Virus record (IMG/VR): IMGVR_UViG_3300018432_000019
Coordinates: 1 to 45,900 of that record
Direction: 5' to 3' (one strand)
From: a virus
Length of the DNA: 45,900 nt
The first letter of the stretch is position 1. Each line of letters begins with the position of its first letter. The notes below the pieces were generated by a model. That model did no database searches and was not told the DNA's origin. It worked only from the letters and a program-made list of their open reading frames with translations. Below, in pieces: positions 1 to 45,900 of this stretch. Made by a program: the position numbers and the translations under genes.

Positions 1-44
1 CAAGGGCCCCCTAACACTGTTGACCCCACCCCTTCCCACAGCGC

Positions 45-104
45 GCACGTGTCGCACACGTGCCGTGCGCCGCCGCCTACATCGACACCCGTCTGTAGGC
101 GGCG
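45..104 (-). terminator. Two tandem hairpins after the early operon
   Basis: Two stem-loops lie just downstream of the last early gene, which stops at 117. Positions 71-81 pair with 94-104 (11 bp, 12-nt loop), and 45-52 pair with 56-63 (8 bp, 3-nt loop). Neither is followed by a T-run on the minus strand, so intrinsic termination is uncertain. They sit between the early operon and, if the window ends join, the late operon. Confidence 0.4.
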
Positions 105-116
105 AGCACGGAGCGC

Positions 117-536
117 TTACCTGTGGTGCTTTCCCTTAGTGCCTTCGTGCTGGTTACTCTTGACTTCCGCCGCGTCGAGCTTCGCGCCCTGTAGCGACGT
201 GTCGTTCGCGGCGTTCGTCGTGTTCGTGGCGTCGAGCTTCGCGCCCTGTAACGACGGGTCGGTCATCGCGGGCGCGGGCCCGCTCGCGACGACGCCGCCG
301 TGTCCGCCCGTCCGCGCGTCTTCGACCGGCCGCCCGTCATGAAGCACAGTCTGCGGCGCTGGCATCGGGCCCGCTTGTGCGCCCGACTGTGGCGCGTTCG
401 GACTCGCCCCGCCCAGCGCCTCGATCGCCGCTTCGAGCGCCGCTTGCACGTCGCCGCTGGCGTTCGCCGGCCGTCCGGCGCGCAAGTCATCGAGCATGGT
501 TCGCAACAGCCTCACGTAGTTTTGTTCGTTTCCCAT
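117..536 (-). CDS. Hypothetical protein with two SLQGAKLDA repeats
   Basis: This 139-aa protein is not recognised. The first 40 residues look helical (LLRTMLDDLRAG, then an Ala-rich helix). The middle is Pro/Gly/Ala rich. The C-terminal third carries two copies of a 19-residue unit with core SLQGAKLDA, encoded by a 57-bp direct repeat. It ends in a basic tail (GTKGKHHR). The ATG at 536 follows a purine-rich AAAGGGATGGG ribosome site. It is the last gene of the early minus-strand operon, next to two hairpins. The compositional bias suggests a flexible, possibly structural or protein-binding role, but nothing in the sequence fixes one. Confidence 0.65.
   Translation of the reverse strand: MGNEQNYVRLLRTMLDDLRAGRPANASGDVQAALEAAIEALGGASPNAPQSGAQAGPMPAPQTVLHDGRPVEDARTGGHGGVVASGPAPAMTDPSLQGAKLDATNTTNAANDTSLQGAKLDAAEVKSNQHEGTKGKHHR
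172..256. repeat. 57-bp period direct repeat (2 copies)
   Basis: A 28-bp unit at 172-199 recurs at 229-256 with one base changed. It encodes the SLQGAKLDA repeats of the gene at 117-536. Confidence 0.85.
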
Positions 537-551
537 GTGATCCCATCCCTT

Positions 552-818
552 TCATGGCGCACGACATTCGTCGCACGCGTCGTCTATGCCGCAGTGACTC
601 ACACAGCGCCCGCGCGCGAGCGCGTCCGCTAGGTCGCAGTCTTCGTGCCGCCGACACGCGATCACGCGCCGCTTGCATCGCGCGCACACCGGCCGCAGCT
701 CGACGCCCAACAGCACGCCGTTCCCGCAATCGACGCAATCCGGATCGCGCCCGAACATCTCTATTTGACGCGGATCGTCGAAGCGCCCCACGCGCCCGCT
801 CAACGCATCGGGCGTCAA
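552..818 (-). CDS. Cysteine-rich putative zinc-ribbon protein
   Basis: About 88 aa, not recognised. It has CxxC pairs (DCVDCG and CARCKR about 20 residues apart) and further Cys residues (RHEDCD, RCVSHCGIDDACDEC), which suggests one or two zinc ribbons. The start is unclear. A TTG at 818 overlaps the upstream stop as TTGA, matching the coupling used throughout this operon. The frame also stays open to an ATG at 929, which lies directly after AGAGGA but would overlap the upstream gene by 115 bp. I prefer the shorter form because the upstream C-terminus looks genuinely coding. A small DNA-, RNA- or protein-binding accessory factor is likely. Confidence 0.55.
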   Translation of the reverse strand: MTPDALSGRVGRFDDPRQIEMFGRDPDCVDCGNGVLLGVELRPVCARCKRRVIACRRHEDCDLADALARGRCVSHCGIDDACDECRAP

Positions 819-1072
819 CGCATCGGCCAGCGCCGTACGGGCCCGTTGCAGTGTTCCGTGTCGACGGCGTTCGGCTTGCCGCACACGGCGCACGGTCCGG
901 CGAGCGTTGGCGAGTGGTTTCGATTCCATTCCTCTAGCTCCGTTTTCTGCCTTTCAGGCGAGCGCGTTCGACTGAACTTCCGCGCGCGCTCGACAACAGC
1001 GCGCGCCGCTCCAAAGACGATCGCCCCGATCAGCGATCCAACCGAGTCGCCCAGACTCTTTACGGCGCCCAT
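815..1072 (-). CDS. Small protein with N-terminal hydrophobic helix and CxxC motif
   Basis: 85 aa, not recognised. Residues 5-30 form a Gly/Ala-rich hydrophobic stretch (SLGDSVGSLIGAIVFGAARA) that could be a short membrane or glycine-zipper helix. A basic segment follows, then a C-terminal CAVCGK...DTEHC cluster that may bind zinc. It overlaps the upstream gene by 13 bp and its TGA overlaps the likely TTG start of the next gene. The ribosome site is weak, so translation probably depends on coupling. Confidence 0.55.
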   Translation of the reverse strand: MGAVKSLGDSVGSLIGAIVFGAARAVVERARKFSRTRSPERQKTELEEWNRNHSPTLAGPCAVCGKPNAVDTEHCNGPVRRWPMR

Positions 1073-1338
1073 TTTCGTTCGCTTTCATCCGCGTCCGCTT
1101 CGAAGCGCTTCGCCAACTCGCGCAGCACCTTCGCCGCGTCGCGAAGATGTACGCGCTCGACGCGGCGCCGATCGAACGGCCATTGTGTCGGATCGAGTCG
1201 CATTTCGATCGTCAGCGGCGGAACCATCATCAAAAAGCGCTGCGCGTGTTCTCCGAGCAGCGGATCGGGCTCGCCGCGGAAGATCACGCGCTCGTGTATC
1301 TGCCGCACTACATCCGCGACGCTTTCCGCTTTCATCAT
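1060..1338 (-). CDS. Hypothetical early protein, 92 aa
   Basis: Not recognised. The protein is soluble-looking, with a helical N-terminus (ESVADVVRQIHERV) and a charged helical C-terminus (DAAKVLRELAKRFEADADESERKW). Two consecutive ATG codons at 1338 and 1335 are possible. The first overlaps the upstream TGA as ATGA, so translation is probably coupled to the gene at 1335. It has the usual length and composition of small phage early genes. Confidence 0.6.
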   Translation of the reverse strand: MMKAESVADVVRQIHERVIFRGEPDPLLGEHAQRFLMMVPPLTIEMRLDPTQWPFDRRRVERVHLRDAAKVLRELAKRFEADADESERKWAP

Positions 1339-1586
1339 GGCTCGACGGGCCCCGATCGCCGATCCCGATACGGAACCGCGCCCGCGAGCACGGCGCGGAC
1401 GGCTGCGTCTTTCGACTCCAACAGCTTGCGCAGCGCGACCGTGCGTTCCGGGTTCGACGGCGCGTCGCGCAATATGATCGCCGCCAGTTCCGCGAACGGC
1501 TGCGACACGCGCTGCAGGTGTTCGGGCAAGTGCTCAAAGCGGAAAAACTGCGCAATGTGTTCGTGTGACTCTTCTAGCGTTGGCAT
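1335..1586 (-). CDS. Candidate internal start: stand-alone Acb2-like protein
   Basis: In-frame ATG at 1586 inside the longer ORF. The upstream AAGAGGGGACC is one of the stronger ribosome sites in this operon. The 83-aa product would hold only the domain that resembles Acb2, which is normally about 90 aa. The coding frame upstream is intact, so the full-length fusion, the short form, or both could be made. Confidence 0.45.
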   Translation of the reverse strand: MPTLEESHEHIAQFFRFEHLPEHLQRVSQPFAELAAIILRDAPSNPERTVALRKLLESKDAAVRAVLAGAVPYRDRRSGPVEP

Positions 1587-1835
1587 GGTCCCCTCTTGTT
1601 CCTTTCGTTCTTCTCGTTCGTCACGCTCGATGTTCGGATCGCACGCGATCGCGTGTATGGCCGACAGCGTTCCGCCCGGGAGGATCGCGCCCGTGACGAA
1701 CGCCCGGTCGCATTCGTACACGAGCCTTCGTAGCCACTCGTTCTCGCATCGCAGCCATGCGTTTTCCGCGCGATCCTTCGCGAGCGCGTCGAGCTGCTTC
1801 GCGAGCGCCACGTCGAACGCGTCGTCGAGCGTCAT
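1335..1835 (-). CDS. Fusion protein with C-terminal Acb2-like (anti-CBASS) domain
   Basis: From the ATG at 1835 (ATGA overlap with the upstream gene) this is 166 aa. Residues 1-83 form a helical coiled region (LAKQLDALAKDRAENAWLRC) followed by a charged linker. Residues 84-150 carry a pattern I associate with the Acb2/Tad1 hairpin family: FEHLPEHLQRVSQPFAELA, a short loop, then NPERTVALRKLLESKDAAV. Acb2 proteins are small phage sponges that sequester cyclic nucleotides made by CBASS and Thoeris defences. An internal ATG at 1586 follows AGAGGGG and would give an 83-aa stand-alone Acb2-sized product. The family assignment comes from remembered motif shape, not a search. Confidence 0.6.
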   Translation of the reverse strand: MTLDDAFDVALAKQLDALAKDRAENAWLRCENEWLRRLVYECDRAFVTGAILPGGTLSAIHAIACDPNIERDEREERKEQEGTMPTLEESHEHIAQFFRFEHLPEHLQRVSQPFAELAAIILRDAPSNPERTVALRKLLESKDAAVRAVLAGAVPYRDRRSGPVEP

Positions 1836-2095
1836 GGCTCTAACCCGCTCTTCGTCGCGAACCACTGGGCGATCACGAGTCGCCCAGCGTCACCCGCTTT
1901 GTACACTTCGCTGTCGTCGTGAATGACGCTTTGCGGTATCCACACAGCGCGCCCATACGAGCCGTCCGATCGCTTTCGACGCACACGGATCGCCGCCTCG
2001 GTTTGCGCCATGCATTCGACGCCGTCGATCGTGATCGACGGCGCGATCATCTCACGTCTCCAATCGTCGTCCGTCAGGTATCCGCGCGGCGTCAC
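1832..2095 (-). CDS. Conserved small phage protein, hypothetical
   Basis: 87 aa from a GTG at 2095 that overlaps the upstream stop as GTGA. The core reads ITIDGVECMAQTEAAIRVRR, then AVWIPQSVIHDDSEVYKAGD and a C-terminal WFATKSGLE. Small phage proteins with a 'WIPxSxIHxDSEV...WFAxKxGL' pattern are common, but I know of no assigned function. It is probably a compact beta-rich fold. It sits mid-operon between a Pro-rich protein and the Acb2-like gene. Confidence 0.65.
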   Translation of the reverse strand: MTPRGYLTDDDWRREMIAPSITIDGVECMAQTEAAIRVRRKRSDGSYGRAVWIPQSVIHDDSEVYKAGDAGRLVIAQWFATKSGLEP

Positions 2096-2421
2096 GGCGA
2101 CGGCTCGCCCTTCGGCGGTTGCCGCCCTTGCCATTCGATCATCTGCGCCCGCACTTCGCGTGCTTCCTTGATCAACTCCGCGTCGGCGCCCGCGCTCGTC
2201 GCGAGATCGATCCAATACGCGATCGTCGTCGACGCGATCGGATCGTCGGCGCGCAGCTCGAACGACGGAACGAGTTCGAGTTCGTCGATCTCCGTATCCG
2301 TCGCGTTGGGCGCGTCGGGCGCTGACTCGATCGGCTCGGGCGCTGACGCTTTGGGTCGCGCCGATTCAATCGTTCTCGTTCGCGTCGTCGTCGCTTCCTC
2401 GGGCGGCTTACTCTTGAACAT
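2092..2421 (-). CDS. Hypothetical protein, disordered N-half
   Basis: 109 aa from the ATG at 2421, inside the 3' end of the upstream gene (14-bp overlap). The first ~45 residues are Pro/Ala/Glu/Thr rich and probably disordered. The second half is helical (IASTTIAYWIDLATSAGADA, then LIKEAREVRAQMIEWQGRQ). No family recognised. It is coupled to the next gene by a GTGA overlap. Confidence 0.55.
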   Translation of the reverse strand: MFKSKPPEEATTTRTRTIESARPKASAPEPIESAPDAPNATDTEIDELELVPSFELRADDPIASTTIAYWIDLATSAGADAELIKEAREVRAQMIEWQGRQPPKGEPSP

Positions 2422-3016
2422 GACTCTCAGGCCTTTCCGACGCGCACTGCGCGTCACTAAATCCAGCTGTCGGGCGCGCCGCCCGAATCCACGTTTCCCA
2501 ATCGGGCCCTAGGTCGCGCTCGACGACAGGGATCCGCAGCTCGCGCGCGAGATCGACTGCTTTCTGCATTCCGAGCGTGATCCCGAAGTCGACGTACACG
2601 GCGACGCGATGCGCTTGCCGCAGCCATGCACAATGGGCGTCGATCCCGAGATCGCGATCGCGCTTGCGCGCGTCGTCGAGTACGCGCGGATATAGAAGGT
2701 GCCCGAGGAAGGGCGCTTCGCCGCGCGTCAAGCAGTCATACAAACACGCGTCCGCATACGCCACATTGCGCGCGAGTCCGTCCGCCGTGTCCGCTCGAAG
2801 CGGCGACTCGACACACACGCACGGCGCCGCGCCGGGCGGCGTATGAGCCGCGAGCGGCCGTTCGGATGCGAAGGCGCTCGCGAGCTGTCCCGCGCGTAAC
2901 TGACACTGCGCCGTCGCCTGGACAAGCGCGCGATACGCCGGACTCCCGACCGGAACCGTCGATTGCAACAGCCGCAACTGTGCAATGACTTCGCCCCATA
3001 CAATGTCAGTCATCAT
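2408..3016 (-). CDS. DUF7768-type, nucleoside 2-deoxyribosyltransferase-like protein
   Basis: 202 aa. The N-terminal ~65 residues are a helical extension. Residues ~66-170 fit the DUF7768/2-deoxyribosyltransferase-like fold: VCVESPLRADTADGLARNVA (beta strand plus helix), GEAPFLGHLLYPRVLDD, GIDAHCAWLRQAHRVAVYVD and FGITLGMQKAVDLARELRIP. Family members often sit in phage accessory regions. The fold belongs to enzymes that cleave or transfer N-glycosidic bonds of nucleotides, but substrate and activity for this group are not established to my knowledge. It starts at an ATG overlapping the upstream membrane gene stop (ATGA). Confidence 0.65.
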   Translation of the reverse strand: MMTDIVWGEVIAQLRLLQSTVPVGSPAYRALVQATAQCQLRAGQLASAFASERPLAAHTPPGAAPCVCVESPLRADTADGLARNVAYADACLYDCLTRGEAPFLGHLLYPRVLDDARKRDRDLGIDAHCAWLRQAHRVAVYVDFGITLGMQKAVDLARELRIPVVERDLGPDWETWIRAARPTAGFSDAQCASERPESHVQE

Positions 3017-3183
3017 ACGACCAGCGTCCGCAATGTGTAAAACAACACGAACAACACGAGCACAACGGCGAGCACAAAGATCACCGCGGCTGCACTCGCG
3101 ACGAAGCGATGGTTAGGCACACGCGACACAAGCGCGTGCGCTAGCACACATAAACACAATAAGGCTGTGGGACACATATCCAT
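3013..3183 (-). CDS. 56-aa protein with two hydrophobic segments
   Basis: A short ORF read directly from the sequence. The ATG at 3183 follows AAAGGG with 8-nt spacing, and the TGA at 3013-3015 overlaps the next gene's ATG. It encodes a leading hydrophobic segment (TALLCLCVLAHALV), a short basic loop (SRVPNHRF) and a strong membrane helix (AAAVIFVLAVVLVLFVLFYT). This looks like a two-pass inner-membrane miniprotein, possibly a holin-like, superinfection-exclusion or sensor component. The function is unknown. The good ribosome site and exact coupling support it being real. Confidence 0.65.
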   Translation of the reverse strand: MDMCPTALLCLCVLAHALVSRVPNHRFVASAAAVIFVLAVVLVLFVLFYTLRTLVV

Positions 3184-3201
3184 ATTCGTCACCCTTTCAG
3201 T

Positions 3202-3792
3202 TCAGTGTATGGACTCACCCGACGCCGACGCGCCCGCGTCCGACGCCGCGACTTCGTTTCCGTAACAATGCCAGCCCGCTCGCGGCCGGCGCGCGAACAG
3301 CTCGACGTACGGCCCCGGCCCGCCCGGAACGAGTGCTTCGGCGATCTCATACACGCGATCGGGTTTCGCGCTGTGTTCGCCCGCGACGGCGTCGAACGTC
3401 GAGCGGATCGATCGGTCGGCGACGCGAACGCGCCCGCGCACGCCGATCAGACACACTTCGTGTTCGGCGCGGACGTAGCGACCCATTCCGAACCATCGCT
3501 TGCCGTGCTTCGTTTGCTTGCGCCACACAAGTTCACTCTTGAGCGTGAAGCGCCAACCGTGCATGACTTCGAGCGCTTCAGCTTGCATCGAAGCGACGCG
3601 CCACAAGAGCAGTAAGCAGTCATCCGCGAGCGGCGGAAGATCGAACGCCAGTAGCTCGCCGACGCTCATACACGGATAGTGCTTCGCCGCGCCGCGCCCG
3701 TCGCCCGGAAGCTTGTCGTCGAACTTCCACGGCGGATCGGCGAGCAGCACGCGCGCGGGCGGACAGTCGTACAGCTTCGGGCGCGCGCTCAC
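3202..3792 (-). CDS. MT-A70 family adenine N6-methyltransferase
   Basis: 196 aa from a GTG at 3792 that overlaps the upstream stop (GTGA). The frame stays open further upstream but lies inside the previous gene. The catalytic DPPW motif is at residues ~19-22 (VLLADPPWKF). Next come the SAM/fold core (LPPLADDCLLLLWRVASMQA), SELVWRKQTKHG, a Trp/Gly segment (RWFGMGRYVRAEHEVCLIGV) and the C-terminal 'HSAKPDRVYEI...YVELFARR' characteristic of MT-A70 DNA methyltransferases. It probably methylates adenine in phage or host DNA, as protection from restriction or for regulation. The recognition site cannot be read from the sequence and no partner nuclease is present. Confidence 0.92.
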   Translation of the reverse strand: MSARPKLYDCPPARVLLADPPWKFDDKLPGDGRGAAKHYPCMSVGELLAFDLPPLADDCLLLLWRVASMQAEALEVMHGWRFTLKSELVWRKQTKHGKRWFGMGRYVRAEHEVCLIGVRGRVRVADRSIRSTFDAVAGEHSAKPDRVYEIAEALVPGGPGPYVELFARRPRAGWHCYGNEVAASDAGASASGESIH

Positions 3793-4028
3793 TGCGGGAT
3801 CCTCCCGGCCGCGACTGCGCGTCGATACGCTTCGTCGAACGGCGCGGGCGTCGAGCCTTCCCAGCGGGCAAGCGACAGCGACGCCGAGTCGTGTTCGGCG
3901 TCGCCGTAGCGCACGATCAGGATCGTGCCGCACACGTACAGATCGAAACGCCCATGCGTTCCGAGATACGCGCAGTGTTCGCACCCGTGCATGTGTCGCG
4001 GGCCGTCTAGTGGGTTAGGGAGTTCCAT
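3789..4028 (-). CDS. Hypothetical protein, 79 aa
   Basis: Not recognised. It has an early His/Cys cluster (RHMHGCEHCAYLG) that could bind a metal, a beta-rich middle (FDLYVCGTILIVRYGD) and a helical C-terminus (PFDEAYRRAVAAG). It overlaps the RuvC-like gene by 14 bp and the methyltransferase by a GTGA junction, so it is part of the replication operon. It may be an accessory to either neighbour, with no direct evidence. Confidence 0.6.
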   Translation of the reverse strand: MELPNPLDGPRHMHGCEHCAYLGTHGRFDLYVCGTILIVRYGDAEHDSASLSLARWEGSTPAPFDEAYRRAVAAGRIPQ

Positions 4029-4758
4029 CGCGCTTGCCTTTCCGCTTCGTCACTTGCCGAGCCTTCGCGCCGTGCGCGCCCGTCCAGGCTTCGAGCGACG
4101 CCCGAGCCGCGCGCTTGCCAATGGCGACGCCCACGGCTGCCGCGTGCGACGCCCAGCGCGCGATCAGGATCGCCGCCGCCTCGTCATGTCCGATCATCGG
4201 ATCGCCAACGAGCGCGCGCGCCGTCGCCAGCTCGACGCGTCTGATCTCGTCGCGCGGTAGCCCGACCGATCGGGCGCCCAAGACAGGCCCGCGCCACGTC
4301 GACGGCGCCACGCGCACGACGCGCCCGAGCGACTGATCGCACGCGCGCCACGCCCGAAGCCAACGCTCGCGCGCGACGCCCAGCGCCGCGATCACGGCGA
4401 CAGAACCGCCGAAGGGCGATTCTAGAACCATCACGAGCGGCACCCGTGTCGCCGCCGCGTAGCCGATCGCGTTGTCGACGATTTGCCCGACCGTTACTTC
4501 GTCGAGCGTGTCGACTTCGCCGCTATCGACGTGCGAGCCCGCCCGGCTGATCGCCCACCCGCTTTGCCGCGCCGTGTCGACGGCGAGCACGGCGCATAAC
4601 CACGGCTTCGGCGCGGGCGCCTCCCGTGTCTTCGAGCGCGTCGCTGTTGCACGTGAAAGCGGCGTCGCCGCGACAACGCCGCGATCGCCCAACACGGTTA
4701 GCCCAAGTGAGAGCTGATCCGGATGGCCGTTCCGGTTCCGACTGGTTCTGCGCTTCAC
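4015..4758 (-). CDS. RuvC-like Holliday-junction resolvase / RNase H-fold nuclease
   Basis: 247 aa. The RNase H-like core carries acidic residues at expected places: D61 in 'VLAVDTARQSGWA', E113 in 'MVLESPFGG' and H191-D192-E193 in 'GHDEAAAILIARW'. This arrangement is typical of RuvC-type phage resolvases, which cut branched DNA after recombination or replication, often before packaging. The C-terminus is basic. Residues 14-20 read DQLSLGL, close to the sliding-clamp motif QL[SD]LF, and the adjacent upstream gene product has a similar DQLALGA. The start overlaps the upstream gene's stop. No insertion or frameshift seen. Confidence 0.8.
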   Translation of the reverse strand: MKRRTSRNRNGHPDQLSLGLTVLGDRGVVAATPLSRATATRSKTREAPAPKPWLCAVLAVDTARQSGWAISRAGSHVDSGEVDTLDEVTVGQIVDNAIGYAAATRVPLVMVLESPFGGSVAVIAALGVARERWLRAWRACDQSLGRVVRVAPSTWRGPVLGARSVGLPRDEIRRVELATARALVGDPMIGHDEAAAILIARWASHAAAVGVAIGKRAARASLEAWTGAHGAKARQVTKRKGKRDGTP

Positions 4759-5468
4759 GAAATCTCCGGAACTGCGGCGCCGTAGCTAACCGCCGTCAGC
4801 TGCAAGCCCCACCCTGACAGCACGGCGCCAATTGCCGGACCGTCGCCGCGACTGACTACCGCGTTCCCGATCACGCCGATCGCGTCGCGCAGCTGTACGC
4901 GCCATGTCGGGTACTTGCGTTTGTATTCGCACCACTCGAACAGGCTGTAAGGATTAGACCTATCGTTCTCAAATCCGGACACTAACGCGTCGAGTTCTAA
5001 AAGCCCGAACACGACCTGTTTGCGGCGCCGTAGCGCCAGCCAAACGGCTCGGGCGCTCGTGACAACGACTGGTAGCGACCCGACACGCGAACGGCAGCAC
5101 AGCGACGCTGACAGCGGCAATCGACCAAACAAGCGCGCTGGGAACGCCAGTACGTCTCCGCCTTCGATCGGCGAAAGTTCCGGTACCGGAAACCATCCCA
5201 GAACCCCCCCGAAGGGTGGTTCTGACTCTCTTAGAGTCAGAGAACCACCTTCGGGGGTTCTGGTTCTAAAACCACTGTTAGGTGGTTCTAGAACCACTTG
5301 AGCTAACCGATCAGTGAGTTCGCGATCGGTCGTTCTATTCAATGGAAAACTAGCTAACGCAGGCCGTTCGAGTGACGCAGGTGACGCACCCAACGCGAGC
5401 TGATCGGCGTGAGACTTCCGAGCCCGACGCGGACGAGTCGCCGCCCGGCTGACGCTGCGCCGGGTCAC
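4755..5468 (-). CDS. Hypothetical replication-operon protein containing a DNA palindrome cluster
   Basis: 237 aa from a GTG at 5468 (GTGA overlap with the primase stop). No family recognised. The N-terminus is very basic (RRSVSRAATRPRRARK), followed by DQLALGA, similar to the neighbouring nuclease. Residues ~55-85 are encoded by a dense array of palindromic GGTTCT/AGAACC DNA (5201-5297) and have unusual sequence, so this part may be shaped by DNA function. The C-terminal part looks globular (NPYSLFEWCEYKRKYPTWRV). It could be an origin-binding or replication-accessory protein by position, which is inference only. Confidence 0.55.
   Translation of the reverse strand: MTRRSVSRAATRPRRARKSHADQLALGASPASLERPALASFPLNRTTDRELTDRLAQVVLEPPNSGFRTRTPEGGSLTLRESEPPFGGVLGWFPVPELSPIEGGDVLAFPARLFGRLPLSASLCCRSRVGSLPVVVTSARAVWLALRRRKQVVFGLLELDALVSGFENDRSNPYSLFEWCEYKRKYPTWRVQLRDAIGVIGNAVVSRGDGPAIGAVLSGWGLQLTAVSYGAAVPEIS
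5201..5297. repeat. Clustered GGTTCT/AGAACC palindromes (origin or operator candidate)
   Basis: About 97 bp holding four GGTTCT and three AGAACC words. It includes a long imperfect inverted repeat at 5201-5263 (about 30-bp arms), a near-palindrome at 5261-5274 and a perfect 16-bp palindrome, GTGGTTCTAGAACCAC, at 5282-5297. A related TCTAGAACC lies at 4421-4429. Iterated palindromes beside a primase gene suit a replication origin or a protein-binding array. Confidence 0.65.
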
Positions 5469-7567
5469 TCGTCCGCTCCGTCGAGCCGCGTCGGGAGGCG
5501 GTACCGTTTTGTCTTACCCGGACCGGGCTCGACAATGACCCGGAGTTCCTCGCCCAATGTGCGCAACACTTCGAGCGCCCGCGCGCGCGGCATCCCACAC
5601 CGGGATACAATCGCGTTGGACGACTTGCCGTTGTTGCGCCGAATGGCTTTCAGGATGATCTCGGCGTCGTGCTGAAAAGCCTTTTCCGCTTGCTCGCCCA
5701 CATCCACGATCGCGGGCTCTTGCCAATAGACGCGCACGCCCGCGTTCGGAACGCCGTCGAACGCCACGTCGTCGACGACAAGCTCGAAGGGCGCGAGCGG
5801 CGCGCCGTCCGCTTCGGCGGGCGTCTTTACTTGCGTCACGAGCCGCGCGGGCGCGCCCGGCCGCGCTTGCAAGTTGAACACGCAGCCGGACGCGTCATAG
5901 ATCGCGCTCGAACCGCGGGCGAGCGTGCGCGCGTCGGCCGTGTGTCCGTCCTTCGGCTTGCCGGCGTGATGCAGGACGAGGATCGCCGCGCCCGTGCGCT
6001 GTGACACGTACGTCAGCGAGTCGATCGCGCGCCGGAACAGCGAGTCGTTTTCGTCCGTGTGCGGCGCCGCGCCGCGCAGCGCGTCGACGATCACGAGATC
6101 GATCCCGTCGCACGCGCGCAAATACTCGTCTTCGCCGTCCGGGCGATCGAGCCATGCGCGCGGCATTTCCACGTATCGGATCCGATCGCCCAGTTCCGCG
6201 AGATCGATCCCGTGTCCAAGTGCGAGCCGCTGATAGCGCTTCGCCGTCGCGTAAAAAGTTTGCTCGTAATCGATATGCAACACCACGCCCGGCGAAGTCT
6301 CGAAGCGGTTCCAAACCGGCCGGCCGCTCGCGACGGCGAGCGCGAGCTGTTGCGATGCGAGCGTCTTCGCGCTCGCGCCGTAGCCCGCGAACAGCGTCGG
6401 GCGCCCAGCTCCAATCTGCAGTCCGCCGACCGTCCATCGCTGTTCGGGAAGCTGCGCGAACAACTGTCCCGTGTCGTACATCGGGCGCATGGCGGACGGC
6501 GCGGGCGGCTTCGGCTGCGCGGGCGGATCGTCCGGGCCCGCGGGCTCGCCGCTGCTAGCTGCGCGTGCGCCGTTGCCAGCCGCGACGCCGTTCGACCCGG
6601 ACGAAGCCGCGCCCGCGCTCGACAACGAGCGCGTGAAGCCAGCCGCGTCGCGCGTCGGCGCGCTTCGGACTTCTTTCTGTTGTCCGGCCGACATGCCCGA
6701 CAGGATCGTTTTGAGCGCTTCGAACTCGCCAAGGCCGGCTTCGAGCGCCGCGTCGCGAAGTGAGCGCCGAACGGTTCCCGCGTCGAGCGAGCCGCCGCCG
6801 ACGATCGTTCCGAGATTGAACGCGGACGTATTGAGCTGCGCGTTTCGCGTGCCTTCCTTCGACTCGCGCACGGTGCTGCACTCGCGTTCGAGCGCGCCCA
6901 GCGCCCAGCGTTCGGCGCGCGTCCCGACATACGAACGCGGCGGCGGCTCGGGCGGCTCGGGCGTCGCTTCGCGCTCGCGTTCGCCGGTGAGGATCAGCCG
7001 CAGCCATTCGATCAGTGGCGGCGGTTCCACGTCCGCGGGCGAGACTTCCCACGCGTACCGAAACCCGGTTTCGTGCACGCTGGGCGGCGCGACGACGAAG
7101 CCGCCGTCGCCGCGAAAGTCCAAACCGTCCGCGAAGCCGACACGATTCTTGATCGGCTCGGACGGCGCCCGGAAATACAAGTGGTAGCCGCGCGCCGTGC
7201 GAACCTTCGGCGCGAGCGGGATCGAGCCGTGCTTCGCGGCGAGCGTGGCAAGCGACAGCTCGCCGCGTGCTCCGTCTACGTCGACGACGACGACGCCCGA
7301 CGCCGCGCCCGTCACGATCCCAACGTTCGCGCGTGGGTTGCGAAACCAGCACGTGCGAATGACGGCCGGGTCGCTCGACGCAGTCGACAGCCAACCCGAG
7401 CCGATCGGGTGCTTCGCGCGTCGCTCACAGTCCGGCCGTCGACACGAGCACTCGCCGCCGTCGAGTAGGTGATGCACCGGAAGCACGCGCGCGCCGATCG
7501 CTTCGGCGATCCACAGCGCGCCCGCGAGCGTGTCCGCTTCGCGCGTGTCGATCTCGGGTGCACTCAT
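5465..7567 (-). CDS. Bifunctional primase-polymerase / RecA-like helicase
   Basis: 700 aa. Residues ~10-190 are a prim-pol domain: early CSCRRPDCERRAKHPIG, the metal-binding VVVVDVDG at 92-99, TARGYHLYF at 124-132 and FRGDGGFVVAPPSVH at 151-165. After a Pro/Ala/Gly-rich linker (~305-360) comes a RecA/RepA-type ATPase with Walker A GYGASAKT (395-402), Walker B LVIVDA (491-496) and a following LVLHHAGKPKDG segment. The C-terminal ~70 residues look like a winged helix (SNAIVSRCGMPRARALEVLR). Such fusions prime and unwind phage DNA at the origin. The ATG at 7567 overlaps the upstream stop. The palindrome array lies within the adjacent gene. Confidence 0.92.
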   Translation of the reverse strand: MSAPEIDTREADTLAGALWIAEAIGARVLPVHHLLDGGECSCRRPDCERRAKHPIGSGWLSTASSDPAVIRTCWFRNPRANVGIVTGAASGVVVVDVDGARGELSLATLAAKHGSIPLAPKVRTARGYHLYFRAPSEPIKNRVGFADGLDFRGDGGFVVAPPSVHETGFRYAWEVSPADVEPPPLIEWLRLILTGEREREATPEPPEPPPRSYVGTRAERWALGALERECSTVRESKEGTRNAQLNTSAFNLGTIVGGGSLDAGTVRRSLRDAALEAGLGEFEALKTILSGMSAGQQKEVRSAPTRDAAGFTRSLSSAGAASSGSNGVAAGNGARAASSGEPAGPDDPPAQPKPPAPSAMRPMYDTGQLFAQLPEQRWTVGGLQIGAGRPTLFAGYGASAKTLASQQLALAVASGRPVWNRFETSPGVVLHIDYEQTFYATAKRYQRLALGHGIDLAELGDRIRYVEMPRAWLDRPDGEDEYLRACDGIDLVIVDALRGAAPHTDENDSLFRRAIDSLTYVSQRTGAAILVLHHAGKPKDGHTADARTLARGSSAIYDASGCVFNLQARPGAPARLVTQVKTPAEADGAPLAPFELVVDDVAFDGVPNAGVRVYWQEPAIVDVGEQAEKAFQHDAEIILKAIRRNNGKSSNAIVSRCGMPRARALEVLRTLGEELRVIVEPGPGKTKRYRLPTRLDGADE

Positions 7568-7779
7568 GCGCGCCGCCCGCGAGCCCGCTCGCGCGCGTCG
7601 GCGACGGCGTCGAGCCCGAGTTCAGGATAGAGCGCATACCAGCGATCGAGCGTTTCGACTTCGGCTTTCATCCGCGCGAACGCCCGTTCGAGCGCGGCGT
7701 ATGTCAGCGGTTCCGACGCGAGCGCGCCAATCGAGCGTGCGAGCACATCGCGAAGCAACTCCGGATCCGACTCCGACAT
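7564..7779 (-). CDS. Hypothetical small helical protein upstream of primase
   Basis: 71 aa, all-helical by eye (DPELLRDVLARSIGALASEP, then ALERAFARMKAEVETLDRWY). Not recognised. The start follows GGGGGATACC, a good ribosome site, and the stop overlaps the primase ATG. It may be a primase/helicase accessory or loader-type protein by position only. Confidence 0.6.
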   Translation of the reverse strand: MSESDPELLRDVLARSIGALASEPLTYAALERAFARMKAEVETLDRWYALYPELGLDAVADARERARGRRA

Positions 7780-7831
7780 GGCAGGTATCCCCCGGACAGC
7801 GGCAGCCGTCCGAACACGCCGAACGAATCAG

Positions 7832-8083
7832 TTAGCCGTGCGCCGCGGGCGCGTAGCTCGCGCGCTTCCGCTTCGGGCGGCGCGGCGCGGCCGGCAACTC
7901 ACACAGCTCGGAAACAGAGACAGCGAATCCTGTCGCTTCGCTGATCTTGAGTGCCGTCCCGTACTTCGCCGCTCGCTTGTCGTGCGCGAGCGCGTGAATC
8001 GTCGGGTACGACACGCCAGTCAACCGCGCGAGTTCCCAGATCGCACCCTTGCCGCGACTTCGAACCCACGCGCTCAAACGCAT
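7832..8083 (-). CDS. Small Cro/CI-type HTH regulator
   Basis: 83 aa. Residues ~1-60 form a Cro-like helix-turn-helix: AWVRSRGKGAIWELARLTGV, then SYPTIHALAHDKRAAKYGTA and 'LKISEATGFAVSVSEL', the pattern of YdaS/Cro-type phage repressors. The tail is basic and Pro-rich. It is the first gene of the leftward early operon. Its ATG lies 7 nt after a -10 box in the promoter box at 8088-8121, so the message is probably leaderless. It probably controls the lysis-lysogeny choice with the divergent HTH gene at 8162. Confidence 0.8.
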   Translation of the reverse strand: MRLSAWVRSRGKGAIWELARLTGVSYPTIHALAHDKRAAKYGTALKISEATGFAVSVSELCELPAAPRRPKRKRASYAPAAHG

Positions 8084-8087
8084 CGGA

Positions 8088-8121
8088 CGGGTATAAAAGG
8101 CACGTTATATAAAAGCAACGA
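8088..8121 (-). promoter_or_regulatory. Early leftward promoter/operator box (copy 1)
   Basis: Minus-strand TTGCTT (8113-8118), 16-bp spacer, TTATAC (8091-8096), then 7 nt to the ATG of the HTH gene. The 34-bp box recurs in opposite orientation at 9392-9425 with two mismatches. The shared sequence inside the spacer (TATATAACG) suggests a common operator. Confidence 0.7.
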
Positions 8122-8161
8122 CTATTGTCGGACTGACCCATCGGGAGTAACCGGGAAGCAC

Positions 8162-8809
8162 ATGGCAACGAAGCAGCACCATCGAAAGACACACGCCGAC
8201 CCGAACACGCAAGATCCCCTATCCGAGCCCACACTGAACAGACGACTGTGGGGCGCGTATCTCGCGGCGGGCTACAACCGATCGACTTGGGCGAAACGTA
8301 CTGGCATCACTTACCCTACGGCGAACAACTACGATCACGGGAAGACGCCCGTCCCGCTCGATCACTTGATGCATGCTGTCGAGCTGTTCGGCGGAAAGTA
8401 CACGCTCGACGATCTCGCGTACGGCTACGCGCAACGCTCGCGACGCGATGAGCCCGAGCTACCGCCCGAAGCGATCAAGCTCCTACTGAGCGAGCTTCGC
8501 GCGACGAGCGATCAGATCGAAGCGCTGGGCGAATACGCGCAGTCGCCGGCCGGCAAGTTCCAGCGCTTCACGCGCACGTTCGTCGCCGCGTTCGTCGATC
8601 GCTATGGGCTCGCGATCAAGGAAGGCATGACACGCACGGCGGCGATCGACGCAGCGAAAAAGACGGCGCACAACGCGCGCGCGAACATGCAAGCGATCGC
8701 GGATCGTCTGCAGCCTGTCAGCGCGGAAGATCTCGCCCAGCTCGGCAAATCACTCGGTGGAAGCCGTCGCACGGCGAGTCATCCGCCGTCGCGCAAGCGC
8801 AAAGCTTGA
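8162..8809 (+). CDS. HTH transcriptional regulator (repressor candidate)
   Basis: 215 aa from the ATG at 8162. The N-terminal region holds an HTH-like segment (RRLWGAYLAAGYNRSTWAKR, then TGITYPTANNYDHGKTPVPL and DHLMHAVELFGG), that is an XRE-type domain at ~residues 25-85. A helical C-terminal part follows (PPEAIKLLLSELRATSDQIE and FVDRYGLAIKEGMTRTAAID), and the tail is Lys/Arg rich. It diverges from the small HTH gene at 8083 and converges with the ImmA-like gene. It is a good candidate for the lysogeny repressor. A C-terminal peptidase (LexA-like) is not seen, so induction may work through the neighbouring protein. Confidence 0.7.
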   Translation: MATKQHHRKTHADPNTQDPLSEPTLNRRLWGAYLAAGYNRSTWAKRTGITYPTANNYDHGKTPVPLDHLMHAVELFGGKYTLDDLAYGYAQRSRRDEPELPPEAIKLLLSELRATSDQIEALGEYAQSPAGKFQRFTRTFVAAFVDRYGLAIKEGMTRTAAIDAAKKTAHNARANMQAIADRLQPVSAEDLAQLGKSLGGSRRTASHPPSRKRKA

Positions 8810-8830
8810 CGCTGACGGCCCGCGTGCGAG

Positions 8831-9316
8831 TCAGGCGGACGACGCTTGACCCGCCTTGCGCGGACGTAGGTACACGATAGGGGCAAGCCGGGCGCCGCGT
8901 GGGGCGCGTGCGACGCCGCACAACTCGACGGCCAGATCGTGCGGAAGGAAGTCGCGGATCAGCCCCATCGACTGGAGTAGCCACGCACACGCGAAGCGCG
9001 CGATCAAGTATTCCTGTTCGTCGATCGGTAGCGTGTCGTCGAAGATCAAGTCGCGCCCTTTCAGCTCCGAACGCGCGCCGCTGATCGGCCACAGGTCCAA
9101 CTTGCACACGCGCGCCAATGCATCCGGGCGGACGTAACCGCGCGAGTCGACGCCCACCCGTGCGCGTACGGCGCTGCAAATCTGATCGATGTTCGTCGTG
9201 TTCACACAAGCGGCATAGATCAGCTGACGTGCGCGCGATCGCCTAAATCGACTTAGCGCGTCGCCGGTGCTGCATTTTTGTAGCATCGCCTGCGGTACCG
9301 GCCGAGTCGCGATCAC
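8831..9316 (-). CDS. Degenerate ImmA/IrrE-like (M78) protein
   Basis: 161 aa from a GTG at 9316; an ATG at 9286 is an alternative. Residues ~85-125 align by shape with ImmA/IrrE metallopeptidases: strand DLIFDDTLP, then DEQEYLIARFACAWLLQSMG, where active enzymes have an HExxH helix ('AHELGHWLL'). Here the zinc ligands and catalytic Glu are replaced (ARFACAWLL), so the protein is probably inactive as a protease. ImmA-type proteins relieve repression by cleaving the phage repressor. A dead version could bind and modulate it instead. It faces the HTH gene tail to tail, as in many switches. The assignment is moderate. Confidence 0.5.
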   Translation of the reverse strand: MIATRPVPQAMLQKCSTGDALSRFRRSRARQLIYAACVNTTNIDQICSAVRARVGVDSRGYVRPDALARVCKLDLWPISGARSELKGRDLIFDDTLPIDEQEYLIARFACAWLLQSMGLIRDFLPHDLAVELCGVARAPRGARLAPIVYLRPRKAGQASSA

Positions 9317-9391
9317 AAGTCACACAGCCGGGATCGGTTAGCAGTTCGCGATCGCGCGGCTCAAACGTAAAAAAACACGATCGTCGATTGA

Positions 9392-9425
9392 TCGTTGCTT
9401 TTATATAACGCGCGTTTTATACCCG
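9392..9425 (+). promoter_or_regulatory. Rightward promoter/operator box (copy 2, inverted)
   Basis: Plus-strand TTGCTT (9395-9400), 16-bp spacer, TTATAC (9417-9422), then 10 nt to the ATG of the nuclease gene. It is the inverted near-copy of 8088-8121 (32 of 34 bases identical). No Shine-Dalgarno lies between the -10 box and the ATG. Confidence 0.7.
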
Positions 9426-9432
9426 TTTCTCT

Positions 9433-10455
9433 ATGACGGCGGCGACACAAGCGGAACACAAACCGCATACAGCGCTACGCGTAGTAACAAACAGCGAACT
9501 CAAAGCGCGCCGACGCTGCGCGCGCGAACATCATTACGCCTACGAACTCGGATATCGAAGCGCCCGCGAAGATGCTGTCGAGCTGCGCTTCGGCACGCTG
9601 ATCCACCGTGCACTAGAGGCGTGGTGGAAAGAGCCCGATAGGGACAAGCGATTGATCGCGGCGCTCGCCGCGCTTCCGCTCGAACACGACGACCTATACG
9701 AACTCGCGCGCGCGTGCGAGATGCTCAACGGATACGACTGCCGTTGGCGCGACACGCGGCTCGTCGCGCTCGTCGTCGAGCATGAGTTCCGGATCCCGCT
9801 CGTTCATCCGCTGACGGGCGCTCGCTCGCTGTCGTATCAGCTGGGCGGCAAGCTCGACGGGATCGTTCGCGACGAGATAGACGGTCGCGTCTACGTGATC
9901 GAGCACAAAACGTCGAGCGACGATATCAGCGTCGGATCGACGTATTGGCAACTGTTGCGGATCGACACGCAAGTGTCGACGTACTACCACGCCGCGCGCG
10001 AGCAGGGCTTCGACCCGAGCGGCGTGATCTATGACGTGCTCGCGAAACCGCGCCACCGGCCGCTATTGGCGACGCCGCTCGACGAACGCAAGTTTCGCAA
10101 AGACGGCCTTCTATACGCGACGCAGCGCGACACGAACGAGTCGCCCGACGAATATCAGTCGCGCGTCCGCGACGCGATCGCCGAAGCGCCCGATCGCTAC
10201 TTCGCACGCGGGACCGTGGTTCGTCTCGAAGGCGAGGAAGTCGAAGCCGGGATCGACACGTGGGATCACACGGTCGCGATCCACGGCGCACGTCTCACGA
10301 TGCGTTGGCCACGCAACCCGGAGTCGTGTCGCCGGTACGGTCGCATGTGTTCTTATTTCCCTGTCTGTACGAACGAATCAGCGCTCGACAACCGCGAGTT
10401 GTATCAGCGCGTCGATAACGTCCACTCCGAGCTAACACCCGACACGACGCCCTAA
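9433..10455 (+). CDS. PD-(D/E)XK exonuclease, AddB/Cas4-like, with Fe-S cysteines
   Basis: 340 aa. The nuclease core has RFGTLIHRALEAWWK (52-66), D142 in KLDGIV, the E157-x-K159 motif in YVIEHKTS, and a following Gln/Tyr-rich helix (TQVSTYYHAA). Four cysteines, C29 and C299/C306/C312 (CRRYGRMCSYFPVC), are spaced as in 4Fe-4S nucleases of the AddB/Cas4/RecB-like group. Such phage exonucleases resect DNA ends for annealing by SSAP proteins, fitting the Sak4-like ATPase and SSB downstream. It is driven by the promoter box just upstream and is probably leaderless. Confidence 0.85.
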   Translation: MTAATQAEHKPHTALRVVTNSELKARRRCAREHHYAYELGYRSAREDAVELRFGTLIHRALEAWWKEPDRDKRLIAALAALPLEHDDLYELARACEMLNGYDCRWRDTRLVALVVEHEFRIPLVHPLTGARSLSYQLGGKLDGIVRDEIDGRVYVIEHKTSSDDISVGSTYWQLLRIDTQVSTYYHAAREQGFDPSGVIYDVLAKPRHRPLLATPLDERKFRKDGLLYATQRDTNESPDEYQSRVRDAIAEAPDRYFARGTVVRLEGEEVEAGIDTWDHTVAIHGARLTMRWPRNPESCRRYGRMCSYFPVCTNESALDNRELYQRVDNVHSELTPDTTP

Positions 10456-10489
10456 CACTTCGCGTCGCTGCTACGCGATGCAACGCGGT

Positions 10490-10521
10490 GCCACGCACTG
10501 CGCGGCAGTGCGCAGCGTGGC
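10490..10521. repeat. Stem-loop downstream of the nuclease gene
   Basis: GCCACGC at 10490-10496 pairs with GCGTGGC at 10515-10521, enclosing ACTGC-GCG-GCAGT. There is no T-run, so it is a weak terminator or an mRNA-processing or protecting fold. It belongs to the same short-word sequence family as 10885-11431. Confidence 0.5.
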
Positions 10522-10560
10522 GTCGCTCCGTAATCCAGCCCAAACCACGGAGATACTTGT

Positions 10561-10884
10561 GTGCAACAACTAGAGTTCGACTTGTTGTTCGTATCCGGAT
10601 CCCGAACGTCGCGCGCGGCTGCGGAAGCCATCGCGGACGGCGCGCCGACGCTTCGGCGTCGCGTGTTCGGCGCGCTCGAAGCCGCGGCGCCCGATGGCAT
10701 GACAGACGAAGAAATGCAGGTCGCGCTACGCATGAGCGCGAACACGCAGCGCCCGCGCCGGGTCGAACTCGAACGCGCGGGACTTGTCGAAGACAGCGGA
10801 CGCACGCGCCCCACGCGCGCCGGCCGACTCGCTGTCGTCTGGGTTGCGAGCGGGCGCCCCTACACATCGAAGGCGGCGCCGTGA
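10561..10884 (+). CDS. Winged-helix DNA-binding protein
   Basis: 107 aa from a GTG at 10561, preceded by GGAG at 8-nt spacing. The core is a winged helix: TLRRRVFGALEAAAPDGMTD, EEMQVALRMSANTQRPRRVE, then LERAGLVEDSGRTRPT and the strand RLAVVWVA. This 'GMTDEE...RPRRVELxxxGLVxDSGxTRxT' pattern is common in small phage proteins near replication genes. It may regulate replication or recombination genes. It is flanked on both sides by short-word repeat DNA, which could hold its binding sites. Confidence 0.7.
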   Translation: MQQLEFDLLFVSGSRTSRAAAEAIADGAPTLRRRVFGALEAAAPDGMTDEEMQVALRMSANTQRPRRVELERAGLVEDSGRTRPTRAGRLAVVWVASGRPYTSKAAP

Positions 10885-11112
10885 AGCTCTCTTTCGCCGC
10901 TATGCGATGCGCGGAGACGCCGCGCACGGCAGTGCATGGCAAGGCTACGCGGCCCAACGCAACGCGGCGCGCGGCTATGCGCAGCGATGCTTTGCGTCGC
11001 ACTGCGCGGCATGGCTACGCGTTGCAAGGCTACGCGCGGCGGCGCTTTGTGTTGATCGGCACCGAACGGCAACGTGACGCAACGCGGCGCGTAGCAGTGC
11101 GACGCGACGCTA

Positions 11113-11213
11113 GGCACTGTTAGGCAAGGGTTCTGCTGCGCGCGGCAACACGTCGCAGCGCATTGCAGCGTGTGGCAGTGCGGAGCAGCGTTCGGCACTG
11201 TTAGGCAAGGGTT
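11113..11213 (+). repeat. 20-bp direct repeat, two copies 81 bp apart
   Basis: GGCACTGTTAGGCAAGGGTT occurs exactly at 11113-11132 and 11194-11213. Each copy is followed by a structured stretch: a hairpin with outer stem 11133-11137/11184-11188, and the tRNA-like fold starting at 11220. Confidence 0.9.
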
Positions 11214-11219
11214 GTTAGT

Positions 11220-11275
11220 CCGGGCGTAGCCGATGGTTCGGCGCGCTGTGCGGTTCGATTCCGCCGCTCGGGACC
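11220..11275 (+). ncRNA. tRNA-like structure lacking an anticodon arm
   Basis: A 7-bp acceptor stem (11220-11226 with 11265-11271, one G-U) closes the structure. TA at 11227-11228 matches U8-A9. The D arm is GCCG/CGGC (11229-11232 with 11239-11242) with loop ATGGTT, keeping A14 and G18G19. Only 7 nt follow, where a normal tRNA has an anticodon arm. The T arm GCGG/CCGC (11250-11253 with 11261-11264) encloses a TTCGATT loop, so GGTTCGATTCC matches the tRNA consensus exactly. The next bases are GACC, so CCA is not encoded. It could be a deleted tRNA relic or a functional decoy RNA. Expression is unknown. Confidence 0.5.
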
Positions 11276-11431
11276 GTGCGCGACGCTATGCGGCGCGCGG
11301 CAACGCCACGCTACGCGTCGACATTGCGGCGTGTGGCAACGCAATGCCCTGCATTGTGAGGCTATGCGTTGAGCTGCATTGCGCCGCGCTCCGAACCGAG
11401 GGCTGTACCTAACCGAAAGCGAGGGACTTGA

Positions 11432-12025
11432 ATGGAACGGATCGACCTACGAATCGAAGGCGTGACGCCTTTACTCATGAATGCGTTTCACGACGAAGCG
11501 CAGCTCGCAGCGACGAGCCGAACGAGCGCCGCGACGATCGGCGAGAAAGGGACGCCGCTCGAACAGGCGACGAAGAAACTGTATCGGGCGATCGACGGGA
11601 AGACGCTCGTGATCCCGCAACCGAATCTGCTGTCGTGCATCACCGCAGCCGGGAAGTTTTTCAAGGCCGGAAAGTCAAAGGTCACAACACAAAAGTCGAG
11701 CCTCATCCCCGCGTGTCTGTCGATCGAAGGCGTCGACATTGCGCTCGAACACAAGCAGCCGTGGCGCGTCGACTCGCGTCCGGTTCGCATCCCTTCGACG
11801 GGTGGGCGCGTGCTGTGTTACCGCCCGATGTTCGACGATTGGGCGCTCACAGTCGAGATGTTGTTAGACACGGACGTTATGACGGTCGCGCTACTGCGCG
11901 AAGTCGTCGACGCGGCCGGCAAGCGGATCGGATTGGGCGACTTCCGGCCGGACTGTAAAGGGCCCTTCGGGCGCTTCGTCGTGACACATTGGAAAACGCA
12001 GCGCTACAGCGAGGCGGCGGAATGA
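11432..12025 (+). CDS. Conserved phage protein of unknown function near Sak4/SSB
   Basis: 197 aa. The ATG at 11432 follows GAGGGA at good spacing. The sequence begins ERIDLRIEGVTPLLMNAFHD, has a Lys-rich middle (AAGKFFKAGKSKVTTQKSS), and ends with a Gly/Phe-rich part (KRIGLGDFRPDCKGPFGRFV). Proteins with 'IxGxTPLLMxxF' and 'GxGDFRPxxxGxFGRF' patterns occur in phage recombination modules without an assigned role. The ferredoxin-like look recalls RAMP/Cas7-type RNA-binding folds, but this is only an impression. It is first in the operon with the Sak4-like ATPase and SSB and is coupled to the next gene by ATGA. Confidence 0.65.
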   Translation: MERIDLRIEGVTPLLMNAFHDEAQLAATSRTSAATIGEKGTPLEQATKKLYRAIDGKTLVIPQPNLLSCITAAGKFFKAGKSKVTTQKSSLIPACLSIEGVDIALEHKQPWRVDSRPVRIPSTGGRVLCYRPMFDDWALTVEMLLDTDVMTVALLREVVDAAGKRIGLGDFRPDCKGPFGRFVVTHWKTQRYSEAAE

Positions 12026-12234
12026 GCGCCGACAACAAAGTCAGCGAGGAACAGCGCCTCGCCCTACGCGATGCAGTCGATCGCTGGTTGCACCGTTGTG
12101 CGACCGAGTCAATCGCCGCGTTCGAAGCCGGACGCTCGGGACACATCGGGTGTTTCAAGATCAGCGCCTATGCGGGCGACGACGAAGACGAACTAACACT
12201 AACAGTCCAACAGACGATAGAGGTGAGGCTATGA
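12022..12234 (+). CDS. Hypothetical protein, 70 aa
   Basis: It starts at 12022 (ATGA overlap) and ends overlapping the ATPase ATG. The N-terminal part is helical (SEEQRLALRDAVDRWLHRCA) and the C-terminal part beta-like and acidic (KISAYAGDDEDELTLTVQQT). Not recognised. It is tightly coupled on both sides, so it is probably part of the recombination module. Confidence 0.6.
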   Translation: MSADNKVSEEQRLALRDAVDRWLHRCATESIAAFEAGRSGHIGCFKISAYAGDDEDELTLTVQQTIEVRL

Positions 12235-13214
12235 ACACGCCCGCGCGGATGAAACTCGCGGGCGTGATCGGCGGCGTTCTCGACAAGCCGATCCGCTGTC
12301 TTGTGTACGGCGTCGACGGCGTTGGAAAGACGACGTTCGCGGCCGGCGCGCCGTCGCCGATCTTTATCGGCGCCGAAGACGGCACATCACAAATCAACGT
12401 CGCGCGCTTTCCCGAGCCGCACAGTTGGCGCGACGCCTTCGACGCGTTGCACGAACTCGAAACAGCCGAACACGAATACAAAACAGTCGTGATCGATACG
12501 CTCGATTGGCTTGAACCGATGTGTTGGGCGCACATCATGAAAGGCCGTCGCACGAAAGACGGTAAGGCCATCGAGTCGATCGACGATCTCGACTACGGGC
12601 GCGGCTACACTGCCGCGCTCGACGAATGGCGCGAGCTATGCGCGCGGCTCGATCGCGTGCGCGCGCGGCGCGGAATGGGCGTCGTGTTGCTCGCGCACGC
12701 ATGGATCAAAAAGTTTGCGAACCCCGAAGGCGAAGACTTCGATCGGTTTGAGGTCAAGTTACATCAAAAGGCGGCGGGCTTGCTTCGCGAGTGGGCAGAC
12801 GCCGTGCTGTTCGCGAACTTCGAAACCCTAACGCACGGCAAGAAAGGCCAGCGACACAAGGGGATCAGCACGGGCGCGCGCATCTTGCAGACGCGGCGCA
12901 CGGCTGCGGCGGATGCGAAGAACCGCTACAGCCTTCCCGAGATCTTGCCGCTCGATTGGAGTTCGTTCGCGGAAGCCGTCGCGAACCGACAGCCGGCCGA
13001 TCCCGAAGCGCTACGCGCTCGCATCACTGAGCTACTGCAAGCCGCGAAGGACGAGGCGCTGTCGGAACGCGTGCGCCGGGCCGTCGAAGCCGCGTGCGAC
13101 AACGCCCAGCTACTGGCGCGGATCGAAAACAAACTAGCAGCACAAGTCAGCGTCGACGACGGCAACAGCGACGACAACAACAAACAGGAAGGCGCAACCA
13201 ATGGCAACCGATGA
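12231..13214 (+). CDS. Sak4-like RecA-fold ATPase (single-strand annealing/recombination)
   Basis: 327 aa, ATG at 12231 after a strong GAGGTGAGG site. Walker A GVDGVGKT is at residues 27-34, Walker B VVIDTLDW is near 86-93, and MGVVLLAHAWIKKFANPEGE corresponds to the RecA motif before the L2 region. This layout matches phage AAA_24/Sak4 ATPases, which promote annealing of homologous single strands together with an SSB. The C-terminal ~60 residues are an acidic, helical and Asn-rich tail. It is followed by an SSB that overlaps its end by 14 bp, the usual functional pairing. The AddB-like nuclease upstream would supply single-stranded substrate. Confidence 0.85.
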   Translation: MNTPARMKLAGVIGGVLDKPIRCLVYGVDGVGKTTFAAGAPSPIFIGAEDGTSQINVARFPEPHSWRDAFDALHELETAEHEYKTVVIDTLDWLEPMCWAHIMKGRRTKDGKAIESIDDLDYGRGYTAALDEWRELCARLDRVRARRGMGVVLLAHAWIKKFANPEGEDFDRFEVKLHQKAAGLLREWADAVLFANFETLTHGKKGQRHKGISTGARILQTRRTAAADAKNRYSLPEILPLDWSSFAEAVANRQPADPEALRARITELLQAAKDEALSERVRRAVEAACDNAQLLARIENKLAAQVSVDDGNSDDNNKQEGATNGNR

Positions 13215-13716
13215 TCCGACTCTGAACTTGATCCAACAGGGCGTATGGCGTTCGCACGCGCGCGGCTACGCGCTCGGCAACACGAGCAAAGGAAACCCTC
13301 AGGTGGGCGTGGACTTCGAGCTGTTAGAGGGACCCGACGCGGGCCGTCATATCACGTGGTACGGCTACTTCACTGACGCGACTTTCGACAGGACCGTCGA
13401 GTCGCTTCGGCTGTGCGGATGGATCGGCGACGATCTCGACAACCTGCAAGGGATCGACACGAACGACGTGATGCTCGTGATCGAACACGAGCCCGATCAG
13501 GACGGCGTCATTCGCGCGCGTGTGCGATGGGTCAACGCGATCGGCGGCGTCGCGATGGCAAACCGCTTCGACGCCGACGCCGCGCGCAGCTTCGCCCAGC
13601 GAATGAAAGGCCGCGTCATGGCACTCAAGCAGGGCGGCGGCAACGCCGCGACGCCGCAGCCTCGCCCGGCAACGGCGCCCGCGAGCGCGTCGAAGGACGA
13701 CGACATTCCGTTCTGA
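13201..13716 (+). CDS. Phage single-stranded DNA-binding protein (DUF669-like)
   Basis: 171 aa. The N-terminal ~115 residues look like an OB-fold (WRSHARGYALGNTSKGNPQV, then EGPDAGRHITWYGYFTDATF, and a C-terminal strand VIRARVRWVNAI). A Pro/Ala-rich linker follows, and the acidic tip ends KDDDIPF, the classic SSB tail that recruits partner proteins. The gene starts inside the Sak4-like gene. It would coat ssDNA during replication and annealing. A strong terminator follows directly. Confidence 0.85.
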   Translation: MATDDPTLNLIQQGVWRSHARGYALGNTSKGNPQVGVDFELLEGPDAGRHITWYGYFTDATFDRTVESLRLCGWIGDDLDNLQGIDTNDVMLVIEHEPDQDGVIRARVRWVNAIGGVAMANRFDADAARSFAQRMKGRVMALKQGGGNAATPQPRPATAPASASKDDDIPF

Positions 13717-13740
13717 GTCGTGCGCCGTTTGGAGTCCGGT

Positions 13741-13769
13741 CGGGCCCGCGTCGCGGGCCCGTTCTTTCT
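13741..13769 (+). terminator. Rho-independent terminator after SSB
   Basis: CGGGCCCGCG at 13741-13750 and CGCGGGCCCG at 13752-13761 form a very strong stem, followed by TTCTTTCT. It closes the 9433-13716 operon. Confidence 0.8.
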
Positions 13770-13797
13770 ACCGCGCAGTCGAGCGAGCGCCCAAACA

Positions 13798-13974
13798 ATG
13801 GAAAAGCCGGCTAAAAATCGCAAGCGCGATCTAGTCTTCGAGCGTCCCGCGAACGACACGAGCGCCGAAACAATCCAGCTAAGCGCAAATACGCGCGAAC
13901 GCGTCGCGCAAGTGCTAGCGGAAATCGTCGCCGAAAGTATGCTGCGGCGAGCAAGTAATGACGAAGCCAAGTAG
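13798..13974 (+). CDS. 58-aa protein overlapping the recombinase start
   Basis: ATG at 13798, after the terminator. It has a basic N-terminus (EKPAKNRKRDLVFERP), then a Thr/Ser segment (NDTSAETIQLSANTRERVAQ) and a helix (VLAEIVAESMLRRASNDEAK). It overlaps the recombinase start by 17 bp, so the two are co-translated. Not recognised. Small basic proteins next to large serine recombinases can be directionality factors or partners, which is only a positional suggestion here. Confidence 0.55.
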   Translation: MEKPAKNRKRDLVFERPANDTSAETIQLSANTRERVAQVLAEIVAESMLRRASNDEAK

Positions 13975-15622
13975 CACTTTTCCCGCGGGAACGCGCGTCG
14001 TGTTGTATCTGCGTCGATCAACGGACGCGCATCAAGAGGAGAGCTTAGAAACGCAACGGACGAACGGACTCGCATACTGCGCGGCGCGAAGCTGGATCGT
14101 TGTCGACGAGTTCGTCGACGACGCGAAGTCGCGCGCGGAGTTCAAAAAACGCCCCGGCCTGATCCGCCTACTGAATCACGCGAAGGCCCGCGAGTTCGCG
14201 CTTGTTGTGTTGCGCGACGAGTCGCGGCTCGGCGGCGACATGACGCGCACGGGAATCGTGATGCAAGATCTCGACGACGCGGGCGTCGGTATCGTCTACT
14301 ACTACACCGACGAACTCGTGTCGCTCGACGGCGCCGTCGACAAGTTTCTGATCGCCGCCCGCAACTTCGCAAGCGAGCTTGAACGAGAAAAGATCAGCTC
14401 GCGGACGTATGAGAACCTACTGAACAAAGCGAAGGCCGGGCGCCCGGCCGGCGGGATCAGTTACGGCTACGCGATCGTAAACAAGTCGTACGTCGTGAAA
14501 GAACCCGAAGCCGCGATCGTGCGTCGCATCTTCGCGGCGTACGCGGCCGGCGCGGGACAACGCACGATCGCGCGCGAGTTGAACGACGAGCGAATCCCGT
14601 CGCCGCGCGCCGGTCGACGCGGTACCGGATCTTGGGCGTCGAGCGCTGTTCGAGCGATCCTGATGAACCCTCGTTATATCGGCGAGGCGCGATACAACCA
14701 AACGCGCAAACTCTATCGCGGCGGAACGAAGATTCGCGAGAAGCGCGCGGCCGGCGAGCACCTAACCTACGCGTGTCCAGCGATCGTCGATCGTGAAACG
14801 TTCCAGCGGGTGTCGACGCGCTTCCGAACGAACGAGTCGTTCGGCTCGTTGCCGGGCGCGTCGGGCGCAAAGCCGCGCTACATGCTGTCCGGTATGTCGC
14901 GATGTGGCGAGTGCGGCGGACCGATCACGGTAGCTCGTCGCAAGTATGGCCAGACGAACACGAACGTGTACGTATGCGGGTGGCGCAAGGATCGCGGTAA
15001 GTCGGTTTGCTCGAACGCAATCGTCGAGCGCGTCGATCTTGTCGACGCCCGCGTCGCCGCCGCACTGCGCGCGCTTCTAACGCCCGATATCATCACAAGC
15101 GCCGTGCGCAAGGTGCGATCGATCCTAGCTGAACAGCGCGCCGCCGCGCCGGCCGAAGGGGATCGCTTGCGCGCGGAAGTCGATAAGCTTCGCCGCGAGA
15201 TCGATCGACTCACGGCGGCGATCGCGTCAACCGACGCGCCGCCCGGCGCGCTACTGCAAGCCGTCGCCGATCGCGACAGTCGACTGCGTCAAGCCGAACT
15301 CGATCTCGCCCGCGTGAAGGCCGTGGGCGAACCGGCGAGTCGGATGCTCGACGAGCTAGAGTTCGAAGCGCGCCGCCGCCTTCACGAGCTGCGGGAAGCG
15401 CTGGCCGATGCTGGCGCCGGGCGCCGCGTGTTGGCGGCGCTGCTAGCCGGCGAGCGGCTTCGCTTCGAGTCTGTCGACAGTCGCTTCGCCGTCCGCGGAA
15501 TGCTCGACGTGTCGAGCCTACTAAGGCCCGACACGTCCGTTCCTGACTGTGTTGCGTCCCCAGCGGGATTTGACACAGTCAGGAACGCTCTAGGCCCGCT
15601 ACAAGTGCCGCTCGCGGCGTGA
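13958..15622 (+). CDS. int: Large serine recombinase (integrase)
   Basis: 554 aa. The resolvase domain starts VVLYLRRSTDAHQEESLETQ, with the nucleophile Ser at ~21, and has the RDESRLGGD active-site loop and FLIAARNFASELEREKISSR in the linking helix. The recombinase domain follows (GRPAGGISYGYAIVNKSYVV, NPRYIGEARYNQ). Next is a zinc ribbon with CGECGG and CGWRKDRGKSVC (~residues 313-350), then a coiled coil (~380-470), the standard order for phage integrases. It would integrate the phage at a host attB and, with a directionality factor, excise it. Its 3' end contains a 15-bp inverted repeat that may be attP. Confidence 0.93.
   Translation: MTKPSSTFPAGTRVVLYLRRSTDAHQEESLETQRTNGLAYCAARSWIVVDEFVDDAKSRAEFKKRPGLIRLLNHAKAREFALVVLRDESRLGGDMTRTGIVMQDLDDAGVGIVYYYTDELVSLDGAVDKFLIAARNFASELEREKISSRTYENLLNKAKAGRPAGGISYGYAIVNKSYVVKEPEAAIVRRIFAAYAAGAGQRTIARELNDERIPSPRAGRRGTGSWASSAVRAILMNPRYIGEARYNQTRKLYRGGTKIREKRAAGEHLTYACPAIVDRETFQRVSTRFRTNESFGSLPGASGAKPRYMLSGMSRCGECGGPITVARRKYGQTNTNVYVCGWRKDRGKSVCSNAIVERVDLVDARVAAALRALLTPDIITSAVRKVRSILAEQRAAAPAEGDRLRAEVDKLRREIDRLTAAIASTDAPPGALLQAVADRDSRLRQAELDLARVKAVGEPASRMLDELEFEARRRLHELREALADAGAGRRVLAALLAGERLRFESVDSRFAVRGMLDVSSLLRPDTSVPDCVASPAGFDTVRNALGPLQVPLAA
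15538..15587. other. Candidate attP: 50-bp dyad inside the integrase 3' end
   Basis: CGTTCCTGACTGTGT (15538-15552) and its perfect reverse complement (15573-15587) flank a 20-bp centre. The total of 50 bp matches the usual size of serine-integrase attP sites, which are imperfect dyads next to int. It lies in codons ~527-543 of 554. There is no T-run, so a terminator is less likely. Confidence 0.5.
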
Positions 15623-15641
15623 TCTGAGCGAGCGTCCTACA

Positions 15642-15733
15642 GCGCCCCACGCGCCGCGCCCGGCCGTCCAAGCCGAAGGCGCGGCGACGGGCCGTCCCGC
15701 GGCAGTCCCGCCCGTGTCCCGGGCGTGGGGCGC
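15642..15733. repeat. Inverted repeat between integrase and structural genes
   Basis: GCGCCCCACGC (15642-15652) pairs with GCGTGGGGCGC (15723-15733) across 70 bp. The left arm is part of the 14-mer GCGCCCCACGCGCC that recurs five times in the window. No gene is seen at 15623-15755. Confidence 0.5.
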
Positions 15734-15755
15734 CGTGGTAGCCTTTCCCGAAGCC

Positions 15756-16076
15756 ATGCCGATCAACAACGCGTATTCGCAGTCCGTCCACGAAAGCTTG
15801 TCGTCTGGGTACGCGACGCTACGTCTCGCGACGATCGGGACGACGCCGCTGCGCTTCACGGCGACGGCGACTCGGGTTGCGAGCACGCCCATGCTGCGCG
15901 CGGATCCCGGCAACGGGACCGGGATCGTGTACCTGATCGCGGAAGGCGGCGCGGCTGCGGGCGGGGTACCGCTTGCCGCGGGCGACTCGATTCCGGTTCC
16001 CGTCGACGACCTGTCAAAGATCTGGGTTGTAGGCAGCACGACGAACCTAGGCGCCGCGATCGTCGCGGGCGTCTGA
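15756..16076 (+). CDS. Small beta-rich, virion-like protein
   Basis: 106 aa from the ATG at 15756; an upstream GTG at 15714 is possible but less likely. The sequence is Gly/Ala/Thr rich with alternating hydrophobics (YATLRLATIGTTPLRFTATA, GTGIVYLIAEGGAAAGGVPL, SKIWVVGSTTNLGAAIVAGV), typical of small phage decoration or fibre-tip beta folds. Its stop overlaps the next gene's ATG (TGATG). It sits beside the integrase with two more surface-type genes, away from the late operon, so it may be a moron-type cargo or an extra fibre gene. Confidence 0.55.
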   Translation: MPINNAYSQSVHESLSSGYATLRLATIGTTPLRFTATATRVASTPMLRADPGNGTGIVYLIAEGGAAAGGVPLAAGDSIPVPVDDLSKIWVVGSTTNLGAAIVAGV

Positions 16077-16867
16077 TGCTGTTTTTTGGCGCACCGAGAT
16101 CGTCGCGCCGTCGCACGCCGACGCCGCCGACGCCGCCGACGCCGCCGACGCCGCCGACGCCACCGGCGCCACCGGCGCCGTCCTTGCCTTCGACGCTCGG
16201 CAGTAAGCTCATCATCGATTTGGATGCAGACATTGTGACACTCGGCGTCGCGCCGCGGATCTCGGCGTGGCCTGATCAATCTCCGCGCGGCAACGCTGTG
16301 TCCATGGGCACGCTAGCGAACCAACCGATGTTCACGCCCAACGCGCTCGACGGCCACGCCGCGGTGACGCACGTATCCGAAAGCGTGCAACGGCTGACCG
16401 GCCCAATGGTCGGCATCGCTCTCGGCGATAAGCCTTACGCCTACGCGGTCGCGAACTTCGCGGTGTTGGACCAGGCCAACACGATCTTTTCTACGAACTC
16501 CGGTCGTTTCCGCCTCTGGACAACGGTCGGACCGAACTTGGTCAAAGCCAGCTACAGCCTCACCGGCGGAGCTGTCGACGCATCCGCGCAACGCACGACG
16601 GGGCCAAAACTGTATCACTGCCGGATCAACGAGGCGAACAGGCCGGAGCTCTGGATTAACGGTGTGCTGGCCGCAACGGCGTCGTCCGGCACTGGTGGCC
16701 TTGCAGCCGCGGTAACGAGCTTCTCGGTGGGCGCGAACCTCACCCAGTATCCGATGAGCGGCGACGTGTACCGAGTCATGATCGTGAACCCCGCGCCGAC
16801 TTCGGACGAGCACGCTGCACTGATGGCGTATTTCAAAGCGACGTACCCAACGCTCGCGCTTCCCTAA
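16076..16867 (+). CDS. LamG/concanavalin-like lectin protein with Pro-Thr linker
   Basis: 263 aa from the ATG at 16076. A short basic N-terminus (FFGAPRSSRRR) is followed by a PTPPTPPTPP linker (~residues 14-38), encoded by 9-bp tandem repeats. The rest is a jelly-roll lectin-like domain: SKLIIDLDADIVTLGVAPRI, SAWPDQSPRGN, PELWINGVLAATASSGTGGL and YRVMIVNPAPTSDEHAALMA. The 'DxS..GN' and 'NG...A' pattern is common in LamG-type tail fibre domains that bind cell-surface glycans. It parallels the lectin gene at 23749 and is likewise followed by a ~105-aa partner. Confidence 0.75.
   Translation: MLFFGAPRSSRRRTPTPPTPPTPPTPPTPPAPPAPSLPSTLGSKLIIDLDADIVTLGVAPRISAWPDQSPRGNAVSMGTLANQPMFTPNALDGHAAVTHVSESVQRLTGPMVGIALGDKPYAYAVANFAVLDQANTIFSTNSGRFRLWTTVGPNLVKASYSLTGGAVDASAQRTTGPKLYHCRINEANRPELWINGVLAATASSGTGGLAAAVTSFSVGANLTQYPMSGDVYRVMIVNPAPTSDEHAALMAYFKATYPTLALP
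16113..16172 (+). repeat. 9-bp tandem repeat encoding a Pro-Thr linker
   Basis: A run of ACGCCGCCG units, slightly degenerate at its end (ACCGGCGCC), encodes the PTPPTPPAPPAP hinge of the lectin protein. Length variation by slippage is plausible. Confidence 0.85.
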
Positions 16868-16882
16868 AACGGAGATCGAATC

Positions 16883-17203
16883 ATGGCCGCCGATTACATC
16901 GTGGTTCCCATCGCAGAGGCGCAGCTCGTGAGGGTCGGCCTCGGCATGCTCTACGCCCAGAAGAACGGCTACGACTACCCGTTTTTTGGCACGTACTACA
17001 TCTGGGATCCGCTGCCGAACGTTGCCAACACGCACGTGGCATTCGGTTCGCTCACTAGTCTCGGCGGTAGCGATGCTGGCTTCGGTGCGTGGTGCCTCGG
17101 GCGTGAGCTTCATACCTCGCTCGGCACGCTGACGTTGCCTGCTGCAGCAGAGTCGCTTGAGCCGTCATGGTTCCCACCGCCGCCCGAGGAACCGGAGGAG
17201 TAG
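16883..17203 (+). CDS. Fibre-partner protein, paralog of 23421-23732
   Basis: 106 aa, ATG after GGAG. The sequence closely parallels the product at 23421-23732: both begin with a 'xIVVPIA' motif, share GMLYA, Y[IV]WDP.PNVA.T..AFG in the middle and TSLG[ST]LTLP near the end, with an acidic/Pro tail here (PPPPEEPEE). Its neighbour upstream is again a lectin-like gene. A chaperone, tip or adaptor for the lectin protein is likely. No family is recognised. Confidence 0.75.
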   Translation: MAADYIVVPIAEAQLVRVGLGMLYAQKNGYDYPFFGTYYIWDPLPNVANTHVAFGSLTSLGGSDAGFGAWCLGRELHTSLGTLTLPAAAESLEPSWFPPPPEEPEE

Positions 17204-17211
17204 GCGCGCGC

Positions 17212-17385
17212 TCAGCTGCGCAGGCGCGTGCGCCGCAGCACGACGTAGGAGAGCCACGCCGAAGCGAGATTTAGGATCATCGTCCCGAGCGATCCGACGT
17301 GTCCCTTGAATACCATCGCGAGCTGCAGTCCGGCCGACGCGACGTTCGCGACGCAACAGAACGCAACGGCCCAACGCAGGTTCAT
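17212..17385 (-). CDS. Small two-TM membrane protein, holin candidate
   Basis: 57 aa from the ATG at 17385 (ATGA overlap with the gene upstream). There are two hydrophobic stretches: LRWAVAFCCVANVASAGLQL and MILNLASAWLSYVVL, with a basic tail (RRTRLRS). Size and topology suit a class II holin-like protein. The amidase is in the same strand block but 3 kb upstream, so this role is inferred. Confidence 0.55.
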   Translation of the reverse strand: MNLRWAVAFCCVANVASAGLQLAMVFKGHVGSLGTMILNLASAWLSYVVLRRTRLRS

Positions 17386-17858
17386 CCCGAACCCTCGCCC
17401 GCGGGCCCGAGCACGTCGAGCGCGTCCGCGTCGCACGCGACAGCGAACTCGCCGTCGCGCGCCCGGCGAACCATCGCTTCGTGTCCCGCGAGCGCTTCGG
17501 CTTCCGTCGCGTATCGCCAGCGTTCAAGGCCGGCATAGCTGTCGCGCTCGAACAACATCGACTCGAAGATCGCTCGCTCGCCGCCGAAGCCGTGATCGAG
17601 CCCGAGCCATACCGTCGACACGTGCCGACGTTCGTCAACCCAAGTCCACGCGACGCGCTTGTCGATTCCCAGCTCGATCCGATACGACCATTGTCCGAGC
17701 GTCAGCGGGCGCCCGTCGCGTCCGAAGTACAGCCCGAGCTTCGTGACGCCGCGCGCACGCGCGTCGCGGTCCAGCTGACGGCACACCCAACGCGCGCGGC
17801 GCTTGCGCGCATTGAACCGGATGCGCTCGCGACGCGCTCGACGTTGCGTCGCCGTCAC
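17382..17858 (-). CDS. Hypothetical conserved phage protein, 158 aa
   Basis: Basic N-terminus (RRARRERIRFNARKRRARWV). The core looks beta-rich and aromatic: LYFGRDGRPLTLGQWSYRIE, AWTWVDERRHVSTVWLGLDH, GFGG, then MLFERDSYAGLERWRYATEA and a helix EALAGHEAMVRRA. The 'STVWLGLDH.F' and 'ERYxTExEAxxGHxxMV' pattern is frequent in small phage proteins of unknown function. It overlaps its downstream neighbour by an ATGA junction. Confidence 0.65.
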   Translation of the reverse strand: MTATQRRARRERIRFNARKRRARWVCRQLDRDARARGVTKLGLYFGRDGRPLTLGQWSYRIELGIDKRVAWTWVDERRHVSTVWLGLDHGFGGERAIFESMLFERDSYAGLERWRYATEAEALAGHEAMVRRARDGEFAVACDADALDVLGPAGEGSG

Positions 17859-18130
17859 TTCGGCACCCGATCCCTAAACGCGCTGATCACGCGCACGAAG
17901 CGAAGTAGCTCGTCGGGCGCGTCGTTCGTTTCTGCGAACGTCGCGGGCCGTAGGCGCATGTTCGTGCCCCACGCGAGCACGCTCGCGCACGCAATGCACA
18001 CGGTTAGGTTGCCGGGCTCGGGCGGGCCGCCGTCGCCGCGCGTGCTCGCCGCGTCGAGTAGGTGGCCGCAGTCCGGACAAGCGTCCGGCGCAAGCCGATA
18101 GTCCCGGAACGGCTGATCTGTTTTGGCCAT
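17855..18130 (-). CDS. Small zinc-finger protein (CxxC...CxxC)
   Basis: 91 aa from the ATG at 18130. It has CPDCGHLLDAA near residue 20 and CIACAS about 30 residues later, making a four-Cys zinc site, followed by MRLRPATFAETNDAPDELLR. This matches small phage proteins of the type 'CPxCGxxxDAA...PxPGxxTxCxxC', whose function is unknown. No ribosome site precedes the ATG. Instead a strong hairpin followed by TGCTTTTC lies directly upstream. The frame also stays open to 18256, which would place the hairpin inside the gene. Confidence 0.6.
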   Translation of the reverse strand: MAKTDQPFRDYRLAPDACPDCGHLLDAASTRGDGGPPEPGNLTVCIACASVLAWGTNMRLRPATFAETNDAPDELLRFVRVISAFRDRVPK

Positions 18131-18141
18131 GTGGAAAAGCA

Positions 18142-18177
18142 GCGCGGGCGACAGTGGTTTCCCACTACCGCCCGCGC
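18142..18177 (-). terminator. Strong hairpin with T-run, terminator-like
   Basis: GCGCGGGCG (18142-18150) pairs with CGCCCGCGC (18169-18177), and an inner AGTGG/CCACT stem extends it. On the minus strand it is followed by TGCTTTTC and then at once by the ATG at 18130. It may terminate transcripts from 18323-19242 or act as an attenuator. No gene is seen at 18178-18322. Confidence 0.6.
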
Positions 18178-18322
18178 TCGCGCCCGTCAACTGTGTTCGC
18201 TTAGCTCGAATATACTCGCGCCCATGCCCAACCGACAGCGACGCTGCGTGCCACATCGACGACGCAGCCGAGCACGCCCAGCGCCGCGCGCTGGCACGCC
18301 CAACCGGCGATCGTTCGAGCGG

Positions 18323-18637
18323 TCATGATGCGCCGCCTTCCTTGAACGCGTCGAATATCGTACGCGCGACGCGCTCGTCGGCGTCCGTGATCGAGACGTA
18401 TTCCTCGCCCGCGACGCGCGCGACGAAGAACGGCCCGACGAAGCCGCGCCGGTTCGGCGGCAGTCCCATCAATCGACCTTCCTCGTTCACGACCACGGCG
18501 AGCCCTCCAAGGATCCCGACGTGTTCAATGTAGCCGCCGACAACGCTTTGGAGCGCTTCGAGCGTGTCGTCGATCTCGCGCAGCTCGCCGCGCGCGACGC
18601 CCGGTTCATACACGATCACTTTCAGCTTCGCTGTCAT
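18323..18637 (-). CDS. DUF3846-type protein
   Basis: 104 aa from the ATG at 18637 with AAGGGA upstream. The pattern matches DUF3846: [33 protein letters not shown], then [19 protein letters not shown] and [20 protein letters not shown]. These proteins are common in phages and mobile elements and have no known role. The start overlaps the lipoprotein stop (ATGA). Confidence 0.8.
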
Positions 18638-19242
18638 TGGCAAATCCCTTCCTGACGCGGAATCGTCTTCCGAGTATCGTCAACCCAACATCGCGTCCCG
18701 GTCGCGCACGGGTTCGACTCGACGATCGCGCAACCGACCGTCGAGTGACCGCTCGCGGCTTCGCTCGACGGCACATGCCAGCTCAGTGAAAAGTAGGTGT
18801 ACAGGCGGCGCGACTCGTCGTCGCAACCGATCGTGTGACCGGCGAAGCGCTGGCCAGTCGACAGCTTGCAGAAACGCGCCGGCTGCGGCGTGGGCTCGGG
18901 CTCGGGCTCGACGCCCGCGTCGGGTTCCGGCTGCGGCTCGACGCCCGCGTCGGGCTCGGGTTGCGGCTCGGGCTCGCTCGCGTCGGGCTCGACGGCGGCG
19001 TCGGGCTCGGGCGACGGCTCGACGGGCGCGGCGTCCGCTTCGGGTTCCGGCTCGGGCTCGGGCGACGGCTCGTCGCTCGCGTCGGGCTCGCTGGGCGCGC
19101 TCGCGTCCGGCTGTGACGTGCTGGCGTCGCGGGCGGGCTCGGGATCGTACGCGCCCGCGTCGACGGCTTCGGGCGCGCGGGGCGCTTCGTCCGCCGCACA
19201 CGCGGCAAACAAGATCAGGGACAGGGTTACTACTCGGGTCAT
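18634..19242 (-). CDS. Putative lipoprotein with acidic Pro-Glu-Asp linker
   Basis: 202 aa from the ATG at 19242. The signal peptide [14 protein letters not shown] ends in a lipobox with Cys15. A ~110-residue linker of [14 protein letters not shown] and DASEP repeats follows, encoded by repetitive GGGCTCG-type DNA. The C-terminal ~80 residues are globular with six Cys ([40 protein letters not shown]), probably three disulfides. This architecture is typical of Myxococcota surface lipoproteins, and it suggests a host-derived moron exported to the outer envelope. It could be a superinfection-exclusion, adhesin or spanin-like protein. Confidence 0.7.
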
Positions 19243-19276
19243 TGGTTCTTTCGGTTCGGTTCGGGGTTGTTGGGAA

Positions 19277-19483
19277 TCACTGCCGCGCGAGCGCGGCGTC
19301 GCGGACGTAGGCGGCAAGGTCGGTTTCGTCGGCGTCCGCCGCCGCGACAAGCGCCGCGTATTCGGACGGCGTCAGCTTGATCGCGACGACGTGTTCGCGC
19401 GCTTCGAGCCCGCGTTCGGCGTTCGTCTTACGGCCCGCGCCCTTGCGTGCGCCGCCGTGCGTTTCGGTTCGTTTCGGTGTCAT
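19277..19483 (-). CDS. Ribbon-helix-helix-like protein ([10 protein letters not shown]), copy 1
   Basis: 68 aa from the ATG at 19483 (a GTG lies one codon earlier). The basic N-terminus [20 protein letters not shown] is a common phage/plasmid motif. It is followed by a strand and two helices ([35 protein letters not shown]) like an RHH fold. It is similar in order to the protein at 21170-21379. The ATG lies 6 nt after a TAGTAT -10 box. It may be an autoregulator of the duplicated promoter. Confidence 0.7.
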
Positions 19484-19488
19484 CACTC

Positions 19489-19531
19489 TATACTAGCGCG
19501 GAGTTGATTATCGGCAACCCAAAATCAAAAA
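19489..19531 (-). promoter_or_regulatory. Duplicated promoter/operator, copy 1 (leaderless)
   Basis: Minus-strand TTGCCG (19512-19517), 16-bp spacer, TAGTAT (19490-19495), then 6 nt to the ATG at 19483. A TTGATT/AATCAA dyad surrounds the -35 box. The block recurs at 19842-19885. Confidence 0.7.
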
Positions 19532-19554
19532 CGCCCGCCATTTAGTGGCGGGCG
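19526..19554 (-). terminator. Rho-independent terminator
   Basis: CGCCCGCCA (19532-19540) pairs with TGGCGGGCG (19546-19554), with loop TTTAG, followed on the minus strand by TTTTT. It ends the transcript of the gene at 19567-19836 and abuts the next promoter. Confidence 0.9.
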
Positions 19555-19566
19555 TGTGCGTGGGCG

Positions 19567-19836
19567 TCAGGACTTCGCGCCGTAGTTGAGCGCGCGATTG
19601 GCGGCGTACACTTCGCGACGTTCGTCGAGCGACATTGCTTCGCGCTTCGCGAGACAGCGCTTGCGGGCGCATAGAAGTAAGCCTAGGTGGTCGACTTCGA
19701 GCGACTCCGCGTCGCTGCAGTAATCGTGTCCGGCTGGCTTGCGACAGAACTCGCAAGCCGGGCCCTTCCGGAACCGTCCGGATCCGTCTTTGTTGTCGTC
19801 TTGGTCCTTTTGCGGCTTCGTGCGTGGCGTGCTCAT
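19567..19836 (-). CDS. Cys-rich putative zinc-binding protein
   Basis: 89 aa from the ATG at 19836, 6 nt after the -10 box; an ATG at 19842 overlaps the promoter. A hydrophilic N-terminus (KPQKDQDDNKDGSGRFRKGP) is followed by CEFCRKPAGHDYC and, about 20 residues on, CARKRC, a four- or five-Cys zinc site. A helix follows (SLDERREVYAANRALN). It resembles small phage zinc-finger proteins of unknown role. It has its own promoter and terminator. Confidence 0.65.
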   Translation of the reverse strand: MSTPRTKPQKDQDDNKDGSGRFRKGPACEFCRKPAGHDYCSDAESLEVDHLGLLLCARKRCLAKREAMSLDERREVYAANRALNYGAKS

Positions 19837-19841
19837 ACACA

Positions 19842-19885
19842 TATACTAGCGCAGCCTTGATTATCGGCAACCCTAAATCAAAAAT
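19842..19885 (-). promoter_or_regulatory. Duplicated promoter/operator, copy 2 (leaderless)
   Basis: TTGCCG (19865-19870), 16-bp spacer, TAGTAT (19843-19848), then 6 nt to the ATG at 19836, with the same TTGATT/AATCAA dyad as copy 1. A third, partial copy (CTTGATTACCGGAACC) lies at 19902-19917. Confidence 0.7.
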
Positions 19886-19946
19886 AAAATGCGGCACGGC
19901 GCTTGATTACCGGAACCGTAGTTCACAGGCTTTTCCGTTTCCGGGA

Positions 19947-20207
19947 TCAGTCGCGCGGCGGATGGCTCATGCGACGGGCGAGCGCGATCGCTTCCGCTGT
20001 CTCGGCTTGCAGCTCGCGCGTCGCTTTCTCGATCGCGCTCGTCGTCGCGGCTTGCGCGGCTTCGAGCCGCGCGATCGCGAGATCGATTACGCCCGTGACT
20101 TCTTCCACGCCGAAGGGCTCGGGCGTTGCGCCCGGTCGCATGCTGTCCGCTTTGCGCTCGATCGCTTCGGGCGTCGGCGTCGGCGGCTTGCTTCGGCGCC
20201 CGAACAT
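19947..20207 (-). CDS. Hypothetical coiled-coil protein
   Basis: 86 aa. The N-terminus is basic and Pro-rich (GRRSKPPTPTPEAIERK). From residue ~35 there is one long helix (GVIDLAIARLEAAQAATTSA, then IEKATRELQAETAEAIALAR), probably a coiled coil. Not recognised. It sits just after the TM-anchored coiled-coil gene, so the two may form a membrane complex or lysis accessory (spanin-like), by position only. Confidence 0.6.
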   Translation of the reverse strand: MFGRRSKPPTPTPEAIERKADSMRPGATPEPFGVEEVTGVIDLAIARLEAAQAATTSAIEKATRELQAETAEAIALARRMSHPPRD

Positions 20208-20210
20208 CGA

Positions 20211-20525
20211 TCAGGTTCCCGGACGACGAGCCGCGCGCGGCGGCGGCAAGCGATCGGCGAGCGCTTGTTCGATCACGACCCGGAGTTCGTGGTTTGCTTC
20301 CGTCGAGCTATTCATTGCCGCAGTGAGGATCGTGATCTGTTTGTGCTGTTCGTCGACAAGCCGCAGTAGATGCGTCGTCGACTGTTGCGCGTCCGCGATC
20401 CGTTTTTCTTGCGCTTCGACAAGCTGGTTATGCAGATAGCGAAGCGCGTACGCGGCGATCCCCATCACGAGCCCGAGCGAGCCGTACTGTTGCAACAGCT
20501 GTGGGATCAGTTGTTCGCCCGTCAT
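20211..20525 (-). CDS. Membrane-anchored coiled-coil protein, lysis accessory candidate
   Basis: 104 aa from the ATG at 20525 (ATGA overlap with the amidase stop). One N-terminal TM helix (YGSLGLVMGIAAYALRYL) is followed by a coiled coil (QLVEAQEKRIADAQQSTTHL, LRLVDEQHKQITILTAAMNS) and a basic C-terminus. The order amidase then single-TM coiled coil suggests an i-spanin or holin/pinholin accessory. No Cys or lipobox partner is evident next to it. Confidence 0.6.
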   Translation of the reverse strand: MTGEQLIPQLLQQYGSLGLVMGIAAYALRYLHNQLVEAQEKRIADAQQSTTHLLRLVDEQHKQITILTAAMNSSTEANHELRVVIEQALADRLPPPRAARRPGT

Positions 20526-21127
20526 GACGCCATCGCGCCGCGCACTGCGGCGACGAACTCGCGGAGCGGAAAGTTGGGTCCGGGATCGGTGTGCTTCGAT
20601 TCGTGCCAAGCCGCGCTGATCTCCGCGTGCGTCGTGATCCCGCGAAGGCCGGCGCGCAGTCCAGCGCGATCGACGAACACGGGTTCGATCTGGTTTACGG
20701 TGCAACGCTGCGCGACGAGCCGCGCGGCGATACATAACATCGGAAGCGACAGCGCGTCGAACCACTGCTCGCGCGTCTGGTTTGCGCGTCCGCACAGCTC
20801 GACGCCCTCCGTCAGCCGGTTCCCGGTTTCGCCGCAGTGCCACGCCGTTACGTGAGGCGGAACACAAAGCACGGCCGTATCCGTGTCGACGACGAATGTA
20901 CAGCTACGCTTTTTCTGCGGCGGCGAAAACACGCGCGCGAACATCGCCGCCACGTCTTCGGCTTTCGACGGTCCCTCATGTCCGTCCGTCGCGTGTAGCG
21001 TGATCGCTTGCGTCGTCTTCCGGATCACGCGTGAATAGTTCGCCGCGTGCGCGCGGACGCTTCGAAGAACTAGATCGCGTTCCGGGACAGCTACGATCCG
21101 CGGAAGCGGCGGCGCGGCGGCTCTCAC
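20522..21127 (-). CDS. N-acetylmuramoyl-L-alanine amidase (endolysin)
   Basis: 201 aa, Amidase_2 fold. Zinc ligands are H45 (QAITLHATDG), H167 (GITTHAEIS) and D181 (HTDPGPNFP), the last being the variant third ligand. The substrate-binding core reads AWHCGETGNRLTEGVELCGR. It would cleave the amide bond between MurNAc and L-Ala in host peptidoglycan to release virions. There is no signal peptide, so export would depend on a holin. It heads the lysis block on the minus strand. Confidence 0.9.
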   Translation of the reverse strand: MRAAAPPLPRIVAVPERDLVLRSVRAHAANYSRVIRKTTQAITLHATDGHEGPSKAEDVAAMFARVFSPPQKKRSCTFVVDTDTAVLCVPPHVTAWHCGETGNRLTEGVELCGRANQTREQWFDALSLPMLCIAARLVAQRCTVNQIEPVFVDRAGLRAGLRGITTHAEISAAWHESKHTDPGPNFPLREFVAAVRGAMAS

Positions 21128-21169
21128 TGCGCGGAGTATAGGCGATCCGCTTGCCGCGCGCGCGAGCCG

Positions 21170-21379
21170 TCAGCGCGCGATAGCTAACGCGCGTTGTGCG
21201 ACTAGTTCCGACACAGTCATACCTTCCTCGTCGGCGTCCGCTTCGAGTGCCTCGAACTGTTGCGCCGTGAAGCTCGCCAATACCTTCGCGTCACGGCGTT
21301 CTAGTCCGTAGGCGCTAAGCGGTTTGCGTCCCGCGCGTCGCCGTGCGCCGCCGCTTCCCTGTTTTTTTGACTGAGTCAT
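21170..21379 (-). CDS. Ribbon-helix-helix-like protein (GGARRRAGRK), copy 2
   Basis: 69 aa from the ATG at 21379. It has SKKQGSGGARRRAGRKPLSA, then a strand/helix (VLASFTAQQFEALEADADEE) and a C-terminal helix (VSELVAQRALAIA), so it is paralogous in layout to 19277-19483. It diverges from the plus-strand operon starting at 21451. It is a likely small DNA-binding regulator of that divergent region. Confidence 0.7.
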   Translation of the reverse strand: MTQSKKQGSGGARRRAGRKPLSAYGLERRDAKVLASFTAQQFEALEADADEEGMTVSELVAQRALAIAR

Positions 21380-21450
21380 ATTCAAAACTTGCAAACCGAT
21401 TACAGCTGTCGTTTTATCCGCGACTCGACGTTCATACCGCAGGGGGATAC
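21380..21450. promoter_or_regulatory. Divergent control region
   Basis: 71 bp between two outward-facing genes, the RHH-like gene leftward and the 21451 operon rightward. A TTGCAA at 21389-21394 with TTTATC downstream could serve the plus operon, but the boxes are weak. AGGGGG precedes the ATG at 21451. Confidence 0.45.
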
Positions 21451-21765
21451 ATGCAAGCAAGCGCAACGGAATCGACGCAAAGCGAAAAAGCGCCGCTTAA
21501 ATCGCAGTTCATCGCGAGTCACCCGAACCTGTCGACCGGCGAACTGATCGCGCTCGCCGCGAAGCGCGGGATCAAACTGAGCGCCGGACACGTCTACTCG
21601 GTTCGACACAGCCTTCGCAAAGCGAAGCAACCGAACGGCGCCGCGCGCGCGTCCGCGCCCAGCGCGAAGGCCGCGCAACTTCGACAGCTGCTTATCGAAG
21701 TCGGGCTCGACGCCGCGGAAGCGATCCTCGACGATGTTCGTAGCTTCGAGCTTCGGCGACAATGA
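21451..21765 (+). CDS. Putative DNA-binding protein, first gene of plus accessory operon
   Basis: 104 aa, ATG after AGGGGG. The middle section, SQFIASHPNLSTGELIALAA, KRGIKLSAGHVYSVRHSLRK, has an HTH-like pattern (helix, turn, GHVYSVR recognition helix) that I have seen in uncharacterised proteins of Deltaproteobacteria/Myxococcota. The C-terminal part is helical (AAQLRQLLIEVGLDAAEAIL). It overlaps the next gene by ATGA. Confidence 0.6.
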   Translation: MQASATESTQSEKAPLKSQFIASHPNLSTGELIALAAKRGIKLSAGHVYSVRHSLRKAKQPNGAARASAPSAKAAQLRQLLIEVGLDAAEAILDDVRSFELRRQ

Positions 21766-22055
21766 CGTGTCCATGTTGCGGCGGCGGTCAATGCGTTGAG
21801 ATTCATTCGGACGACTTCGAAGCCGCGCGTGACATGGCTGACGCAGCGTGGAACGCGGCAACGGACGAAGCCGGCAACGTCAACGCCGCCGTGCTCGGGT
21901 TATTGGGCGCGCTGATCCTAAAGCGACTCGCGATCCGGATGCTGATCGGATCGGATAACGTCGCTACGTTCGCCGGACAGTGGACAGAGATCGCGCGCGT
22001 CTGCATCCAGCGCCGACGCGCGCAAGCCGCCGAAGCTCGAACCGAGATGAACTAA
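21762..22055 (+). CDS. Hypothetical helical protein with N-terminal CPCC motif
   Basis: 97 aa. It starts MTCPCCGGGQCVEIHSDD, a possible zinc knuckle. The rest is helical, including a hydrophobic LGLLGALILKRLAIRMLIG segment. Not recognised. It is part of a plus-strand run of small accessory genes. A pairing with the upstream HTH-like protein is likely because of the overlap. Confidence 0.6.
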   Translation: MTCPCCGGGQCVEIHSDDFEAARDMADAAWNAATDEAGNVNAAVLGLLGALILKRLAIRMLIGSDNVATFAGQWTEIARVCIQRRRAQAAEARTEMN

Positions 22056-22057
22056 AA

Positions 22058-22495
22058 ATGGCCGACGACGACAGCGACGACGACCCGATTAGCCCGAGTC
22101 GCGCACTAAGCGCCATAGACAGCGCGCACGGCTTGATCTCGGACGTAGTCAAGATGCTTCACACGATCACGACGACGCAGGTAATCAAGCTGATCGACTC
22201 CGAGCGTCAGCTCGCGGAGCTTCGCTGTTGCCTCATGCACAACAACTTGCCGCCCGAAGCGCAGCTCGAACGGGCCCGATCCGTACTGGGTTCGACGCGG
22301 TGCGATCGCGTCGTCGAAGCGCCCCACGCGCCCGCGCTCGTGTCGTCGCTACGGCGCAAACAGTACGGCGGACACATGATGATCCGCGTCTGGGTCCACG
22401 GCGCCTACGCGGGCGAGCTGACCTTCCGTCTAGACGAATGGGAACCGTTCGTCCGGTTGCTCGGGTTCGAGCCCGAGCGGGTGATCGTGACATGA
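22058..22495 (+). CDS. Hypothetical protein, 145 aa
   Basis: ATG at 22058. It has an acidic N-terminus (ADDDSDDDPISPSRALSAID), a helical middle with a Cys pair (AELRCCLMHNNLPPEAQLER), and a C-terminal beta-like part (MMIRVWVHGAYAGELTFRLD, EWEPFVRLLGFEPERVIV). Not recognised. It is coupled to the next gene by ATGA. Codon use is like that of the neighbours. Confidence 0.55.
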   Translation: MADDDSDDDPISPSRALSAIDSAHGLISDVVKMLHTITTTQVIKLIDSERQLAELRCCLMHNNLPPEAQLERARSVLGSTRCDRVVEAPHAPALVSSLRRKQYGGHMMIRVWVHGAYAGELTFRLDEWEPFVRLLGFEPERVIVT

Positions 22496-22707
22496 CGGGT
22501 CGCGTCGATCTCGATTCGGATACGTACGTTTGCGCCGTATGCGAACGCGAGTTCGACAAGGAAGTGTCGGACGCCGAAGCGCTCGCCGCGTCGATCGAGG
22601 AAGGCGTGATCACTGGGCGCGAACCGCTCGACGACCTTAGCGTCGTCTGCGATGACTGTTACCCGACGTTTAGGGAATGGTTCGAGAATGAATACAGAAA
22701 GAGTTGA
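22492..22707 (+). CDS. Small zinc-finger-like protein
   Basis: 71 aa. It has CAVCERE and, ~35 residues on, CDDC, forming a four-Cys zinc-binding unit around an acidic helix (VSDAEALAASIEEG). The C-terminus is YPTFREWFENEYRKS. Not recognised. It starts by ATGA overlap and overlaps the next gene by 20 bp. Confidence 0.6.
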   Translation: MTGRVDLDSDTYVCAVCEREFDKEVSDAEALAASIEEGVITGREPLDDLSVVCDDCYPTFREWFENEYRKS

Positions 22708-22987
22708 CCCGAACGATCCCGACGCGCCGCTTTACTGGCGAGCGCTCGACGACGACTTCGAGATCTGCGTATGGCCAATGCTAGGCGGCAAGGGTCGACT
22801 CACGATTGGCTTCCGAGACACGGGAACCTATGAAGACGGCTATTGTTACCCGTCGCGCCGGCAAGCGATCGAAGCGGCGAAGGTTTGGAGCGGCGAAGGT
22901 GATCCGCCTGACGGTTGGCATCGCCACATTGCAACCGGGCGCCGACGCGAAAACGGCGACCCGAGCAAGGAATCGATCCGATGGTAA
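22688..22987 (+). CDS. Hypothetical protein, 99 aa
   Basis: It has YWRALDDDFEICVWPMLGGK, GRLTIGFRDTG, a Tyr/Cys segment (YEDGYCYPSRRQAIEAAKVW) and GDPPDGWHRHIATGRRREN. The 'W..HI.TGRRR..GDP..E.I..' ending is seen in small phage proteins without a function. It overlaps both neighbours. Confidence 0.6.
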   Translation: MNTERVDPNDPDAPLYWRALDDDFEICVWPMLGGKGRLTIGFRDTGTYEDGYCYPSRRQAIEAAKVWSGEGDPPDGWHRHIATGRRRENGDPSKESIRW

Positions 22988-23199
22988 TAAAACGCAACGC
23001 CGCAGACTTCCTCCGCGCAGCGCGCGAATACCCCGATCGCTGCGCTCGATGCGACAAGCCCGCGACGCGCGTGCTCCGGCTTCTCCTCACGGATCGCGAC
23101 GGCGGCGCAACCGACGTGCCACTGTGCGAGGGTTGTCGCGCGCGCCTTCTCGCGGCCGGTATCGCGGTCGGCGGAACGCTTTCCGTAAGCAAGCGTTGA
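22981..23199 (+). CDS. Small zinc-finger protein (CxxC...CxxC)
   Basis: 72 aa. CARCDK and CEGCRA lie ~26 residues apart around a beta-type segment (ATRVLRLLLTDRDGG), so a zinc ribbon is likely. It is the third Cys-rich small gene of this plus-strand run. Function unknown. Confidence 0.65.
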   Translation: MVIKRNAADFLRAAREYPDRCARCDKPATRVLRLLLTDRDGGATDVPLCEGCRARLLAAGIAVGGTLSVSKR

Positions 23200-23205
23200 C
23201 GCGCC

Positions 23206-23415
23206 GTGAAGCGCTTCGCTGACGCCTTCGCGACACTATGGCTCGGGCTGTGTCTTTGGTTCGCGATCAAGGTGGCGATCACGACGAGCGCGATCCTGTT
23301 CGCGGACTGGCGCCCGAAGGACGGGCGCCCGGTTTGGGATACGCTGATCGTCGACGTGTTCGCCGGGATCGTGTCGTGCTGCGGTTACTACTATTTCCGC
23401 AAGCGCGCGCGCTGA
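23206..23415 (+). CDS. Small two-TM membrane protein
   Basis: 69 aa from a GTG. There are two hydrophobic helices (ATLWLGLCLWFAIKVAITTS and IVDVFAGIVSCCGYYYF), separated by a charged loop (DWRPKDGRPVWD), with a basic end (RKRAR). It could be a holin or exclusion protein. It is the last gene before the convergent late operon, ending 5 bp from that operon's stop. Confidence 0.6.
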   Translation: MKRFADAFATLWLGLCLWFAIKVAITTSAILFADWRPKDGRPVWDTLIVDVFAGIVSCCGYYYFRKRAR

Positions 23416-23420
23416 TCGAT

Positions 23421-23732
23421 TCACTCGGGCGGATACCAAAACCACGTGTCGAGATCTAGGAAGCGCGCTTCACCCGGCAACGTCAGCGACCCGAGGCTCG
23501 TCTGAACAGACTGTCCTAGGGCCCATCCTGCATCATCCGGGTTGCCGTCGAGTTCGTCGATCGGTCCGAACGCGCATTCGGTTTGCGCGACGTTCGGGCG
23601 CGGATCCCAAACATACAACGCATTGTCGGGCATGGGATACGACAGGTTTTTGTGTGCAGCGTACAGCATGCCGATCGCGCTGCGCGCGATATCGGCGTCG
23701 GCTATCGGTACCACGATAAACGGGCGTGCCAT
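23421..23732 (-). CDS. Fibre-partner protein, paralog of 16883-17203
   Basis: 103 aa. It is similar across its length to the protein at 16883-17203: IVVPIADADIA, IGMLYAAHKN, LYVWDPRPNVAQTECAFG, VQTSLGSLTLPG. It is the last gene of the late operon, directly after the arabinofuranosidase/lectin-like gene. It is probably the tip or chaperone partner of that receptor-binding protein. No family is recognised. Confidence 0.75.
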   Translation of the reverse strand: MARPFIVVPIADADIARSAIGMLYAAHKNLSYPMPDNALYVWDPRPNVAQTECAFGPIDELDGNPDDAGWALGQSVQTSLGSLTLPGEARFLDLDTWFWYPPE

Positions 23733-23748
23733 GATCTTCGATCCCCTC

Positions 23749-24615
23749 TCATTGAACGCGAAGGCGTTCGAGAAACTGTTCGAGCGCGTCGAGTTCGGCG
23801 CCGACTAACACAGCATTCCAATATCCGAGAAGCCCGCTTTTAGCGTCCGTATACTGGTTTGTCCATGCGTATGAGCCCCACGCGGCGCCCTCGCCGCCAC
23901 GTTGCGGAGTCGGAAGCGTCATCGTTCCGGCGACGAGACTCGCTTGGACAAGTAGTGCGCGGTTCTGACGTAAGAACCACGCCGACGCGTCAGCATTCAA
24001 CGCTTTGTATGCGACGAATGAGTTACGCCCAGTAGCAGGACTGGGCGCTGGTGTGAATCTTCGGGTTCCGATACGGGACGTAAGAAACAGAAGGCCGGTC
24101 GAAATGCCGAACGCCCAGTTTTCGCCGACTGTATCGCCGGAGCTGTTCACGCCGATCCCGAACTGATAGGCCGCGGGCGGCGAAGTATCCGCCCAGTCGC
24201 CCGCGACAACAGCCGTCGTGATGGCGGGACTTCCCGGAGGGATGCCCAACAGACTCGGAAAGCTTAGCCTCGTCTGTGTGGTCTTCGAAAACAGTAGCAT
24301 CGCCGTACGGCCGACCTTGATAAGTCCGGTCGCGCTGTCATAGATCTTAGGCTGCAGCGACAGCGTCGCCTGACTTAAATATCGGCCGTTGCCGCTTTGA
24401 TCGTAGGCGTACGACACGAAGCCGTTGGAGCCTACGCAGTGCGTGACAATGTCGGCCTGTGAATAGCAGTCTAGCGACGCGCTGTCGCTCGCGCGACGCA
24501 CGCGCATCATTGGCCCTGTGTATCCGCGGTTTAGCCGCTCAATGCCGAACAGCGCAGTCGGCGGCGTCGCCAGTGACTGCATCAAGGGCGGAACCGGATA
24601 GAGTGTCATCATCAT
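23749..24615 (-). CDS. Receptor-binding protein, AbfB/LamG-like fold
   Basis: 288 aa from the ATG at 24615. The N-terminal part matches the alpha-L-arabinofuranosidase-B-like lectin pattern found in tail fibres: AYDQSGNGRYLSQATLSLQP after GPMMRVRRASDSASLDCYSQ. A jelly-roll core follows (FGIGVNSSGDTVGENWAFGI), ending NAVLVGAELDALEQFLERLR. It would bind surface glycans. Catalysis is uncertain. It lies at the distal end of the late operon with a paralogous cassette beside the integrase. Confidence 0.8.
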   Translation of the reverse strand: MMMTLYPVPPLMQSLATPPTALFGIERLNRGYTGPMMRVRRASDSASLDCYSQADIVTHCVGSNGFVSYAYDQSGNGRYLSQATLSLQPKIYDSATGLIKVGRTAMLLFSKTTQTRLSFPSLLGIPPGSPAITTAVVAGDWADTSPPAAYQFGIGVNSSGDTVGENWAFGISTGLLFLTSRIGTRRFTPAPSPATGRNSFVAYKALNADASAWFLRQNRALLVQASLVAGTMTLPTPQRGGEGAAWGSYAWTNQYTDAKSGLLGYWNAVLVGAELDALEQFLERLRVQ

Positions 24616-25571
24616 TGCAGATACACTTTGTTCAGCACGACATAGGCCACGCTCGCGATCGTGACGTAGTAATACTGGTAGACCGTGATCGCGCTCGCCG
24701 TCGCAAGCGGATTCGTGTCCGGGACGTTGAGATCTTTTAGGACGGTTCGACCGGCGATCGTAAACGCGAGCGTACGCGCGCCCGTCGCATCTTGCTTCAC
24801 GAAGATCAGCCCGTGACTGCCGTCGACGCCGTTCGTCAGCGTCAACGTCGAGTTGCCTGTTAGCGTGTTCGACGCGGCGTGGTTGTGTCCCGAGCTGACG
24901 TTGATCGACGCCGCGTTCGACGCCCACGCAAACAGCGCGGCGGCGTCGGCCGTAGCTACTGCCGTGAGTGTCACATTGAACCGATCGTTGCCGGGATCGT
25001 CTGCAGCCGTGATCGTGACGCCGCCGCCTTCGATCAGGTTGATCCGCTTGCGCGAACCGACCAGCACCGCAGCCTTCGCCAGCTCGAAGCGCTGCGCGTT
25101 CGCGAGCACGCCTAGAAGCTCCGTTACGTCGATCTCTTCCGCGCCGCCGCTTTCGTACGTCGACGCGGGCGGGACGCCGCCCCCGCCGTCGCTTGCGCTG
25201 GGCGCGCCCGCGACGAGGATCCAAACGCCGTCAGCGTCGCAAAGCCACTCTCGATAGTTCCCGATCGATTGCGTCAGCGCGACAGTCGACGCGCGCGAGC
25301 CGTCATCGGCTTCGATCAGCATGCCGCCCGGCGCGACGACTTCGAGCACGCCGCCCGGTGGCGTAGGCGCGGCTGCGGCTACCTTGATCCCGAGTCGCTT
25401 CCCCGCGGCGCCTAGGGCCGTGCCGTTGATCGTCAGAGTGATCGGATCGTCCGATCCTTCGATCAGGTACAGCACACCGGGCGTCAAGTAGGCGTCCGCC
25501 GTGATCGGATCGGCGGCGATCGAAAGCTCTATGTCGGCGCTGCGTGTGAAAAGTCCGTCTAAAAAACTCAT
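24612..25571 (-). CDS. Tail fibre protein
   Basis: 319 aa, beta-rich. It starts SFLDGLFTRSADIELSIAAD and has LYLIEGSDDPITLTINGTAL, a Gly/Ser-rich linker near 125-135, a middle helix-forming part (ELLGVLANAQRFELAKA), and repetitive beta segments (TLTGNSTLTLTNGVDGSHGL). The overlap with the downstream gene is ATGA. It is likely a trimeric fibre connector or short fibre, assigned mainly by position. Confidence 0.65.
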   Translation of the reverse strand: MSFLDGLFTRSADIELSIAADPITADAYLTPGVLYLIEGSDDPITLTINGTALGAAGKRLGIKVAAAAPTPPGGVLEVVAPGGMLIEADDGSRASTVALTQSIGNYREWLCDADGVWILVAGAPSASDGGGGVPPASTYESGGAEEIDVTELLGVLANAQRFELAKAAVLVGSRKRINLIEGGGVTITAADDPGNDRFNVTLTAVATADAAALFAWASNAASINVSSGHNHAASNTLTGNSTLTLTNGVDGSHGLIFVKQDATGARTLAFTIAGRTVLKDLNVPDTNPLATASAITVYQYYYVTIASVAYVVLNKVYLQ

Positions 25572-25581
25572 GTGTCACCTG

Positions 25582-26721
25582 TCAGTGATTGCGCGGGCCC
25601 GGATCAGTCCACGTCAGACGCATCGCGAACACGTTGTCGTTAGCGTCGCCGGCTTCGAACTCCGCGAACAGCATCGATCCGTTATTGTCGATCGAGAAGT
25701 TCAGGCCGGAAACTTTCAGCGTGTGCAGTCCTTCGGTGTTCGAAGACGCCGCACTTCCGATCGTGACTTCCGTGGGCGGGCCCGCGGGAACCGCATTCCA
25801 ATCGAACGCGTGCTTCCGCCGAATCCGCAGAATCGAATAACCTACGCCCGGCTTCGCGCAAATCAACTCTACATCCTGCAACACGGCGCCCTGCGGAAGA
25901 TCGATCGGCCAACAGTGTTTGTCGCCCGGTCCTTGAAGGTAGACGTATGCGGCGCCGCCGTCGTCGCGAAACTCGCCTTCGCCCCACCCGTGAAACATAT
26001 TCACGAACGTGTTGCGCGTGTGCGCGTTCTCGTATTGAAACTCGCTGACGGCGACAACGTCGTCGCCCGCTTTCACGTCGCGGCCCGCGATCAAATCGTC
26101 GGACGCGCTAAGGTTTCCCGTCGAATGTGGGTTACCTGTCAGGTTCGGAAGCTGCGCGTTTCCGTTGACTGTCAGGTTCGCGCCGATCGTGACGCTACCG
26201 CGCGCCGCGTCCCACGCGCCCGTGGCCCACGGACTGGATCCAACAGCCTTGCCGTACCATCGCAGGTCCTCCGTGCGAACCCAAAGCGCCGAACTCGCGC
26301 TCGTCCCGTTGTCCTGCGACCACGTTTGCGCGCCGCTCGCGGGCGCCCAAAGCGCGTTCCACGTAACCATGTAGCTGTCGCCGTTGCCGCCGTCGCCCGT
26401 GTAGAAACGCACGCGCCGGCCGTCGTTCGCGACGCCTTCCCAAAGCGGCTTCCAAATATTGCTAGCGCTTCCCGGATGATCGTTCGCGCTCACGTCCGTT
26501 CGAAGCGCCGAAGCCGCGCAGCTCAACACGTCGATCGCTTGCGCTTCCGTAAACACGTTCGCGACGTTCTTCTTCGCCGCGTGCGCGTTCAAGTGGTGCG
26601 TTCGGTTGGCAAGCCGTTGCGCGATGGACTCGACGTGTCCCGCGGCATTGTTGCGGCTGTCAGTCCCTTCCGGGACTTCGATCGGCGTACTGTACGTGTC
26701 CGCTTCGGTGAGGTTTTTCAT
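25582..26721 (-). CDS. Tail fibre / structural protein
   Basis: 379 aa. The N-terminal 60 residues resemble baseplate-attachment segments with a His-rich stretch (RLANRTHHLNAHAAKKN). The middle repeats WSQDNGTSASSALWVR-like and NLTVNGNAQLPNLTGN beta units of fibre shafts. The C-terminus is a beta domain (LKVSGLNFSIDNNGSMLFAE). It is next after gpI-like tail protein, the usual place for the main fibre gene. Confidence 0.7.
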   Translation of the reverse strand: MKNLTEADTYSTPIEVPEGTDSRNNAAGHVESIAQRLANRTHHLNAHAAKKNVANVFTEAQAIDVLSCAASALRTDVSANDHPGSASNIWKPLWEGVANDGRRVRFYTGDGGNGDSYMVTWNALWAPASGAQTWSQDNGTSASSALWVRTEDLRWYGKAVGSSPWATGAWDAARGSVTIGANLTVNGNAQLPNLTGNPHSTGNLSASDDLIAGRDVKAGDDVVAVSEFQYENAHTRNTFVNMFHGWGEGEFRDDGGAAYVYLQGPGDKHCWPIDLPQGAVLQDVELICAKPGVGYSILRIRRKHAFDWNAVPAGPPTEVTIGSAASSNTEGLHTLKVSGLNFSIDNNGSMLFAEFEAGDANDNVFAMRLTWTDPGPRNH

Positions 26722-27416
26722 GTGTCGATCTCGATCGTGTTGGCGCTACCGCTCGTGTTCCATACGCCGGACTCGTTCCAGGTTCGCCCGATCGGGAAGT
26801 TCCAGAACTCCGCGTCGCTCGGAAACAGCACGATGTATCCGAGCGGATGCGCCGCGTTCCATTGACGCGGGATCAGTTTCAGATCTTGCAGCTCGACGGG
26901 CGTCGGCGGCGTGACGGCCCACTGATCGGTGTAATAGAACAGCCACCACCGCGCCCATCGCGCCGTGTCGGCGTCGGGAGTCCAGCCGACGATCTCGCGT
27001 GTGACTGTTCCGTCAACGTCCATGTGAAAGCGGACGGGCCCGGCAACGTACACGAGATCGATCTCGAAGTTGTCCGGCTTGAAATACGTGTGAAGCTGCG
27101 AAAGCAGCGCGTACGGCCCGCCGCGGATCTGATGATCCGACAGGAAGCGCGCGAGTCGTTCGGCGTACGACGAATCGAGTTCGTTGCGTCCGCGTGTGAT
27201 CCGACGCTCGCGCCCGAGCATCGGCAAGGACTCGTTCGAATACACGCCCGGAAAGCGCAGCTTGACGCCCGCGACGAGCGCGTCGGCCAACCCGTCGACG
27301 TGCACGCCGATCGCGTACAGGATCTTCTCTGCGACGCCGCGCTGTAACCACGGCGGCGACAGCTGACGCAGCCGATCACGGAACGTCAGTAGCTGTGTCG
27401 TCGCCTGTTCCGTCAC
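26718..27416 (-). CDS. Baseplate/tail protein, gpI-like
   Basis: 232 aa. It has LLTFRDRLRQLSPPWLQRGV near the start, a central RITRGRNELDSSYAERLARF and aromatic-rich segments (ARWARWWLFYYTDQWAV). It follows the gpJ-like gene, and in Mu/P2-type phages this order is gpJ then gpI. It connects the baseplate wedge to the fibre. The start overlaps the gpJ-like stop. Confidence 0.75.
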   Translation of the reverse strand: MTEQATTQLLTFRDRLRQLSPPWLQRGVAEKILYAIGVHVDGLADALVAGVKLRFPGVYSNESLPMLGRERRITRGRNELDSSYAERLARFLSDHQIRGGPYALLSQLHTYFKPDNFEIDLVYVAGPVRFHMDVDGTVTREIVGWTPDADTARWARWWLFYYTDQWAVTPPTPVELQDLKLIPRQWNAAHPLGYIVLFPSDAEFWNFPIGRTWNESGVWNTSGSANTIEIDT

Positions 27417-28609
27417 AGCGATCCCCCGAAGCCTTCGGGCGGCGGCTCTTGATGAACAGCCGTCAGCGTCACGGCTGCGGCGACGGCGACTTCGTTCGGG
27501 TCGAACGTCACGTCGCTTCCGGGCGCCGTGACGATCACGCGGAAGATTTGCGGAAGCGCGTCGAAGATCGCAGCCGTCAGCGCCGACACGAAGATCTTTC
27601 CCGGATCGCTTCCGATCACGTTGCCGCCGATCGGTTGCGCCGCCGCGAAGTTGCGCACAGCGAGATTGATCGCGTCTTCGATCTGATCATCGGAAAGCGC
27701 GGACGTGTTGTACATCCATACTTCACACGTCGTCGCGATCACGTTGTTCGCGGCTGACAGCACAACAGCATTGACAGCGAGCGGCGCCGCTTTCGTCTGG
27801 ATCGCAACGTTGGCGATCCCGAGATCTGAGGCGGGATCGTTGGCGTCGCCCGTGATCGCGCCGCTCGGGCCCGCAAGGTACGTCGTAACCGTTCCATATC
27901 CGTCTTTCACGATCCGAAGCCGATTGATCCCGATCGACGATCCATCCGCGCGCACGGCGCTTCGAGCCGCGTACGCGTACGCATCCCACGGCCCGAACGG
28001 CGACAGTGCGCCCAGCTTCTCTAGACAGCGCGTGCGGAGTTCCTGATCCGTTTCTTCGTCTGTCCCTGTCAGCGGGAGCGCGTTCGAGCACGTCACGCCC
28101 AGCACGACCGTAACCATTGAGTCGATCTCACCCGCGCCGCTAGTGCTATCCGTTCCGGCTTCCGTCGCCGCGATTGCGACGGTTGCTTCCGACATTGCCG
28201 GAAGGGAAACCGCCGTCGTGTTGCGGTACGTTTTCCCCGTGATCGTGTTCGCGAAGATCAGATCGTCGGCGTCGAAGCTGTACACGCCGCCGCCGCCGTT
28301 CGTCAGCGTGATCGATCCCGAAGCGAACGTCGCGTCGAAGGCTTCGACGCCGTAGACGTAGCGCGCGACGAGCCGCAGCCATGCACCCTCCGACAGCTCC
28401 AAAAAACCCATCCGCGCGATCCGCGCTTGCAGCTCCGACAGCGACGCGAAAACGACGCTCGTCGCCGCGATCATCGTGCGCACGACAGCGCCCGGTTTCC
28501 AGCTCGTCGTGCTGACGCCCAGCGTCGCGAGCACGGAATAGATCGACGCTTGCGCTTCCTGTCGGGTGACGGGCGTCACGAGATCATCAAGGTGGAAGCT
28601 GTCAGCCAT
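27413..28609 (-). CDS. Baseplate J-like protein
   Basis: 398 aa. The N-terminal part has TPVTRQEAQASIYSVLATLG and a coiled helical element (IAATSVVFASLSELQARIAR). The centre has MGFLELSEGAWLRLVARYVYG, then a Gly-rich beta domain (SITLTNGGGGVYSFDADDLI) and GTDEETDQELRTRCLEKLGA, a segment diagnostic of baseplate J/gp6-type proteins. It forms the wedge ring around the tail tip. Confidence 0.9.
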   Translation of the reverse strand: MADSFHLDDLVTPVTRQEAQASIYSVLATLGVSTTSWKPGAVVRTMIAATSVVFASLSELQARIARMGFLELSEGAWLRLVARYVYGVEAFDATFASGSITLTNGGGGVYSFDADDLIFANTITGKTYRNTTAVSLPAMSEATVAIAATEAGTDSTSGAGEIDSMVTVVLGVTCSNALPLTGTDEETDQELRTRCLEKLGALSPFGPWDAYAYAARSAVRADGSSIGINRLRIVKDGYGTVTTYLAGPSGAITGDANDPASDLGIANVAIQTKAAPLAVNAVVLSAANNVIATTCEVWMYNTSALSDDQIEDAINLAVRNFAAAQPIGGNVIGSDPGKIFVSALTAAIFDALPQIFRVIVTAPGSDVTFDPNEVAVAAAVTLTAVHQEPPPEGFGGSL

Positions 28610-29090
28610 TGTTGATAGTTCCTGTCAGCACGTCCGCGTCCGTCACTGCGAACGTGAAAGCGAACTCGCGCAAATCCGGATCGGCGGGCGTGATGCTCAC
28701 TCCTACGTCGAGCCGCGCGCCCAGCGGCGTCAGCGTCGCTGTCAGCGACACGCCGCAGCTTTCGATCCGATCGTCTTTCGTCGCTTCGCCGCGCAGCATG
28801 CCCGACAGTGCGAGTATGTCGCGCCGCGTCGCGCCGCGGTTTGTGATGCTTCGAATGTCCAAACCGTAATCAGCATCATCGACGAGCGCGCCGCGCGGCG
28901 TCGTGAAACGGCGGATCGTCGCTTGCACGATCGCGGTGGGACTCGCGGGATCGACTTCGGCAAGGTTCGGATCCACGTCCGCGACGCAGGCGAGATCGCG
29001 CCCGTACCCGAGCGTTTCGATCGGGACGCCGACGATCCGCGTCAGCGTGGCAAGCTCGCGCGCGAGCGCCGCCGCAAACGTGGCGTTCAT
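28602..29090 (-). CDS. Baseplate wedge protein, gpW/gp25-like
   Basis: 162 aa from the ATG at 29090 (ATGA overlap). It has ALARELATLTRIVGVPIETL and a gp25-like core: IVQATIRRFTTPRGALVDDA, YGLDIRSITNRGATRRDILA. It ends in a beta domain (SITPADPDLREFAFTFAVTD). gp25-like proteins start sheath polymerisation on the baseplate. It lies directly upstream of gpJ in the usual order. Confidence 0.85.
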   Translation of the reverse strand: MNATFAAALARELATLTRIVGVPIETLGYGRDLACVADVDPNLAEVDPASPTAIVQATIRRFTTPRGALVDDADYGLDIRSITNRGATRRDILALSGMLRGEATKDDRIESCGVSLTATLTPLGARLDVGVSITPADPDLREFAFTFAVTDADVLTGTINNG

Positions 29091-29623
29091 GGCGCCACCT
29101 TGAACACGAGCGAAAGAGCCGCCCACGTTGCCGGGCTCGTCGCGACGAGCGCGAGCGCGTTGGCGTGCTGTCCGCCACCCGAGCCGCCCGGAACGCCCCC
29201 ACCTAGGGCGCCGCCCAGCTCGCCGCCCAGCGCGCCTGCAGTGCCGTCGTAGGCGTACGCATGCACGCCCGCGGCGGCGAGCGGAAGCTGCAGGTCTAGC
29301 ATCACGTCGAGGTTCGCTTCGATCGCGCCGATCTGCGCTGTGAGCGCCGCGACGAGCGCAAGGATCGCCGTGATCTGGGCGAGTATGTCGGGCGGTGTCA
29401 TGCCAAGCCCGATCGCGAGATTCAAGCTGCTTACCATTGACTCCGCTAGCGAGAGCTGCGCGGCGAAGCTGATCGGCGACGGCGCGAAAGCTTGCAGGGC
29501 GGCGAGCTGCGCGAGCAGGTTCGCGAGCGCGGAGTTGATCCCAGTCATGCCAGCATTGATCGCCGCGCTCGCGCCCGGAACCACGCCGCCGACTGACAGC
29601 GATCCTATGTATGTGATCGTCAC
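29087..29623 (-). CDS. Structural protein of unknown role in the baseplate block
   Basis: 178 aa. It is very Ala/Leu/Gly rich, with long helical stretches (INSALANLLAQLAALQAFAP, AQITAILALVAALTAQIGAI) and a Gly-rich segment (GGELGGALGGGVPGGSGGG). It starts with MTITYIGSLSVGGVVPG. Similar Ala/Gly-rich ORFs often sit between hub/spike and wedge genes. Role unknown. Confidence 0.65.
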   Translation of the reverse strand: MTITYIGSLSVGGVVPGASAAINAGMTGINSALANLLAQLAALQAFAPSPISFAAQLSLAESMVSSLNLAIGLGMTPPDILAQITAILALVAALTAQIGAIEANLDVMLDLQLPLAAAGVHAYAYDGTAGALGGELGGALGGGVPGGSGGGQHANALALVATSPATWAALSLVFKVAP

Positions 29624-30804
29624 GGCGCGATCTTCACTTTCGACGATCCGGTTTGGATCGAGCCTAGCGTCGCGTTCAACGGGAACGCGAGCACGCCCGA
29701 CGCAGGCGCGCCGCCAATCGTTCCTGTGAACACGGCGGGCGGTAACAGCACTTCGACCGTATCCCCTTGCCGCGCCGCGGGCGCGCCCGTGTCGCCGCCC
29801 AAGACAAGCGAGATAGGAACGAAGCCGGATCCCCCCTTGCCGGCATAGTGCGTGATGATCGGCGCGTTGCGGCTTCCTTCAACGAAGCTGACTAGTACCT
29901 CCGCGCCGGGCGCTAGCTCGGCATGTGCGCCCGGAATGCCTGGCCACTGTGAGATCGGTTCGATATCGGGAAGGCCCGCGCCGCGCCGCACGGACTGCAG
30001 CGACACGCGTCCGTCGACTGCCGCGCTCACAACACGATAACGATACAGGCCGAAAAGTGAGTCGTCCGTATGCCTACGCGACAAGCGGCGCCAGAGTTCA
30101 GCGAGTCGGCCTGCCGTCCGATCGCTTCCCCCGGTCCAAGCAAGGATCCGGATCCCGTCCGAATCGGCCTGTATCATGTATTCGTGAACCCGAACCGCTT
30201 CGGGGATCGCGGGCGACGCGAGCACGGTTCCGATCGCGAGCTTCGACGGATCGGACAGCTGCAACGTCGCGACGCGCTCGCGCGCGTCGAAGTCAAGGAT
30301 CTTGTAATCGCGTTCGAGTAGAGCGGGCGCCGTGGGGCGCTGGCCAACGTGCGTCACGCCCGCGAAGTCGACGAACCAGCCCACATCACCGATCACGTCT
30401 TCGAGCACGCGCGACGCCGCGCGCCCAGCGTCACGGACGTAGTCGATCCCGATCCGCTCGCTCGCGGGCGCGAACGTCCCGATCGACTCGCCGATCTCGC
30501 GCGCCACGTCTTCCGCGACGAGTAGCGCTTTCACGGACGCATCATTGTGGTACGCGCGCGCCCGGACTTCAGCGCCCCACGCGCCCGCGCCGCCGACGAC
30601 GATCGCGAGTCGCTGTTCGGCATGCACGCCGCCGTATGCCGCGACCGGCGCGCCCGCGAGCGTCAGCCCGCCCAGCTGCAGCGACACGCGCGCGCCCAGC
30701 TGCGGCGCCGCTTCGAAGTCGCACAGCGCGTGCCATGCGCCGCGCGGCGGTACATGCAGGGTGCAACGCGTTAGCCGCTCGCCGTTGATCGCCGCGAAGG
30801 TCAT
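29620..30804 (-). CDS. Baseplate hub/spike protein (gpD-V like)
   Basis: 394 aa. The N-terminal ~270 residues look like a hub (late-control D-type): GERLTRCTLHVPPRGAWHAL, YHNDASVKALLVAEDVAREI, RIGIDYVRDAGRAASRVLED. The C-terminal part is the OB/spike-like region: VLVSFVEGSRNAPIITHYAG, then DTGAPAARQGDTVEVLLPPA, ending SGVLAFPLNATLGSIQTG. It would plug the tube end and pierce the outer membrane. One gene does the work of separate D and V genes. Confidence 0.8.
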   Translation of the reverse strand: MTFAAINGERLTRCTLHVPPRGAWHALCDFEAAPQLGARVSLQLGGLTLAGAPVAAYGGVHAEQRLAIVVGGAGAWGAEVRARAYHNDASVKALLVAEDVAREIGESIGTFAPASERIGIDYVRDAGRAASRVLEDVIGDVGWFVDFAGVTHVGQRPTAPALLERDYKILDFDARERVATLQLSDPSKLAIGTVLASPAIPEAVRVHEYMIQADSDGIRILAWTGGSDRTAGRLAELWRRLSRRHTDDSLFGLYRYRVVSAAVDGRVSLQSVRRGAGLPDIEPISQWPGIPGAHAELAPGAEVLVSFVEGSRNAPIITHYAGKGGSGFVPISLVLGGDTGAPAARQGDTVEVLLPPAVFTGTIGGAPASGVLAFPLNATLGSIQTGSSKVKIAP

Positions 30805-31313
30805 TCCGCCAACTTGTCCAAAAACTTCCCTGTGAGTTTTTCGATCATCTGTTCATACGGATCGACCGGCGTCGCTTCCGTACCGTCCGGAGTCGATAGC
30901 GAATATTTTGGCATCCGGTACTCAATGCACTTGATCTCGATCGTCCACTCGCCGTGATCGGTTTGCACGGGCTGTCCGAGATCTTCGACTACCATCGAAT
31001 AGATCCCCTGATCGACGAGGATCGGATGCCAGATGTCTTTCCCGCGCGGACGCTTGCCGATCGGCGGCTTGTCGACAAGCGGCTTGAACTGCGCCCAGTC
31101 GATCCAATCTTGATCGGTGTACAGCCGAAGCTTGACCGAAAAATGCGCGAGCCCGATCCCGCGGAATCGGACAAGCGCGCCGCTCCAACCGTAGCCGGGA
31201 AACTCTTCCCAGTTGCGCGGCGAGTTCGCGCCTTCGATATCGCACAGTCCGGGACTCCAACGTTGTGCAAGCCAGATCTTGTCAGCGGAATCTAGGAGCG
31301 GATAAAAAGTCAT
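30801..31313 (-). CDS. Tail protein after tape measure (baseplate adaptor)
   Basis: 170 aa from the ATG at 31313 (overlaps the tape-measure stop). It has LLDSADKIWLAQRWSPGLCD, YGWSGALVRFRGIGLAHFSV, KLRLYTDQDWIDWAQFKPLV and EWTIEIKCIEYRMPK. The content resembles tape-measure-adjacent tail proteins of Mu-like phages (between tape measure and hub), but I cannot name the family. The product is likely in the tail tip. Confidence 0.65.
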   Translation of the reverse strand: MTFYPLLDSADKIWLAQRWSPGLCDIEGANSPRNWEEFPGYGWSGALVRFRGIGLAHFSVKLRLYTDQDWIDWAQFKPLVDKPPIGKRPRGKDIWHPILVDQGIYSMVVEDLGQPVQTDHGEWTIEIKCIEYRMPKYSLSTPDGTEATPVDPYEQMIEKLTGKFLDKLAE

Positions 31314-33316
31314 GCCGGAACCGTCCCGCCCGTTTCGAGTAGCAGGCCTTCGAGCTCTCGTTCGAGTTCGCGCCGGAAGTCGCGCGCGAGCTGTTCGGGC
31401 TTGTCGCTCGCCGCGTGCACGCTGATCGATTGGATCGTGATCGTGTTGCCGCCGCGAGCTGCAGCGCCGCCGCCGCCGTCTTTCGAGCGCTCGCCGGATG
31501 GCGGCGCGATCTGCCCGAGCTGCGGCGTCGACGCAGAGAGCATGCCGGCGCTTGCTGCTTCCGCTGTTTGAGAGTTCGACTCGACGCCCTTCGCAACGCC
31601 AGCCGGGATCTCTAGCCCGAGCTTTGCGAACGCTTTCGACGGCGACGTGATCCCTAGCGCTTCCTTGAATGTGTCGAGCGCGCCCAACGCGAGTTCCTTC
31701 ATTTTGTCGTATATGGGCGCGCCGATCATGCCGCGAACGATCCCTTCGATGATATCTAACCCAGCCTCCAACCAGTCGAGTTGTTGAAACGCGATCACGA
31801 GATCGTCCCAATATTTGATCAGCGTGTAGACGAGGTAGCCAACAGCACCGATCGCGAGCGCGATCGCGAGGAACGGCCCGAGTGCGGCGAACGTCGCAAC
31901 GGCGCCTTTCCAAAGTAGCGGGATCAACAGCTTTCCGAGCTTGAAACTAAGAGCCGTAGCCGCAAGGCCCGAAACGCCCAGCGCGAACGCGAGTCCGTAC
32001 AACGCCGCTTTGCCGGCGAGCACGGCGACGCGCCCAACGTCGAGTCCTTCGAACAGCGTCGAGTCGCCGAACGTTTTCTTGAACAAGTTTCGGATCGTCA
32101 ACACGACGATCCCGAACTGCAAAGCCGCGATGATCATCCCTTGGAAAAACCGCTTGATGATCGGCGTTGCTTTCGTGCTGCCGTCGATCAACGGTTGCAG
32201 GATCGCGGTAACCATCGCTTTCAGTGCGCGCCCGCTCGCCGTCGCTTGCGTTAGTAGACCATTCACGCTCGCCCACCCGGCGAGGTACTGATCCATGTCG
32301 AGTCCCGTGAACAGCGCGTCGAACGCCTCTTTTTGTTTCTCCGCTTGCACTGTGAGCGAAGTCATCTGCTTCGCCGCAATGCCGCCGAGTCGCGATCGCA
32401 CCTTGTCGACGAGCTTGTCGATACTACCGCCCGTCATGTTCACGCCCGCCGCCCAACCGGCGAACGCACTCGCCGCTTCCTCGCCCTGGACACTCAGTTT
32501 CAGGCCGACGCCTTCAAGCGCTTTTTCGAGCGCGGGCCCGCGCATCCCCATCTTGTAGAGTTGATCGTTGTACTTTGCGAGCGCTTCGCGCCCGGCCGGA
32601 ACTTTCGCCGCGACGCGATCCAGCGCGCCTTGCATTTGTTGCGCGTTGCCGGGAATGCGCTGATACAGAAACCGCAACTTCGTCAGGCCTTCGAGCCGCA
32701 ACAGTTCCGATCGGCGCGCGTCCGCTTGCGCGACGCCATACTTGTAGAGCTGACGCGTCGCGGCGATCGTTGCGACGACGAGCGCGGCTAGCGCGGCGGC
32801 GATGGCGGCGACGCCCGCGGCGATCAGTCCGCCGCGCAGTAGACCGCGAACGTTCCCGAGCTGACTAACAAACTTCCCGAGCGGGCCCGGAAGCGCGCCC
32901 GCGTTCTTCGTCAGTGCTTCGAGCCGCGCGCCGAAAGTGCGCGCGCCTTCGGCTGCTTTCTTCGCTTCCGCGGGCGCGCCTTGCATCTTTTGTACGACGC
33001 TCGCGATCTTCGCTTCGAAGCCGCCGCCCGACTTCGCCGCTTTCTTGAACTCGCCGCCCAACGCGATGAACTGAGACTGGGCGGCGGCGACGGCTTCCTT
33101 TTTCTGTACGATCGACGACTTGAGTTTGTTGATCTGATCGGTGTTCGGCGCCGTCGCCGCCGACAAGTTTTTCAGTGCGCGCTGCATCGCGCCGAGTTCG
33201 CGCGTGTCGCCCTTGATCGCCGCTTCGAGATGTTCGAGCGCCTTAGCCGCGGACTCCGCTTCGCCCGCGCCTTCGATCCCGAGATCGATCTGATACTCTG
33301 CTTTTTGATCTACCAC
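31310..33316 (-). CDS. Tail tape measure protein
   Basis: 668 aa. The N-terminal 150 residues form a coiled-coil region (ESAAKALEHLEAAIKGDTRE, SSIVQKKEAVAAAQSQFIAL). Hydrophobic helices lie near 185-205 (VAAIAAALAALVVATIAA) and ~465-500 (FLAIALAIGAVGYLVYTLI), and a C-terminal domain follows the TSPSKAFAKLGLEIPAGVAK segment. It sets tail length. At 1 residue per ~1.5 A, 668 aa suggests about a 100-nm tail (inference). It starts 7 nt after the chaperone extension ends. Confidence 0.9.
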   Translation of the reverse strand: MVDQKAEYQIDLGIEGAGEAESAAKALEHLEAAIKGDTRELGAMQRALKNLSAATAPNTDQINKLKSSIVQKKEAVAAAQSQFIALGGEFKKAAKSGGGFEAKIASVVQKMQGAPAEAKKAAEGARTFGARLEALTKNAGALPGPLGKFVSQLGNVRGLLRGGLIAAGVAAIAAALAALVVATIAATRQLYKYGVAQADARRSELLRLEGLTKLRFLYQRIPGNAQQMQGALDRVAAKVPAGREALAKYNDQLYKMGMRGPALEKALEGVGLKLSVQGEEAASAFAGWAAGVNMTGGSIDKLVDKVRSRLGGIAAKQMTSLTVQAEKQKEAFDALFTGLDMDQYLAGWASVNGLLTQATASGRALKAMVTAILQPLIDGSTKATPIIKRFFQGMIIAALQFGIVVLTIRNLFKKTFGDSTLFEGLDVGRVAVLAGKAALYGLAFALGVSGLAATALSFKLGKLLIPLLWKGAVATFAALGPFLAIALAIGAVGYLVYTLIKYWDDLVIAFQQLDWLEAGLDIIEGIVRGMIGAPIYDKMKELALGALDTFKEALGITSPSKAFAKLGLEIPAGVAKGVESNSQTAEAASAGMLSASTPQLGQIAPPSGERSKDGGGGAAARGGNTITIQSISVHAASDKPEQLARDFRRELERELEGLLLETGGTVPA

Positions 33317-33322
33317 GTGAGA

Positions 33323-33987
33323 TCAACCCTTCGGCGGCGTCGTGAGTGCTTTGCGGATCGTGCGCAGCTCGACAAGTATGTCGACGAAGATCAGCGCGCC
33401 CGCGAGCTGACGCGCTTCCGTTTCCTCCGACTCGGGCGGCTCGCTGTGACCTAGTGCCGCGAGTAAACATGCTGCAGCCGCGCCCGCGTCGCCCGCGCGT
33501 ATGCGGCGCTGCAGCTCTAGACTTTTCCCGCGACTTCCTCCGCGCGGATACCGGCGAGCCGCGACACAGCGTTCGCGACACGAAGCAGCGTCGCCGGAAG
33601 TTCTTCGACGATCGCTTCGAACTCGCTGATCGTCGGATGGACGATCGACGGCCTAACGAGTTCTTCGAGCTGCTTCGTGTTCGTCGAGCCTTGATCCTGA
33701 AAGCGCTTGAAGATCGCCGCGTGCGGACGCTTCACGATAATCACGCCCATCTCAGTTTCCACGGTCGCGAGCTTGCGCTTGTCAAACTTCGCTTCGGCGG
33801 CTTCGAGCGCTTCGGCGTCTTTCAACGCTCTTTCTTCGTCCGCAAGTCTTCGCTGTAGCGCTTCGGCTTCCTCGCGATCGCTTCGCGCTTTTTCCAATGT
33901 CTCGCGGCGCGCGCGCGCGTCGCGGATCCGCTGTTCGACTTCGGCGTTCGGGTTCGGCGTTTCATGCTCGGCAGGTGCAAGTTTCAT
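33323..33987 (-). CDS. Tail assembly chaperone, -1 frameshift product
   Basis: The 0-frame ORF (33517-33987) ends ...IRAEEVAGKV then stop. Just before the stop is the slippery GGGAAAA (minus strand, 33523-33529, read G GGA AAA). After a -1 slip the frame continues 66 codons to a TGA at 33323-33325, adding SLELQRRIRAGDAGAAAACL, then LAALGHSEPPESEETEARQL and AGALIFVDILVELRTIRKAL. This is the G/GT, E/E' arrangement of tailed phages. The extension shows clean coding character and ends 7 nt before the tape-measure start. It would coat the tape-measure protein during tail assembly. Confidence 0.9.
33517..33987 (-). CDS. Tail assembly chaperone, short form
   Basis: 156 aa, the 0-frame product. It starts KLAPAEHETPNPNAEVEQRI, with a charged helical N-terminus (ARRETLEKARSDREEAEALQ) and a C-terminal globular part (NTKQLEELVRPSIVHPTISE). 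A GGGAAAA slippery site lies at the penultimate codons. It is located between tail tube and tape measure as expected. Confidence 0.9.
   Translation of the reverse strand: MKLAPAEHETPNPNAEVEQRIRDARARRETLEKARSDREEAEALQRRLADEERALKDAEALEAAEAKFDKRKLATVETEMGVIIVKRPHAAIFKRFQDQGSTNTKQLEELVRPSIVHPTISEFEAIVEELPATLLRVANAVSRLAGIRAEEVAGKV
33523..33529 (-). promoter_or_regulatory. -1 ribosomal frameshift slippery site GGGAAAA
   Basis: A canonical X-XXY-YYZ heptamer, two codons before the 0-frame stop. It links the two parts of the tail chaperone. Confidence 0.85.
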
Positions 33988-34017
33988 GGTCCCTCATGCG
34001 CGCACGGCGCGCGGTTT

Positions 34018-34497
34018 CTACGGCTCGCCTTCGCTCGCGTCGAACAGCACGAATCCGTTGCGGCGGATCAGCATCGCGTCGATCTCGATCTCTTCTTTCA
34101 GCGGATCGGGTGACTCGTCGTCGCTCGATGAGTTCCCGACGATCACACAGCGATCGATCTCGACAGTGAGCGGAACCTCGCCGTACTCGACGTATTGAAC
34201 GACGATCTGAAACTCTACGTCACCGTAACTTTTTTGATCCGCCGCGCGCGCCGCGAGCGCTTCGCGCAGCTTCGCGATCGACGACTTCCAGCCCGTTAGT
34301 TTGACGGGATCGATCGTGTATTTGCCGCGGCTGCGTCCGCGCGGCGCGTGATGGCGCGTCATCCCATACGCCTTTACGCGTTCGCGCTTGTCCGCAAAGC
34401 TGATCCCGGTGAAGCCGGTGTACCGCTCGGAATCGCATTTCAAAATAATCGATCCCCAGCTGTGCTGGTTATTGTTGATCCGTAGCTCGTCGGCCAT
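34018..34497 (-). CDS. Tail tube protein
   Basis: 159 aa. It has QHSWGSIILKCDSERYTGFT, GISFADKRERVKAYGMTRHH, AARAADQKSYGDVEFQIVVQ and a C-terminal segment (EIEIDAMLIRRNGFVLF), matching small tail-tube proteins of Mu-like myoviruses. Its position after the sheath fits. It would form the inner tube. Confidence 0.8.
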   Translation of the reverse strand: MADELRINNNQHSWGSIILKCDSERYTGFTGISFADKRERVKAYGMTRHHAPRGRSRGKYTIDPVKLTGWKSSIAKLREALAARAADQKSYGDVEFQIVVQYVEYGEVPLTVEIDRCVIVGNSSSDDESPDPLKEEIEIDAMLIRRNGFVLFDASEGEP

Positions 34498-34513
34498 GGC
34501 TTAGTCGCTCCGA

Positions 34514-35983
34514 TCACGCCGCTTGGACGACGAGTGCAGGGTTGTAGAAACCGACATCGAGATTGATCGCTTCGGGGTACGCGAGCGGAATGACGCGCGC
34601 GGTTCCCGTCAGCGTGCTCGACGACAACACGTTGTCGACGCGCGACAGACTGAACTGAACACCGGACGCCTTCGGCTTCGCGAGTAGCACGGTCGCCATT
34701 GCCGAGATCGCGCCGGCTTCGATCTCTAGCGCTTCACTTTCGAGTATGTATCCCGTCGTGCGACTGACACGGATCGGCTTGTTCAGCCGACGCAGGAAGT
34801 ACAGACGCAGCGCCGCGTGCGCAAGATTCAACGTGCGCCGGTGCGGCATCAAGCGGAAGTCCGAACCGTCCGCGGAAAAGATGCGCGGGCGCGTGACGTA
34901 CACGCCTTGCAGTCCGTCCCAAGTGCGAAGCGTCCCGAAGCGCGCGTCGTCGAGTCCCGGATTTAGCGCTTCGTCGTGCTCGTCGGCGTTGCCGTTCGCG
35001 TCGCGGATCGACACGCCCGGAAGCGACCCGAGGTTCGGATCCGCGATGTTCACTTCCTCACTGACACTCTGTTCGCGTGACGCCGTCGCGAACGCGACCG
35101 GGCGGCGATACTGTCGCCCGCTGACAGCGCTGATCATCTTGCACGCGCCCGCGTACAAGCTGCCGTGCTTCGTTGCCTTCGACGCAAAGATCGTCTGCAT
35201 CGCGCTTGCGTAGGTCGCTTCGGACTCCGCGACGTTCGGCGTGCGAGTGTTGCCAACCCACGCGCGATCCTTTCCCGCGGCGACAAGTCCGCTGATAAAA
35301 GTTTCGACCGTGTCAATGGTCGCGGCGATCATGGGGCCCGCGAGCGCAACGATCTCCCACTGTACCGCCGACGCGGCGAGCGCGGCGAGCGCGGGCCCGA
35401 GCGTCGTCGAGTCGAAGTTCGGCGCTATCGTGCGAACGTAGTACGTCGCGCCCGCGACGAACGTTCCCGCGGCAAACGCGAGCGTTACGCCGCCCGCGTC
35501 TGGGATCGCGAGCGTATTCGCAGTGCCTAGCGCTTTCGTCGGGCCGTACGTGCGTCCGCCGTCGTAACTGATCTGATAGGTGATGCCAGCAACACCGATC
35601 GTCCCGACGAGCGGCGTCGCGACGACCTTGAACACGATCTCTAGATCGTCGTTCGGCGTCGCTCCGGGCTGAACAGTGACAACGCTCGTTCCCGCGCCCG
35701 CGTCAGCTGTTACGCTCGACGCGGTTCCGCTGTCGCCGCCCGCCGCCGCGGCGCGCGTAAACAGGACCGGACGCCCATACGTGTTGATATAATACGCGGC
35801 GAGTTCGACGGCGGGCCCGCCGCCGTGCGCGGCAATGAGATCACGCACGCGCGCGAACGTCGCCGGAACGTTCGTGTCGCCGCTGTGAGCGACGCCGACA
35901 ACGGCGAGCAAGCGCCCGGACGAAGGCGGCAGCACGCCCAGCGCGCCGTCCTGTTCAGTGATGAATACCGCTGGTAGCGTCAT
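34514..35983 (-). CDS. Tail sheath protein
   Basis: 489 aa. The N-terminal part has GRLLAVVGVAHSGDTNVPAT and a domain with VSIRDANGNADEHDEALNPG. The C-terminal region shows LRTWDGLQGVYVTRPRIFSA, DGSDFRLMPHRRTLNLAHAA, KPIRVSRTTGYILESEALEI, and a closing beta part (GTARVIPLAYPEAINLDVGF), the arrangement of Mu-L-like contractile sheaths. Presence of a sheath identifies a myovirus-type tail. Confidence 0.92.
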   Translation of the reverse strand: MTLPAVFITEQDGALGVLPPSSGRLLAVVGVAHSGDTNVPATFARVRDLIAAHGGGPAVELAAYYINTYGRPVLFTRAAAAGGDSGTASSVTADAGAGTSVVTVQPGATPNDDLEIVFKVVATPLVGTIGVAGITYQISYDGGRTYGPTKALGTANTLAIPDAGGVTLAFAAGTFVAGATYYVRTIAPNFDSTTLGPALAALAASAVQWEIVALAGPMIAATIDTVETFISGLVAAGKDRAWVGNTRTPNVAESEATYASAMQTIFASKATKHGSLYAGACKMISAVSGRQYRRPVAFATASREQSVSEEVNIADPNLGSLPGVSIRDANGNADEHDEALNPGLDDARFGTLRTWDGLQGVYVTRPRIFSADGSDFRLMPHRRTLNLAHAALRLYFLRRLNKPIRVSRTTGYILESEALEIEAGAISAMATVLLAKPKASGVQFSLSRVDNVLSSSTLTGTARVIPLAYPEAINLDVGFYNPALVVQAA

Positions 35984-36543
35984 GCTGTTCCCTCAATGGA
36001 TAGGGGTTCGGTTACGTCGAGTTCTGTCAGATCGATCGCCGCGTCCGTGCCGATCGGCGCGTAGTCGTAATCGGGCCCGGTCGGCGCGCTGTCCGGGATC
36101 TTCGCTTGGATCGATCCCGTCACTCGAAGCGCGGCGCCGAAGCGGCGCTCTAGCCGCTCGACAATCCACTCGGGACGATCGATCGCGTACACGCCGTGCG
36201 CCGCGAGATGTACGGCGCGAAACCATGCGTCGAACAGAAGGCGCGTCGCGCGATACTGTAGTCGCTCGTTTTCGGGTTGCGTCGGATCGTTCGCCGAGAT
36301 CACGACGTGGTAGGTCTCGTGCAACGTCCCGAGCGAGCGCGGATCGCCGCCCGGATCGCGCGCGGGCCCGAAGCGCCCCACGCCGCCGACGCTGTCGCCC
36401 GGAACCCAAACGATGCGCGCGCCCGTGTGATGTTGGGCGACGAAGCGCCAACCGAACAGCTGACGCACGTTCGCCGGTCCTTCCGCGGCGAAGCGTTGAA
36501 CGACCGTATCGAACAGCCATTCGAGCGCGAGCGTGTCAGCCAT
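35980..36543 (-). CDS. Neck / tail-terminator-like protein
   Basis: 187 aa from the ATG at 36543. It has ALEWLFDTVVQRFAAEGPAN, VSGHETYH-type segment (LGTLHETYHVVISANDPTQP) and RATRLLFDAWFRAVHLAAHG. It lies between the tail-completion and sheath genes where the tail terminator usually lies. Family not named with certainty. Confidence 0.65.
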   Translation of the reverse strand: MADTLALEWLFDTVVQRFAAEGPANVRQLFGWRFVAQHHTGARIVWVPGDSVGGVGRFGPARDPGGDPRSLGTLHETYHVVISANDPTQPENERLQYRATRLLFDAWFRAVHLAAHGVYAIDRPEWIVERLERRFGAALRVTGSIQAKIPDSAPTGPDYDYAPIGTDAAIDLTELDVTEPLSIEGTA

Positions 36544-36940
36544 TGCCGCCGCCCGTGATCTGTTCGAAGTGTTTGTCGAGCGTGTTCCGGATCGCGATCG
36601 CGATCGGATCCGGCAACGTCGGGCCGTACGGAATGACACGGCGCACGGCGCCGCCGCGCGCGCGCCCGCGATGATGTCGCGCTTCGTTGCCTTTCAATCG
36701 GATGTAAACAACCGAGCCGACTGCGGCGACATAGAGGCGGCTCGTCGCGTTCGGAAGTAGCTGTCCCGATCCCGACTTCCGCTTTTCCCAGGGCTCGCCG
36801 TCCGGCGACTGTTCCCGAGCGATCGTTGATTCCAACTCGCCGCGCACGGCGAGCGCAACGTCGGGCGCCGCGCGTTCGCCGAAGTTAGACAACTCGCGAA
36901 GCGAGTCGATCATCGCGCGCACTGCGGCGTCGGCGCTCAT
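36536..36940 (-). CDS. Virion morphogenesis (Mu gpG / tail completion) protein
   Basis: 134 aa. It has VRAMIDSLRELSNFGERAAP, ESTIAREQSPDGEPWEKRKS and a C-terminal segment (VVYIRLKGNEARHHRGRARG, then PIAIAIRNTLDKHFEQI). The 'SPDGxPWxxRK' motif is characteristic of phage virion-morphogenesis proteins that complete the head-tail joint. It overlaps both neighbours. Confidence 0.8.
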   Translation of the reverse strand: MSADAAVRAMIDSLRELSNFGERAAPDVALAVRGELESTIAREQSPDGEPWEKRKSGSGQLLPNATSRLYVAAVGSVVYIRLKGNEARHHRGRARGGAVRRVIPYGPTLPDPIAIAIRNTLDKHFEQITGGGNG

Positions 36941-37443
36941 AACGCGCCGCCCGTTCCGGTCCCGCCGCCGCCCGAGTCTTCGCTCGTCGCGCGTCGCCCT
37001 TGCTCCGAATACCAGACGTACGGCGACGACTCCGAATAAGACAACGGGAAGCCGCGCGCGATTCCGGACGCGGGCGAACCCGCGTACGACGGCAGATCAT
37101 ACAGTCCGACTTCGCCGTTCGCCGCGCCTTCGACTTCGGCGCGCGCGTCGGCTTCGTCTTTCATGATCGCGCCCCACTGTTCGTCAGTGGCGTTGACGCC
37201 GCGTTTTTCCCAAACACGCGGCGTCACGATGCGAGCAAGCCAACCCTCGATCTGAATCGGGATCGCGCCGACGAACGGAACGCGGTAGCGCTTCCCGAGT
37301 CGACTGTCGATCCATGCGCTCCAATATTGAAGCTGTGTCAGCGTGAAGCCGGGCGACTGCGCTTCGGCTTCGTCGACGTAGTCGTTCGGGATCACCGAAA
37401 GCAACTTGAACCGCGCCACGTCGATATAAGCTGTGTGGGGCAT
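36937..37443 (-). CDS. Head-completion protein, DUF1320 (Mu gp36-like)
   Basis: 168 aa. It has YIDVARFKLLSVIPNDYVDE, QLQYWSAWIDSRLGKRYRVP, VTPRVWEKRGVNATDEQWGA. DUF1320 proteins follow the capsid gene in Mu-like phages and act in the neck. The C-terminus is a Gly/Ser/Thr-rich tail. It is separated from the capsid gene by 98 bp containing a weak CTTCGG/CCGAAG inverted repeat. Confidence 0.85.
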   Translation of the reverse strand: MPHTAYIDVARFKLLSVIPNDYVDEAEAQSPGFTLTQLQYWSAWIDSRLGKRYRVPFVGAIPIQIEGWLARIVTPRVWEKRGVNATDEQWGAIMKDEADARAEVEGAANGEVGLYDLPSYAGSPASGIARGFPLSYSESSPYVWYSEQGRRATSEDSGGGGTGTGGAL

Positions 37444-37541
37444 AGCGGACGCACGCGAGCAAACAGACAGACAGGCACAGCGCGTCTTCGGGCGCGCGCC
37501 GGCCGCAAAACCAGCACGCGCCGAAGTCTGTTAGGCGACGA

Positions 37542-38579
37542 CTAGGCGCCCTTACCCTTGAACAATAGGAACGGGTGTCCGGCTGACACGACGTTACGGC
37601 CGTGCGTCTGCCATTCGAGTTCCTGTTGACGCCCAAGGATCGCTTGATCGACGGTGCCGTAATAGTTGATCCGGAACGGTTCGCGTTCCGTGTAAATCAC
37701 GGCGCCGAGTTGACTCGTCGCGAGCGTGTCGACGCCGACAAAGAACGTCGTGTCGTTTTCGAAGCCGGCGAGTTCGTCGACTTGGATCGGCGTCGCGTAG
37801 CCCAACGCCTTTACGAGTGCTTCCACGTCGCCGGGCGCGGCGCCCGATCCAGCGGTTTGCGCTAGGAACTTCGCGCTAGTCAGTTGCACTGCGCGTGGGA
37901 AAACGCGCGGCGAACAAAACAGCGAGGCAGGCCGAAGCATGCGCGGATCTTCGCCGTTCGGCATCTTGATCGAAGCGATGTACGCGAAGATCTTCGACAG
38001 GTTCGCGAGCGCGACTTCGGTCGTAACCGAGTCGTCGATCGGACACGCGCCCGGATACGCGCCGCTCGCCGCGCCGGTGAACACGTTGTTGAAGGTTCCG
38101 TACTGTTCACTGTACGGATTGAACGGATGGTTCGCGCCGAAGAACGGAAGCTGATCGTAGGAGTTGAACACGCCGGCCGTGTGCGCGTTCTTTAGAAAGT
38201 TCGCCGTCTGTTTCTGCGGCCAATAACTCATGTACGCGCCGATGTCGGACGACCATTGCGCGGCGAGTTGCATGCCGCCGCCGTCCGTGTCTTCGAGTTG
38301 CGAACGCGACAGGCGAAGGCCCGCGCCGCTGAACTTGTTTTCGATCTGGGTGTACGACGTAACCAGATCTTCAAAATGGATGTTGCCGCCCTTGCCTTGA
38401 TCGCGGATCTGGGCCGTCGAAAGCAGCCATAGAATGATGTCGCGAAGTCCCGTCGACTGACGCTGCTTCGCGATCCGTGTCCACCAGAGGTTGGCGTTTA
38501 GCCGGTCGTATTCGCGATCAGTGATGATCTGCATACGACTTTCTAGGTCCATCACAAACTGCGGTGTCAATGCTGGCAT
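37542..38579 (-). CDS. Major capsid protein (Mu gpT-like, HK97 fold)
   Basis: 345 aa. It has MDLESRMQIITDREYDRLNA, TAQIRDQGKGGNIHFEDLVT, DTDGGGMQLAAQWSSDIGAY, FFGANHPFNPYSEQYGTFNN and ends QTHGRNVVSAGHPFLLFKGK. Length and 'AAxWSxDxGxxxxYWPQK' pattern match Mu-type capsid T. No N-terminal propeptide longer than ~20 residues is seen. It is preceded by protease/scaffold and decoration genes. Confidence 0.9.
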   Translation of the reverse strand: MPALTPQFVMDLESRMQIITDREYDRLNANLWWTRIAKQRQSTGLRDIILWLLSTAQIRDQGKGGNIHFEDLVTSYTQIENKFSGAGLRLSRSQLEDTDGGGMQLAAQWSSDIGAYMSYWPQKQTANFLKNAHTAGVFNSYDQLPFFGANHPFNPYSEQYGTFNNVFTGAASGAYPGACPIDDSVTTEVALANLSKIFAYIASIKMPNGEDPRMLRPASLFCSPRVFPRAVQLTSAKFLAQTAGSGAAPGDVEALVKALGYATPIQVDELAGFENDTTFFVGVDTLATSQLGAVIYTEREPFRINYYGTVDQAILGRQQELEWQTHGRNVVSAGHPFLLFKGKGA

Positions 38580-38624
38580 GGTTTAGTCCCTGTTTCCTTT
38601 CAGTGTTAGATCGGGACGATCGGA

Positions 38625-39374
38625 TCAGGGACTGTTGTACGCGTTCGCTGTCCAAGTGCCGTTCAAGTAGACCGCGTGAACTTGATGTCGCTTTAGCGCC
38701 GGGAGAGCCGTCGTTAGAACGACGGGCCCGGTCGCGTCGCGATACGTGATCGCGTGTCCGTTCTTCACGCCGTCCGCAACAAAGATCAGGTGTGTCCCGT
38801 CCGCGGCTGCAGCCGGAAGCGTGATCGTTGACGCGCCGGCTGTCGTCGGAACGTCGACGATCGCGCGGTTACTGGGTTCGGTCGGGATCACGAGATCGTT
38901 CGACGCGAACGCGCCGTAACTGGTTTCGATGAAACCGGATCCCGCGCCGACAGCGCCGCCGCCACCCGCGCCCGACGCCTTCTCGACTCCGACGCCCTTT
39001 ACCGCATCGTAATGCCAAATGCGCCCGACGAGCGCGCCGGTCGGCGTCAGCGAAACGGTTTGATCGTCGAGCGCGTACGCGAGCTGTCCAATGTTCGTCG
39101 CGCTGATTCCGCCCGCGCTCGCGAAGAACTCTAGGTGAATCTCCGTGAACAAATGAACGTTGATCGGCTTGTCGCCCAGCGTCGCGTCGATCGTTTCATC
39201 GAAGACGCCGATGATCCAGAGATCGGACTCCGGGTGCGCGGGTTCGACTTTGCCAGTCGACAGATCGACGCCCGCGAGTCCGCCCTTCCAACCCTTGTTC
39301 CCGCTCGCGAGCGTGAACAGGTGGCGCGTCCATTTCTCGAAAAACCGCATACGCTCTTTGATTAGCGCCGTCAT
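38625..39374 (-). CDS. Capsid decoration/cement protein with C-terminal beta extension
   Basis: 249 aa. Residues 1-130 resemble small capsid-cement proteins (FDETIDATLGDKPINVHLFT, NIGQLAYALDDQTVSLTPTG, VGRIWHYDAVKGVGVEKASG). After a Gly-rich hinge (GAGGGGAVGAGSG) comes a ~100-aa beta domain (STITLPAAAADGTHLIFVAD, VYLNGTWTANAYN), which could face outward. It lies between scaffold and capsid genes. Confidence 0.75.
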   Translation of the reverse strand: MTALIKERMRFFEKWTRHLFTLASGNKGWKGGLAGVDLSTGKVEPAHPESDLWIIGVFDETIDATLGDKPINVHLFTEIHLEFFASAGGISATNIGQLAYALDDQTVSLTPTGALVGRIWHYDAVKGVGVEKASGAGGGGAVGAGSGFIETSYGAFASNDLVIPTEPSNRAIVDVPTTAGASTITLPAAAADGTHLIFVADGVKNGHAITYRDATGPVVLTTALPALKRHQVHAVYLNGTWTANAYNSP

Positions 39375-39417
39375 GTGTTAGGTCTCGATCTTTCTGTTGT
39401 CTGTCTGACTGGGTTTG

Positions 39418-40215
39418 TTAGGCGACGCCGTCAGGCGACTCCGGATCGGCAACGAAGCCGAAGTACAGCGTCGAGCCTTCGCGCTTGCATCCCATGCGCG
39501 ACTGCGTGAGACCCATCGCGCGATCGAGTACGTCAGCGTCTTCGCCGCTCGCGCGCGTCGGCGCCTTCGACAGTCCGTCGCCGGTTTGCGTGATCGCGCG
39601 CGTTGCGCCGACCGTCGTGATCGCTTTGGCGCCCGGCGCGATCGGCTTCGGCTTCGGCTTCGGCGTTGCCGCTTCGGCTTTCACTTTCGGCCAGCTCGCG
39701 ACGGCTTCACGAACGAGCGTGATCGGCGCCTTCGCGAGCACGGCGCGTACTTCCGCGCCGAAGTCCGGGCGCTTCGCGAGTAGCCCGCGCCGAATGCGTG
39801 AGTCTTTCTCCGCCGCGAGTCGCGCTTCGAGCGTCTGGACACGCGCCGCGAGTTGATAGGCGCTGGGCGCGCTCGACGCCTTCGGCTTCCGATCGGCCGG
39901 CGCGTCGTCCGATGCCTTCGGATGATCGCCGCCTTCGGCCTTCGGCTCGTCGTCGTTGCCGTCTTCGGCCTTCGGATCGTCGTCGCTGTCTTCCGTCTTC
40001 GGCTCGTCGTCGTCTTCGTCCTTCGACGACGGATCGGTCGGTTCTTTCTTGATCTCGGGCTCGACGGCTTCCTCGTCGTCGTCGCCCACGCCCATTGCGG
40101 CGAGCGCACGGCGCGCCGCTTCGGCGTTGGCGTCGTCGCCCTTCGCCGCCTTCTGTAGCGCCGTCCGCGCCGTGTCGTAGTCACTGCTAGCTGACTTCGC
40201 CTGCAAGATTGTCAT
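39418..40215 (-). CDS. Candidate internal start: scaffold protein
   Basis: The in-frame ATG at 40215 follows GAGAAAGGCGACGCG, a fair ribosome site. It would give a 265-aa protein (TILQAKSASSDYDTARTALQ ... GVA) with only the acidic and coiled-coil scaffold parts, as in lambda C/Nu3. Not proven by sequence. Confidence 0.5.
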   Translation of the reverse strand: MTILQAKSASSDYDTARTALQKAAKGDDANAEAARRALAAMGVGDDDEEAVEPEIKKEPTDPSSKDEDDDEPKTEDSDDDPKAEDGNDDEPKAEGGDHPKASDDAPADRKPKASSAPSAYQLAARVQTLEARLAAEKDSRIRRGLLAKRPDFGAEVRAVLAKAPITLVREAVASWPKVKAEAATPKPKPKPIAPGAKAITTVGATRAITQTGDGLSKAPTRASGEDADVLDRAMGLTQSRMGCKREGSTLYFGFVADPESPDGVA

Positions 40216-40992
40216 CGCGTCGCCTTTCTCGCTCGCTACAGCGAGCAACTCTTCAAACGTCGAAACCGCGTCCGCCAATCCAACTTCGACGGCCGTGTCG
40301 CCGTAAAAGATCGCGCCGTCGAACGCGGCAACAGCCGCCGCCGACAGCTGCGGACGCATGTCGCCGATCAACGCGAAGAACTTTCCGGCGAGTTCGTCGA
40401 CGTGTCGCTTTGCTTCCGCAAGCTCGTCTTCGCTCAACGGATGATCGGGGTTGCCGTCGAGCTTGCGCTGTCCGCTCGCGATGAATGCCATCCTAACGCC
40501 GCGCGCCGTGTTCATCGCAGTGAAGTCGGTTCGCGACGCGAGCACGCCGATCGATCCCGCGGGACACGTCTCGCCGATCACGATCCCGTGAGTCGCCGCT
40601 GTCGCGAGCGCGTATGCCGCGCTGCAGCTCTTATCGATGTACGCGTACAGCGGCTTGTTCGCCGCGATCGCTTCGGCGCGCAGTGCGCGCGCCGTTTCGA
40701 AACAGCCGGACGCGTCGCCGCCCGGACTGTCGAAGCGCATGATGATCGATTGTGCGTCGCCTTCGCACGAAGCAGTAAAGCGCGCGCGCAGCGATTCGTA
40801 AGAGTCACACCACATCTCGTCGCGTTGAACAAGCGGGCCGTTGACTTCGATCACGTCAACGTTTTTGATCCGCTGCGTGTCGCGCGACTCGGGCGCGACG
40901 AACAACTCGAAGAACGCTTTCGGATCGACGGCGAGCAAACCCGTTCGATCGAAACGCTGCAGCGGTAGCGAGCTACGGCGACGCTTGATCAT
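39418..40992 (-). CDS. S49 (ClpP/SppA) capsid maturation protease fused to scaffold
   Basis: 524 aa. Residues ~45-240 form an S49 protease: IKNVDVIEVNGPLVQRDEMW, MRFDSPGGDASGCFETARAL, YIDKSCSAAYALATAATHGI (catalytic Ser region), CPAGSIGVLASRTDFTAMNT. A long acidic linker (DDDDEPKTEDSDDD-type, ~305-355) leads to a coiled-coil scaffold (YQLAARVQTLEARLAAEKDS) and a basic KPKPKPIAPG segment. It cleaves the scaffold during head maturation. An internal in-frame ATG at 40215 could give scaffold alone. Confidence 0.9.
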   Translation of the reverse strand: MIKRRRSSLPLQRFDRTGLLAVDPKAFFELFVAPESRDTQRIKNVDVIEVNGPLVQRDEMWCDSYESLRARFTASCEGDAQSIIMRFDSPGGDASGCFETARALRAEAIAANKPLYAYIDKSCSAAYALATAATHGIVIGETCPAGSIGVLASRTDFTAMNTARGVRMAFIASGQRKLDGNPDHPLSEDELAEAKRHVDELAGKFFALIGDMRPQLSAAAVAAFDGAIFYGDTAVEVGLADAVSTFEELLAVASEKGDAMTILQAKSASSDYDTARTALQKAAKGDDANAEAARRALAAMGVGDDDEEAVEPEIKKEPTDPSSKDEDDDEPKTEDSDDDPKAEDGNDDEPKAEGGDHPKASDDAPADRKPKASSAPSAYQLAARVQTLEARLAAEKDSRIRRGLLAKRPDFGAEVRAVLAKAPITLVREAVASWPKVKAEAATPKPKPKPIAPGAKAITTVGATRAITQTGDGLSKAPTRASGEDADVLDRAMGLTQSRMGCKREGSTLYFGFVADPESPDGVA

Positions 40993-42620
40993 GCTGCCCT
41001 TTCGATCGGAATGACGTTCGACACGTCGTCGTCGAGTTCGTCGTCGAGTTCGTCGTCGTCGATCGGATCGGCTTCGTCGATCGGCAACTCGTCGGCGTCG
41101 CCGCCGCCGTCAGCATCCGCGATCGGCGCGGGAACAAATCCGTTCCCGACAGTCCCGAGCAAGCGTTCGGCGGTTTCGCGATCGACATTGAACGCGACGC
41201 GAATGATCTCGACTCCGCTTTCGCGCGGAAGTTGTCCTAGCGCGACCTGGCCGATCACTGTCAGCAGTGAATCGACTTGTCCGCCGTCGAGCGCACTGTC
41301 GGGCGCGGCCGGTTCGGATTCGGGTTCGGCTTCGACGGGGATCGCAAAGCGCGTGCACAGCGCGGCTACGTCCGGTTTTTGGCCATGTTCGACAAGCGCC
41401 GCTGTTAGTTGAATGATCGCGTTCGCCGTAGCTGACAGCGACATGGCTTCGCTGTTGCGATCCTTCGGCGGCGTCACATCCCAATCGACGACGCACGGGC
41501 GATCGTTGATCGCGTCTTCGCCCCAAATGCGCGCGACGTACGCCGGGATCCCCTGCGTGTTGATCGTGTACGCGAGTCCGTCCGCCGTTTCCTTGATCAA
41601 GTCGGCGCGGATGGATTTGTGGATGTCGCTGTTTTGGAAGCCAGCGCCGCCGTCGACTGTCACTGTTTGGCCAGCGACAGCGATGATCATCTCCGTGTTT
41701 TGATCGGCGATCGTCTTATTGAAGCTCTCCCACCCGCGACCGTTCGACTCGATCAACTTCACATCGTATCCGGGACGCATCCCAAACACGGTGTTGATCC
41801 CCCATGCCATGACCTGACGGAACCAAGCTTGCGACTGTTCTTCGCTACCGCCCGCGGGCGACACAGCGACGCGCGCCGGGTTCGCGAGCTTGCCTTCCCA
41901 GTTGTCTTTCTGTAACGCGGCGTGGTGCTTACGAATGTATGCGCGCCCGATCGCGCGCCAGATCCCATTCATCCACGGCGACGAGCGTCCGCCCGGACAG
42001 TGCAAGATCCAGCGCCCGTCGCCCGGAACGACCGGGATCAGTCCGTGCGCACTGCGGAAGTACCAAGCGTTGTCGATCCAGCGGTACACAAGAAACTGCG
42101 GCTGCAGTCGAACGAATACCGGATAGTCACGGCCTTCGACCGGAACGAGTTCGCCGACGCCGACGCCTAGACAGATCCCATCCGCGGCGAGCTGCGCAAG
42201 CTCGCTCGACGGAAACATTTCATCGAAGACGCTTCGGATCGCGGCGTCGCCGTGCCCGATCTCAAGCGACGCGACAACATCGGGATCGCCGCGAAAGCGG
42301 ATCGGCAAGCGCACTAACCCGCTCGTCCGCGTCGACAGTACGCCCGCGAACACGCCGTCCGAACGCGCCGCGCGCATGAGTAAGCCGGCCTGCTCTAGAT
42401 TGCCGCCGTCCGCGGCGAACTCCGCGGCTTCGAGCTGCGCGAGATACCAGCGCGTCTGCGGAACGGTTGGCAACTCCAACTGTCCGCCCATGCGCTTGCG
42501 CGCTTCGACTATCTGCGGCGCGTCGAGCGTCTGACGTTCGGCAACGTACGGCGATTCGTTCCGCTGGTAAGCGGAACGACCTAACAGCGTCGCCGTAAGT
42601 TCCGCTAGCCGTTCGAACAC
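40989..42620 (-). CDS. Portal protein (DUF935, Mu gp29-like)
   Basis: 543 aa. It has QLELPTVPQTRWYLAQLEAA, VFAGVLSTRTSGLVRLPIRF, RKHHAALQKDNWEGKLANPA, QVMAWGINTVFGMRPGYDVK and DINTQ-type segment (TADGLAYTINTQGIPAYVAR, GEDAINDRPCVVDWDVTPPK), fitting DUF935 portals. The C-terminal ~60 residues are highly acidic (DDDELDDELDDD). It forms the dodecameric DNA channel at the head vertex. It follows the terminase and an HTH gene. Confidence 0.92.
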   Translation of the reverse strand: MFERLAELTATLLGRSAYQRNESPYVAERQTLDAPQIVEARKRMGGQLELPTVPQTRWYLAQLEAAEFAADGGNLEQAGLLMRAARSDGVFAGVLSTRTSGLVRLPIRFRGDPDVVASLEIGHGDAAIRSVFDEMFPSSELAQLAADGICLGVGVGELVPVEGRDYPVFVRLQPQFLVYRWIDNAWYFRSAHGLIPVVPGDGRWILHCPGGRSSPWMNGIWRAIGRAYIRKHHAALQKDNWEGKLANPARVAVSPAGGSEEQSQAWFRQVMAWGINTVFGMRPGYDVKLIESNGRGWESFNKTIADQNTEMIIAVAGQTVTVDGGAGFQNSDIHKSIRADLIKETADGLAYTINTQGIPAYVARIWGEDAINDRPCVVDWDVTPPKDRNSEAMSLSATANAIIQLTAALVEHGQKPDVAALCTRFAIPVEAEPESEPAAPDSALDGGQVDSLLTVIGQVALGQLPRESGVEIIRVAFNVDRETAERLLGTVGNGFVPAPIADADGGGDADELPIDEADPIDDDELDDELDDDVSNVIPIERAA

Positions 42621-42653
42621 GAACGAACTAACAACACGTCACTACAGTCGCGA

Positions 42654-42890
42654 TCAGCTCCAATCGTCTTTTGTCGCGAACGCGGGCGGAACAACAGCGC
42701 CCCACGCGCCCGCGGGGATCCCGTATAGCTGCGCGAGCTTGAGCTTGTTGTCGGAGTCCGGTTCGCGTTCCTGTGCCCAGTAGCGAACCGTACGGCCGGC
42801 GACGCGACAGCGCGCCGCGACCTCCTCGCTCGTCGTGCGTTGTAGCACTGCGCGCAGTGCGCGCCGCCCGCGTGTCAGCCTTTCTGCCAT
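42654..42890 (-). CDS. HTH protein between terminase and portal
   Basis: 78 aa. The HTH pattern is LRAVLQRTTSEEVAARCRVA, GRTVRYWAQEREPDSDNKLK, then LAQLYGIPAGAWGAVVPPAF. The end 'GIPxxAW' matches the N-terminal domain of the protein at 44548-45135 ('FGIPSRAWSV'), so the two are XRE-type paralogs. It might be a second packaging-recognition or regulatory protein. It overlaps the large terminase by 16 bp. Confidence 0.75.
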   Translation of the reverse strand: MAERLTRGRRALRAVLQRTTSEEVAARCRVAGRTVRYWAQEREPDSDNKLKLAQLYGIPAGAWGAVVPPAFATKDDWS

Positions 42891-44551
42891 ATCGACGCCC
42901 CTTCATACGGATCAAGTTCGGGCATGAGTTCGCCGCCGCCGTGCGCGTCGCGCTCGCGTTCGGCGATCGCTTCTGCGCTCGCGGGTAGCTCGTCGTCGCG
43001 AAGTGACAGCGGTTCCCACACGCTCATTGACAGCGCGTCGTATCGATCGGGCGAGCGGCCGATCATCTTCCTGATCAGGTCCTTCGGCGTCAGCTTGAGC
43101 TTGCCGCCGCCAGACTGCTTCCATTCGAGCACGTGAAGTTCCTTCGTCAGCTTCGCGTCTTCGAGTATCGCGCCGCCGTCGCGGATCCACAGTTCAAGGT
43201 TCGCGGCGAGTTCGTCGCGGATGCGATCGTACACGGCCGGCTGACGGATCGCGCCCGACGACGCCCGGACGGTTACCAGTTGAAAGACGCCCGGATGTTC
43301 GTCGACGAAGTTCCGAAGATGGATCGCGAGCTTCGATCCGATCGAGCCTTCGCGATCGACGACGACGACGGGCGTTTCGCGCGGGATCCGTAGCGCACGG
43401 ATCATCGATAGCAGGTGAACTAGATGCGCTTCGACAGTCAACCCTAGGTGCGGTTCGAGTCGCAACATCCGCAAGCCGCGACGCGCGGCGAACACAGTCT
43501 CGTCGCCGGTTCCGCTTTCGCCCGCGGGATCAAGGCCGATGAACAGCCGGCCTTCCGCGGGCGCGTTGTCCCATCGCTGTTCGCTTTGCGCGATCGCGTG
43601 TAGCGAAAAGATCTTCCCCTCTTCGTATGTCGCGTGCTCGCCCAACACACGCACGCGGTAGAGAGCGCTTTTCTCGCCCCACTCGATTTTCTTTTCTTCG
43701 ATCCATTCGCGTGTCGCGAGTCCCGGAATCACGATCCGGCCTTGCACAACGTTCGGCGTTGTCGCGCTTGAAATGCGGATCGTTTTGTACAAGTTCGCTT
43801 TGGAGTTGAAGGCTTCGAAAAACTCGCCTTCGTTGCGCGTGCCGTTACCGACGAGCACGACGCGCGCGCCTCCCGCTCTGTTTCCTTCCATCGCCTCGAA
43901 AATCATGTCGGGAATGCCGGATGCTTCGTCGAACAGGTAAAGCAGATTGCGCCCGCTGATCCCGGCGACGGCTTCGGCTTCACGTGACGTGAAGCCGGTT
44001 ATCTCGCGGAAGTCGGGTGCCTTTAGTCCGGTTCGCGCAAGCTCGCCTAGCTCGCCTTCGATCAGTGCGCTGTGTGGACACGGCTTCGGGATCAGGAACG
44101 CTTCGGGATCTTCGAGCTTGCAACTAACGCAGCGACCCGAGCGAGCAAGCATCATGCGCAGCTCGCGCCACAGGATCTGATCGACTTGTCGACTCGTCGT
44201 CGAACTCATGATCGCACGCGCATCGGTGAAGCTGCAGTAATACCAAAGCGCAAGGCCGGCGACGCTCGTGGATTTGCCGATCTTGTGTCCCGAGCAAATC
44301 GCCGTTCGCATGTTGTCGCGCACGGCTTCTAAGATCTCGATCTGTCGATCCCACGGTTCGACGCCCAACACTTCACGAAAGAAAGCGACCGGATCTTCGG
44401 CGTACTTCGGATTGGGAAAGCGCGTGCTCGTCGCGCGCGCGATCAGGCCGGCAAGCTCGCGCGTCAGATCGTTTGCGAACGTGTCATCGGGCGACGGCGC
44501 TTTGCGCCGAAGCACGCGCTTGTTCAGCTCGCGAACGATCGACGTAGTCAC
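42875..44551 (-). CDS. Terminase large subunit
   Basis: 558 aa from a GTG at 44551 that overlaps the upstream stop; an earlier in-frame start is less likely. Walker A SGHKIGKS at 87-94, Walker B LLYLFDEASG near 215-225, and coupling SS-T segment. Nuclease motifs: IGLDPAGESGTGDETVF, VVVVDREGSIGSKLAIHL, SPDRYDALSMSVWEP. It packages and cuts DNA at the portal. Headful or site-specific mode cannot be judged from this gene. Confidence 0.92.
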   Translation of the reverse strand: MTTSIVRELNKRVLRRKAPSPDDTFANDLTRELAGLIARATSTRFPNPKYAEDPVAFFREVLGVEPWDRQIEILEAVRDNMRTAICSGHKIGKSTSVAGLALWYYCSFTDARAIMSSTTSRQVDQILWRELRMMLARSGRCVSCKLEDPEAFLIPKPCPHSALIEGELGELARTGLKAPDFREITGFTSREAEAVAGISGRNLLYLFDEASGIPDMIFEAMEGNRAGGARVVLVGNGTRNEGEFFEAFNSKANLYKTIRISSATTPNVVQGRIVIPGLATREWIEEKKIEWGEKSALYRVRVLGEHATYEEGKIFSLHAIAQSEQRWDNAPAEGRLFIGLDPAGESGTGDETVFAARRGLRMLRLEPHLGLTVEAHLVHLLSMIRALRIPRETPVVVVDREGSIGSKLAIHLRNFVDEHPGVFQLVTVRASSGAIRQPAVYDRIRDELAANLELWIRDGGAILEDAKLTKELHVLEWKQSGGGKLKLTPKDLIRKMIGRSPDRYDALSMSVWEPLSLRDDELPASAEAIAERERDAHGGGELMPELDPYEGASIWQKG

Positions 44552-45135
44552 GCGCCGCCGCCTTCGATCTTCGTGATCGCTTCGAGCACAGCTTTCGCCG
44601 CGATCGGGTGGGGTTCGAGCGCGCGGAGGATCGCACGCCGCAGTTTGATCCAACTCGGGTGATCGGTGACGTAGCGCGATTCGGCGAACTCCGCGGCTTG
44701 TTCGAGCCGCGCGCGTAAAGCAAGGATCTGTGCTTCGGCGCTCGCGAGTTTCACGCGCTCGTTCGGCAATAGTCCTTCCTGCTGACGGTCGCGGCGGATC
44801 ACGTCAAGCAAGGCTAGGCAGTCTTCGAGCGTCGACGGCGCGCCCGCGGGCGCTGTTGCTCGCGCCGTCTCGATCGGTGGCGGGCGCGCTTCGTCGAGCG
44901 CGCCCGGACGTACCGACCATGCGCGCGAGGGGATCCCGAACGCCGACCATAGCCGCGCCTTCATCTCCGGGTTTGGCTCTTTTTGGCCGTAGCGCCAGTG
45001 ATGGATCGTGCTCGGATGGTTACAGCCGATCTCGCGCGCGATCGCCGCTAGCGTCCCTGTCACGGAAAGCAACATCCGTTGTCCTTCCGTGCGCACGATG
45101 GGCGCGGCTTCGTCGAGCGGCGGCGCGCTTGTCAT
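44548..45135 (-). CDS. HTH + C-terminal domain protein, terminase small-subunit candidate
   Basis: 195 aa from the ATG at 45135. The N-terminal XRE-like domain is LLSVTGTLAAIAREIGCNHP, STIHHWRYGQKEPNPEMKAR, FGIPSRAWSVRPGAL. A Pro/Ala linker and a helical C-terminus follow (TLEDCLALLDVIRRDRQQEG, AEAQILALRARLEQAAEFAE). An HTH plus oligomerisation domain just before the large terminase suits a small subunit. The gene at 45374 also has a small-terminase look, so the assignment is open between them. Confidence 0.65.
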   Translation of the reverse strand: MTSAPPLDEAAPIVRTEGQRMLLSVTGTLAAIAREIGCNHPSTIHHWRYGQKEPNPEMKARLWSAFGIPSRAWSVRPGALDEARPPPIETARATAPAGAPSTLEDCLALLDVIRRDRQQEGLLPNERVKLASAEAQILALRARLEQAAEFAESRYVTDHPSWIKLRRAILRALEPHPIAAKAVLEAITKIEGGGA

Positions 45136-45377
45136 TACTTGATCCTCCGCGCCCGCCACGGCAAGCGCCCGCTAGCCGCTTCGGTTACGTCGTAAGCCCA
45201 CGCGATCTTACCGTCTCGTATGTCGCTGACAGACGGCGTCAGCGCGTCGTATCCAAGCAACTTGCACGCCTGATCGTGGCTTAGGCCGTGCTGGTAACAC
45301 AGCTCGATCCTTTCCGATCGTGTCCAGCATTCCGCGCGCGCGAGCGCTTCGCGCAATGCGTCCGGCGTGTCCATCAC
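45135..45377 (-). CDS. Hypothetical protein, 80 aa
   Basis: It has PDALREALARAECWTRSERI, ELCYQHGLSHDQACKLLGYD, then VSDIRDGKIAWAYDVTEAAS. An HTH-like segment (GLSHDQACKLLGY) is possible. It lies between two HTH-containing terminase-region genes, overlapping both. Role unknown. Confidence 0.6.
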   Translation of the reverse strand: MMDTPDALREALARAECWTRSERIELCYQHGLSHDQACKLLGYDALTPSVSDIRDGKIAWAYDVTEAASGRLPWRARRIK

Positions 45378-45826
45378 TGCACGTCAGTGCGCGGCGCGTC
45401 AGCGTCCGGGCGCTTCCAAGGCGAGAACGGGCGATCGTCGCTCGACGGCCGCGGCGCTCGCGCGGCGGCGTCCTTCGTGGCGTACTGTGGGAAACGGCGC
45501 TCTAGTAACCACGCCGCCGCTTTCCAGTTGCCGCCGCCCTTCTTTCCCTTACTTAGTGTGCGCTTCGCCGCTTCGTACGGCGTTTCGTCTACCTCGCCCG
45601 CAAGCTTCGGCGCTGCGCGTGTGATGCGCCGAATGAGTCCGCGCGCACACAGCGCTTCCGTTTGTGCGACTTCGAGCGCGAACGCCGGATCGCGACACGC
45701 GTCCGCGAGCTGTTCGAATGTCAATCCGGCGATCGACGCCGCGTGATCGCGCGTCACGCCTTCGAGCAGCGCTTCTAAAAGTTGGAGCTTGACTTCGTCA
45801 GTAACCTTACTATTTCGAGCTGACAC
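45374..45826 (-). CDS. Terminase small-subunit-like protein, first gene of the late operon
   Basis: 150 aa from a GTG at 45826, preceded by GGAGG at 7-nt spacing. It has LQLLEALLEGVTRDHAASIA, GLTFEQLADACRDPAFALEV, AQTEALCARGLIRRITRAAP and GNWKAAAWLLERRFPQYATK. The 'ACxxAGVxxxxFxxW...EA...AxWxLERRxPxxY' outline is typical of phage small terminase/HTH proteins. It opens the late operon. Confidence 0.7.
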   Translation of the reverse strand: MSARNSKVTDEVKLQLLEALLEGVTRDHAASIAGLTFEQLADACRDPAFALEVAQTEALCARGLIRRITRAAPKLAGEVDETPYEAAKRTLSKGKKGGGNWKAAAWLLERRFPQYATKDAAARAPRPSSDDRPFSPWKRPDADAPRTDVQ

Positions 45827-45900
45827 AACAGCCTCCGCTAGTTGTCAAGTGGTTTGTCGGTTGCGAGTGCTTTTTTTAGGGTCCGGTTTTGATTCAGCGC

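Follow-up and report, generated by a model that had tools for sequence, protein, structure and literature searches.

In the tRNA punctuation of mitochondrial transcripts, as well as in engineered tRNA-guide-RNA arrays, tRNA-shaped units free the neighbouring RNAs from one transcript. Viral Interference Programmable Repeat (VIPR) systems, according to the main text of a preprint (PMC13142463, bioRxiv 2026), consist of a phage-encoded RAMP protein and vrRNAs of 9-16 GGY/NN pentamers with a structured tail, read DNA by a gapped code and act against competing phages. Arrays that are staggered or interspersed with hammerheads, as well as systems with a single vrRNA, were reported there, and tRNA is never mentioned in this main text. 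Repeated intergenic elements, namely the 13-bp repeat SAS and the imperfect 17-bp inverted repeat ESAS, were described in cluster K mycobacteriophages (PMC3203893).

The window analysed here is the whole stretch of viral DNA, 45,900 nucleotides long, at positions 1-45,900 of the IMG/VR record IMGVR_UViG_3300018432_000019. The virus is a myovirus, because tail sheath, baseplate and Mu-like portal genes were found in the window. A VIPR locus, i.e. a Vipr (RAMP) gene beside pentamer guide arrays, is present and includes the following features:

9433..10455, + strand: PD-(D/E)XK exonuclease gene, same co-directional block
10561..10884, + strand: gene of a 107-aa protein, phrog_1123, upstream of the array; candidate vap accessory
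10898..11132, + strand: pentamer tract A, about 47 units, BGY/NN, ending with GGCACTGTTAGGCAAGGGTT
11113..11132, + strand: direct repeat copy 1, the 20-nt end of tract A
11134..11213, + strand: pentamer tract B, 16 units, candidate vrRNA unit, ending with the second GGCACTGTTAGGCAAGGGTT copy
11194..11213, + strand: direct repeat copy 2, the 20-nt end of tract B
11219..11275, + strand: anticodon-less tRNA-like element with an 8/4 acceptor/T stack, a UGGU-loop D hairpin and the T arm GGUUCGAUUCC, then ACC
11276..11395, + strand: pentamer tracts C/D, about 8 and 14 units, downstream of the element
11432..12025, + strand: gene of the Vipr protein, PHROG family 4652, 197 aa, RAMP/Cas7-like fold
12231..13214, + strand: gene of a Sak4-like AAA_24 annealing protein

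The co-directional block runs in the order exonuclease, phrog_1123, a non-coding stretch, PHROG 4652, Sak4 and serine integrase, and the phrog_1123 protein is possibly the product of a vap accessory gene. Eleven PHROG 4652 homologues were combined into a profile, which retrieved one PDB entry, 36pp ("SUSP1 Vipr protein"), with E = 2.5e-27 (E = 7e-7 for the protein alone), and the predicted structure matched Csm3/Cas7 subunits in Foldseek. Judged by this homology and structural modelling, the PHROG 4652 product is identified as a Vipr protein of the RAMP superfamily.

The stretch around the element, taken for a non-coding region in the initial annotation, is in fact a vrRNA array next to the Vipr gene. 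It is an array of GC-rich pentamers whose period-5 signal (104 bits) is unique in the window and whose composition by position (G 0.98, C/T 0.94, N, N, then B, i.e. not A) gives the consensus B-G-Y-N-N, near the published GGY/NN. These pentamers are the vrRNA (guide RNA) array of a VIPR system, because the adjacent PHROG 4652 gene encodes a Vipr protein. The locus thus shares with the described systems a Vipr RAMP protein adjoining pentamer vrRNA arrays in a phage (PMC13142463, main text). It differs in its looser consensus (B-G-Y/NN), in tract A, which with about 47 units exceeds the published 9-16 while tract B (16) is within that range, and in the separation of its tracts by a tRNA-like element, whereas the main text of PMC13142463 is without tRNA. 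Unlike in hammerhead-interspersed arrays, no hammerhead ribozyme was found between the tracts, and none was proposed by Rfam within the array with E-values of up to 10 allowed; at gathering score no Rfam family was found in the window. One guide was decoded, that of tract B, and no exact target of it was found in IMG/VR. The 20-bp direct repeat noticed earlier is real (11113-11132 and 11194-11213) and can be read as a 3' terminus common to pentamer tracts A and B, with tract B continuing into the element. The motif CCTAACA, whose complement TGTTAGG is a part of this repeat, was found at 10 and 10451 on the + strand and at 5277, 11119, 11200, 37530, 39377 and 39417 on the - strand, several times in spacers.

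The window contains a single tRNA-like element, which reads from 11219 to 11275 as UCCGGGCG UA GCCGA-UGGU-UCGGC GCGCUGU GCGG-UUCGAUU-CCGC CGCUCGGG ACC and is composed of the following parts:

11219-11226, + strand: acceptor 5' strand
11227-11228, + strand: U8A9
11229-11242, + strand: D hairpin GCCGA-UGGU-UCGGC, 5 bp, the UGGU loop holding G18G19
11243-11249, + strand: linker GCGCUGU, 7 nt, at the site of the missing anticodon arm
11250-11253/11261-11264, + strand: T stem, 4 bp
11254-11260, + strand: T loop UUCGAUU, consensus
11265-11272, + strand: acceptor 3' strand
11273-11275, + strand: ACC tail

The acceptor/T stack comprises 8+4 pairs with two G-U, the outermost acceptor pair being U-G, and 12 nt lead from the T loop to the stack end, followed by ACC. 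Folded with these exact ends, the element has the anticodon-less cloverleaf as its minimum-energy structure (-25.0 kcal/mol). There is no anticodon arm, 7 nt lying between the D and T arms, and ARAGORN calls no tRNA. The 7-nt linker of the initial annotation stands; its 4-bp D stem becomes a 5-bp stem with a UGGU loop, and its acceptor of 7 bp with one G-U, starting at 11220, becomes one of 8 bp, starting at 11219, with two G-U in the stack. The fold energy is no better than that of shuffled sequences (z -0.80, or -0.28 with other ends) and is uninformative as a test at such GC. A fold no more stable than shuffled sequence had been named as an argument against the element, which by this measure alone would fail, because its energy does not beat the shuffles.

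Neither ARAGORN nor Rfam at gathering score matches the element; under permissive settings the Rfam tRNA-Sec model aligns to it at 21.6 bits, its anticodon arm being left out of the alignment. Sequence and structure taken together do exceed chance, as judged by two covariance models. R2, built from real tRNAs with clipped anticodon arms, gives the element 24.3 bits (E = 2.5e-5) and the runner-up site of the window 14.0, i.e. 10 bits lower; R1, built from actinophage elements only, with the window left out, gives 26.9 bits (E = 4.5e-4) and 19.8 for the runner-up, placing the acceptor in another register, and both E-values are rough owing to a short calibration. When the region was shuffled 20,000 times with its dinucleotides preserved, 2 of the shuffles matched the full descriptor, which was written after the element had been seen. 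The pattern of the D arm plus the T arm had only 6 matches in 257 Gb of cellular genomes, all unconvincing, as none was called a tRNA by ARAGORN or scored strongly by R1. A chance product of GC-rich repeats would agree with the high GC and with the fold energy, but the scarcity of the descriptor among shuffles, the R2 score and these six cellular matches make this origin, already disfavoured, extremely improbable. The presence of a tRNA-like fold without an anticodon arm at 11219-11275 is thus confirmed by R2, R1, the exact-end fold and the shuffled-descriptor test.

Blastn of the region against phages gave no match, and that of the element itself gave weak matches only, Fowlmouth-type elements included. 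The exact 3'-end pattern does not occur in IMG/VR; several of the first 25 IMG/VR pattern matches are real tRNAs and most others are without pairing. The window's copy has no known close relative and its own pairs lie outside the covariation test discussed below, so that its support comes from the model scores, the location in a VIPR array and the like arrangement in other phages.

GGCNN arrays are common in IMG/VR, and a Vipr homologue was detectable in 28 of 80 array loci. Only two of these 80 loci, both metagenomic, have tRNA-like elements: in L209 three elements are interleaved with the array upstream of vipr, and in L192 vipr is followed by arrays with one element among them. Like layouts were found in two Gordonia phages, whose Vipr proteins are homologous to that of the window and whose elements have R1 scores of 34.6-45.9 bits. 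MakoManhole has an element, an array and vipr in this order, with two further elements after arrays, and in Trine vipr comes first, after which three elements alternate with arrays. In most cases, the elements inside or next to vrRNA arrays sit just past a tract end, the distance from the end of a CAAGG-type tract to the element start being 6-17 nt in the window (8 nt), Trine, MakoManhole, L192 and L209. The seven nearest Vipr relatives (L003-L009) contain arrays in at least three cases and a tRNA-like element in none. Because it is absent from these relatives and present in only 2/80 IMG/VR array loci, a tRNA-like element in a VIPR array is a minority design.

Phages acquire tRNA pieces, and the single copy in the window could be taken for what is left of a captured host tRNA, now without function, or for a fragment of an attachment site. 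Such an origin is highly improbable, since the pairing is intact in all three arms, the element recurs beside vipr in unrelated phages and the integrase of the window is a serine recombinase. The element could also be a structured 3' tail of the vrRNA, i.e. a stabilising or Vipr-contacting cap and not a cutting site. It lies 5 nt past the end of tract B, with further pentamers after it, and published vrRNAs carry at their end, behind the repeats, a tail that is conserved and structured (PMC13142463, main text). However, tract A has the same 20-nt end as tract B and no element, in MakoManhole an element comes before an array and lies 10 nt behind the preceding stop codon, and the wider family described below occurs between ordinary genes without an array; a tail function is therefore unlikely. 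In L192, other hairpins (GCCCC...GGGGC) follow tracts at 3672-3702 and 3894-3930, where a neighbouring unit has the tRNA-like element, and are possibly alternative tails. In Donkeykong, the annotated gene gp48 (L312 2371-2757) spans a pentamer array just upstream of the Vipr-like gp49 and is probably an over-called reading frame.

Anticodon-less tRNA-like elements were also found between ordinary genes of actinophages, with as many as 16 in one genome. This intergenic family is tied to the VIPR elements by the structure common to both and by R1, which matches both. Mycobacterium phage Fowlmouth (L016), reached through a D arm identical to that of the window element, has about 10 elements; R1 counts are 16 in VanLee, 11 in Indlulamithi, 10 in Cuke, 9 each in Cafasso and Morgana, and 1 in Rockstar. 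Loci of this large family are L041, L042, L044, L047/L048, L067 and L068. Gaps of 70-140 nt hold an element in 14/14 cases in VanLee, 8/10 in Indlulamithi and 7/11 in Cuke. Most elements of Fowlmouth, Cuke and Indlulamithi begin 8-10 nt past a stop codon and leave about 35-54 nt to the next start, placement in VanLee being more variable. A restricted pattern recovered >120 IMG/VR stretches, the first 80 loci contributing 51 distinct elements with pairing. No Rfam gathering matches were found in the ten carrier loci tested, and nothing was found in the literature on tRNA-like phage elements and the carrier phages. Like SAS/ESAS, these are repeated intergenic elements upstream of start codons; SAS and ESAS differ in that they were not described as tRNA-like (PMC3203893).

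Compensatory changes, whose absence had also been named as counting against the fold, are present in the wider family. In 58 elements, the window's copy excluded, 96.4% of the cells are paired and double changes occur in 13 of 16 pairs; over all three helices the covariation score is 0.562 versus 0.110 for shuffled and at most 0.112 for slid alignments, the alignment being fitted to the model, which somewhat favours the score. These sequence data are strong covariation proof of the predicted structure of the wider phage family. In 61 actinophage elements, the strand from the T loop to the stack end is 12 nt long in 45 and 11 nt in 16, and a purine-C follows the stack in all 61; the family tail is mostly ACG, and that of the window element is ACC.

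The start of most Fowlmouth, Cuke and Indlulamithi elements soon after a stop codon, together with their GC-rich stems, would suit transcription terminators that lack a U tail and stand behind stop codons or tracts. A terminator, however, has no need for the near-invariant T loop, the D-loop GG, the 11-12 bp stack and the purine-C tail; no promoter or U-tail terminator was found in a scan around the window element and no T run follows it, so that this role is highly unlikely. A tRNA-like decoy titrating tRNA-cleaving or tRNA-modifying host defences is very unlikely: lacking the anticodon arm, the element would be uncuttable there, and other phages have many copies, but these stand at fixed spacings between genes and after tracts, which a decoy does not need. 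Among the three ideas put forward in the initial annotation, that of a tRNA-like regulatory RNA pointed in the right direction, and the decoy and the relic gain no support.

In our opinion, the element is probably a tRNA-like punctuation mark in the guide-array transcript, cut by host tRNA enzymes; we infer the transcription, the cleavage, the enzymes and any use of the freed element. In its geometry, the family retains what RNase P reads, i.e. the stack length, the T loop, the D-loop GG and the purine-C, and the window element, with its 12-nt stack strand followed by ACC, fits this expectation. That elements stand between guides as well as between genes is suggestive of cutting. Punctuation is therefore proposed from the retained RNase P features and from this placement, and cutting between VIPR guides has a precedent in the hammerhead-interspersed arrays reported (PMC13142463, main text). 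The element would be transcribed together with the guides and fold into an acceptor/T-arm "elbow" recognised by host tRNA-processing enzymes. Cleavage by RNase P on the 5' side of the element would free the tract B guide unit at its 3' end, tract B being released as a 16-unit vrRNA, and the next unit would be opened by RNase Z or another 3' tRNA-processing nuclease, with a cut after A73. The freed element would be unable to decode, because it is without an anticodon arm. Against punctuation stand the 4-bp T stem, the U-G outermost acceptor pair, ACC instead of the mostly ACG tail of the family, the ordinary fold energy, the minority design, the length of tract A, the presence of only one element in the window and the lack of an IMG/VR target for the tract B guide. 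Whether anticodon-less elements form a general phage RNA-processing class, cut by host RNase P and 3' tRNA nucleases between genes as well as between VIPR guides, seems to us evenly balanced.

If punctuation is correct, the borrowing of host tRNA enzymes is a simple answer to how VIPR guides leave their precursor, and the wider family, which tRNA finders overlook and Rfam does not contain, would be an unrecognised layer of gene expression in well-studied model phages. VIPR arrays with elements would then be a natural version of engineered tRNA-guide-RNA arrays. By analogy with these and with mitochondrial punctuation, tRNA-shaped units would stand beside the RNAs to be released; the phage elements differ in being without an anticodon arm, non-decoding and located in phage genomes, where their putative RNase P substrate features (T loop, 12-bp stack, purine then C) occur in natural, repeated copies. 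Both kinds of elements could supply compact tools for the processing of multi-guide transcripts.

D29 and Kvothe gave blastn matches to the T arm but no element by R1, and were rejected as carriers. A feature of phiC31 (31424-31511; L188 11425-11512) does not belong to the family and is an ordinary, unannotated tRNA-Gly(CCC)-like gene with an enlarged central arm. Two Fowlmouth elements, at 36867-36930 and 41033-41098 (L048 1867-1930 and 6033-6098), have an extra hairpin at the anticodon-arm site, the loops of which do not look decodable. The annotated starts of Fowlmouth gp56 (L048 4448) and Trine gp40 (L314) lie inside or upstream of tRNA-like elements, and the true starts are probably downstream. 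The contigs L031 (2985-3041) and L017 have a single element, flanked by the genes of an SSB-like protein and a DNA methyltransferase, and between the two contigs its T stem shows a compensatory change from A-T to G-C.
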